Shown here piece after piece: positions 1 to 41,624 of a stretch of DNA of 41,624 nucleotides. The position numbers were made by a program, and so were the translations under genes. Source of the stretch: Lachnospiraceae bacterium (GTDB lineage Bacteria > Bacillota > Clostridia > Lachnospirales > Lachnospiraceae); assembly GCA_024405155.1 (NCBI GenBank), contig JAKSPC010000018.1:1-41624 (forward strand), given 5' to 3'. How positions within the stretch are numbered: the stretch's first letter is position 1; every line of letters starts with the position of its first letter. The notes beneath the pieces were generated by a model that saw nothing but the letters and a program-made list of their open reading frames with translations, did no database searches and was not told the DNA's origin.

Positions 1-46
1 CCTTCACGATGTCTACGTGACGCTCTAACCAACTGAACTATATCCC
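1..46 (-). tRNA. tRNA-Val(GAC)-like gene, 5' part only, possibly degenerate
   Basis: On the minus strand this reads as the acceptor 5' strand (GGGATAT), a D arm (GTTC/GAGC around AGTTGGTTA), and an anticodon arm with stem TCACG/CGTGA around the loop TAGACAT. This gives anticodon GAC (Val). The variable and T arms lie beyond the window edge. Two oddities: base 33 is A instead of the near-invariant U, and only one base separates a 7-bp acceptor from the D stem, as if one base were deleted relative to usual clostridial tRNA-Val. It could be a functional divergent tRNA or a decaying copy. A well-formed promoter lies just upstream. Confidence 0.55.
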
Positions 47-59
47 ATTAACAGCGGTC

Positions 60-88
60 AGTTTAAGGGGTAATCGCGGTTTTGTCAA
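60..88 (-). promoter_or_regulatory. Sigma-A-type promoter for the tRNA-like gene
   Basis: The minus strand has TTGACA (83-88), a 17-nt spacer and TAAACT (60-65), ending about 14 nt before the tRNA 5' end. This is the expected geometry for a tRNA promoter. Confidence 0.5.
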
Positions 89-232
89 TCCATGGTTATG
101 TTATGACTTGCGGCCCTGCGGCGAAATGAGAGCGGATGCGGGATTGAAAAAAAGAACTGGAACTGGCACAGGCTCGTATCCGTAATCCCTAAGACGCACC
201 CTCAAAGCGGTCTCCTTTCACTTTAATACTTC

Positions 233-1741
233 TTATGCCTTATAGCACTCTTCAATGGTCTTCAGCGTCTCTTCCACCAGCATGTCTCCGCCCTTCGGGC
301 CGGCATGGCCGCAGGCGATATACGCGGAATAATGGCCGCTCTTTACAGTCCTCTCCGTGGGGAGATATCCTCTCCATCCGCAGCTTAACTGAATCAGGAT
401 CGTCTGAGGCGCCCGGCTGCGGGCTTTGATCCTTGCGCCGAAATCGTGGAACAGTTCATAGGGGTTGGTGGCAAACGCAATGTCTCCCAGGCGCACCACA
501 TGATACACATCGTCCACGGTCTTCCGTTTCCGCTGATCCAGAAAACGCATCAGGTCTCCCGCGTAGGGATAGATCTGCGCCACATCCTCGGTGGTTAGCA
601 GCTTGTTTTTCCATCCGTTCCGGATCTTCAGGAACCGGATGCCGCTCTTCATCGCCTTGAACAGCGAGATCCTCCGGAGCGGCAGATGATGTTCCTTCAC
701 GCTGTGCCGGAGCACCGCGTCTTCCTGCATGCGCTCCCTGGCTTCTTCCTCACAGAACCGGAACTCATTGACGATCCGCCGGGCGATCCTTTTGGTCGCC
801 TTCACCGCGGCTTTCCGGTCATCCGCATAGGTATAGACATCGGTCAGGCGCTTTACGCCGCTGTTGGACTTCACTGCCGTGGGGTCCTCGATGTAGTTGT
901 GGACGGCTTCCACACGGACCATGTCCCTGGTGCCCAGATCGCCGGCAGCCGCCAGCAGCGGCAGCACGAACACGTCCTCTCCGTATTCCTCTGCCATCAG
1001 TTCCCGCACCCGGCCCCAGTAGTCTGCGGAAATGAACTCCGAATGCTCCATGACCTGGGAGGGGCAGGGCGTATTGGCCAGGATGCCCGTCAGCTTTTTC
1101 TCTTTGTCAAAGGTATAGACCAGCTCGAAACCGGTCTCCGTATCGCCTTCGATGTGGTCGAACTCTTCCACGTCCGTGGGGCCGTACATCAGGCCGTGGC
1201 CGTCCTTGTAGATCACCCGCCGGTTATAGGCGATGGGCAGACGTCCCAGGGCGTTTCCGAAATATCCCGGTTCGCGCTTCTTCCACGCTTCTTCCACCGC
1301 GTCGGCTGCCTGACGGGCCACATAGGCCATGTTGTCGGGTCCGCCTTTTGCTCCCTCGGGGATCTCGGGAATGTCGAACCTTGCTCCCTTCGGAAGAAAA
1401 GCCCCGTAGGCATCGTAATCGATATCGTCATAATCCGCCGCGCAGAAGGGCGCGGAATGGGTATGGGTGGCATTGGTCATGACTTTCTTCACGTCCAGAC
1501 CGGGGATCTTTCTTTTTTCCAGTTCCTCATGCAGTGCGGCGTAGTAATCCGAACTGGTCATCGTCAGGTCATGGGATACAAAAACTGCCTGCTCACCGTC
1601 TTTTTCCAGTACCAGGGCCGTAGCAAAAAGCGGCGTATCCACCTCCTGCTTCGGATACCGGCGGTACAGCTGCCCGCAAAGGGAAAAGCTCCAGGGCGGG
1701 GTAATATTTCTTTTTGCCCAGCCAATCTTCAACTCACTCAT
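233..1741 (-). CDS. Neutral/alkaline ceramidase-like zinc hydrolase
   Basis: A 502-aa protein that begins IGWAKRNITPP and contains NATHTHSAP at residues 90-98. This opening and the HxH zinc-ligand motif (His93, His95) are typical of the N-terminal domain of the neutral/alkaline non-lysosomal ceramidase family. No signal peptide or membrane segment is visible, so a cytoplasmic hydrolase is likely, and the true substrate need not be ceramide. The SD GGAGG lies 7 nt before the ATG and overlaps the stop of the upstream MFS gene, which indicates one operon. The two genes probably form an uptake-and-hydrolysis pair. Family assignment is fairly firm; substrate is unknown. Confidence 0.75.
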   Translation of the reverse strand: MSELKIGWAKRNITPPWSFSLCGQLYRRYPKQEVDTPLFATALVLEKDGEQAVFVSHDLTMTSSDYYAALHEELEKRKIPGLDVKKVMTNATHTHSAPFCAADYDDIDYDAYGAFLPKGARFDIPEIPEGAKGGPDNMAYVARQAADAVEEAWKKREPGYFGNALGRLPIAYNRRVIYKDGHGLMYGPTDVEEFDHIEGDTETGFELVYTFDKEKKLTGILANTPCPSQVMEHSEFISADYWGRVRELMAEEYGEDVFVLPLLAAAGDLGTRDMVRVEAVHNYIEDPTAVKSNSGVKRLTDVYTYADDRKAAVKATKRIARRIVNEFRFCEEEARERMQEDAVLRHSVKEHHLPLRRISLFKAMKSGIRFLKIRNGWKNKLLTTEDVAQIYPYAGDLMRFLDQRKRKTVDDVYHVVRLGDIAFATNPYELFHDFGARIKARSRAPQTILIQLSCGWRGYLPTERTVKSGHYSAYIACGHAGPKGGDMLVEETLKTIEECYKA

Positions 1742-1751
1742 ACTTGCCTCC

Positions 1752-3167
1752 TTAATCCCACTCGGATCCGGTCACGGAATCGATATCCACGTTTTTCGTT
1801 TCGTGGACTTTTGTGATCAGCAGTATCATGGAGATCGCCATGAACGGCACGCATACCGCGAAGCAGATCCAGCCCAGATCCACGAAGTTCTGCGCCACAA
1901 CGACGATGGCCATACCGATCACCGTGCCGGTCACCAGCAGAAGGTTCATCGTGCCCATGACGGAAGACCGGATATGGGTCGGTACGGATTCCGCCGTGAT
2001 CGTAAAGAAGATCGTGTCATAAGCGGACCACAGGCCGCCCAGGGATGCACCGTAGAAAAGTCCTACGGCGACTGCGCCCCATCCCAGCTTGATTGCAAGG
2101 ATGAACAGCGCCAGCATGATGACCGTGGTCACGCCAAGGCAGACCGAAGAGGTCTTTCTGCCGAAACGGTCCGCCACGAAACCGGAGATCAGGGTGATCG
2201 GCGCATAGGCCAGGGGATACACCGTGATTGCCAGGCTCACATCCTCCACGGAAAGGCCGCCTGCCATGATGCTTTCATAGTAACTTGCATATACGGTGGA
2301 AATGGAGAACAGCAGCGCCACAATGACGATGGATCTGGTCTGCTTGTGCTGCTTAATGAACCGCAGCGCATTGATCACGCCGCCCTGTCCCGCGGACTCC
2401 CGCTCCTTTTCGGCCGCGGCCTTTGCTTTCCGTTCCTCATCCGACATCTTCAGGAAGCTGACTCTCTGTTCCGTGAAAGCCGGCGTTTCCCGTACCACGA
2501 ACAGCGCCATCAGCGTCGCTACCAGGGCAAGTCCCGTGGGCACGATCAGCACAAGTCTCCACCAACCCATGTCGGCCGGGTTATAAAACCTGGTCCGCAG
2601 GAGTCCCATCAGCGAGATGGAAAGGATCGCTATGGCTTTTGATATGGTGGCCAGTTTTGCCCGGTGCTGTTTGGGCGCCGTCTCCAGAATGTACATCACC
2701 TGCACGTCATTGGGGGTGAACAGCAGGGAGAACGCGTAGCCCAGCGCAAACACGTAGATGTTCGGTGCCGTGGCGATCACCACCAGACTGACGGAGAAGA
2801 ATGCCGTATTCAGGATCAGGAACGGCCGTCTGCCGAAGCGGTCTGCCAGGGATTTGTAGAAGGGAGCCACCAGCATGATGGCGGTTCCCAAAGTAGCGAC
2901 TCCTGCCAGCAGATCGATTCCCTTTGCGTAAGCGGGATCGTGCACGTCCTTCGATACGATGTGCATCAGATCGATGATGGCGGGGGACTGGATCACGCCG
3001 CACACGTTGGTGGTGATCTCATCCACACAGTAGATGATGATCAGCGTGACCAGCAGCAGGCCAAAATAGAACCCTGTCTGCGGCCGCTGCATATCTCTCT
3101 GCCGGCAGGCCAGTTCTTTCTGTTCTTTTTCATGTCGGATCTTTACCTGCTCCGGTGTTTCTACCAT
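1752..3167 (-). CDS. MFS transporter, sugar-porter-like
   Basis: A 471-aa membrane protein. A charged 30-residue N-terminus precedes about 12 hydrophobic segments. The loop motif DRFGRRPFL and its repeat DRFGRK in the second half, plus HETKN near the C-terminus, are classic Major Facilitator Superfamily signatures of the sugar-porter/metabolite:H+ symporter type. The start is placed at the ATG at 3165-3167 because AGGAGG sits 8 nt upstream. The frame remains open 29 codons further to a TTG, but those codons belong to a reverse-transcriptase remnant. It is co-transcribed with the ceramidase-like gene 10 nt downstream. Substrate not predictable. Confidence 0.85.
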   Translation of the reverse strand: MVETPEQVKIRHEKEQKELACRQRDMQRPQTGFYFGLLLVTLIIIYCVDEITTNVCGVIQSPAIIDLMHIVSKDVHDPAYAKGIDLLAGVATLGTAIMLVAPFYKSLADRFGRRPFLILNTAFFSVSLVVIATAPNIYVFALGYAFSLLFTPNDVQVMYILETAPKQHRAKLATISKAIAILSISLMGLLRTRFYNPADMGWWRLVLIVPTGLALVATLMALFVVRETPAFTEQRVSFLKMSDEERKAKAAAEKERESAGQGGVINALRFIKQHKQTRSIVIVALLFSISTVYASYYESIMAGGLSVEDVSLAITVYPLAYAPITLISGFVADRFGRKTSSVCLGVTTVIMLALFILAIKLGWGAVAVGLFYGASLGGLWSAYDTIFFTITAESVPTHIRSSVMGTMNLLLVTGTVIGMAIVVVAQNFVDLGWICFAVCVPFMAISMILLITKVHETKNVDIDSVTGSEWD

Positions 3168-3206
3168 GACAGCAACCTCCTGTGATCCACTATTATTAAC
3201 TGTTAG

Positions 3207-3601
3207 AATCTTGTATTGGATGGAGTCAAAATACGCATGAATATCTGTTTTCAAGAAATTCCGATTCTTTAGATGTTCCTCTATACACGGAAGAACTCCT
3301 GTGTTTTTTTATATGCAAATGATCTGGAGGAAGAAGTATACTTTCCGACTAATGTTTCTGCCACCGTATGATGGAAATACCGCAATGCTTTTCCATTTTC
3401 TCCAGCTTCATAAGTTATGATATGACGAAGTTTTCCATTAATCGTAACAGAATGCTCCTGTACATACTCGTCCGGATGTTCCAAATATGCATCGGCAATC
3501 GCGGCAATTTTCCTTTTTCGGAACAGAGATTTTTCATTGTCATTAATGGTTTTCTCATTATAGTTCTCCCATGTTGTACCAGTCAAGAAAAGTAGACACA
3601 A
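3207..3601 (-). pseudogene. Remnant of a reverse transcriptase (RVT_1 type), frameshifted and truncated
   Basis: One minus-strand frame (3601 to about 3281) encodes a basic segment ending in RSFAYKK, the hallmark of the region before the palm domain in retron-type and group II-type reverse transcriptases. It stops at 3281. The neighbouring frame then continues the homology (CIEEHLKNRNF, then LKTDIHAYFDSI), which includes the first palm aspartate. A single-base frameshift near 3285-3295 separates the two parts. Homology ends abruptly around 3207, immediately before the promoter-proximal region of the MFS gene. The YxDD motif and everything after it are missing. This is a dead fragment of about 130 codons. 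The exact RT class cannot be decided from so little. Confidence 0.7.
3557..3586 (-). promoter_or_regulatory. Promoter-like sequence within the RT remnant
   Basis: The minus strand has TTGACT (3581-3586), an 18-nt spacer and TATAAT (3557-3562). It could be the original RT promoter and may now drive the MFS-ceramidase operon, for which no better promoter is visible between 3168 and 3206. Confidence 0.4.
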
Positions 3602-4018
3602 AAAATATTTTTCTTTGGATTTTGAACAGGCTGATCACAAGGATGTAATACATATACATGCCTGGTCAGAGCTGCAAGAAATGATAGAGCAAGGATAAAA
3701 CGAGGTTAGCGCTATAATATGCCCTGCAAGCCACAAACTTGCAGGGCATGCTTCATGGCTGACATTATACAGGAAAAGGGTCGGATGTGTATAAATTATC
3801 CTTGTCGGAAATCTGAAGTCTTTATAAATCGAAGAGATTCTGAAACACGTGTCCCTGGGAAATAGCGCTTTCGTTTCGTGTGATTTTTCTCCTTCATTTA
3901 TCGACGTTTTTCTCCATTGACCACCTCCCGTCCGCCTAAATTAGAAAATCGATGTTTTTTTGCGATTAGAAATGGAGCCCGATTTATTAGAAGATTCCGG
4001 AAAAAACGCGTTTTCATT
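3602..4018. other. Intergenic region, no convincing gene
   Basis: About 420 nt of AT-rich sequence. It holds a perfect 12-bp inverted repeat (3719-3749). A short plus-strand frame ending in TAA near 3699 (reading ADHKDVIHIHAWSELQEM) looks like the tail of a lost gene but is too short to identify. Together with the RT remnant this suggests a site of repeated insertion and decay. Confidence 0.4.
3719..3749. repeat. Perfect inverted repeat, 12-bp arms, 7-nt loop
   Basis: ATGCCCTGCAAG (3719-3730) and CTTGCAGGGCAT (3738-3749) form a strong hairpin. No U-tract follows on either strand, so a standard intrinsic terminator is unlikely. A factor-independent end without U-tract, a protein site or an element end are alternatives. 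Confidence 0.6.
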
Positions 4019-4056
4019 AGAAGAAAAAGCAGCCGGTCATCTGATCGACCAACTGC
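4019..4056 (-). terminator. Intrinsic terminator of tRNA-Arg
   Basis: On the minus strand, AGCAGTTGGTC pairs (with G-U wobbles) with GACCGGCTGCT across an 8-nt loop, followed by TTTTTCTT. It lies 7 nt downstream of the tRNA 3' end. Confidence 0.75.
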
Positions 4057-4063
4057 TTTCACG

Positions 4064-4138
4064 CCGTTCCCGATGCGATTCGAACGCACGACCTTCCGCT
4101 TAGGAGGCGGACGCTCTATCCTGCTGAGCTACGGAAAC
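4064..4138 (-). tRNA. tRNA-Arg(CCT)
   Basis: A complete cloverleaf of 75 nt. Acceptor GTTTCCG pairs with CGGGAAC, discriminator G. The D arm is GCTC/GAGC, the anticodon stem is TCCGC/GCGGA around CTCCTAA (anticodon CCT, reading AGG), and the T loop is TTCGAAT. CCA is not encoded. It has its own promoter and terminator, so it is a single-gene transcript. Confidence 0.92.
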
Positions 4139-4165
4139 TTATGCTGCCGTTTCGGCAGCGAAATC

Positions 4166-4194
4166 ATTCTATCATTCTTTTCCCGGTTATTCAA
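4166..4194 (-). promoter_or_regulatory. Promoter of tRNA-Arg(CCT)
   Basis: The minus strand has TTGAAT (4189-4194), a 17-nt spacer and TAGAAT (4166-4171). A small hairpin (GCTGCCG/CGGCAGC, 4143-4159) lies in the leader between promoter and tRNA. Confidence 0.6.
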
Positions 4195-4291
4195 GAAAAA
4201 TATCTATCGCCGACAGCTGCGGAGGGCTATCCCGTCACCGGCCGGGGGGTCTGCAGTTCCTGAACATAAGAGCTGCCCCAACGGGATCCTC

Positions 4292-5881
4292 TCAGTTTCT
4301 TAGCGTGTCCTTATTCAGCAGCCCGAATTTATCCGCCGCCAGGATGAGGATGGTATGGCAGCCGAAAATGTTCTGCGGCGTTGCGAAGAAGTCGATCAGA
4401 ACGCCGATGGTAAGGATCACGGGGATCCCTTCCAGGGGAAGTCCCAGCTGGGTGCACAGCACGGAAATGCTGGCCAGCGTTCCGCCGGGGATGGGCGGGG
4501 TGGCGACGGAAAGCACCACGGCCATGATGAATGCCGTGGCAAACCATGCCGGCGAGACAGCAACGCCGTAGACTTCCGCCAGGTATACCATGGACGTGAA
4601 GTACAGCACGGAGGCGCAGGGCTTGTAAATGATCTGCGAGAAAGGAATGCCGAAGTTGGTGAACCGCTCGTCCACGCCGTATTCCTTCACACAGGTCTCG
4701 ATGCTGGTGGAAAATGCTGCTGCCGAAGAAGCCGTGGTAAAGCAGATGATGAGGGTCTTCGCCGCTTTTTTGAGATACAAAACCGGCGGTACCTTCATCC
4801 GGGCGCCCACGATCAGCGCGTAAACGCCGATCATAACGACGCAGAAGATGACGTTTATGAGAAACAGTTTATAGGACACCCCGATCTGGGAGAGCTGCCC
4901 GGAAAGGATCAGATCCAGCAGGCTTCCGAAAACGAAGGCCGGCACCAGACGGCTGATGGCGTCCATCACCAGCTGCACGATGTAGTTTAACTGCTCGGCA
5001 AACAGGGCCACGTTCTGGGTCTTGTCGCCGATGATGATCATGGCCACGCCCATAACGATGCCGATGAATAGGATCTGCAGGGTGTTTCCCTCGGCAAAAG
5101 GCAGAATGATGTTTCCGGGCACGATGTCCAGAAGCATCTGGAACACTTCATTGAAGCCGCCGCCGGAGGCTGTCACGCCCTGCACCAGCTGAAACAGCGG
5201 GAGGACCACCACGTCCGTCACAGCGCTGATCACGCAAAGGAACAAGAGAAGATATCCCAGCAGCTTCTTTCCCAGCACGCTGAAGGCGGAAATGTCACCG
5301 ATGCTGTAAATGCCCCAAAGCACGGCCAGGAAGATCATGGGGCCGGAAATGCCGGAAAGCATTTTCATGAAAACGCCGTTAAGCGGCGAGACGATGCTGC
5401 CGGAAATAAAGGCGGAAACATCCTTCGGCAGAAGTCCGATCAGAAGGCCCACCACCACAGCCAGCACGATGGCAATAAGGAGCTGCGCCCAACTCTGCAG
5501 ATGCTTTCTGGAAATGCGCCAGCTGACGCTGTTGGTCCCTCGGGAATACCTCCATACCGGCAGTTCCCCCATGCCGGCCAGGGCCGAACGCATGAAGGCG
5601 CTGCTCTCCTCCGGCGATTCTCCGCGGATGAAGGGGTCATACATCCGGCCCGGGATCTCCACGGAGACCCGGATGCTCCCGAACAGACGGCTCAGGCGGA
5701 GCTCGAATTCCGTTTCATCGCCAAACTGATCCCGGAAACGGAGCAGCGCCTCCTCCGCTCCCAGCCGCACCCGGAGCGCTTCTTTTTTATCCGTTTTCGG
5801 ACCGGTAAGAAACTGCGCGATCTCTTCGGACGCAGCGTCTATTCCCTCGCTGTTCAGTTTCCATCTTCTGTTTTCTGCCAT
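4292..5881 (-). CDS. Dicarboxylate/amino acid:cation symporter with N-terminal ATPase-like domain
   Basis: A 529-aa protein. Residues from about 130 onward form the hydrophobic core of the SDF (DAACS/glutamate transporter) family, with hairpin-loop sequence such as TTASSAAAFSTSIE and a late segment rich in PPIPGGTLAS, giving Na+- or H+-driven uptake of C4-dicarboxylates or acidic amino acids. Residues 1-110 are soluble and resemble an anti-sigma/histidine-kinase-type ATP-binding fold (LRVRLGAEEALLR, then beta strands). Most family members are 400-450 aa and lack such a domain. The start ATG has an AGG-rich SD (AGGTAGGGT). A terminator separates it from the upstream operon, so it is likely monocistronic. 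Transporter call is firm; the N-terminal fold is tentative. Confidence 0.85.
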   Translation of the reverse strand: MAENRRWKLNSEGIDAASEEIAQFLTGPKTDKKEALRVRLGAEEALLRFRDQFGDETEFELRLSRLFGSIRVSVEIPGRMYDPFIRGESPEESSAFMRSALAGMGELPVWRYSRGTNSVSWRISRKHLQSWAQLLIAIVLAVVVGLLIGLLPKDVSAFISGSIVSPLNGVFMKMLSGISGPMIFLAVLWGIYSIGDISAFSVLGKKLLGYLLLFLCVISAVTDVVVLPLFQLVQGVTASGGGFNEVFQMLLDIVPGNIILPFAEGNTLQILFIGIVMGVAMIIIGDKTQNVALFAEQLNYIVQLVMDAISRLVPAFVFGSLLDLILSGQLSQIGVSYKLFLINVIFCVVMIGVYALIVGARMKVPPVLYLKKAAKTLIICFTTASSAAAFSTSIETCVKEYGVDERFTNFGIPFSQIIYKPCASVLYFTSMVYLAEVYGVAVSPAWFATAFIMAVVLSVATPPIPGGTLASISVLCTQLGLPLEGIPVILTIGVLIDFFATPQNIFGCHTILILAADKFGLLNKDTLRN

Positions 5882-5908
5882 ACCCTACCTGCCATTGTGT
5901 CAAGGTGT

Positions 5909-5933
5909 AAAAAAAGTCCGGCATTGCCGCCGG
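5909..5933 (-). terminator. Intrinsic terminator of the murA operon
   Basis: On the minus strand CCGGC, a 6-nt loop and GCCGG are followed by AC and seven T residues. It lies directly after the DUF1461-type gene. Confidence 0.8.
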
Positions 5934-5947
5934 CCGCAGTTCTATAT

Positions 5948-6733
5948 TTAATCCTTTCGGAACGTAAGTTCCACGTCCTTATATTTCCGGTGGATGAGGA
6001 AAGCTACGAGCACCACCGCAGCCGCCGACGGAAGGAAGATCGCCAGGATCTTTTTTACCACGTCGAAGAAAAATCCCTCCGGCAGGATGTTGATGAGAAG
6101 CGAAGTCCGCGGATCCAGAAGCCAGTAATCGTTGGTAAAGAAGATCTTATGGAACGTGATGAAGGCGGAATTGAAATCCACCATGAAGATCACGGCAAGG
6201 ATCAGCACGATGCCGAAAAAGATCGCCGTACCGATGAGCAGTCCTTTTCCGGTGGCTTTCAGAAATCCCTTCTTTTCCCGGAAGATGCCGAACCGGTTGT
6301 AGACCAGCACGAAGATGGCAAACATCACGGCGATGTAGCGGAACTGCATCACCTTGATGAACAGATCCCTCACGTCCTTCATGTGGAGGATCTCACGCTC
6401 GTTGAAGAAATCGATCATGCCGGCATCGGTCTTTATCTGCACCTGCAGATCCGGCGTATCCTTGTCGCCGATGAGATATTTCATCATGTGTTCGGTGACT
6501 TTCATGAGGCCGTCTTCGGAACTCATGGTGGTGCCGGCCGGCATGTACTGTAAAACGCCGTACTTTTCATACTCCTTCTGATACATGCTCATGTCGCCGT
6601 AGCAGACGATCTGAAAGCTGGTAAACAAAAGCGCGCACATCAGGCAGATGCCCGCCAAGACGCTTAAGACCACGCCGAAACGGTATCCGCTTTTCGTATA
6701 TCCTCTGTTTTCCGTGTATGCCTTGTTGATCAT
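5948..6733 (-). CDS. TIGR01906/DUF1461-type integral membrane protein
   Basis: A 261-aa protein with about five hydrophobic segments (around residues 20-45, 130-150, 165-190 and 225-245). A conserved extracytoplasmic segment reads DPRTSLLINILPEGFF, followed by FFDV. This pattern matches the uncharacterised TIGR01906 family of Firmicutes membrane proteins, which carry a D-x-R-x-x-L-l-x-x-x-f-P-E motif. It starts 1 nt after the upstream gene's stop and is the last gene of the murA operon, just before a terminator. Its biochemical role is unknown; the envelope context is all that can be inferred. Confidence 0.75.
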   Translation of the reverse strand: MINKAYTENRGYTKSGYRFGVVLSVLAGICLMCALLFTSFQIVCYGDMSMYQKEYEKYGVLQYMPAGTTMSSEDGLMKVTEHMMKYLIGDKDTPDLQVQIKTDAGMIDFFNEREILHMKDVRDLFIKVMQFRYIAVMFAIFVLVYNRFGIFREKKGFLKATGKGLLIGTAIFFGIVLILAVIFMVDFNSAFITFHKIFFTNDYWLLDPRTSLLINILPEGFFFDVVKKILAIFLPSAAAVVLVAFLIHRKYKDVELTFRKD

Positions 6734-6734
6734 C

Positions 6735-7628
6735 TTATGCTCCGGTCTCCAGATTCACGTGTGCCTGCAGCCAGATGCCGCATTTAAGCCGTCTTCCCGG
6801 CTCCGGCTCTCCCCGCAGGTCCTTTTTCCGCATGCAGACGCGGAACTTCACGCCGTTGCACTGAATATTGATGAAAAGGAGCGGTTCTCCTGTCACGTCA
6901 TTCACGTCTTCCGCCACATCCAGGATCTCTCCCACCACGGAATACTGGTCGCATTCCACGCCGTCGGGGATGAAAGTCTGGTCCACCAGGGTATACAGGT
7001 CCTCGTTCTGGGCCCGCTCCCGGATCTGGTCGTACATGTACATTTCCTGGGATTCATAGGCGTATCCCGCGTCATCGTCCCCGTCCAGAGCCGCGTTCCT
7101 CAGTTCATTCAGACGGAACCTCTGCTGTTCGTCCTGTTCCACGTCGGAAGGCTGCTTCGCGATGGGAAGCAGTACTTTTCCCTCGTTGGAAAAGGCCGAA
7201 ATATACGCCCCGCGGTACGTCTTATAGGGATCCGCGCCCTGAAGGATCTTTCTGCGGTAGTCCGTGGAATTATTGATGAAAAAGATCAGCGTGATGCCGC
7301 TTTCCGGAATGTCCGTGATGCCGGCGTACACTTCCCGGTCCGCGTGCCGGTCGATGGAGCATTCCTCGTTGACGGGCTCGTCAAAGGGCTCGTAGAAGGG
7401 AAAATAGTGGGAAAGGACCGGCGGTCTTCCCTGGACAAACAAAACGACCGCCGCGATGCCCACGCGACCGTTTACCATCAGACGGTATTCCCGGGCGGTG
7501 GATTCCGCGTCGATCTTCAGTTCCGTATAAAGGTTTTCCGGTCTCACCACGTCCCGGTCCAGAAACTCCAGGACGCTGCGCTCCGTAATGTTGTCCGGAA
7601 AACCGCAAGCTCTCAAATATCTGTGCAT
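6735..7628 (-). CDS. Uncharacterised protein, DUF3881-like
   Basis: A 297-aa soluble protein that begins MHRYLRACGF and has no signal peptide or membrane helix. It resembles the DUF3881 family found mainly in Lachnospiraceae, which are cytoplasmic proteins of about 290 aa. The C-terminal third (EILDVAEDVNDVTGEPLLFI, then a CxxR-containing strand pattern) looks beta-rich and OB-fold-like. It lies 6 nt downstream of murA and 1 nt upstream of the DUF1461-type gene, so it is co-transcribed with cell-wall synthesis. Function unknown; the family name is from memory of the N-terminus and length. Confidence 0.6.
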   Translation of the reverse strand: MHRYLRACGFPDNITERSVLEFLDRDVVRPENLYTELKIDAESTAREYRLMVNGRVGIAAVVLFVQGRPPVLSHYFPFYEPFDEPVNEECSIDRHADREVYAGITDIPESGITLIFFINNSTDYRRKILQGADPYKTYRGAYISAFSNEGKVLLPIAKQPSDVEQDEQQRFRLNELRNAALDGDDDAGYAYESQEMYMYDQIRERAQNEDLYTLVDQTFIPDGVECDQYSVVGEILDVAEDVNDVTGEPLLFINIQCNGVKFRVCMRKKDLRGEPEPGRRLKCGIWLQAHVNLETGA

Positions 7629-7634
7629 TCTGTC

Positions 7635-8927
7635 TTACCCGACGCTCAAAATGAATTTCTGTACGTCTCTTTCCGATTCCGCCACCCGGATCTCTCCGCC
7701 CAGGTCACGGATCTTTTCGTCAAAGTCCTCATATCCGCGAAGGATGTAGCTGATGCCGTCCACCGTGGAGATCCCTTCTGCCGAAAGCGCCGCGATCACC
7801 AGGGCCGCGCCGGCTCTTAAGTCCGGTGCCGTCACGTGGGCTCCGGTAAACTTAACGGGGCCTTCAATGACCGAAACGTTTCCTTCCACTTTGATCTCCG
7901 CGCCCATGAGCCTTAATTCGTCCACATATTTGAACCGGTTCTCGAAAATGCTCTCCGTGACCACGCTGGTGCCTTCCGCCAGACACAGCGCCGCCGAGAT
8001 CTGGGGCTGCATGTCCGTGGGGAAGCCCGGGTAGGGAAGCGTTTTCACATCCGTGGAGCGCTGTTTTTCCGCGCCGATCACACGGACGGCCTCGTCGTAG
8101 CTTATCACCGTGTTGCCCATTTCTCTCAGTTTTGCGGCAATGGATTCCAGATGGATGGGGATCACGCCTTCAATAGTGACGTCTCCCCTGGTGGCTGCTG
8201 CCATGCACATGAAAGTACCGGCCTCGATCTGATCGGGAATGATGGTATATTCCGAAGCGTGCAGCCTCTGCACGCCGCGGATACGGATGGTATCCGTACC
8301 GGCGCCCTTTACGTTGGCGCCCATGGAGTTAAGGAACGACGCCACATCAACGATGTGGGGCTCCTTGGCCACGTTTTCCAGAATGGTCATGCCCTCTGCA
8401 AGGCACGCCGCCATCATGACGTTGATGGTGGCACCTACGGAGACCACGTCAAAATAGATGTGGGCACCCTTCAGGCGTTCCGCCTTTGCGGTCACCGTGC
8501 CGTTCTCCACCACCACCTCCGCGCCCAGGGCCCGGAAGCCCTTGACGTGCTGGTCGATGGGGCGGGAACCGATGTTGCATCCGCCAGGGAGGGGCACGCT
8601 GGCATATCTGTATTTTCCCAGCATGGCGCCGATGAAATAGTAACCCGCGCGGATCTTCCGCAGTGTGTCGCTTCCGGGGCTGTAGGGGTCCACGTCCCGT
8701 CCGCAGATATCAAAAGAATGAACGTCCTTCCGGATCACCGAACCGCCCATGGCCCGGATGGCATCCAGCATCACGGCGGTGTCGTTGACACCGGGTACGT
8801 TTAAGATGCTGACTTCCTCATCCGTCATGACGGAAGCGGCAAGAATGCCCAGCGCCGCATTTTTTGCGCCGCTGATCGTTACTTTTCCCTGTAAGGGCGT
8901 TCCGCCTTTAATGACATATTGTTCCAT
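7635..8927 (-). CDS. murA: UDP-N-acetylglucosamine 1-carboxyvinyltransferase
   Basis: A 430-aa protein catalysing the first committed step of peptidoglycan synthesis, transfer of enolpyruvate from PEP to UDP-GlcNAc in the cytoplasm. The N-terminus has the family's SGAKNAAL (residues 19-26). The loop PLPGGCNIGSRPIDQH holds the PEP- and fosfomycin-reactive Cys117, so the natural fosfomycin target residue is intact. The RPGxxLx-type ending is present as DLRAGAALVIAAL. Length is normal. The SD GGAG precedes the ATG. It is the first gene of a three-gene operon ending at the terminator at 5909-5933. Confidence 0.97.
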   Translation of the reverse strand: MEQYVIKGGTPLQGKVTISGAKNAALGILAASVMTDEEVSILNVPGVNDTAVMLDAIRAMGGSVIRKDVHSFDICGRDVDPYSPGSDTLRKIRAGYYFIGAMLGKYRYASVPLPGGCNIGSRPIDQHVKGFRALGAEVVVENGTVTAKAERLKGAHIYFDVVSVGATINVMMAACLAEGMTILENVAKEPHIVDVASFLNSMGANVKGAGTDTIRIRGVQRLHASEYTIIPDQIEAGTFMCMAAATRGDVTIEGVIPIHLESIAAKLREMGNTVISYDEAVRVIGAEKQRSTDVKTLPYPGFPTDMQPQISAALCLAEGTSVVTESIFENRFKYVDELRLMGAEIKVEGNVSVIEGPVKFTGAHVTAPDLRAGAALVIAALSAEGISTVDGISYILRGYEDFDEKIRDLGGEIRVAESERDVQKFILSVG

Positions 8928-8938
8928 AAGATCTCCTG

Positions 8939-8953
8939 CTGCCTGTCAGGCAG
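8939..8953. repeat. Inverted repeat in the murA leader
   Basis: CTGCCTG-T-CAGGCAG, with 7-bp arms and a 1-nt centre, lies between the murA promoter and its SD. The 1-nt loop fits a dyad DNA site better than an RNA hairpin. Confidence 0.5.
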
Positions 8954-8954
8954 A

Positions 8955-8992
8955 TTCCGTGGGATTATACCACGGAACGGCCCGATTTGCAA
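8955..8992 (-). promoter_or_regulatory. murA promoter embedded in an 8-bp inverted repeat
   Basis: The minus strand has TTGCAA (8987-8992), a 17-nt spacer and TATAAT (8964-8969). The -10 is exactly bracketed by TTCCGTGG (8955-8962) and CCACGGAA (8970-8977). A repressor bound there would block the promoter, so this is a candidate operator. Confidence 0.6.
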
Positions 8993-11509
8993 TTATCGCC
9001 CCAGCGGGGTAAAGCAGAGGTACGCGTAGCCTCTGTCCCGGATCATGGCTTCCGCCTCTTCCCGGGTGATTGTCTCCGTCACGCTTTCCTCGAATTCCGT
9101 GGGGTAATAAAGCTTGACGTTCGTTTTATCATAACCGTAGATCAGATAATACTTTCCGGTATCGTTGGTCACCACCACGGGACAGCCCTTGTACACGAAC
9201 CCAAGCACACGGTCAAGGCTCAGCCCGTCGGCATCCAGAAGTACGTATCCGTCTTCGGTGACCGTGTTTTTCGTAAATTCCTCCAGACCGTTCAAAAGCG
9301 GCTGTGCCGCCACGAAGGGCTCGGAGACCGTGCGGTAGGATCCCTTGTTGGTCCTTGTAAGGATCACGGCGCCGTTTTTGTCCGTGGTCCATCCCATGGT
9401 GTCATAAAAGGCGTCGACGGCCTCCCGGAAGGATTCCGTCCTGCCGGTGAGCTTTCCTCTGGAATAGGTATAGAACACCACGTTTTCATTTCTGTCGGAG
9501 GACCTGAATTCCACTACTCCCGCGTTCTCGGAGGAAATGCTTTCCGGCGCCTTTACGGTAAGTTTTTTGGTGTTTTTGATCTCCTTCGTCACGGAAAGAT
9601 AAAACACCTTCTGCTTGGTGCCGGAAGTGGTCACGCCGGCAAGCGCCGCCCGGGAATAGGGATCCTGTTCCTGCCTCACGATGGCATCCGTCCCGGTACT
9701 TCTGTATCCGGTAATGCCGGACCGGGAATACAGCTCCACCAGAATGCGCTCATCGGTGATGGTCACACCGCCGATCCACTTTCCGGACTTCACGTAGTCC
9801 ATGGCAGTGCTGCCGTCCGCATTCAGGATCTCTATCTTGTACATGGGATGCCCCTTGACTCTCTGCCCGGAGACCCATTTGTCGGAAGGGTGCGCGTAAC
9901 CGATGATCAGGTCATTGTCGATATATCCGATGGGGATCAGGTAGTCCATGCCGTTTCCTTCCACGGTCCCGGTGGTGCCTTCCTCCACATTCATCACTTT
10001 CAAGGAGGTGGAACCGTAACGGCCTTCCTCCGCCCAGGCAGCCCTGGTCCCCGCCGGATTGGACACGAATGCGCCGATCTCCAGTCCGGAGGCAATGGAC
10101 ATGGTCTCCAGAGAGCTCAGATCCACGCCGGTAATGGCGTTATTCTGCTTAAAGAAATACATGCGGTTGCCCGTCGATGAAAGCTCCGAAAGTTCCAGCC
10201 CGATCTTTTCGAAAGAATTGGCGATGGGGGCGAAAAAGATCTCGGAAAGCACATCCGTATCCGCCGAATACCGGTAATAGGCAATACCGCTCATTCCCTC
10301 GTGCTGCCCCCGGTTCATGTAGCCGTACACCACGAAATCCACGGTGCCCGTATCGGACACGGAAAGCGTCTTCATGTCATGCTGCCGGTAGTCCGCGCGG
10401 ACGCCGTCGTCACTTTTGCTCCGGAAAGAGAACACGTCCACGGCCCTCTGGCCTTCCTGATCGTACATCCACAGCTCTTTGTCCGTCTTGAACACGATGT
10501 AGCGCCCGTTTTCGCTTTCTTTTGTCTCCAGGGCATCCTTTTCCGAAATGCCCAGCATGATCTTCTTCCCGCTGAAACGGTGCTTGGAGCCGTCAAAGAT
10601 CTCCCGCACGTTCCGGTAATAATCCATCATGTAGATCCGGTCGCCGCCGTCCCGGAGAGAATATTCCTCCGTTACCCGGAAATTCTCCTCCCCGATCTCG
10701 TCGCTGATCTTCGCCCGGTAGTCCACTTCCACCGCCGCCATGACGCCCTCGCACTGCAGAAGCCTCAGCTCCGGCTTTCCCGCCATCTGCATGCCGGTAT
10801 CGGCCCAGGTCACCTGGCTGAAGGCGGAACCGATGGTCACGGTGCCCATGTCCTCGTTATCGGCCCGGGGATCCGTTTCCATATAGCGGGCCAGTTCCCC
10901 GGAAGCCTCGCTGTCAAAGGTCTTTTTCGCGAAATCCTCCGCCAGCCGCACCATTTCCAGATACCTGGTCTTGTCCGTCCACAGGATCTTCGTGTAGTAA
11001 TTTGCCTCTTTTTCACCGATGGACAGCTGAATGGTCAGAAGGTACATGTTGTCCTTTTCGATCAGGTTCTGGATGGGAAGCGTGGCGTACACGCTGCCGC
11101 CTTCCTCCGTAAGCTCCGTCACTTCGGTCTTTTCGATGAAGTGGTCCATGGAAAGGTTGCGGATCTCATAGCTTAAGCCCGAGATCACCGCACCGTATTT
11201 CTCGATGCGGATGGCAAGCTTCCGGGAATCCTCCAGGATAGTCACTGTGTCCGCGCAGCTGTTTCCCATGTCCTGGAAATGGCCCCGCATGGGGTTTATC
11301 TCCATGTCGCCGCACAGGGCGTAGATCACGGGAAGCGTGGGCTCCTCCATGGCAGAATAGACCGCGTTCTCTCTTTCCGTGGTGATGAAGGAATTGGCGA
11401 AATAGAAACCCAGGGCAGCAAGAAAACTAACGGCAAGGACAATAATTAATATCGCCTTCCCGCTGATCGTTCTTCTTTTTCTGCTTTCTCCCGCTCTGCG
11501 GTAATCCAT
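8993..11509 (-). CDS. Large membrane-anchored extracytoplasmic protein, unknown function
   Basis: An 838-aa protein. A basic N-terminus (residues 1-17) and one membrane segment (about 18-40) precede a roughly 800-residue exported part. The latter half is rich in short beta-strand patterns (e.g. ENGRYIVFKTDKELWMYDQE, DNDLIIGYAHPSD), which suggests a beta-propeller. I do not recognise a named family; similar long proteins downstream of parB/DUF4446 occur in Lachnospiraceae. It starts 1 nt after the DUF4446 stop, so it is the last gene of the parAB operon. The C-terminus is compact (REEAEAMIRDRGYAYL). Function is not assignable; a surface or septal role linked to segregation genes would be guesswork. 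Confidence 0.7.
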   Translation of the reverse strand: MDYRRAGESRKRRTISGKAILIIVLAVSFLAALGFYFANSFITTERENAVYSAMEEPTLPVIYALCGDMEINPMRGHFQDMGNSCADTVTILEDSRKLAIRIEKYGAVISGLSYEIRNLSMDHFIEKTEVTELTEEGGSVYATLPIQNLIEKDNMYLLTIQLSIGEKEANYYTKILWTDKTRYLEMVRLAEDFAKKTFDSEASGELARYMETDPRADNEDMGTVTIGSAFSQVTWADTGMQMAGKPELRLLQCEGVMAAVEVDYRAKISDEIGEENFRVTEEYSLRDGGDRIYMMDYYRNVREIFDGSKHRFSGKKIMLGISEKDALETKESENGRYIVFKTDKELWMYDQEGQRAVDVFSFRSKSDDGVRADYRQHDMKTLSVSDTGTVDFVVYGYMNRGQHEGMSGIAYYRYSADTDVLSEIFFAPIANSFEKIGLELSELSSTGNRMYFFKQNNAITGVDLSSLETMSIASGLEIGAFVSNPAGTRAAWAEEGRYGSTSLKVMNVEEGTTGTVEGNGMDYLIPIGYIDNDLIIGYAHPSDKWVSGQRVKGHPMYKIEILNADGSTAMDYVKSGKWIGGVTITDERILVELYSRSGITGYRSTGTDAIVRQEQDPYSRAALAGVTTSGTKQKVFYLSVTKEIKNTKKLTVKAPESISSENAGVVEFRSSDRNENVVFYTYSRGKLTGRTESFREAVDAFYDTMGWTTDKNGAVILTRTNKGSYRTVSEPFVAAQPLLNGLEEFTKNTVTEDGYVLLDADGLSLDRVLGFVYKGCPVVVTNDTGKYYLIYGYDKTNVKLYYPTEFEESVTETITREEAEAMIRDRGYAYLCFTPLGR

Positions 11510-11510
11510 C

Positions 11511-12002
11511 TCAGTCCTTTATATATCCAAGGGCCCGTTCCAGAGCTTCTTTTTCTTCCTTGCCCAGAGGCGTTTCCGTAGTGCCTTCCGTCACTTCCTT
11601 CACGTACATGAAGCAGCCCTCCCGGGCATGCATGCAGTTGAAGACGAAGCCGGTGTTCTTTTCGTCCAGAAGAGCAAGGGCAAAGGACATCCGTCCGCCC
11701 ATGCCGTCAAAGGCATCGTAATGCACCATGCCGCTTTTCTGAAAGCAGGAACGAAGGGCCCTTGCCATGGCATTGGCATTTCCCTTGTTCACCCGGTCCT
11801 CTTCCTGAAGGTCCATGATGGCATCTTTTTCGCTTAAAATAAGCTCTTCCAAACTCCCGGCGTCACGGCCGCGCATGAAATAATCGTACTCCCGGTAAAG
11901 CTTCCGGTAATTGATCATCGCAAAAACGGCCAGCACCAGCGCCACGGTACTGAACACTGCGCACAAAAGAAGCAGTATCGTCTGTGTGGTAAATCCTGCC
12001 AA
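11511..12002 (-). CDS. DUF4446 family membrane protein
   Basis: A 163-aa protein with one N-terminal membrane segment (residues 7-30), a coiled-coil-like middle, and the DUF4446 core: a strand reading VHYDAFDGMGGRMSFALALL, then HAREGCFMYVKEV, and a C-terminal LGKEEKEALERAL. DUF4446 proteins are habitually encoded next to parB in Firmicutes, as here (14 nt downstream of parB). The protein is probably bound to the membrane facing the cytoplasm. Its role is unknown; linkage to chromosome segregation is inferred only from gene order. Confidence 0.85.
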   Translation of the reverse strand: MAGFTTQTILLLLCAVFSTVALVLAVFAMINYRKLYREYDYFMRGRDAGSLEELILSEKDAIMDLQEEDRVNKGNANAMARALRSCFQKSGMVHYDAFDGMGGRMSFALALLDEKNTGFVFNCMHAREGCFMYVKEVTEGTTETPLGKEEKEALERALGYIKD

Positions 12003-12016
12003 GGTATTTTTCTCCT

Positions 12017-12856
12017 TTATTTCAGTCTTTCGATCAGATCGTTGAGTCCGTCTGCGGAATAGTATTCAATTTCGATCTTTCCTCTGCCGCCTTTTCCCGG
12101 AACGATGGATACCTTCGTGCCCAGGCTTTCGGAGAGGGTCTTCGCCGCGTCGGCGGCGTAGATGTCCGTCTTCTTTTTCTTTGCGGGTGCCGCTTTCTTT
12201 TCCGGTGCCTTCGACAGCTTTTCCGCTTCTCTGACACTTAAGCCTTCCTTTACGATCCGCTCCGCCAGTTTCTTTCTGGATGCCTTGTCGGCCACGGAAA
12301 GAAGCGCTCTGGCGTGCCCTGCGGTAAGTGTTCCTTCCGCCATCAGCGAAAGAAGATCTTTTTCCAGCTTTAAAAGACGCAGGCTGTTGGTCACGTAGGA
12401 TCTGCTCTTGGAGACCTTTTCCGCCACGTCTTCCTGCTTAAGGCCGAACTCGCGGATGAGGGAATCGTAGGCCATGGCTTCTTCCACGGGATTTAAGTCC
12501 TCTCTCTGCAGGTTCTCAATGAGCGCCACCTCGGCGGCCTCACTGTCGTTTAAATCCTTTATCACCACGGGAACTTCCTTGAGGCCCGCCAGTTTTGCCG
12601 CGCGCCATCTGCGCTCTCCCGCGATCAGCTTGTAGGTCCTGCCGCTCTTTGCCACCAGAAGGGGCTGAAGAACGCCGAATTTTTTGATGGAATCCGCCAG
12701 TTCTTTCAGAGCTTCCTCCTCAAACGCTTTTCTGGGCTGTTTGCTGTTTGGCTCGATGAGAGAGATGCGCAGGGTGGACGTTTCCCGCGAAACGTCGTCC
12801 AGTTTATTTGCGGAAACGATGGCTCCCATTCCTTTTCCCAGTGCCGGTTTTGCCAT
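12017..12856 (-). CDS. parB: Chromosome-partitioning protein ParB (Spo0J)
   Basis: A 279-aa CTP-dependent DNA clamp that loads at parS and organises the origin region together with ParA and SMC. The N-terminal GKGMGAI leader is followed by the ParB domain with the CTP-binding GERRWRAAK motif, then a helix-turn-helix region (EDVAEKVSKSRSYVTNSLRL) that reads parS. A Lys-rich linker precedes the C-terminal dimerisation domain. It lies 14 nt after parA. Its own codons for DVSRETS create a parS-like sequence (12779-12794). Length is normal. Confidence 0.97.
   Translation of the reverse strand: MAKPALGKGMGAIVSANKLDDVSRETSTLRISLIEPNSKQPRKAFEEEALKELADSIKKFGVLQPLLVAKSGRTYKLIAGERRWRAAKLAGLKEVPVVIKDLNDSEAAEVALIENLQREDLNPVEEAMAYDSLIREFGLKQEDVAEKVSKSRSYVTNSLRLLKLEKDLLSLMAEGTLTAGHARALLSVADKASRKKLAERIVKEGLSVREAEKLSKAPEKKAAPAKKKKTDIYAADAAKTLSESLGTKVSIVPGKGGRGKIEIEYYSADGLNDLIERLK
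12779..12794. promoter_or_regulatory. parS-like site within parB
   Basis: CGTTTCCCGCGAAACG keeps both GTTTC/GAAAC arms of the consensus TGTTTCACGTGAAACA but differs at the outer bases and in the centre. In the parB frame it encodes DVSRETS; the two perfect sites in mnmE encode NVSRETS and NVSRETL. It may be a weak or diverged ParB site. Confidence 0.5.
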
Positions 12857-12870
12857 ATGTTCAGTCCTCC

Positions 12871-13626
12871 TTACTTTTCGAGAAGCTCCGCTGCCAGCAT
12901 GCGATAGCTGTCCGCGCCCCTGGATGAGGGGTCGTATACGATAATGGGCTGCCCGAAAGAGGGCGCCTCTGCCAGTTTTACGTTTCTGGGGATCACCACG
13001 TCAAAGAAGGGCAGGTCGATGGCTTCCTTTACCGATTCGATGACCTGCTGTCCCAGATTGGTGCGCTGGTCGAACATGGTGAACAGGATGCCCTCCACCA
13101 TAAGACCGGGATTCAGCGCCTTCCGCACCAGACCGATGGTGTTTAGCATCTGCCCCAGACCTTCCATGGCGTAGTATTCGCACTGCATGGGGATCAGCAC
13201 GGAATCCGCGGCCGTCAGGGCGTTCACGGTAAGGACCCCCAGGGACGGCGGACAGTCAATGATCACGTAATCATACCGATCCGCCACAGGCCCGATGGCA
13301 TCCGCCAGACGGGTATCTTTATCTTCCAGATCCTGGAATTCCGCAACGGCGCCGGACAGATCGATGTTTGCCGGCATGACGTCCAGATTATCGTAGGCAT
13401 TTGCGATGCATTCCTCTGCACTTTTTGCTGCACAAAGAAGATCATAGACCGTTCCTGCCGGCCGGTCCTCCGGGTTCAGGAGTCCGCTGGAGGAATTCCC
13501 CTGCGGATCCATGTCCAGAAGCAGCACTTTCTGCCCCGCTTCCGCCAGGCATGCCGCCAGATTCACCGCCGTAGTGGTCTTTCCCACGCCGCCTTTCTGA
13601 TTTGCTATTGCAATAATCTTACCCAT
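12871..13626 (-). CDS. parA: Chromosome-partitioning ATPase ParA (Soj)
   Basis: A 251-aa cytoplasmic ATPase of the MinD/ParA family, which forms ATP-dependent DNA-bound dimers stimulated by ParB. The deviant Walker A KGGVGKTTT (residues 11-19), including the signature Lys, is followed by DMDPQGN (Walker A') and VIIDCPPSLG (Walker B). Length is normal for a chromosomal Soj. It heads the operon parA-parB-DUF4446-838-aa protein, with its own promoter. The SD is GGAGC. Confidence 0.97.
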   Translation of the reverse strand: MGKIIAIANQKGGVGKTTTAVNLAACLAEAGQKVLLLDMDPQGNSSSGLLNPEDRPAGTVYDLLCAAKSAEECIANAYDNLDVMPANIDLSGAVAEFQDLEDKDTRLADAIGPVADRYDYVIIDCPPSLGVLTVNALTAADSVLIPMQCEYYAMEGLGQMLNTIGLVRKALNPGLMVEGILFTMFDQRTNLGQQVIESVKEAIDLPFFDVVIPRNVKLAEAPSFGQPIIVYDPSSRGADSYRMLAAELLEK

Positions 13627-13641
13627 AGTAAGCTCCTGTAT

Positions 13642-13660
13642 CGATAATATCCGATAATAT
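13642..13660. repeat. Tandem repeat CGATAATAT x2 in the parA leader
   Basis: Two copies of CGATAATAT (13642-13650 and 13652-13660) are spaced by exactly 10 bp, about one helical turn, between the parA -10 and the SD. This is a candidate autoregulatory site. Confidence 0.4.
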
Positions 13661-13666
13661 CATATC

Positions 13667-13695
13667 ATTATACCGTTTTGGCGGTGCGGCGTCAA
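13667..13695 (-). promoter_or_regulatory. Promoter of the parA operon
   Basis: The minus strand has TTGACG (13690-13695), a 17-nt spacer and TATAAT (13667-13672), about 40 nt before the parA ATG. Confidence 0.75.
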
Positions 13696-13719
13696 ATGAA
13701 GATAATGAAAAGACTGCGC

Positions 13720-13751
13720 AAAAAATCCGGGCGGTACCAGACCACCCGGAT
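13720..13751 (-). terminator. Intrinsic terminator of the secreted beta-helix protein gene
   Basis: On the minus strand ATCCGGGTGGT pairs with ACCGCCCGGAT across a 5-nt loop and runs into TTTTTTG. Confidence 0.85.
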
Positions 13752-13788
13752 CTTTATTATTTATTATTCTTTTGCTGCAGCAGCGTCA

Positions 13789-15666
13789 TTATCTGCCGGT
13801 CCATGCGCCGGAGGCGTCGATCTCCCAGCCGTCCGGAGTCTTGCCGGGGCCAAGGAGACATGCACCCAGGGTGCCGTCCTTTGTGGGATTCAGGTAATAC
13901 CACTTGCCGTTAATGAACTGCCAGCCGGTAAGCATGTGGCCATACTGATCGAAGTAGAACCAGTCTGCCTGATTCTGTCCCTCATGTGCATAGGGATTTG
14001 CGATGTATCCCCAGGCATTGCGGAACGTCTCCGTGGAGGTGTAGCTCCAGATACCGTTGGCATCCTGCTTCCACCTGCCGTTCTTTACGGGGTTGGTCCA
14101 GTTGCCGGTGAACAGCGGCTCTCTGGTGTCATCCGATGACGGTGTGGGATCGGGCTTGGGTCCGGGCTTCTTCGTCCACTTCGCAAAGATTTTGATGTCG
14201 CTGGTAACGGGCTCGTTGAATTTATAAGGGTTGGTGCATCCTTCATCCGCATACCAGCCTGCGAATTCGTAACCGTCCTTTGCAGGGTCTTTCTGAGGTC
14301 TGGCAGCTTTTCCGTTCTCTATTACCTGCTGTTTCTCGGGAACCGGGGTTCCGCCATTGGTCTCAAATGTAACGGTATGTCCCGCATTCGCCTTTACCGT
14401 AACAAACACATTATCTTCCAGTTCCGTGTCTTCTATGAAAGCCTTGTAGTTGAAACTTCCCGCTGTTACGGCATTTACGGTAATTGCGGCAGTGCCATCC
14501 TCTTTTACAGATACTTTCATTGTCCCGGTGCCGTCCGTTACGACGATCTTTGTTCCTGCGTCTACAAAATTCGTTTTGAACGTCAGCTTGATCTGCTCAC
14601 CGATATTGTAAATTGACTTGTCCGAATCGATGGTAAGTTTCGGATACTGCAGTTCAAGATAACCGCCGTCTTCACTGTTATAGGCGACTTTATGCGCCTT
14701 ATTATCAGGTACAAAGTATTTTTCATCACCGGAGGAAGCGTTTTCCGTAAATTGTACTTTCTGTCCTTCATCCAGTCTGGACGTAATTCCGACCGACATA
14801 GTTTCCGTCGGCTTCGGCGCGCCATTTTCACCGTTTCCGATCTTAAGCTTATTCATCAGCCTTACATTACTCGTAATCTTTTCACCGTCTTTTATCCGTA
14901 CATTGTTGCCTACAGAAGCATCGCCGCCCACAAACAATCTGCCGTTTCCTGCGAAATGTATGCCTGCGCCGCTGTCTTTGTCGGTGGTATAGCTTTCGTT
15001 CCCGGATATCATGCCGCCTTTCAAAACAACTTTCGATTCAGTGCCGTTCACAACATATACGCCGCCGCCGTAAATCTTTGTCTTATTTCCGAAGATTGAC
15101 CCGCCTTCCATAGTAAACACTGCATCGGGGCCGACATAAATACCGCCGCCGCCGCCGATACTGTTCCCGCCGGTCACCATTCCGCCATCTCTGCTGTCTC
15201 TCAGCGTAAGGGATGCACCATAGTTCAGGGTGATGACATTCCCGTCTGCCTGTGCCTCTTTTTCTGCAAGGCCCCGGTTAAGCTTGTAGCCGTTCAGATC
15301 AAGAACGATGATCCTGCCCGCGTCGATAGCCAGGAAAGATGTCATGTCATTGATGTCATCTTCCAGTACGATCGTGGTCTCCACCCCCTCGACCGCTTTT
15401 CCTGCTGCGTCTTTAAGTTCCTGGTACTTTTTTACCGTTACCGGATCAGCACCCAGCAGCTCAGCATCCGCAGCCGGCTCTGCAGCCTCTGCTTCCTCGC
15501 CGGTCGCAGCGGGAATTGCTTCTGCTTCTGCCGCTTCCGCAGCCACGGCTTCCATTATTTCTCCGCCCAGCACTTCTGCCGGCGCTTCATCGGCAAAAGC
15601 TGTGAACGGGATGGATGCGATGACAAGTATGGCTGTCATCAGCATCGCCATCATGCGTTTCTTCAT
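13789..15666 (-). CDS. Secreted surface protein: beta-helix, InlB repeat, cell-wall-binding repeats
   Basis: A 625-aa exported protein. A signal peptide (residues 1-23, ending AFADE) precedes an Ala/Glu/Pro-rich linker (about 25-65). A right-handed beta-helix-like region follows (about 75-230: VLDLNGYKL, GGGIYVGPDA, KGGMISGN rungs). Then come an Ig-like stretch and an InlB B-repeat (VTFETNGGTPVPEKQ through GWYADEGC to FAKW). The C-terminus has choline-binding-type repeats (DWFYFDQYGHMLTGWQFING, then KWYYLNP) for cell-wall attachment. The start at 15666 is chosen for its SD GGAGGTG. Such architectures mediate adhesion or binding to glycans or proteins. It lies in an accessory insert between parA and mnmE and has its own regulated promoter and terminator. 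Confidence 0.85.
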   Translation of the reverse strand: MKKRMMAMLMTAILVIASIPFTAFADEAPAEVLGGEIMEAVAAEAAEAEAIPAATGEEAEAAEPAADAELLGADPVTVKKYQELKDAAGKAVEGVETTIVLEDDINDMTSFLAIDAGRIIVLDLNGYKLNRGLAEKEAQADGNVITLNYGASLTLRDSRDGGMVTGGNSIGGGGGIYVGPDAVFTMEGGSIFGNKTKIYGGGVYVVNGTESKVVLKGGMISGNESYTTDKDSGAGIHFAGNGRLFVGGDASVGNNVRIKDGEKITSNVRLMNKLKIGNGENGAPKPTETMSVGITSRLDEGQKVQFTENASSGDEKYFVPDNKAHKVAYNSEDGGYLELQYPKLTIDSDKSIYNIGEQIKLTFKTNFVDAGTKIVVTDGTGTMKVSVKEDGTAAITVNAVTAGSFNYKAFIEDTELEDNVFVTVKANAGHTVTFETNGGTPVPEKQQVIENGKAARPQKDPAKDGYEFAGWYADEGCTNPYKFNEPVTSDIKIFAKWTKKPGPKPDPTPSSDDTREPLFTGNWTNPVKNGRWKQDANGIWSYTSTETFRNAWGYIANPYAHEGQNQADWFYFDQYGHMLTGWQFINGKWYYLNPTKDGTLGACLLGPGKTPDGWEIDASGAWTGR

Positions 15667-15748
15667 AAAACACCTCCGGGTAAATAAAAATGTAATGTGT
15701 TTCCTTCTTCGCAATATGCCTGAGCACATCCGCTGAAAATTCATGATA

Positions 15749-15777
15749 ATTATACAGCAAGTACGGCGGACAGTGTA
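15749..15777 (-). promoter_or_regulatory. Promoter of the secreted beta-helix protein gene
   Basis: The minus strand has TATAAT (15749-15754) with a poor -35 TACACT (15772-15777) at 17-nt spacing. A weak -35 below three direct repeats suggests an activator-dependent promoter. Confidence 0.5.
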
Positions 15778-15816
15778 TGAAAAAACAGTAAAAGAGCAGA
15801 AACAAACCTTTGAAAA

Positions 15817-15854
15817 GTTGTAAAAGAATTTTGAAGTTGTAAAAGGTTGTAAAA
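15817..15854 (-). repeat. Three direct repeats TTTTACAAC upstream of the promoter
   Basis: Plus-strand GTTGTAAAA occurs at 15817-15825, 15836-15844 and 15846-15854. Spacings are 19 and 10 bp, about two and one helical turns, so all sites face one side of the DNA. They lie upstream of the -35 and resemble response-regulator binding arrays. Confidence 0.6.
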
Positions 15855-15907
15855 CGGTAATTTTCCCCAAAATTCTAATTCGTCTGGATTTTTTATTTTT
15901 TTACCTT

Positions 15908-16531
15908 TTATAATAGTTTGCCGATATTGTGCACCGTGCAGACGGCAACACCCTGTACCCTCAGCTCGTCCACATATATAGGCGCGTATTTCTTTTGTTC
16001 TTTTTTGCACGAATACAGATAATACTGTTCCTTCTCTTCATCAAAGCATAATTTTTTCAGATTGTTGAGCCCGTCATCGTAAAGCGCAACGATAATATCT
16101 CCGATCTCGGCGGTATCCTGCTTGCGTATAATAACGTAGTCGCCCGGAAAAACGCCAATATCCGTCATTGACTCGCCTTTGGCGATAATAGCAAAGAAAT
16201 CGCCCTTGCCGACCAGTTTTTCCGGCATACGGATATATTCGATAATGTTTTCTTCCTCATAATCGCCGGGGCCACAAGTGACACTGCCGAGCACGGGCAG
16301 AGCAGGGTGATAACCCTCCTTATCCATACGGAGTGTTCCGATATTCCTCCGACCGTTATATTCAAGTTCACCGCTTCCCTTCATCGCGCAGAGATACCGA
16401 TGTACCGTCGCAATTGTTATTCCGGTTCCTTCGGAAATCTCACGCACAGAGGGGCTCGTTTTATTCAAATTGAAATATTCGTTTATATAGTCAAGGATAA
16501 CGCGCTTGTTTTCCTCATTCTTTCTTCGCAT
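15908..16531 (-). CDS. LexA-like self-cleaving repressor (S24 family)
   Basis: A 207-aa protein. The N-terminal winged helix (residues 5-60, SPSVREISEGTGITIATVHR) matches the LexA DNA-binding fold. The C-terminal S24 peptidase part has cleavage site Cys86-Gly87 (CGPGDYEEE), catalytic Ser121 in GESMTDIGV and Lys159 in NNLKKL. Housekeeping LexA normally cleaves Ala-Gly; Cys-Gly is known in UmuD and some Firmicutes LexA-like proteins. It starts 9 nt after the KilA-N gene's stop, so the two form an operon. Candidate operators are the dyads at 17407-17421 and 17467-17481. It may be a mobile-element repressor inactivated by RecA on DNA damage, or this organism's LexA; the genetic context favours the former. 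Confidence 0.85.
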   Translation of the reverse strand: MRRKNEENKRVILDYINEYFNLNKTSPSVREISEGTGITIATVHRYLCAMKGSGELEYNGRRNIGTLRMDKEGYHPALPVLGSVTCGPGDYEEENIIEYIRMPEKLVGKGDFFAIIAKGESMTDIGVFPGDYVIIRKQDTAEIGDIIVALYDDGLNNLKKLCFDEEKEQYYLYSCKKEQKKYAPIYVDELRVQGVAVCTVHNIGKLL

Positions 16532-16540
16532 AAGGCTGCC

Positions 16541-17341
16541 TCATTTCAGATACTTTTTGTTGTCAACTTCCTGCAAAACCGTGATCTGGTGAATGGCGAT
16601 CTGATTGAGCTTCAGAAGGCGCTCCGGCTGCGGTATGTTATCGTTTATCAGGACAGCGTTGATGTTTTCAAGATTGGAGAGACAGATCAGTTCATTCATC
16701 GTAGCATAATCACGGATGTTTCCCTTCAAATCGGGGTTTTCCTCACGCCATTGCTTTGCCGTCTTTCCGAAAAGCGCAACGTTCAGAACATCCGCTTCAT
16801 CAGCATATACGAAAGAAATCTGAGTCGGCGAAAGTTCAGCGGGAATCAAATTCTGCTTGATTGCGTCAGTATGGATATGGTAATTGATTTTTGCAAGCTC
16901 ACGCTTTGCCGACCAGCCGAGCTGCTTCTGTTCCTCATTTTTCAGCCGCTGAAATTCTTTAACGATATAGATCTTGAACTGCGGGCTTATCCACATAGCA
17001 AACTCGAAAGCGATATCCTTGTGTGCGTAGGTGCCGCCATAGCGCCCGGCTTTAGCGGTGAGTGAAATAGCTCCCGTCCGTTCCACGAATTCCTTGACGC
17101 TGATTTTAAAGTTATTCAGCCCGGAACGGTTCGTTATTTCAGAAAACACATCGAAGTCGAAATCGGGATTATATACGCTCTCCCAGGTGCCAATATACTC
17201 AAGCGTATTACGATTGCGCAGCCAGTCGGTGACGAAAAAATCCCCGTCCTTGGCTTTGAGCATATCCGTGATGCAAAGATAGTCTTCACCATTCATTTTG
17301 GTTATATTGATTTCCGTATCCTTTACCGTCAGCTTCTGCAT
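16541..17341 (-). CDS. KilA-N domain protein
   Basis: A 266-aa protein. The N-terminal half carries a KilA-N domain (residues 18-125: DYLCITDMLKA, then FVERTGAISLTAKAGRYGG with HKDIAFEFAMWISPQFK), a DNA-binding module typical of phages, plasmids and large DNA viruses. The C-terminal half (KRELAKINYHIHTDAIKQNL onward) is found in free-standing KilA-N proteins of gut bacteria. It is the first gene of an operon with a LexA-like repressor. The SD GGAGG lies 7 nt before the ATG, and a 32-bp perfect palindrome lies 21 nt upstream. It is likely cargo of an old mobile element; its action is unknown. Confidence 0.85.
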   Translation of the reverse strand: MQKLTVKDTEINITKMNGEDYLCITDMLKAKDGDFFVTDWLRNRNTLEYIGTWESVYNPDFDFDVFSEITNRSGLNNFKISVKEFVERTGAISLTAKAGRYGGTYAHKDIAFEFAMWISPQFKIYIVKEFQRLKNEEQKQLGWSAKRELAKINYHIHTDAIKQNLIPAELSPTQISFVYADEADVLNVALFGKTAKQWREENPDLKGNIRDYATMNELICLSNLENINAVLINDNIPQPERLLKLNQIAIHQITVLQEVDNKKYLK

Positions 17342-17362
17342 ATTATGCCCTCCGAGCTTTAC

Positions 17363-17394
17363 TTTTAATTATGGCGAATTCGCCATAATTAAAA
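17363..17394. promoter_or_regulatory. 32-bp perfect palindrome upstream of the KilA-N gene
   Basis: The half-site TTTTAATTATGGCGAA (17363-17378) is followed directly by its exact reverse complement with no loop. It is too close to the start to be a terminator for this gene, and a zero-loop palindrome favours a dimeric protein operator. The core is ATGGCGAATTCGCCAT. Confidence 0.75.
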
Positions 17395-17406
17395 ACCATG
17401 TATACC

Positions 17407-17481
17407 GAAACGTATCGTTTCATATAGGAGTATATCATGGACGAAACCGGTTTGTCAGCACTTTTTGAGACGTTTTGTTTC
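17407..17481. promoter_or_regulatory. Two dyads with a 60-bp period upstream of the KilA-N/LexA-like operon
   Basis: GAAACG-TAT-CGTTTC (17407-17421) is a perfect dyad. GAGACG-TTT-TGTTTC (17467-17481) is an imperfect copy exactly 60 bp away. Both could be sites for the LexA-like repressor encoded in the same operon. Confidence 0.45.
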
Positions 17482-17545
17482 AGATTTTTGGTTATCATTA
17501 AGAAAGTAAAAATGCCCAGCCCGGAATCAAGCGTCCAGTTTTTTT

Positions 17546-18730
17546 CTACCTTACTTTTTTGATCCCCGAAACGCAGAGCGCGGCGCCGGCGGCCGTTACG
17601 GCAAAGCCGGCAAGAAGCGTGATCTTCACGCTGGTAGTGTCATAGAGCTTTCCGGCGATGAGGCCTGCCAGTACGCCGGAGGCCATTTCCATGGTGTAGA
17701 CGAGGCTCTGTCCTTTGGCCAGATTTTTTGCGGGGATCACTTTCGATACGTACACCACGATCGCCGCCGCAAACAGGGCATATCCCGGTCCCTGCAGAAG
17801 CTGGGACACATAGAGTCCCGTCATATTTGTGACCAGCGCAGACGCAAGGATCTTAAGGGAAATGGCGATGACGGATAGGGTGAGGATGGAGGATAGATGC
17901 CACTTCTTTCTGAACCGGGCAAAGGCAAACATGAACGGGATCTCTATGGCCGCGCTGACCCCGGACAGAAATCCCATGCCCGAGGTATCGCCGCCCAGGT
18001 TCCTTACCACGTTGATCAGGAAAGTAGCGTAGGTATAGTAGCCGAAAAACAGCAGCATGATGCCGAAAAGAAGACGGGTAAACACCGGCTCTTCCCGGAA
18101 GAACTGAAGAAGGGAAGAGCTTTTCTGCTCATTTTCCGGATTCATGGAAATGGAGCGCTGTCCGACGAAAAACCGTCCCGCGTAACCGTTTACGACGATC
18201 TGCACGACCAGAAGAAGGATGCCGAATACGGGAAGATACGTTGCCGGAATATACTTAAAAACGATGCCCAGCAGAACGGACGGAATGATATATGCGAAAG
18301 ATCCCACGCCTCTGGCGATACCGAAGTTCAGGTCGATCCCCGATGCGGCGCAGTCACCGCAGAACCGGAGGACAACGGAATTGGTGGAGATGAAAAGCCC
18401 GATCACCAGGGCGACCAGCACGGCGGTAATAAGATTTCCGGAACCGGTGAACTGAAGGATGGCAAACAGGATGATCTGCAGGAAAAGCAGCGGCGTATTC
18501 ATTTTTGCCGTGGGAAACCTGGGGTGACTGTCCAGATAGGACGCGATCACCGGTCCCAGAAGGGAGCCCAGCACTCTTCCTGCGGCAGTAATGACGCCCA
18601 GCGCAAAGTTACTGAAAGATAAAGCCTGCAGATAAACGGCCGTGTAACTCAAAACGGCGCAGGCCGTCATCCAGTAGGTGGCCTGCACGAGCGAATACGT
18701 CGGTGTGAAACTCTTCCTGTTCTGATCCAT
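17546..18730 (-). CDS. MFS transporter, MFS_1-like (oligosaccharide:H+ symporter type)
   Basis: A 394-aa protein with about 12 membrane segments and short loops. The N-terminal half (YSLVQATYWMTACAVLSYTA, later GRVLGSLLGPVIASYLDSHP) resembles the LacY/nucleoside-permease branch of MFS rather than drug exporters. It starts 4 nt after the mnmE stop with SD GGGGAA inside the mnmE 3' end, so it is transcribed with mnmE. Substrate unknown. Confidence 0.8.
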   Translation of the reverse strand: MDQNRKSFTPTYSLVQATYWMTACAVLSYTAVYLQALSFSNFALGVITAAGRVLGSLLGPVIASYLDSHPRFPTAKMNTPLLFLQIILFAILQFTGSGNLITAVLVALVIGLFISTNSVVLRFCGDCAASGIDLNFGIARGVGSFAYIIPSVLLGIVFKYIPATYLPVFGILLLVVQIVVNGYAGRFFVGQRSISMNPENEQKSSSLLQFFREEPVFTRLLFGIMLLFFGYYTYATFLINVVRNLGGDTSGMGFLSGVSAAIEIPFMFAFARFRKKWHLSSILTLSVIAISLKILASALVTNMTGLYVSQLLQGPGYALFAAAIVVYVSKVIPAKNLAKGQSLVYTMEMASGVLAGLIAGKLYDTTSVKITLLAGFAVTAAGAALCVSGIKKVR

Positions 18731-18734
18731 GACT

Positions 18735-20108
18735 TTACTTCCCCATACAGAACTCGGAGAAGATGCGGTTTATGAGATCCTCTCCGGTCTCCTGCCCGGT
18801 GATGAGGCCAAGAGCCGTGTAGGCATCCATCAGATCGATGGTCCAGAAGTCCTCCGGCATTCCGCTCTCCACGGAAGATACGGCATTTTTAACCGACGCC
18901 GCCGCTTTTTTCAGAAGCTCCACGTGCCGTTCGGTGGTGATGACCACCTGATCGTTCAGCCGCACGCTTCCGTCCACGAACATGTCTCTGATCTTATTCA
19001 TAAGCTTATCGATCCCTTCGCCGGTCACGGTACTCACGCGCAATGTTTCACGTGAAACATTTTCCGGGTTCTTCGTCCCGGCGGGATCCAGATCGCACTT
19101 GTTGTACAGGCAGATCGCCTTCAGACCCTTCTTTTCGATAAAGTCCATGATCATCCGGTCGGAATCGTCCTGCGGTGCGGAAGAGTCGATGACGTAAAGA
19201 ATGAGGTCTGCGTTTTCCGCGAACCGGTAGGCCATTTCCACGCCGATCTTTTCCACGGTGTCCTCGGTCTCTCTGACACCGGCGGTATCGATGATGTTGA
19301 GCGTCAGTCCGTCAAAGGTGATGGATTCCCGGATGGCGTCACGGGTGGTGCCGGGGATGTTGGTCACGATGGCCCGTTCCTCACCCAGCAGCGCATTCAG
19401 AAGTGAAGACTTTCCGGCATTGGGTTTTCCCAGGATACAGGTGTTGATCCCTTCCTTCACCACTTTTCCGTAGCGGTAGGACGCGATCAGTTTTTCAAGT
19501 TCCGAAAGGATCTCTGTAAGGATCGGGAGCAGTTCTTCAGCGTAGCCGGTCAGATCGTAATGCTCCGGATCGTCCAGCGCGGCCTCAATATAGGCGCAGC
19601 TTCTGATGAGCTTTTCCCGGAGCTCTCCCACTTTTTTCGACACGCTTCCCTTCAGCTGGGAAGTAGACGCCTTGATGGAGTCGTCGTTTTTCGCGTTGAT
19701 CACGTCGATGACCGCTTCGGCCTGGGCCAGATCGATCCTTCCGTTCAGGAAGGCTCTTTTTGTAAATTCCCCGGACTCGGCCAGGCGCGCGCCGGCCGAA
19801 AGCACGGCTTCCAGCACCCGCTTCATCATTAGCGGTCCGCCGTGGCAGTCGATCTCGATGGTATCTTCTCCGGTGTAGGAGTGGGGCGCTTTCATGTTCA
19901 TGACAAGCACCTCGTCGGATGTTTCACGTGAAACATTCACGAAACCGTAGTGGATGCGTCCTGGTCGTGAAAAGTCTCCCGGCGTGCCGTCTTTCCGGGT
20001 AAATATGCGTGAAATAACAGAAAAGCTTTCGGGGCCCGACATTCTCACAATGCCGATCCCGGAAGCTGTCAGTCCTGTTGCGATCGCCGCTATGGTATCG
20101 TTCTGCAT
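18735..20108 (-). CDS. mnmE: tRNA modification GTPase MnmE (TrmE)
   Basis: A K+-activated GTPase that with MnmG makes cmnm5U at tRNA wobble uridines. Start is placed at the ATG at 20106-20108 (MQNDTIAAIATG), with GAGG 6 nt upstream; an in-frame GTG at 20120 is possible. The N-terminal formyl-THF-binding domain is followed by the G domain: GKPNAGKS (G1), PGTTRD (G2), DTAGVRE (G3), NKCDL (G4). The C-terminus ends in FCMGK with the catalytic Cys of the CxGK motif. It is about 457 aa, a normal length. Two perfect parS sites lie in its coding sequence. In most Firmicutes mnmE sits between jag and mnmG; here it follows rsmG. Confidence 0.96.
   Translation of the reverse strand: MQNDTIAAIATGLTASGIGIVRMSGPESFSVISRIFTRKDGTPGDFSRPGRIHYGFVNVSRETSDEVLVMNMKAPHSYTGEDTIEIDCHGGPLMMKRVLEAVLSAGARLAESGEFTKRAFLNGRIDLAQAEAVIDVINAKNDDSIKASTSQLKGSVSKKVGELREKLIRSCAYIEAALDDPEHYDLTGYAEELLPILTEILSELEKLIASYRYGKVVKEGINTCILGKPNAGKSSLLNALLGEERAIVTNIPGTTRDAIRESITFDGLTLNIIDTAGVRETEDTVEKIGVEMAYRFAENADLILYVIDSSAPQDDSDRMIMDFIEKKGLKAICLYNKCDLDPAGTKNPENVSRETLRVSTVTGEGIDKLMNKIRDMFVDGSVRLNDQVVITTERHVELLKKAAASVKNAVSSVESGMPEDFWTIDLMDAYTALGLITGQETGEDLINRIFSEFCMGK
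19044..19059. promoter_or_regulatory. parS: parS site 1 (perfect consensus)
   Basis: TGTTTCACGTGAAACA is a perfect match to the Firmicutes parS consensus, and the palindrome extends to 20 bp (19042-19061). It encodes NVSRETL within mnmE. It is the expected loading site for the ParB encoded about 6 kb away. Confidence 0.92.
19920..19935. promoter_or_regulatory. parS: parS site 2 (perfect consensus)
   Basis: A second TGTTTCACGTGAAACA, 876 bp from the first and also within mnmE, encodes NVSRETS. It lies about 8 kb from oriC, in the usual parS zone. Confidence 0.92.
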
Positions 20109-20116
20109 GGTCATCC

Positions 20117-20863
20117 TCACTGAATGGGTTCCTTTGACGGCGTTCCCGCCTTCCGGGGGAACCTGCCCGGTGTCTGCTTTTCTTTCCGCACGGTAACGGT
20201 AAGCCTCTTCACGCCGTCTCCGGCATCGTATTCCGAAACGCTTTCCGTTTTTCCGCCAAGCACTGTGATGGCCTTTGTGGCTTTCTGTATCTCTTCTTCA
20301 CTGCCGGAAGCCTTGTAGGATACGAATCTGCCTCCTGCCTTTACGAAGGGCAGGCAGTATTCGGAAAGTACCGAAAGGTCCGCCACGGCCCTGGCCACGG
20401 CGATATCATATTTTTCCCTGTGATCTTTATCGTGTGCCGTATCTTCCGCGCGTCCGTGAACGGTGGTGATCCCGGCAAGGCCCAGCGCTTCGATCACTTC
20501 GTTTAAGAAAACGAGCCGCTTGTTGAGGGAATCGAAGAGCGTGACCTTAAGCTCCGGAAAAACGATCTTCAAGACCATGCCCGGAAGACCGGCGCCGGTC
20601 CCCACGTCGATAAGAGAAAGCTCTTTCCCGTCCGTCAGGTCTTTTCCCGCGCCCGAGGCAAGAATGCCCGCCAGAGAGTCCGCAAAATGACGGATCAGGA
20701 CGCCGTCTTCGTCGGTGACCGCCGTCAGGTTCATCACCTTGTTTTTCTCTGCGAGCATGTCAAAGTACCGGACCAGCTGTCCGCTTTGTTCCGGTGTCAG
20801 GCTCACTCCCAGAGAAAGAGCGATTTTCGTTATTCTATTTCCGAAATCTTCTGAAAAATTCAT
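20117..20863 (-). CDS. rsmG: 16S rRNA (guanine-527-N7)-methyltransferase RsmG
   Basis: A 248-aa SAM-dependent methyltransferase (GidB). RHFADSLAGI (the HxxDSL motif) at residues 58-67 is followed by DVGTGAGLPGMVLKI (SAM-binding motif I) and RAEDTAHD. Its ATG overlaps the stop of the upstream ATPase gene (ATGA), so translation is probably coupled. The downstream mnmE begins at or just after its stop. Family lengths are 210-250 aa; the basic C-terminal tail (RKEKQTPGRFPRKAG) is slightly long. Confidence 0.95.
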   Translation of the reverse strand: MNFSEDFGNRITKIALSLGVSLTPEQSGQLVRYFDMLAEKNKVMNLTAVTDEDGVLIRHFADSLAGILASGAGKDLTDGKELSLIDVGTGAGLPGMVLKIVFPELKVTLFDSLNKRLVFLNEVIEALGLAGITTVHGRAEDTAHDKDHREKYDIAVARAVADLSVLSEYCLPFVKAGGRFVSYKASGSEEEIQKATKAITVLGGKTESVSEYDAGDGVKRLTVTVRKEKQTPGRFPRKAGTPSKEPIQ

Positions 20864-22299
20864 CGTACCAGATCTTCCAATGTGATCACATTTGTAAAAT
20901 CTCCGCTGTAAGCATTGGGCTTCAGGCCGTAGGTCGTGATCAGCGTGCTGTGAACGGTCTTTTTTTTCGGCAGCATTTCAATCATTGCATTACATCTGTC
21001 CATCAGGATCATGTGGTAATTTTTGTCTACCGAAAACTCGCTGCTGTAAAACTTGATCTCGCACATATTGACTACGTTATCTTTGCGGTCAATGATGAGA
21101 TCTATCTGCATTCCTTTTTCGCCATTTTCTTTTCTGATCCAGGGCGAACATGCCGTGCTGATCCCGGATATTCCCAAAGCTGTTTTAATCTGATCAATAT
21201 GGTTGAAACACAGATTTTCAAATGCCAGTCCGCTCCAGCTGATCACTTCCTGGGAAAGGTCGTTTTCCTGCCAGAAATGATTGCTTTGTGAAGATTTCGC
21301 CCTGTCAGAAAAATGCAGCCAGAAAATGCAGAACGGATCGGACAGTTTATAGCGTTCTTCCCGCTTCCCGCTGCCGAACGGAATGTAGCTGATTATGTAA
21401 TCGCTGGTTATCAGAGCGTTCAGATACTGTGTCAGCGTACCGCCGTTTTCTATCCCGGTGACGGCAATCAGTTCTTTTCTTGTGAGCCCTGCTCTTCTGG
21501 AATATAATGCAGTAACAATGGTTTTCATTGCCTCAGGGCTGCTGAATGCGGAATCAAACAGTCTGTCAAATTCTCCCTCCAGTTTTGCTCCCTTCGAGAA
21601 AAACAATTTGTCTACGTTCTGCGGGAAAGAAAGACCCGGCTCCATATATCCCATATAAAAAGGAATACCACCAATGGTCATATAGCTGCGGGCAATGTCA
21701 TAATCCGACATTATCACATTGTTGTATTCATAGAACTCCCGGCATTCCTTCAAAGAAAAAGGTTCCAGCTTGATCACATGGGTGACCCTGTTGTAAAGCC
21801 CGCCATGGCTGTTGATCAGTTTGTCCCGGATCCAGGAATTCGCGCTTCCGCATACGATGACCATGAGATTTTCCCGATGGCATCCCCAATTATTCCAGAA
21901 TGCTTCAAAAGCAGTAACAAAACCGGATCGGGGCGTATCCATCCATGGCATTTCATCCAGGAATACCACCTGGCGCTCACCGTGATCGTTTTTTTCCAGG
22001 TATTCTTCCAGCATGAAAAAGGCTTCCAGCCAGCTTTTCGGACACCGGATATTTTTTTCTCCTGCCAGCTGAAGCGAAAAATAGAAGTTCTGCAGCTGTA
22101 TTTTCAAGGCCCCTTTTCCGTCACTTCCCAGCTCCACAGGGGACAACCCGGCATGACGAAAAGTGATCCTTCCTTTAAAAGCCTCATCGATCAGATAAGT
22201 CTTTCCGACACGCCTTCTGCCGTAAACAGCCACAAGCTGCGCCTTATCCGTATGATAAAGCCGGTTCAGTTCATTGATTTCCGCTTTTCTGCCTATCAT
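20860..22299 (-). CDS. AAA-type ATPase with DUF234-like C-terminal domain
   Basis: A 479-aa protein. The start at 22299 (MIGRKAEINEL) is supported by GAGG 8 nt upstream. Walker A is GRRRVGKTYLI (residues 28-38), Walker B is QVVFLDEMPW, and VCGSANSWI follows. The C-terminal region has a wHTH-like part (RKELIAVTGIENGGTLTQYL) and a PD-(D/E)xK nuclease-like end (QIDLIIDRKDNVVNMCEIKF), the standard layout of the archaeal-type ATPase/DUF234 family. These genes are common, mobile and poorly understood; toxin or defence roles have been suggested for relatives. It separates mnmG from rsmG, has its own consensus promoter and overlaps rsmG by 4 nt. Its base composition looks AT-richer than its neighbours. 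Confidence 0.85.
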   Translation of the reverse strand: MIGRKAEINELNRLYHTDKAQLVAVYGRRRVGKTYLIDEAFKGRITFRHAGLSPVELGSDGKGALKIQLQNFYFSLQLAGEKNIRCPKSWLEAFFMLEEYLEKNDHGERQVVFLDEMPWMDTPRSGFVTAFEAFWNNWGCHRENLMVIVCGSANSWIRDKLINSHGGLYNRVTHVIKLEPFSLKECREFYEYNNVIMSDYDIARSYMTIGGIPFYMGYMEPGLSFPQNVDKLFFSKGAKLEGEFDRLFDSAFSSPEAMKTIVTALYSRRAGLTRKELIAVTGIENGGTLTQYLNALITSDYIISYIPFGSGKREERYKLSDPFCIFWLHFSDRAKSSQSNHFWQENDLSQEVISWSGLAFENLCFNHIDQIKTALGISGISTACSPWIRKENGEKGMQIDLIIDRKDNVVNMCEIKFYSSEFSVDKNYHMILMDRCNAMIEMLPKKKTVHSTLITTYGLKPNAYSGDFTNVITLEDLVR

Positions 22300-22338
22300 T
22301 TGATCTACCTCAAAAACGTTCTGATCTCCTGAAAAGCG

Positions 22339-22367
22339 ATTATAGCTTCGCAATTTAATTTTGTCAA
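22339..22367 (-). promoter_or_regulatory. Perfect-consensus promoter of the ATPase-rsmG-mnmE operon
   Basis: The minus strand has TTGACA (22362-22367), exactly 17 nt, and TATAAT (22339-22344): both hexamers and the spacing are ideal. It lies between the mnmG terminator and the ATPase gene and probably also drives rsmG, mnmE and the MFS gene. Confidence 0.85.
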
Positions 22368-22397
22368 TAAATTGCGTTTCGAGCTGATTAAAGAGCA

Positions 22398-22463
22398 AAA
22401 AAGTCCCTTAACCAGCTCGAATAGACTAAAAATATATCAATGGAGCTGATTAAGGAACTTTTT
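22398..22463 (-). terminator. Long-stem terminator after mnmG
   Basis: Arms of 21 nt (22398-22418 and 22443-22463) pair with only two G-U wobbles across a 24-nt loop and end in a T-tract on the minus strand. A third partial copy of the arm, GAGCTGATTAA, occurs at 22381-22391. It separates mnmG transcription from the ATPase operon. Confidence 0.7.
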
Positions 22464-22473
22464 CTTGCTTTCG

Positions 22474-24372
22474 TCACTGGTGTGTTTTGTTGTACTGCTC
22501 CAGGTAGACCAGCAGTACGTTGACGTCTGCCGGGCTTACGCCGGAGATCCTGCCTGCCTGACCGATGTTGGCCGGGCGGATCTTCATGAGCTTCTGCTTT
22601 GCCTCGATGCGAAGCCCTTTGAGCGGTGTGTAGTCAAGATCCGCAGGGATCTCACGGTTTTCCAGCTTTTTGAACTGTTCCACCTGGATCATCTGCCGCT
22701 TGATATATCCTTCGTATTTGAGGCCGATATTCACCTGCTCCTTTACTCTCCAGGAAAGTTCCGGGCGGAGAGGATCCAGTTCGGAAAGCACTTCGTAATC
22801 CAGTTCCGGACGTTTGATGAGCTCTGCCAGCGTAATGCCGTGGCCTTCCTTCAGGGGATCGGAGCCGTGGGCCGCAAGGAACGTATTGGTCTTTTCCGTG
22901 GCTCCCACGAAGGTGGTCTCCATTCTCTTCGTTTCCTCTTCGATCTGCTGCTTTCTTAAAAGGAACGCCTGATAATCCTCTTCCGTAAGAAGCCCTATGT
23001 CGTGACCGATCTCACACAGACGGAGATCGGCATTGTCCTGCCGCAAAAGGAGCCGGTATTCGGCACGGGAGGTCATCATGCGGTAGGGTTCCGCGCTTTC
23101 CTTGGTCACCAGGTCGTCGATAAGCACACCGATGTATGCCTGGGAGCGGTCCAGCACTACTTCCTTTCTTCCTTTTAATGAAAGAGAGGCGTTGATACCT
23201 GCCATCAGTCCCTGCACGGCAGCTTCCTCGTAACCGGAGGAACCGTTGATCTGCCCTGCGGAATAGAGGCCGCGGATCTCTTTGAACTCCAGGGTGGCCT
23301 TTAAGACCGTAGCGTCGATGCAGTCGTACTCGATGGCATAGGCGTTGCGCACGATGCTGGCATGCTCGAAACCTGCCATGGTGCGGATCATGCGGTACTG
23401 CACGTCCTCCGGCATGGAGGAACTCATGCCCGAAAGGTATACCTCGTTGGTATACAGGCCTTCCGGTTCCACAAAGATCTGATGACGGTCCTTATCCGGG
23501 AACTTCATGACTTTGTCCTCAATAGAAGGGCAGTACCGGGGACCGGTGCCCTCGATGGTGCCGGAAAAGAGCGGAGAGCGGGAAATATTTTCCCGGATGA
23601 TCTGATGGGTCTCTTCGTTGGTATAGGTGAGATAACAGTCCACCTGGGGCTTGTCGATGTCTTCCGGCTCGTTGGAAAGAGAGAAGGGCCGGACGAAGGG
23701 ATCGCCGTGCTGCACCTGCATTTTTGAAAAATCCACGGTACGTCCGTCCACCCGGGCCGGCGTTCCCGTTTTGAACCGCTTCACCGGGATCCCCAGATCT
23801 ATGAGGGAAGCCGTCAGATGATTGGCGGCTTTTAACCCGTTGGGCCCGGTATACTCGCTGACGTCGCCGAAAATGCATCTGGCTTTTAAATAAACGCCGG
23901 TGCAGAGGATGGCCCGTGGGCATTCGTAGAAGGCGCCTGATACAGTCTTTACACCGGTGACTTTTCCGTCTTCCACACAGATCTCCGCCACTTCCGCCTG
24001 TCGAATGGTAAGGCCGGGGGTGTTTTCCAGGGTCTTCCGCATGGAGCGGATGTAATCCTGTTTATCGGCCTGAGCCCGGAGGGAATGAACCGCCGGTCCC
24101 TTGGATTCGTTCAGCATCCGGGACTGGATCCAGGTCTTGTCGATGTTTCTTCCCATCTCTCCGCCGAGAGCGTCCAGTTCGCAGACCAGATGACCCTTGG
24201 AACTTCCGCCGATGTTGGGGTTGCAGGGCATCATGGCAATGGAGTCCACGCTCACCGTGAACATGATGGTCTTAAGGCCCAGACGGGCACAAGCAAGGGC
24301 CGCCTCGACTCCTGCGTGGCCGGCCCCTACTACTGCTGCGTCATAAATTTCGTGTATGTGCTGTGTTTCCAA
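22474..24372 (-). CDS. mnmG: tRNA uridine-5-carboxymethylaminomethyl modification enzyme MnmG (GidA)
   Basis: A 632-aa FAD-dependent partner of MnmE in wobble-uridine modification. The N-terminal FAD-binding [17 protein letters not shown] is followed by [15 protein letters not shown], and the family signature [11 protein letters not shown] holds a catalytic Cys. Late in the protein, [16 protein letters not shown] is also conserved. Length is normal. It starts 2 nt after the jag stop and ends at a strong terminator. Its usual downstream partner rsmG has been separated by an inserted ATPase gene. Confidence 0.97.
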
Positions 24373-24374
24373 AG

Positions 24375-25196
24375 TTATTTCTTCTTTACATATACCACCA
24401 CTACGTGTCTGTACGGCTCTTCGCCCTCTGACTTGGTGGTGACTTCCTTCTCGTCCTGCAGCGCGGAGTGGATGATCCTTCTCTCATAGGGATTCATGGG
24501 CTCCAGCACCATGGGCTTTCTGGTGCGCTTTACCTTGGATGCCATGTTGTGAGCCAGGGTCTCCAGCGCTTCTTTTCTTCTCTCACGGTAGTTTTCCGTG
24601 TCCAGCTTTACACGAACGTAATTCCTGCCGTGCTTGTTGATCACCTGACCGGTAAGGTACTGCAGGGAATCCAGGGTCTGGCCCCTCTTTCCGATGAGGA
24701 CGCCCATGTCATCGCCGGTAAGGTTTACATAGAGTTCTCCCATGAGCTCATCGTAAGCCGCCGTAATGTCCACGTTCATGTCCATACTGTCGAAAACGCC
24801 CTTTAGGAATTCGACTGCCTTCTTTTCCAGTTCTCCCATGTTTTCGGGAACGGGCTTCGGCTCGGTCTTTGCCGGCATCTCTTCCTTTACTTCCTGCTTA
24901 GCCTCTGCCCTCTTTTCCTTCTTCTGTACGGGAGCTTTCTTTTCCTTTGCGGGCTTCTTTTCGTTAAAGTCCGGCATGGGTTCCAGAGCGACTGCGTCGG
25001 AAAATGCTTTCACCGCTTCTTCCGCTTCCTTTACGCATGCCGCGATCACCCAGGGTCTTGCTCCGATACCCAGGATCCCGTTGGAACCCTGTTCCGTGAT
25101 CTCATAGTCAAGATCTTCCGAGATAACGCCAAGCTCCACGCAGGCCTTGGTAATGGCCTCGTCCAGAGTTTTGGCCGTAAATTCAGTTCTGTTCAT
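24375..25196 (-). CDS. jag: RNA-binding protein Jag/KhpB
   Basis: A 273-aa protein. The Jag_N domain (residues 1-55, [19 protein letters not shown]) is followed by a Lys/Glu/Pro-rich linker (about 75-130), a KH-type domain containing [17 protein letters not shown], and a C-terminal R3H domain ([13 protein letters not shown]). Such proteins bind RNA and affect cell division and elongation in Firmicutes. It lies 14 nt downstream of yidC in the ancestral yidC-jag order. Confidence 0.94.
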
Positions 25197-25210
25197 GTGA
25201 GTTTTCCTCT

Positions 25211-26488
25211 TTATTTCTTCTTATTATTCTTTTCGTTATACTGCTGGACCATTCTCGCTCTGTCGGCGATGGAGCTGGTCTTGTAGTAGCTGTTGGCCTC
25301 TTCTCTCAGAGCGTTGGTCTTTGCCACGGCTTCGTCTCTCTTTGCCTGGAGCTTGCTCATCTTCTGCTGCATCTTCTTGTAGTTATCCTCCGCGCTTTTT
25401 GCACTAACGGGAGGAAGACCCTTCTTTGCGCGCTTCGCGTTGGTCTTTTCCAGATTCTTTTCGATGAGGGCATTCACGTCCATCTTTTCCATCTTCTTAT
25501 TGATGAAGAGCTGCTGAACAGTGGATACCACGGACTGTGCGATCCAGTAAACGCCGATGCCGGATGCGAAGGAGAAGCAGAATACTACGGACATGATGGG
25601 CATCATGTAGTTCATGGTGTTCATCACGCCCTGGGTGGTCTTCTGGGTGTCGTCCTGCTCGGTGGGAACTGTGGACTTGGGCGGCTGGTTCTGTGCGGAC
25701 ATGATCTTGGTCGCCACGTACTGGGAAAGTCCCGCAAGAATGGGAATGATCCATGCCTTCCAGTTGGTAAGGCCGTAGGACATGGGCGTTGCCGCCAGGT
25801 CAAGACCCAGGAAATTGTTCATCTGCGTGATCTGGGGAAGTACCTGATCGATCACGGCTGCCGCCTGGCTGAAGGCGTTCTTGAATGCTGCCCACTGATC
25901 TGCGGAAAGCTTGTTGAGAACGTTTACGATCTCTCCCACCGTCGTCACTTCCTTGCCGGAAATGCGAGCCTGGGAAAGGAGATTCGTCAGTTCATTGTTG
26001 GCAATAAACGCGTTGAATGCCGGAATTGCCGCCTCACCGCCGATGGCGTCCACGATCTTCATGAAAACGGCCTTTACGCTGGGAACGTATTCCGGGATGT
26101 TGATGATCACTCTGTACAGTCCGAAAATGATGGGGAACTGAATGAGCAGCGGCAGGCATCCGGATGCCATGCTGGTGCCGTATTTCTCATAAACGGCCTT
26201 GATCTCCGCCTGCTGCATCATCATGGCCTGCTGGTCATTTTCTTTTCCCTTGTACTTTGCCTGGATCGCGCTGATCTCCGGCTGAAGGACGGACTGAAGT
26301 TTCTGGCTCTTTGACTGCTTTAAGGTAAGCGGGTAAAGGAGCATTTTTGTTACGATGGTGAAAATAATGATGCAAAGTCCGATATTGGGGATGCCGATGG
26401 CGCTTACCCCCCTGAATATCAGATCCATGATGATGCCGAAAAACTTGGCAAGCCATGTGATGGGATTTAAATCAACGAACAGTAACAA
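25211..26488 (-). CDS. yidC: Membrane protein insertase YidC
   Basis: A 425-aa insertase for Sec-dependent and Sec-independent membrane proteins. Family sequences include LYPLTLKQSKSQKLQ, the GCLPLLIQFPIIFGLYRVI segment and a late QQLFINKKM. The start is a TTG, with AGGAGG 9 nt upstream. Gram-positive YidC1 proteins are usually about 260-290 aa; here a polar insertion of about 100 residues (roughly 125-225) lies outside the membrane, and a long basic coiled C-terminal tail is present. The N-terminus has no lipobox. Confidence 0.95.
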   Translation of the reverse strand: MLLFVDLNPITWLAKFFGIIMDLIFRGVSAIGIPNIGLCIIIFTIVTKMLLYPLTLKQSKSQKLQSVLQPEISAIQAKYKGKENDQQAMMMQQAEIKAVYEKYGTSMASGCLPLLIQFPIIFGLYRVIINIPEYVPSVKAVFMKIVDAIGGEAAIPAFNAFIANNELTNLLSQARISGKEVTTVGEIVNVLNKLSADQWAAFKNAFSQAAAVIDQVLPQITQMNNFLGLDLAATPMSYGLTNWKAWIIPILAGLSQYVATKIMSAQNQPPKSTVPTEQDDTQKTTQGVMNTMNYMMPIMSVVFCFSFASGIGVYWIAQSVVSTVQQLFINKKMEKMDVNALIEKNLEKTNAKRAKKGLPPVSAKSAEDNYKKMQQKMSKLQAKRDEAVAKTNALREEANSYYKTSSIADRARMVQQYNEKNNKKK

Positions 26489-26520
26489 TTGGATATACCT
26501 CCTGATCTGTGGTCAAAACG

Positions 26521-26760
26521 TTACGGGACCGGGTCATAACCGCCTTTGGCAAACGGATTGCATCTGAGGATGCGCCGCGCTGCCAGCAAACTTCCTTTTA
26601 CCGCGCCGTACTTTTTTACTGCCTGGAGGGCGTACTCCGAGCACGTAGGCGTGTACCTGCAATGAGGGCCGGATAAGGGACTGATATATTTTTTATATGC
26701 TCTGATCCCGGCAAGCAAAATTTTTGCTGCGGGTCCGATGCTCTCATTTCGATTCTTCAT
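26521..26760 (-). CDS. yidD: Membrane protein insertion efficiency factor YidD
   Basis: A 79-aa protein. It contains [20 protein letters not shown], the hallmark of YidD with its two conserved cysteines (HCRYTPTC), then [11 protein letters not shown] and [13 protein letters not shown]. An amphipathic N-terminal helix anchors it peripherally to the membrane. Its ATG overlaps the rnpA stop by 4 nt, and yidC follows. Confidence 0.96.
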
Positions 26761-27089
26761 ATCAATTTATGACCCGAAAGAAGCTTGTAATAATCTTCCA
26801 GAAGATCGTCAAAAGAAGCTTCCTTCACTTTTTTCCCTGCTACGACGACGATATCTTTTCCCTGTACAGTTTCCGAATTGAATTTTCTGAAGATCTCCCG
26901 CATCCTTCTGGCGAAAGTATGCCGTACCACGGAATTTCCTTCTCTGTGACTGATACTGATGCCAAGACGGTTCTTTTCCGTCCCGTTGTCAGATATGTAC
27001 ATACAAAGATTACGGAACGCCCTTTTCCGGCCTTCCTTATATACTGTTCTGTATTCCGTGTTTTTTTTAAGCGACGGGAAGTTCTTCAC
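26757..27089 (-). CDS. rnpA: Ribonuclease P protein component
   Basis: A 110-aa basic protein that assists RNase P RNA in tRNA 5' maturation. The GTG start (27087-27089) is chosen because the homology begins there ([17 protein letters not shown]); upstream codons belong to the rpmH terminator region. The RNR-type signature appears as [15 protein letters not shown] (residues about 62-76), where most RnpA proteins read AVKRNRIKRLLRE, so it is divergent there. There is no clear SD, and a terminator lies just upstream, so expression is probably kept low. Confidence 0.92.
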
Positions 27090-27094
27090 TTTAC

Positions 27095-27122
27095 TGAAAA
27101 AGAAAGCCCGCCAAAAGCGGGC
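27095..27122 (-). terminator. Intrinsic terminator/attenuator between rpmH and rnpA
   Basis: On the minus strand GCCCGC, a 5-nt loop and GCGGGC are followed by TTTCTTTTT. It ends 6 nt before the rnpA GTG. Partial read-through would give much more rpmH than rnpA mRNA. Confidence 0.8.
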
Positions 27123-27134
27123 CTTCAAAGTTCA

Positions 27135-27269
27135 TCAGACTGTAAGTTTCGCTCTACCCTTAGCTCTTCTGGCTGCCAGGACTTTTCTTCCGCCTGCGCT
27201 GCTCATTCTGGCTCTGAAACCATGAACCTTAGCTCTCTGCCTTGTCTTGGGCTGTAATGTCATTTTCAT
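27135..27269 (-). CDS. rpmH: Large-subunit ribosomal protein bL34
   Basis: A 44-aa protein, [12 protein letters not shown]... with KVHGFRARM and [14 protein letters not shown], the standard bL34 sequence. The SD AGGAGGTG lies 8 nt before the ATG. It is the first gene of the rpmH-rnpA-yidD-yidC-jag-mnmG transcript and lies next to oriC. Confidence 0.98.
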
Positions 27270-27322
27270 GATTCGTTCACCTCCTGTTCTTAATATTCTG
27301 TACCGAAAAAGCGTCGGCTATC

Positions 27323-27352
27323 ATTATATAGAAAAATGGAGAAAAGTGTCAA
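27323..27352 (-). promoter_or_regulatory. rpmH promoter
   Basis: The minus strand has TTGACA (27347-27352), an 18-nt spacer and TATAAT (27323-27328), 54 nt before the rpmH start. Confidence 0.8.
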
Positions 27353-27369
27353 CCGAAATATGAAAGATA

Positions 27370-27460
27370 TTGTATTTTGTGGATAAGTAGGGTGTTTTGA
27401 TTTACATAATTAACATTTTTATGTAAATTGTTAATAAAGGCCACCTGTTATCAACAAATT
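27370..27460. other. oriC: oriC part 1: DnaA boxes between rpmH and dnaA
   Basis: An AT-rich region with a perfect DnaA box TGTGGATAA (27378-27386, reverse orientation) and a near-consensus TTATCAACA (27448-27456) just upstream of the dnaA -35. With the cluster after dnaA this forms a bipartite origin of the Bacillus type. The second box is well placed for DnaA autoregulation. Confidence 0.7.
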
Positions 27461-27462
27461 TC

Positions 27463-27491
27463 TTGAAGAAACCTCCGTTTTGCGGTACAAT
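27463..27491 (+). promoter_or_regulatory. dnaA promoter
   Basis: TTGAAG (27463-27468), a 17-nt spacer and TACAAT (27486-27491). The DnaA box at 27448-27456 abuts the -35. Confidence 0.65.
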
Positions 27492-27518
27492 GTGTCATGG
27501 AAAAATGTGTTTTTATCT

Positions 27519-27538
27519 GCAGATCGTTTCGGATCTGC
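27519..27538 (+). promoter_or_regulatory. Hairpin in the dnaA 5' leader
   Basis: GCAGATC (27519-27525), a 6-nt loop and GATCTGC (27532-27538) lie 28 nt before the dnaA ATG. The following AT-rich stretch has no evident SD, so leader structure may matter for dnaA translation. Confidence 0.45.
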
Positions 27539-27565
27539 TGGTTTCTAACTGACTAAATGTAAAAA

Positions 27566-28945
27566 ATGGCCGATATCATCAAAGAAAAATGGAATGACAT
27601 CCTGGATTTCATGAAGAGTGAGTTTGAGATGACGGAAGTCTCTTTCAACACTTTCCTTCTTCCCATGAAACCTTTAAAGCGGGACGGCAGCAATTACGTG
27701 ATCATTGCCACCAAAAATCCCGCCATCATCGGGATCGTAAAAAAGAAGTTCGAAAACCTTCTTCCCGTTGCCATTCACTCCATCACCGGAGAGGAAGTGA
27801 CTCCCGTTTTCATTCTGGAAGAGGAAGCGGAAAATTTTTCCTCCGGACAGAAGGCAGAGGCCGCGGTCGATCCCTATCTGGAGGCTGTCAGAAATTCCAA
27901 TCTGAATCCCAAATATACCTTTGATTCCTTCGTCAGCGGAAAGTCCAACGAACTGGCCCATGCCGCTGCTCTTGCCGTGGCGGAAAATCCGGGCAGCGAT
28001 TATAAGATCCTTTACATCTACGGCGGCGTAGGTCTGGGAAAGACCCACCTGATGCAGGCCATCGGTCACTATATATTAAAGAAGGATCCGAAACAGAAGA
28101 TCCTTTACGTTTCCAGCGAGACTTTCATCAACGATTACATCGAATCCATGGTGAAAAACAAAAACGGTGAGATGAATCCGGTAAAGTTCCGTGAAAAATA
28201 CAGAAAAGAACCGGACGTCCTTCTGATCGACGACATTCAGTTCATTGCCGGAAAGGAAGGAACCCAGGAGGAATTCTTCCATACTTTTAATGAGCTTTAT
28301 GACCATAATAAACAGATCGTCATCACTTCCGACAAATCTCCCAAGGAGATCAACAACCTGGAAGACAGGATCCGTTCCCGTTTTGAGGGAGGACTGGTGG
28401 TAGATATCCAGGCGCCGGATTTTGAGACCAGAATGGCCATCCTAAGGAAAAAGGAAGAGATCGAAGGCTTCAACATCGACGATGAAGTGATCAAATACAT
28501 TGCCGATAACATCAAATCCAACATCCGAACGCTGGAAGGAGCCCTGCAGAAGCTCATCCTCAAGTCCAAACTTACCAAAACTCCCATCAACGTGGACATG
28601 GCTAAGGAAAACTTAAAGGACATGATCGGAGGAACTTCCGAAAAGGAGGCAGTGACGCCGCAGAAGATCATTTCCATCGTGGCGGAACATTTCGGCATCA
28701 CCGAAAAGGAACTGATCTCCACCAGAAGGAACAGCGAGATCGCTTTTCCCAGACAGATCGCCATGTATCTGTGTTGTGAAAAAACGGAAGCCGTACAGCA
28801 GTCCATCGGAGACGCGCTGGGAGGAAGAGATCACAGTACCATCGTTTACGGCAGAGACAAGATCGCGGAAGAGCTGAAAGAGAACCAGCAGCTGAGAGTG
28901 ACCATCGATGCCTTAAACAAGAAGATCGATAATCTCTGTGGATAA
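27566..28945 (+). CDS. dnaA: Chromosomal replication initiator DnaA
   Basis: A 459-aa AAA+ initiator. Domain I (residues 1-80) contacts the helicase loader. The AAA+ core follows, starting around NPKYTFDSFV, with Walker A GGVGLGKTHLMQAIG (about residue 155) and Walker B LLIDDIQFIAG. Domain IV ends with the DnaA-box-reading signature GGRDHSTIVYGRDKI. The last codons (TGT GGA TAA) themselves form a DnaA box. Length and all motifs are normal. No good SD precedes the ATG. Confidence 0.98.
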   Translation: MADIIKEKWNDILDFMKSEFEMTEVSFNTFLLPMKPLKRDGSNYVIIATKNPAIIGIVKKKFENLLPVAIHSITGEEVTPVFILEEEAENFSSGQKAEAAVDPYLEAVRNSNLNPKYTFDSFVSGKSNELAHAAALAVAENPGSDYKILYIYGGVGLGKTHLMQAIGHYILKKDPKQKILYVSSETFINDYIESMVKNKNGEMNPVKFREKYRKEPDVLLIDDIQFIAGKEGTQEEFFHTFNELYDHNKQIVITSDKSPKEINNLEDRIRSRFEGGLVVDIQAPDFETRMAILRKKEEIEGFNIDDEVIKYIADNIKSNIRTLEGALQKLILKSKLTKTPINVDMAKENLKDMIGGTSEKEAVTPQKIISIVAEHFGITEKELISTRRNSEIAFPRQIAMYLCCEKTEAVQQSIGDALGGRDHSTIVYGRDKIAEELKENQQLRVTIDALNKKIDNLCG

Positions 28946-29175
28946 GCTGTGAATAAGTCAGTGAATATCCTGTGGATACAAAGTGAGCAACTTTTTTATG
29001 GAAACCCCTTGTTTTTCTTTAAAAAAGTTATCCCTCTCCTTCCCGGGAAATCCACTTTCCGTAAACAGGTTTCATCACTTTCTTTCCACAGAAAAAAACA
29101 AGGAAAATAAGGGATAACATCCATAATTCACAAATCCACAGCACCTACTGATACTACTACTGAAAATTATAAAAT
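28937..29175. other. oriC: oriC part 2: DnaA-box cluster, DnaA-trios and AT-rich unwinding region
   Basis: DnaA boxes: TGTGGATAA (28937-28945, overlapping the dnaA stop), TGTGAATAA (28948-28956), TGTGGATAC (28971-28979), then abutting forward TAATTCACA (29124-29132) and AAATCCACA (29132-29140). An inverted pair GTTATCCCT (29027-29035) and AGGGATAAC (29110-29118) lies between. After the last box comes CTACTGATACTACTACTGA (29145-29163), matching the DnaA-trio pattern (3'-GAT repeats on the other strand), then AT-rich TTATAAAATATAAAG. This is the Bacillus-type basal unwinding layout. Confidence 0.8.
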
Positions 29176-29199
29176 ATAAAGAATGCGGGGAGACGAATC

Positions 29200-30327
29200 A
29201 TGAAAATAAGATCTACGAAACAGCAGCTTCTGAATGCTGTCAACATTGCGGGAAGAGCCGTAGCCGTAAAGACCACCATGCCCATTCTGGAATGCCTCCT
29301 TATCACGGCAGACAACATGGGTATCTCCATCATGGCCAATGACGGAGAAATGGCAGTGAATACCCTGATCCCTTCTGAAAAATGTGAAGTGGCGGAAGCC
29401 GGCACCATCGCCGTGGAAGCAAAGCTTTTAAGTGAGATCTTACGAAAGATCTCCTCTTCCGACGATGCGGAAGTCATTCTTTCCTCTGACGGAAACCTGG
29501 TGGAGATCTCCTCCGGCAAGGCAATGTTCCGCATTCAGGAAAAGGATCCCGTTCAGTTCCCGGAACTTCCTTCTGTCAATGAAAACGTAAAGGTCATCCT
29601 TTCCGAGTTTACCCTGAAAGAGATCGTAAGAGATACCATCTTTTCCATCTCTCTTAATGATTCCAACCGCATGATGACCGGTGAGCTCTTTGAGATCAAG
29701 GATAACGTACTTACGGTGATCGCGCTGGACGGTCATAGAGTTTCCATCAGGAATACTCCCCTTACCGCCTCTTACGATCACGTAAGGACCATCATTCCCG
29801 GAAAGACACTTTCCGAAGTGTCCAAGATCATTTCCGGTGACGCGGAAAAGAATGTGGTCATTTCTTTCGATCCCAATTACGTAAGTTTCCGTTTCGACGA
29901 GACTTTAATGCTTTCCCGCATCATCGACGGCGATTATTTCCGCATCGAATCCATGCTGACTTCCGATTACGATACGAAGATCACCGTGAACAAGAAAGAA
30001 TTCCTGGATGCCATTGAGCAGTCCACCGTTCTGATCCGTGAGAATGACAAAAAGCCTCTGGTACTGAAAATTGAAGAAGAAAAGCTTGGACTTCGCGTGA
30101 ATTCCCTGATCGGTTCTCTGGATGCCAGTCTTCCTGCGGAAAAGACCGGCGCGGATCTGATGATCGCCTTCAATCCGAAGTTCCTTCTGGATGCCTTAAG
30201 AGTCATCGATGAAGAGACAGTCACTCTTTATATGACCAATTCCAAGGCACCCTGCTTCATCCGTGATGAAAAAAAGACATATATTTATCTGATCCTTCCG
30301 GTGAATTTCAATCCTGCAGCGTACTGA
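29200..30327 (+). CDS. dnaN: DNA polymerase III beta subunit (sliding clamp)
   Basis: A 375-aa ring-forming clamp that tethers polymerase III to DNA. It has the three-domain beta-clamp pattern: the start KIRSTKQQLLNAVNIAGRAV, the KTTMPILECLL strand, and the C-terminal FNPKFLLDAL followed by ending YLILPVNF. Length is normal. The SD GGGGAGA precedes the ATG. recF starts 2 nt after its stop. Confidence 0.98.
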   Translation: MKIRSTKQQLLNAVNIAGRAVAVKTTMPILECLLITADNMGISIMANDGEMAVNTLIPSEKCEVAEAGTIAVEAKLLSEILRKISSSDDAEVILSSDGNLVEISSGKAMFRIQEKDPVQFPELPSVNENVKVILSEFTLKEIVRDTIFSISLNDSNRMMTGELFEIKDNVLTVIALDGHRVSIRNTPLTASYDHVRTIIPGKTLSEVSKIISGDAEKNVVISFDPNYVSFRFDETLMLSRIIDGDYFRIESMLTSDYDTKITVNKKEFLDAIEQSTVLIRENDKKPLVLKIEEEKLGLRVNSLIGSLDASLPAEKTGADLMIAFNPKFLLDALRVIDEETVTLYMTNSKAPCFIRDEKKTYIYLILPVNFNPAAY

Positions 30328-30329
30328 TC

Positions 30330-31430
30330 ATGGAACTTACCGGTCTGGAATTAAAAGATTTCAGAAATTATGAGGATCTGTCTTTGTCATTTGACAAAGG
30401 GACCAATATTTTCTATGGCGGAAATGCCCAGGGAAAGACAAATATCCTGGAAGCCATTTTTCTCGGCTGTACTTCCCGGTCCCACAGAAGTGTAAAAGAT
30501 AAGGAACTGATCCGTTTCGGCGCGCCGGAAGGTCACGTGAAGCTTCTGCTTAAAAAAAACGGTATCGATTACCGGATCGATCTTCATATAAAAAAGAACC
30601 GTTCCAAGGGAATTGCGGTAAACGGCGCGGCCTTAAGAAAAATGAGCGATCTTTTCGGCATCGCAAGAGTGATTTTCTTTTCTCCGGAAGATCTGTCTCT
30701 CATTAAAAACGGGCCGGCGGAACGCAGAAGGTTTCTGGATACGGAACTTTGCCAGATCGACAGGATCTATACCCATGATTTGATCTCCTACAACCGGGTG
30801 ATCGATCAGAAAAACAAACTGTTAAAGAAGATCTGTGAAAAAGGAAAGAAAACGGAAGAAGAAGCCGCGGTCCTTTCCATTTACAATGAACAGCTCTGTA
30901 AATACGGTGCGTCCATCATTGAGGCAAGGGACAGATTTATCCGCGACCTTTCCGTGATCGTAAAGGAAAAGCACAAAGAACTTACCGACGGCGCGGAAGA
31001 CCTTTCCATGACCTATGAGCCTGATGTAAAGGCAAAAGATCTGGAAAAAGAGATCCTTCTTTCCGCGGAACGAGAGGAAAGGATGGGCGCCGCCATGACG
31101 GGCCCCCACAGAGATGACATCTGCTTCAAGGTGAATGGGGTGGATCTCAGGCATTTCGGGTCTCAGGGGCAGCAGCGTACCGGCGCGCTTTCCCTGAAAC
31201 TTTCCGAGATCGCCCTTGTGGAGAATGCCACGGGGGAAAAGCCGGTGCTCCTTTTGGATGACGTACTTTCGGAGTTGGACAGAAAAAGGCAGGATATGCT
31301 GCTCTCCTCTCTCACCGGCGTTCAGGTATTCATAACCAGCACCGGTATCGACGATCTGATAGAGCGGCGTTTCCGGATGGACAGGATATTCTTTGTAGAT
31401 AAAAGAAAAGTAACAGACAGCGTAAGCTGA
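30330..31430 (+). CDS. recF: DNA replication/repair protein RecF
   Basis: A 366-aa SMC-like ATPase that helps load RecA at gaps. ELKDFRNYEDLSL, then Walker A GGNAQGKTNILEAI (residues about 31-44), the signature FGSQGQQRTGALSLKL, and Walker B VLLLDDVLSELD. It starts 2 nt after dnaN with no clear SD of its own, so translation is probably coupled to dnaN. The small S4-domain gene (yaaA) usually found between dnaN and recF is absent. Confidence 0.97.
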   Translation: MELTGLELKDFRNYEDLSLSFDKGTNIFYGGNAQGKTNILEAIFLGCTSRSHRSVKDKELIRFGAPEGHVKLLLKKNGIDYRIDLHIKKNRSKGIAVNGAALRKMSDLFGIARVIFFSPEDLSLIKNGPAERRRFLDTELCQIDRIYTHDLISYNRVIDQKNKLLKKICEKGKKTEEEAAVLSIYNEQLCKYGASIIEARDRFIRDLSVIVKEKHKELTDGAEDLSMTYEPDVKAKDLEKEILLSAEREERMGAAMTGPHRDDICFKVNGVDLRHFGSQGQQRTGALSLKLSEIALVENATGEKPVLLLDDVLSELDRKRQDMLLSSLTGVQVFITSTGIDDLIERRFRMDRIFFVDKRKVTDSVS

Positions 31431-31453
31431 TGGTTTTTGCATTTTTGGAGTAA

Positions 31454-33409
<1,956 letters not shown>

Positions 33410-33421
33410 TGAGGATAAGTA

Positions 33422-35956
33422 ATGGAAGCAAATGTATACGATAAGATAACAGACGTCGACTTAAAGAGCACCATGGAGCGCTCCTACATTGATTACGCCA
33501 TGAGCGTTATCGTGTCCCGTGCTCTGCCGGATGTGCGTGACGGTCTGAAACCCGTGCAGCGGCGCATTTTGTACGCCTGCCTGAAGATGGGCGCCACCAA
33601 TGACAAGAAGACCAAGAAGTGCGCTACCATCGTGGGTGAGACCATGGGTCATTACCATCCCCACGGTGACTCTTCCATTTACGGAGCTCTGGTCTACATG
33701 GGACAGCCCTGGTCCATGAGAAACGTTCTCATTGATAAGCAGGGTAACTTCGGTTCCGAAGACGGCGATTCTCCCGCTGCCTACCGTTATACGGAAGGTA
33801 AGCTCAGTAAGCTTGCCATGGACATGCTGGAGGATATCAACAAGGATACGGTGGATTTCGTTCCCAACTTCTCCAATGAACAGGGATACGACGAGCCTGT
33901 GGCGCTTCCCGCAAAGTTCCCCAATCTCTTAGTAAACGGCGCCACCGGCATTGCCGTAGGTATGGCTACCAATATCCCGCCTCACAATCTCCGGGAGGTC
34001 ATTTCGGCAGCGACCCTTATGATCAACAACCGGATCCATGAGAACAGGGAAACTTCCATCGACGAGCTTTTAAAGATCGTGAAGGGACCCGACTTCCCCT
34101 CCGGCGCGGAGATCCTGGGAACCAGAGGCATTGAAGAGACCTACCGTACCGGCCGGGGCAAGATCCGCCAGAGAGCCGTCTGCGAGATCGAGACCATGCC
34201 CAACGGCAAGGGTGTCATCAAGGTAAAGGAACTCCCCTACCTGGTATGCCGTTCCCGGGTGATCGAAAACATCGCCGAACTGGTAAAGGACAAGAAGATC
34301 GACGGCATCACCGGCATCTTCGATGTGGTGGGTAAGGATTCCGACGCCAAGATCCGCATTGAATTAAGGAAAGACGTCAACCCGCAGGTGATCCTGAACC
34401 AGCTTTACAAGCACACCCAGCTGCAGGAAACTTTCGGTGCCATCATGCTGTGCATCGTAAAGGGCGAGCCCAAGGTGCTCAATCTGAAGCAGATGCTGGA
34501 TGAGTATCTGGAGCATCAGGAAAACATTTTCACCAGAAGGACGCAGTTCAATTTAAAGAAGGCGCAGGACAGAGCTCACATCCTGGAAGGGTTCTTAAAG
34601 GCGCTTGACTATATCGACGAGATCGTAAAGATCATCCGCAATTCCGCGGATACCGAAGATGCCAAGGCAAACCTTATTGCCCGCTTCGGATTCGACGACG
34701 TTCAGGCTCAGTCCATCGTGGACATGAGGCTGAAGGCCCTCACCGGTCTGGAAAGAAAGAAGATAGAGGACGAATACGGGGATCTGTTAAAGAAGATCGC
34801 TTATTATCAGGAGATCCTGGGTGACAAAAACGTGCTTCTGGGCGTGATCCGTGATGAGATCGGCGAGATCGCGGAGCGTTTCGGCGACGACAGAAGAACG
34901 GTCATCAGCTATGATCCGGAAGAGATCGACATGGAAGATCTGGTCTCGGACGACAGCGTGATCATCACCCGGACAAAGCTTGGCTACGTGAAGAGGATGC
35001 CGGCCGATACCTTCAAGTCCCAGAACCGGGGCGGCAAGGGCATCAAGGGAAGCCAGACCATTGAAAATGACGTGGTGGAAGAGCTGATCATGGCCACGAA
35101 CCATGATTTCATCATGTTCTTTACGGACAGAGGACGGGTGTTCCGCCTGAAGGCCTACGAGATCCCGGAGGGATCCAGGACGGCCAGAGGAACTGCGGTG
35201 GTAAATCTTCTGCAGCTTGACGGCGAGGAGCACATCACTTCCATCATCCCCATCCGGGAGTTTTCGGAAGGATCCTATATCCTCATGGCTACCAGAAACG
35301 GCATGATCAAGAAGACACCGCTTCCGGAGTATGCCAACGTGAGAAAGAACGGTCTCAATGCCATTACCTTAAAGGAAGACGACGCTCTCATCGAAGTGAA
35401 GTTTACGGACGGCGCTTCGGAAGTCCTCATGGTGACTGCCGACGGTCTTGCCATCCGGTTCAACGAATCCGAAGTAAGGAGCTGCGGCCGTACCTCCATG
35501 GGTGTTTGCGGCATGAAGTTTAAGAGCGAGAGCGATTATGTGATCGGCATGCAGGTGGTGGATGACGACCAGACCCTGCTCACCGTATCGGAGAAAGGTT
35601 TCGGCAAGAGGACGCCGGTAAGCGAGTTCCCGTCTCACCACAGAGGCGGCAAGGGCATTACCTGCTACAAGATCGCGGACAAGACCGGACGTCTGGTGGC
35701 GGCAAAGATCGTAGAGGAAGGCATGGACCTTCTGATGATCACCGACAAAGGACAGACCATCCGCGTTGCGCTGGATAACGTATCTGTCATCGGAAGGAAC
35801 ACCTCCGGCGTGCGCATCATGAAGGTGGATCCGGACGAAAAGATCGTGGCCGTGGAGACCATGGAGCCGGAGCCGGAAGAAACAGCGGAAGAAGTTTCGG
35901 AGGAAGTTCCGGAAGAGACTGCGGAAGAAAAAGCCGCGGAGGATACGGAAGAGTAA
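33422..35956 (+). CDS. gyrA: DNA gyrase subunit A
   Basis: An 844-aa cleavage-reunion subunit. The winged-helix part has RALPDVRDGLKPVQRRILYA and GHYHPHGDSSIYGAL, with catalytic Tyr123 in YRYTEGKL. A coiled coil (about 380-460) and a C-terminal beta-pinwheel follow; the GyrA-box appears as QNRGGKG (canonical QRRGGKG), which supports gyrase rather than topoisomerase IV. The acidic tail EPEPEETAEEVSEE resembles other gyrase tails. In the quinolone region Ser84 is kept, but the position equivalent to E. coli Asp87 is Gly88, and the following YMGQPWSMRN is unusual. It is followed by three hairpin repeats ending in a terminator. Confidence 0.95.
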   Translation: MEANVYDKITDVDLKSTMERSYIDYAMSVIVSRALPDVRDGLKPVQRRILYACLKMGATNDKKTKKCATIVGETMGHYHPHGDSSIYGALVYMGQPWSMRNVLIDKQGNFGSEDGDSPAAYRYTEGKLSKLAMDMLEDINKDTVDFVPNFSNEQGYDEPVALPAKFPNLLVNGATGIAVGMATNIPPHNLREVISAATLMINNRIHENRETSIDELLKIVKGPDFPSGAEILGTRGIEETYRTGRGKIRQRAVCEIETMPNGKGVIKVKELPYLVCRSRVIENIAELVKDKKIDGITGIFDVVGKDSDAKIRIELRKDVNPQVILNQLYKHTQLQETFGAIMLCIVKGEPKVLNLKQMLDEYLEHQENIFTRRTQFNLKKAQDRAHILEGFLKALDYIDEIVKIIRNSADTEDAKANLIARFGFDDVQAQSIVDMRLKALTGLERKKIEDEYGDLLKKIAYYQEILGDKNVLLGVIRDEIGEIAERFGDDRRTVISYDPEEIDMEDLVSDDSVIITRTKLGYVKRMPADTFKSQNRGGKGIKGSQTIENDVVEELIMATNHDFIMFFTDRGRVFRLKAYEIPEGSRTARGTAVVNLLQLDGEEHITSIIPIREFSEGSYILMATRNGMIKKTPLPEYANVRKNGLNAITLKEDDALIEVKFTDGASEVLMVTADGLAIRFNESEVRSCGRTSMGVCGMKFKSESDYVIGMQVVDDDQTLLTVSEKGFGKRTPVSEFPSHHRGGKGITCYKIADKTGRLVAAKIVEEGMDLLMITDKGQTIRVALDNVSVIGRNTSGVRIMKVDPDEKIVAVETMEPEPEETAEEVSEEVPEETAEEKAAEDTEE

Positions 35957-35974
35957 ATCACCGCAGGCCGGGCT

Positions 35975-36146
35975 TGTAAGCCGGGAGCAGAGTTTTCGGC
36001 CGAAACGGCTTACAAAATCACAGAAAATCAGTCCCGGTGTAAGCCGGGAGCGAAGTTTTCGGCCGAAACAGCTTACAAAATCACAGAAATTTTGGCTTTG
36101 TGTAAGCCGGATGCCATAGTTTGCATGGTATCCGGCTTACTTTTTT
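35975..36146 (+). repeat. Three 63-nt-spaced hairpin repeats after gyrA
   Basis: Units begin with TGTAAGCCG at 35975, 36038 and 36101, an exact 63-nt period. Units 1 and 2 share about 55 nt (TGTAAGCCGGGAGC, TTTTCGGCCGAAAC, GCTTACAAAATCACAG) and fold through TGTAAGCCG/CGGCTTACA (one mismatch in unit 2). Unit 3 keeps the outer stem but has a different inner part and a T-tract. Confidence 0.8.
36102..36146 (+). terminator. Strong intrinsic terminator of gyrB-gyrA
   Basis: GTAAGCCGGATgCCAT and ATGGtATCCGGCTTAC form a stem of about 15 bp with a short loop, followed by TTTTTT (36141-36146). It is the third unit of the 63-nt repeat series. Confidence 0.9.
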
Positions 36147-36370
36147 GCGGGAAGATCAGGAAAAAGACAGCCGTATGGAGACTTTTCGGCGCTGCCGGCT
36201 TACATGTGTACTGGTCTGTACTGGTCAACCAAAATTGTAATGGCGATGTGTGCAGCGTGCACACCAATAACTGCGGAAAAAATGATACATTGAGCCTGCG
36301 AAACAAAAAAGCGGGAAGGATCGTCCTGTACGGACGAAACCGGGTCCCCCGAAAAAAAGCGGAGGTAATT
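36147..36370 (+). promoter_or_regulatory. Regulatory region of the LRR-kinase cluster
   Basis: No gene is visible. It contains the dyad GTGTGCA-GCG-TGCACAC (36248-36264), an extended -10 (TGATACATT, 36283-36291) with no good -35, and a small inverted repeat TCGTCC/GGACGA (36321-36337) in the probable leader. The dyad sits where a -35 or activator site would be. Confidence 0.45.
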
Positions 36371-38116
36371 ATGAAAAGAAGAATTGCAGGCATGCTGGCA
36401 TTTCTGATGCTTCTTGTGTCTGCCGTTCCCTCTTTTGCGGCGGGAACGACGACATATTCAGAGTGCTGGAAGACTACAGCGGCAGGAACATGGTACGTGG
36501 CGGATGCAAAAGGAAACCAGGTAAAGAACACATGGCTCTGTGACGACGCCGTACCGGCAAATGGTAAAGAAGTATGGTATGTCCTTGGTCCGGACGGAAC
36601 TATGGTCACCGGAGGCCTGATCCGGGATAAGACAGGCAACTATTACAGTCTGGAAACGGCTAACAACGGCTATTACGGAATGATGCGCAATCAAAGCGGC
36701 GTCTATGACGGCATTGCGCTTACCATCCAGACAGCACATCTGGGAAACTTCGGTGCCATTCTGAATGCGGACGGGATAGAAGCGCTGAAGGCAAAATATG
36801 GCGTAACACAGGTTGACATCGACAACAGCAATATCGTATATTCAAGTAAGATCGTACCGCAGAAGATCGTGTATTCCGCTTCCGATGAAAGCTCTGAAGA
36901 AAAGCACGATGATGGCGATGACAAAACAGAGCATACTCTTTCTACGCCTTTTACCGACGGAACAAGAAAACTTGGTCAGGCCACACTGACGGTGGCAGAC
37001 GGGGGAAAGACCATCACCTACAAAAACAGCTCGAATACTCCCCAGAAACTTACCATTACAACAAAAGCAGATGAGACGCTGATTATTGATGCGCCTCTGG
37101 ATGACATTTTCCACGAAGGAGAAGCAACGGAAGTAAAAGTTCTTGCAGCGGCGGATAATTCCTATGTATGCAGCGCGGATGTAGAAAGCCTCTCCGTGGA
37201 AAGCGGCCATGTGGTATTAAATGGCGCTGTGGATGAAATGACCGTGGAGTCTACCGGTGCCGTTTCCATCGACGTGAGAGTGGATGCTTCCGTCGGCGGG
37301 ACCGTGGAGGTCTCCAAAAAGAATGAAAATGAGGAAGTGATCGCATTCCATGTTGAAGGCGTGATGGAAACCATCGAATCCTCCACAGGAGATCTTTCCC
37401 TTACCGTGGGCATCGATGCCGTTTCTCCGAAACTTACGTTCGTGGGAGAGGAGACGGTCAAAGCCTATAAGAAGCGGTGCGAAGAGCGCCTGGGGAAAGA
37501 GAAGATCATTGCCAGCATCAAGTGCGGTGAAGAAGTGATCACCCACGAAACGCTGGGAGAAGATACCAGGAACTTCATGTGTATGGGACAGACCTTTGAG
37601 AACGACGTGTATGTAAACGGCGACTTCACCAGGATCATTTTTGCCGGATGTACCTTCAAGGGCGACATCATCAACCGCGGCAGCGAGATGTGCATGGCGA
37701 TGTTTATGGAATGCGAATTTGCCACGCCGTCGGAATGCCGGTTCGAAAACAACGGAAGAGAGCTTTTAAGCATCAATGATCTGATCTCCAAGTTCGTCTG
37801 GGTGGGATCGGTCAATGAGGATGTGGACGTGATCTGCGACGACGATGCCAACGGCGCCGTCATTGCTATTTCTACGCTGTCTCCCGTACTGTTTAACGGA
37901 AATGAGTACAGTTTCGAAAACATGGAATACTACTGTGACGAAAGCGCCGGCGGTTCCGGAGAACTGGAAGAATACAAAGGACAGCCGGTAAATCTCTTAT
38001 ATACAGGAAAAATGAACCTGGTGGACGGGACCCATCCGCTGATCATTCTGGGTGAATATGATAAAGACAGCGGTCCGGCCATTTATCCGCCGGAAAATCC
38101 GCCGCAGGAAGAATAG
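36371..38116 (+). CDS. Secreted protein with wall-binding-like N-terminus and a C-terminal domain shared with the downstream lipoprotein
   Basis: A 581-aa protein. The start at 36371 is chosen for its SD GGAGG and the signal peptide that follows (residues 1-23, ending SFAAG). Residues 25-110 contain aromatic/Gly repeats (GTWYVADAKGNQV, EVWYVLGPDGTMVTGG, YYGMMRNQSG) resembling cell-wall/choline-binding repeats. The middle (about 190-400) is a beta-rich stretch of Val/Glu/Ser strands. The C-terminal part (about 405-575: FAGCTFKGDIIN, MECEF, DVICDDDANG, VLFNGNEYSFE) is clearly paralogous to the lipoprotein at 40192-40905. No named family recognised. First gene of a four-gene cluster. Confidence 0.75.
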   Translation: MKRRIAGMLAFLMLLVSAVPSFAAGTTTYSECWKTTAAGTWYVADAKGNQVKNTWLCDDAVPANGKEVWYVLGPDGTMVTGGLIRDKTGNYYSLETANNGYYGMMRNQSGVYDGIALTIQTAHLGNFGAILNADGIEALKAKYGVTQVDIDNSNIVYSSKIVPQKIVYSASDESSEEKHDDGDDKTEHTLSTPFTDGTRKLGQATLTVADGGKTITYKNSSNTPQKLTITTKADETLIIDAPLDDIFHEGEATEVKVLAAADNSYVCSADVESLSVESGHVVLNGAVDEMTVESTGAVSIDVRVDASVGGTVEVSKKNENEEVIAFHVEGVMETIESSTGDLSLTVGIDAVSPKLTFVGEETVKAYKKRCEERLGKEKIIASIKCGEEVITHETLGEDTRNFMCMGQTFENDVYVNGDFTRIIFAGCTFKGDIINRGSEMCMAMFMECEFATPSECRFENNGRELLSINDLISKFVWVGSVNEDVDVICDDDANGAVIAISTLSPVLFNGNEYSFENMEYYCDESAGGSGELEEYKGQPVNLLYTGKMNLVDGTHPLIILGEYDKDSGPAIYPPENPPQEE

Positions 38117-38120
38117 GATC

Positions 38121-38582
38121 ATGAGCCAGAAAAAGACACCGCATACCAGTACCCTGTTAAGACGACTGTTCAAGGCCAGCAACCTGGACCGTTTTCTTGC
38201 GGAAAATAAAGAAGGCTTTGATGTTCCAAAGTTTCACGAAGTGATCTCCGCAATGTGCAGGGAACGAAACGAGACCGCTGAGGCCGTTATCGGCCGCAGC
38301 GGCATTGAGCGCACCTACGGACATCAGCTTTTTAACGGGACCAGAAAGCCATCCCGCGACAAAGTGATCCAGCTGGCCATCGGTTTCGGGATGAATACGG
38401 AGGAAACAGCGGAGCTTCTGAAGGCTGCCGGAAAATCCCCCCTGTACCCCAGGGTGGAGCGGGACTGTATCCTTTTGTTCGGGATCAATAAGGGATACGG
38501 GATCATGGAGATCCAGGAGCTTCTGCATGAAAAGGGGGCGACGATCCTCGGCGGATCGCCGAAGTATGAAGACCTCATCTGA
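38121..38582 (+). CDS. XRE-like helix-turn-helix protein
   Basis: A 153-aa soluble protein. The start ATG at 38121 lies 4 nt after the previous stop. Residues about 40-105 (AEAVIGRSGIERTYGHQLFN, then GTRKPSRDKVIQLAIGFGMN and AAELLKAAGKSPLYP-like text) have the helix pattern of an XRE/Cro-type DNA-binding domain, including the recognition-helix-like RTYGHQLFNGTRKPSRD. The C-terminal helices (residues 115-145) may dimerise. The following kinase gene overlaps its 3' end. It may be a regulator whose activity is set by the kinase; this is inferred from gene order only. Confidence 0.75.
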   Translation: MSQKKTPHTSTLLRRLFKASNLDRFLAENKEGFDVPKFHEVISAMCRERNETAEAVIGRSGIERTYGHQLFNGTRKPSRDKVIQLAIGFGMNTEETAELLKAAGKSPLYPRVERDCILLFGINKGYGIMEIQELLHEKGATILGGSPKYEDLI

Positions 38583-40146
38583 AACAGGAAATGCGATCCG
38601 GAATGACGAAACACTCAAGTATTATGAAATGCTTGAGTGTTTTTCATGCCGGAAGACCAGGGAATGCTATCTGATGAGGGAAAAGGAGACGGACCGCCTG
38701 GTGGTGGCAAAGGTCTTTTATCCGGAGGACGAACTGTTCCTGCTGCGCCAGCCCGATGAGATCCGGAAGATTTCATTTCCCGGGGTCCCTGCCTTTATCG
38801 AAGAGATCAGAGACGAAAAAAGGCGGATCGAAATCAGGGAGTTTATTCCCGGGAAGACTCTGGAAAGAGCTGCGGCCGAAAAGGAACTTACAGCGAAAGA
38901 GATCCTCGACATTTCCTTAAAGCTATGTGATATCCTGGAAAAACTGCATGACCGGCCTGCTCCCGTCATTCATCGGGACGTTAAGCCGCAGAACGTGGTC
39001 ATCAACGAAGAGGGTGAAGTGTTCCTCATTGATTTCGATATAGCCAGGATCGCAAAGGAAGAGGACAGAGGGGAGGAACCGTCAACGGATACGGTGGTCT
39101 TCGGCACCCAGATGTTTGCGGCACCGGAGCAGTACGGGTTTTCCCGGACGGATGCCCGTTCCGATATCTATTCGCTGGGGGTGCTGATCCGGTGGCTTTT
39201 AGATCGCGTCACCAATGAGGCGCAGAAGGAAACAAAGGAATACCGGCTCCTTTCCGCTGTGGCAAAGAAATGTTCCGAGCTGGATCCCGGGCGAAGGTAT
39301 CAGTGCATTTCCCGGGTGAAGGATGCGCTTCTTGAGAACAGAAAGAAAAGGATCACGAAGGTACTGGCAGCGCTTGCGGTGCTTTTTGTGATCATTGCGG
39401 CAGCAGGGCTCCTTTTGGGGAAAAAGACAGAGGCGGTCACTTTCGAAGAACCGGTCCTGGAGGAAGCCATACGGCTGCAGCTTGGAAAGACGAACGGCGA
39501 GGAGATCCGGGAAGAGGATCTTCTGAAAGTGGAAAACATTTTCGCAGCCTGTGACAGGGCATTTCTTACAGAAGAAGAATACTACGAGGCGGTCAGTGTG
39601 CTGGATGCCGCCGGGGAAAACGAAAAAGGGAAACTTTCAAAACTTGGCGATATAGCAAAGTGCAGAAATGTAAAAAAGCTTTGCTTAGCTTATGAAGCGG
39701 TCACTGATATTTCCGTTCTTTCGGGGAATACAAAGCTGGAAAAACTGGAACTGAAAAAAGACAACGTGAATAGCATCGATGTGGTGAGAGATCTTCCGGA
39801 GCTTCGTTCGGTGGGACTGTGCGGAGATCCGGTCACGGACATAAGCCCTCTGAGGGAGCTGGAACATCTTTTGTATCTGGATCTTTGCGGGGTGGACGGA
39901 TATGAGCCTTCTGTACTGAATTCTTTTCCGCATTTGGAATACCTGGACATCAACAACAGGACGTTAAGCTGCCGGTACCTTGAGGGAAACAGCATCAGAA
40001 GGCTCCGCCTGGGATATATCAATACGAATGATTTCGGTTTTCTTTTGGGGATCCGGGACCTGGAGACCGTGGAGGCAAATTTCCAGAACGCGGGCGCCAT
40101 CCGGAAGCTGGGAGAGACCACGTTTTCTGTGGAATACAAATACTGA
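38527..40146 (+). CDS. Transmembrane Ser/Thr protein kinase with C-terminal leucine-rich repeats
   Basis: A 539-aa protein. The start at 38527 overlaps the HTH gene by 56 nt and is supported by AGGAG 7 nt upstream; the ATG at 38566 is an alternative. Kinase domain (about 28-270): Lys62 in VAKVF, HRDVKPQNVVI with Asp151, DFD at 169-171 in place of DFG, APE at 199-201, then SDIYSLGVL. The Gly-rich loop is poor. A basic stretch and one membrane helix (about 278-298) follow. The C-terminal part (about 390-520) has 21-22-residue leucine-rich repeats (VTDISVLSGNTKLEKLEL, VTDISPLRELEHLLYLDL), as in internalins. With the kinase inside, the repeats lie outside. Receptor-like kinases with LRR ectodomains are rare in bacteria; PASTA repeats are usual. 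Confidence 0.85.
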   Translation: MKRGRRSSADRRSMKTSSETGNAIRNDETLKYYEMLECFSCRKTRECYLMREKETDRLVVAKVFYPEDELFLLRQPDEIRKISFPGVPAFIEEIRDEKRRIEIREFIPGKTLERAAAEKELTAKEILDISLKLCDILEKLHDRPAPVIHRDVKPQNVVINEEGEVFLIDFDIARIAKEEDRGEEPSTDTVVFGTQMFAAPEQYGFSRTDARSDIYSLGVLIRWLLDRVTNEAQKETKEYRLLSAVAKKCSELDPGRRYQCISRVKDALLENRKKRITKVLAALAVLFVIIAAAGLLLGKKTEAVTFEEPVLEEAIRLQLGKTNGEEIREEDLLKVENIFAACDRAFLTEEEYYEAVSVLDAAGENEKGKLSKLGDIAKCRNVKKLCLAYEAVTDISVLSGNTKLEKLELKKDNVNSIDVVRDLPELRSVGLCGDPVTDISPLRELEHLLYLDLCGVDGYEPSVLNSFPHLEYLDINNRTLSCRYLEGNSIRRLRLGYINTNDFGFLLGIRDLETVEANFQNAGAIRKLGETTFSVEYKY

Positions 40147-40191
40147 TCTCTGCCGCAGACAGTGGCGTAAACTATGAGGAGGAAAAAGAAA

Positions 40192-40905
40192 ATGATGAAG
40201 AAGCAGGTTTGGATCGCAGTTCTGGTTTGCCTTACCGTTCTGGCGACGGCAGGATGCGCTAAAAAAACGGAGGGGACAGAACCGACTGTGGAAACGGTGG
40301 TACAGAAAGAAGCGGCAGCTCTGGTCACGGAAGCGGCAAAGGAAGAGGAACCGTCGGAGGAGCCGCCGGAAGACGGGCGTATGATCGCCACAGAGTATAC
40401 ACTGTTTATCGGCGAGAATCAGGAAGACTGTCAGAGCAATTATATCTACAACGAGCCGGTCATCGTCACCGGAGACAACGGGCAGATGGCATTTGACAAC
40501 TGCATTTTCAATGCCGATGTGATCAACGCGGCCGAAACCGGTACCCGGGTGATCATTCTGGAAAACTGCGAGTTCAGAAACGGGGCGAAGTGTGTGTTCA
40601 AAAACAGTGTGAAAGAAGCGACTGTGGATACCGACCTTCCCAAGTTCTTCGGATATATGCCCATAGAGGTCGTTTGCGAGGACTGCGCCGGCATTTCTCT
40701 TGCCATGGGGACCTGGAATATCGTATTTAATGGGGAAATATATAAACTGGAAGATTCGGACGTGTTTATTGACAATGCTCACCCGGAGACCGGTCCCGTT
40801 CCCTATACCGGCCAGGAGGCAAATATCCATGCCGTGTGTCAGTGGTTTGAAAAAGGAAGGAAAATCATCTATCTGGATGCCGAGCATGTGGACTTCGGCG
40901 GATGA
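40192..40905 (+). CDS. Lipoprotein sharing a domain with the secreted protein of the cluster
   Basis: A 237-aa protein. The start at 40192 is chosen because AGGAGG lies 9 nt upstream. A signal peptide with lipobox LATAGC gives lipidated Cys22. An acidic linker (about 25-68, EEEPSEEPPEDG) precedes a globular part (about 70-230: FDNCIFNADVIN, ILENCEFRNGAKCVFKNS, VVCEDCAGISLAMG, IVFNGEIYKLED). These blocks match the C-terminal part of the 36371-38116 protein in the same order. The repeated x-x-C-x-F motifs suggest beta-helix rungs. It starts 45 nt after the kinase gene. Function unknown; a ligand or co-receptor for the LRR kinase is conceivable. Confidence 0.75.
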   Translation: MMKKQVWIAVLVCLTVLATAGCAKKTEGTEPTVETVVQKEAAALVTEAAKEEEPSEEPPEDGRMIATEYTLFIGENQEDCQSNYIYNEPVIVTGDNGQMAFDNCIFNADVINAAETGTRVIILENCEFRNGAKCVFKNSVKEATVDTDLPKFFGYMPIEVVCEDCAGISLAMGTWNIVFNGEIYKLEDSDVFIDNAHPETGPVPYTGQEANIHAVCQWFEKGRKIIYLDAEHVDFGG

Positions 40906-41055
40906 GGATTCCTATATCTTGGGGCGTTTCTTCCTATATAATATATATCTTGTGACGGCAAAAAAATGTTCCTGAAATAAGTAAAGATACTGTTGACATC
41001 AATATCATAAATAGATACAATACGGAATGCACTCACCTTGGCGAGGGCAAAGAAA
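40906..41055 (+). other. Intergenic region with tRNA-Ser promoter
   Basis: About 150 nt, AT-rich. No clear terminator for the kinase cluster was seen. It holds the promoter at 40993-41021. Confidence 0.5.
40993..41021 (+). promoter_or_regulatory. Promoter of tRNA-Ser
   Basis: TTGACA (40993-40998), a 17-nt spacer and TACAAT (41016-41021), about 35 nt before the tRNA. Confidence 0.75.
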
Positions 41056-41143
41056 GCAGAAGTACTCAAGAGGCCGAAGAGGCGCCCCTGCTAAGGGTGT
41101 AGGCTGGGCAACCGGCGCGAGGGTTCAAATCCCTCCTTCTGCG
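41056..41143 (+). tRNA. tRNA-Ser(GCT)
   Basis: A complete class II tRNA of 88 nt. Acceptor GCAGAAG/CTTCTGC, discriminator G. Anticodon stem CGCCC/GGGTG around CTGCTAA (anticodon GCT, reading AGC/AGU). It has a long variable arm and T loop TTCAAAT. CCA is not encoded. It lies directly upstream of the rRNA promoter. Confidence 0.93.
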
Positions 41144-41180
41144 TCACCGAAAATCTTTTGAAAATAATTTAAAAAAGTTG

Positions 41181-41209
41181 TTGACATTTGGATGACCCGG
41201 TGATATTAT
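41181..41209 (+). promoter_or_regulatory. rRNA operon promoter
   Basis: TTGACA (41181-41186), a 17-nt spacer and TATTAT (41204-41209), about 205 nt upstream of 16S. The leader between (41210-41416) carries no gene and probably holds processing and antitermination signals (CACCTTGAAAAGAG near 41240). Confidence 0.8.
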
Positions 41210-41416
41210 TACAAAGCTGTCGCAAAAAACAGCGATGCACCTTGAAAAGAGAATAACAGTTAATGCACAGACCCTGAAGATTCTTTAAAAAGAAATTCAG
41301 AAAAGTATGCACAGTAAACGGAAAGCAAAGTTAAAAAAAAGCTAAGCTGGATGTTCAAATGAGCAGAAACGATTAAACGATGTGAGATTCCAGGAATGTA
41401 AAAGTTTCTGGATGAA

Positions 41417-41624
<208 letters not shown>

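Follow-up and report, generated by a model that had tools for sequence, protein, structure and literature searches.

The locus and its question

Four tightly packed genes, for an exported protein (SEC), an XRE-like HTH protein, a transmembrane kinase with an LRR ectodomain and a lipoprotein (LIP), raise the question of what the kinase controls and what part the exported proteins play. In the stretch of DNA analysed (41,624 nt in all, here called the window), dnaA-, dnaN- and recF-like genes (Pfam) are followed by gyrB and gyrA, names that were read from the sequence, and then by the four-gene cluster, tRNA-Ser(GCT) and the first part of a 16S rRNA gene. The open reading frames were confirmed where the initial annotation had placed them (Table 1), all on the same strand between gyrA and the tRNA gene. 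The gaps within the cluster are 4 nt (SEC/HTH), −17 nt (HTH/kinase, the start of the kinase gene overlapping the end of the HTH gene by 17 nt) and 27 nt (kinase/LIP) and, hence, a single transcript is likely for the four genes, which we treat as one operon. The region ahead of SEC that includes a predicted promoter and operator (36248–36291) was absent from that annotation. Terminator-like sites such as the one on the gyrA side of the operon number 9 over the whole stretch compared to 6.1 by chance, i.e. near the chance level.

Table 1. Features of the four-gene cluster and the region preceding it
Feature	Position	Strand	Basis
Intrinsic-terminator-like hairpin, gyrA side, before the operon	36102–36140	+	16-pair stem then TTTTTT; inverted repeat
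Predicted operator, perfect palindrome GTGTGCA-GCG-TGCACAC	36248–36264 (23-bp site 36245–36267)		Motif score and recurrence at sister loci
Predicted extended −10, TG-A-TACATT	36283–36291 (hexamer 36286–36291)	+	Sequence; 18 nt after the 23-bp site
SEC, secreted protein, 581 aa, first gene after the operator	36371–38116	+	ORF, signal peptide, Pfam
Shared domain within SEC	37508–38074	+	Match to LIP domain
HTH (XRE-like) protein, proposed activator, 153 aa	38121–38582	+	ORF, Pfam, alignment
Thr9 codon of HTH, candidate phospho-acceptor	38145–38147	+	Conservation in N-terminal arm
Putative recognition-helix residues RTYGHQLFN (64–72) of HTH	38310–38336	+	Helix placed by eye from HTH match
Receptor kinase: cytoplasmic Ser/Thr kinase, one TM, LRR ectodomain, 526 aa	38566–40146	+	ORF, Pfam, alignment, PDB search
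LIP, lipoprotein, 243 aa, shared domain at 40375–40899	40174–40905	+	ORF, shared-domain match

A recurrent pair of HTH protein and kinase

The kinase matches Pfam Pkinase (E 3.5e-22), as do all of the 37 kinases that were aligned, in which the catalytic residues H136, R137, D138, N143 and D156 are invariant and K49 is nearly so, and it is a Hanks-type Ser/Thr kinase. The C-terminal part matches LRR_4 in Pfam (E 8e-7) and internalin A chains in a PDB search (E 7e-21). There is one TM segment at approximately 266–284 and no N-terminal signal, and five Arg/Lys lie among the eight residues preceding the TM segment with two directly after it, so that the LRR part, placed from these flanking charges alone, is predicted to be outside the cell. 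The transmembrane kinase with an extracellular LRR ectodomain proposed earlier is therefore upheld by the Pkinase, LRR_4 and internalin A matches together with the TM-flanking charges. A kinase of the PASTA type was rejected, as the ectodomain is made of LRRs and no PASTA family was found in the Pfam scan up to E 1. The HTH protein matches Pfam HTH_31 with E 9e-4, at 19.9 bits compared to a curated cut-off of 27; no second domain was matched in Pfam, and a search of the PDB with the HTH profile found nothing significant (best E 0.1).

The initial annotation had also called for a neighbourhood search for HTH-kinase-LRR pairs. Genome contigs were scanned with the window HTH protein, giving 42 sister loci (loci are numbered with the prefix L and genomes with G) that were effectively selected via the peptide TYGHQLFN, so that the invariance of helix residues 65–72 among them is built in. 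At 41 of the 42, which come from Clostridia and Chloroflexota, the HTH gene is followed immediately by the kinase gene, the exception being L066 where a gene for an exported protein lies between the two. LRR_4 was matched at E 0.001 in 31/37 aligned kinases from the fetched loci, and the ectodomain of the L192 kinase is, by eye, not LRR-like. What recurs is thus an HTH gene together with a gene for a membrane Ser/Thr kinase, which in most cases carries an LRR ectodomain. Sequence conservation is higher in the kinase domain than in the ectodomain (mean identity 0.47 vs 0.34 over 666 pairs), and in a tree of 37 kinases the 12 from Chloroflexota all lie to the same side of a branch with support 88/85, while the window protein is on a long branch among those of the Bacillota.

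Hence, of the proposal that the four genes represent an undescribed signalling system, the HTH-LRR kinase pair stands but the full SEC-HTH-kinase-LIP set does not, as it was never met again in the relatives examined. Neither the pair nor the palindrome described below was found in the titles and opening lines of abstracts listed by full-text literature searches, whose terms were possibly narrow and whose scope left most subscription journals and bioRxiv outside.

The order and overlap of the HTH and kinase genes are like those of hipBA, and the kinase models of PADLOC match the kinase domain, so a toxin-antitoxin or defence pair was considered. However, these matches are to the catalytic domain only (best 25 of 35 matches), the kinase is of the Hanks type with a TM segment and LRR ectodomain, the HipA family is absent from the Pfam and NCBIfam scans and the linked genes are mostly for exported proteins. 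We rejected a HipBA-like pair, which is barely credible here.

A conserved palindrome as the predicted operator

Spaced 4+4 words were first sought blind in the DNA ahead of the HTH genes; amid AT-rich words, TGCA-N4-GCAT was present in 12/63 compared to 0.5 in shuffles. The related word TGCA-N3-TGCA clusters 1.8–2.3 kb past the HTH start, just 3′ of the kinase, and is present at 52 places in 64 loci (2 in the window) compared to 15, 18 and 17 in shuffles that did not include the window. A 23-bp site with the consensus wAnGTGTGCAGnCTGCACACnTw was built from 31 seed sites; it is present at ≥12 bits in 36 and at ≥18 bits in 34 of the 42 loci, and when these 514 kb were shuffled twice, 3 and 0 sites were obtained. 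No site of ≥12 bits was found in L040, L048, L056, L065, L050 and L068, the last two of which are incomplete, and L040 has two weak operator-like sites of 10.9 and 11.0 bits. The window site scores 29.0 bits and is the sole site of ≥12 bits on either strand of the window as well as the sole perfect match in its own 2.03-Mb genome, where three more places have 2 mismatches, equal to the reversed-pattern control (3). The palindrome at 36248–36264 is, as judged from score and recurrence, probably the operator of the HTH protein.

Most of the sister-locus operators lie between the 3′ end of the kinase gene and another gene, often one for an exported protein, and 29 of the 38 loci where this stretch was covered have the site within 300 nt of the kinase stop codon; the window operator is upstream of the operon, an arrangement that only a minority of the loci share (L035, L046, L055, L057 and L066). 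The usual position past the kinase stop would suit a role in the kinase mRNA, either as an RNA element or as a terminator, and so would the flanks, which pair to lengthen the hairpin stem in 17 of 36 sites (shift up to 3; 5/36 without bulges; control with re-paired flanks, mean 5.4, maximum 10), several with T-runs. However, the core sequence itself, beyond its pairing, is kept in two phyla, a −10 hexamer lies at a fixed distance from it, the core is altered in loci with altered recognition helices (both described below), and in the window the palindrome heads the operon after the separate gyrA-side hairpin. An RNA element in place of an operator is thus very improbable, and the palindrome as a terminator only was rejected. 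Because of the longer hairpins in 17/36, some of the 3′ sites may, in addition to acting as operators, end the kinase mRNA.

Promoter geometry and the direction of control

A TATAAT-like −10 hexamer (≥4/6) starts exactly 18 nt past the 23-bp site in 34 of the 38 sites of ≥18 bits, 27 of them reaching 5/6, compared to an average of 3.6 at other offsets and to 9 at offset 18 on the opposite side. The operator centre is therefore 30 nt upstream of the first base of the hexamer in these 34 and, with the start site predicted, would be near −42, the position of a class II activator. A TG precedes the hexamer in 21/38 sites. No −35 hexamer was found in the window promoter or, by eye, at the operator of the other promoters that were aligned. 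The weaker sites (12.9–17.1 bits) before the HTH genes of L041, L046, L052 and L057 have a 20 nt spacing and, by eye, a TTGnnn −35, and may be autoregulatory.

Activation or repression could be exerted from this position. A repressor lying over the −35 region and released when the LRR kinase phosphorylates it is the main rival to activation: a site centred near −42 can block polymerase too, and a phospho-mimetic at Thr9 of Rv2175c is described in the text of PMC4601284 as abolishing DNA binding, though a table in the same source gives 'Unaffected'. Against it, the aligned promoters are without a −35 hexamer at the site, TG precedes the −10 in more than half of them, as is typical where promoters need help, and the spacing between operator and −10 is exact to the base in all but four sites. 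Repression is, on balance, unlikely, and we prefer activation.

The Thr9 residue in the N-terminal arm of the HTH protein is kept in 39/39 proteins of the LRR class and in 93 % of 29 other aligned proteins, and is the best candidate phospho-acceptor on grounds of conservation. Rv2175c of Mycobacterium tuberculosis, whose disordered N-terminal arm is phosphorylated at Thr9 (PMC4601284), is by analogy a precedent for a threonine within such an arm.

Possible co-variation of helix and predicted operator

Loci that had played no part in building the motif were taken from a profile search. Besides the window, ten are of the strong class, three of them L036, L038 and L039 and seven new. A site with a −10 hexamer at 18 nt is present in five of the seven (L188, L190, L191, L194 and L196), though the L190 kinase frame is broken and its site is 2.8 kb past the HTH start. 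In the remaining pair, L192 and L193, the helix is ERSFGHQ[LI]FKG, with Lys at 72, and the kinase is followed by GTGGGCT-N3-AGCCCAC; the altered palindrome is perfect in L193, which includes a second such site, and has, by eye, one mismatch in L192. The −10 (TAAAAT in L192, TATAAT in L193) is again 18 nt from the altered site. In L194, the helix RTYGLQIFR (Leu68, Arg72) goes with GTGTGCC-N3-GGCACAC and, in L002, RTLGHQLFN (Leu66) goes with GTGCGCA-N3-TGCGCAC but with no −10 at 18. Where only residue 65, 66 or 70 has changed (L188, L190, L191 and L196), the palindrome is the same.

Four loci with larger changes in the recognition helix thus have altered palindromes, which points to some co-variation of protein and DNA, though from few loci because residues 65–72 were fixed by the selection of the sister loci, the sites of L188, L190, L191 and L196 are unaltered and L002 is without a −10 at 18.

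The exported proteins and other operator-linked genes

SEC consists of a signal peptide, a weak cell-wall-binding-like repeat (Pfam E 0.027, under the cut-off) and a C-terminal domain shared with LIP. The relatedness of the two that had been claimed is confirmed, residues 386–542 of SEC sharing 29 % identity with residues 68–218 of LIP (E 4e-13), and LIP used as the query against its whole genome finds SEC at E 2.3e-12. The shared domain is rare, with two copies in the window and one relative in G017, a genome of the same genus; a profile of it found only the window's own genome among 397 sampled genomes of the family (0 in 396 others), and only the own genome and G017 among 25 of the genus (one relative in 24 others). 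In G017, an 18.2-bit site with TATATA at 18 nt lies ahead of SEC-like and LIP-domain-like frames, and no HTH relative was found in this genome, which is 78 % complete. Relatives of the HTH protein are present in 7/24 other genomes of the genus with a maximum identity of 33 %. The region 3′ of gyrA in 15 same-genus genomes, followed to the contig end or for about 9 kb, includes no HTH, kinase or LIP relative; tRNA-Ser(GCT) is present there in 13/15 and a relative of the N-terminal part of SEC in one (L167). The simplest view is that the four-gene cluster would be a lineage-specific addition.

The genes that follow operators at other loci were examined by reducing 45 site-gene rows to 29, dropping sites of <18 bits, gaps of >400 nt, proteins of <150 aa and repeats. 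Nineteen of the 29 linked genes appear to encode exported proteins compared to 48/256 other ORFs (Fisher p 4e-7), in a test that used a crude predictor, related loci and the window itself. Seven of the ten others (L031–L034, L042, L045 and L072) look like one family from clustering and a common start. Pfam matches among the eight linked genes scanned were SLH, Sortilin/BNR, WD40-like with a periplasmic binding protein, NHL repeats, M23 peptidase, GH10 and an Ig-like domain, with none for the L033 protein.

As the operator heads the SEC gene and most operator-linked genes look exported, SEC and LIP are best read as regulated outputs. The initial annotation had them sensed by the LRR kinase with the HTH protein as output; the HTH protein as the output protein paired with the kinase is retained, and the exported proteins move to the regulated side. 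Three extracellular parts are encoded together, and the LRR receptor could be bound by the two paralogous domains encoded next to it, as would suit SEC and LIP as ligands of the ectodomain with the HTH output acting elsewhere in the genome. However, this operon is headed by the one perfect operator match of the whole genome, so that the HTH output looks local, and when the sister-locus ORFs were compared by BLAST, the matches listed included no relative of SEC or LIP other than the window's own. This arrangement is accordingly improbable, though feedback sensing of SEC or LIP alongside a receptor-kinase switch is possible.

A proposed dedicated receptor-kinase switch

The reading we favour, with a probability of about 0.7, is a dedicated switch in which the LRR kinase acts on an HTH activator and, through it, on the palindrome-promoter ahead of SEC-HTH-kinase-LIP. 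The sequence itself supports it with the conserved pairing of the two genes, the predicted operator at a constant spacing from the −10, some co-variation and the single perfect genomic site. The signal, the phosphorylation step and the direction in which it acts on the HTH protein, activation over repression and the roles of SEC and LIP are what we infer. The LRR ectodomain would sense something outside the cell, and the cytoplasmic kinase would phosphorylate the protein encoded by the overlapping gene, with Thr9 as the best candidate. A dimer of the HTH protein would bind the palindrome and recruit RNA polymerase to a promoter with an extended −10 and without a −35. This promoter would yield SEC, HTH, kinase and LIP together, so that the switch would increase the amounts of the sensor and regulator of which it consists, as well as of two exported proteins, giving, in the window, positive feedback alongside exported products as output.

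Two-component systems also have a receptor, a dedicated DNA-binding partner and its own operator, and the proposed switch would work similarly; unlike them, none of the four window proteins matched a histidine kinase or receiver domain in the Pfam and NCBIfam scans. Activation by an XRE-like HTH protein from a palindrome centred near −42, as proposed here, is that of the lambda cI type, which differs in having no kinase partner, and the window HTH protein has no further Pfam domain match. Plant LRR receptor-like kinases have an LRR ectodomain, a TM segment and a Ser/Thr kinase like the window protein, but the order is reversed, the kinase being N-terminal here, and no common origin is claimed. 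The PASTA kinases (PknB/Stk1) of Gram-positives share a cytoplasmic kinase, one TM segment and extracellular repeats, which are PASTA there and LRR here.

In M. tuberculosis, PknH activates EmbR, and PknL and Rv2175c are likewise a kinase and a DNA-binding protein (PMC4601284). These resemble the proposed switch in having a DNA-binding protein under the control of a Ser/Thr kinase, but they have other DNA-binding folds, and neither an LRR nor a single co-conserved operator appears in the account given in that source. The same source describes eSTKs as few per genome with pleiotropic targets, while for kinases of the window type a single partner gene and a small number of sites in each genome were observed. 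In Clostridia and Chloroflexota alike, the kinase has stayed with its DNA-binding partner and with a promoter. With somewhat less confidence than for the window itself, we think it reasonably likely that this is a widespread, undescribed signalling class and a Ser/Thr-kinase counterpart of the two-component system, in which a receptor kinase (LRR or other) is joined to a dedicated HTH activator and an operator-promoter of fixed geometry, with the exported gene swapped between lineages and helix and operator co-evolving. The predicted operator makes the pathway directly testable and would mark the likely control target of each kinase, and the linked GH10 enzyme, binding protein, M23 peptidase and surface proteins suggest control of display or secretion.

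Sites and HTH proteins at other loci

The strict operator pattern occurs at 39 distinct places in 28 of 39 sister genomes (hand count), 30 at HTH-kinase loci and 9 elsewhere, as assigned by contig and position. The reversed-pattern control in the same 39 genomes gave 1 compared to these 9, and a uniform-base estimate is approximately 7. Eight of the nine were examined and have no HTH or kinase relative; the ninth is G491:C160. Among 99 genomes close to that of the window, which is counted with them, an HTH relative is present in 26 and there are 5 strict matches compared to 1 for the reversed control: that of the window's own genome, one in G041 beside an HTH-kinase pair, and those in G028, G031 and G035, with no pair within 5 kb. 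A kinase is nearby in 21 of the 30 near-window HTH loci, on the opposite strand in 17 of those 21. A comparison of the G860 HTH protein with 25 genomes gave no close relative, with G651 and G772 (53 %) and G1263 (31 %) recorded.

Nine of ten weak-class HTH loci have no site of ≥14 bits, and the tenth (L206) carries one at a distance of 2.4 kb upstream. When 37 weak-class loci were searched for any perfect 7-3-7 palindrome that has a −10 at offset 18, there were 7 matches, with one locus counted twice and three in L198, compared to 2, 1 and 1 in shuffles. This is suggestive only, and the matches of G041 and G070 lie directly past the kinase.

Predicted promoter geometry and operator context

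Two pairs of a weak-class HTH gene (a more distant relative of the HTH gene in the window, a class mostly without the window-type operator) and a kinase gene have a palindrome directly 3' of the kinase gene, with TTAAGCT half-sites in genome G070 (loci L003/L204) and GTATGCA half-sites in G041 (L005/L174), and because both are followed by a -10 hexamer at 18 nt, they hint at a promoter geometry general to the HTH family. A further locus, L206, has a site scoring 24 bits, followed 18 nt later by a -10 hexamer, 2382 nt upstream of its weak-class HTH gene.

The predicted operators of three loci (L047, L064 and L035) have 11-12 further paired bases and a T-run, and hence the same bases may serve as a terminator for the upstream mRNA and as the activator site of the next gene.

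Variation in gene content

In L192 (G526), the kinase ectodomain was judged by eye not to be LRR though the layout of HTH gene and predicted operator is retained, and, thus, the sensor part of the receptor kinase may be exchangeable. In L066, which has predicted operators at three places, an exported gene separates HTH and kinase.

A family of approximately 675-aa proteins lies downstream of the predicted operator in rumen Clostridia. Members in L034, L042, L045, L049 and L072 were assigned by clustering, and those in L031 and L032 by eye. A Pfam scan of the L033 member returned no match; by eye, its C-terminal part is reminiscent of RyR-type domains.

The SEC/LIP-like locus of G017, a genome from the same genus as the window, has no adjoining HTH-kinase pair. 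In the window, the two 63-nt direct repeats directly after gyrA are 84 % alike and contain a hairpin.

Coordinates of the features
Locus	Positions	Feature
L033	9280-11304	member of the ~675-aa family
L066	6415-10607	tandem pair of HTH frames, with predicted operators and exported gene
L173 (G017)	7728-8463	predicted operator preceding SEC-like N-terminus and LIP-like shared domain, in two frames
Window	35975-36204	63-nt repeats, with a third, partial copy
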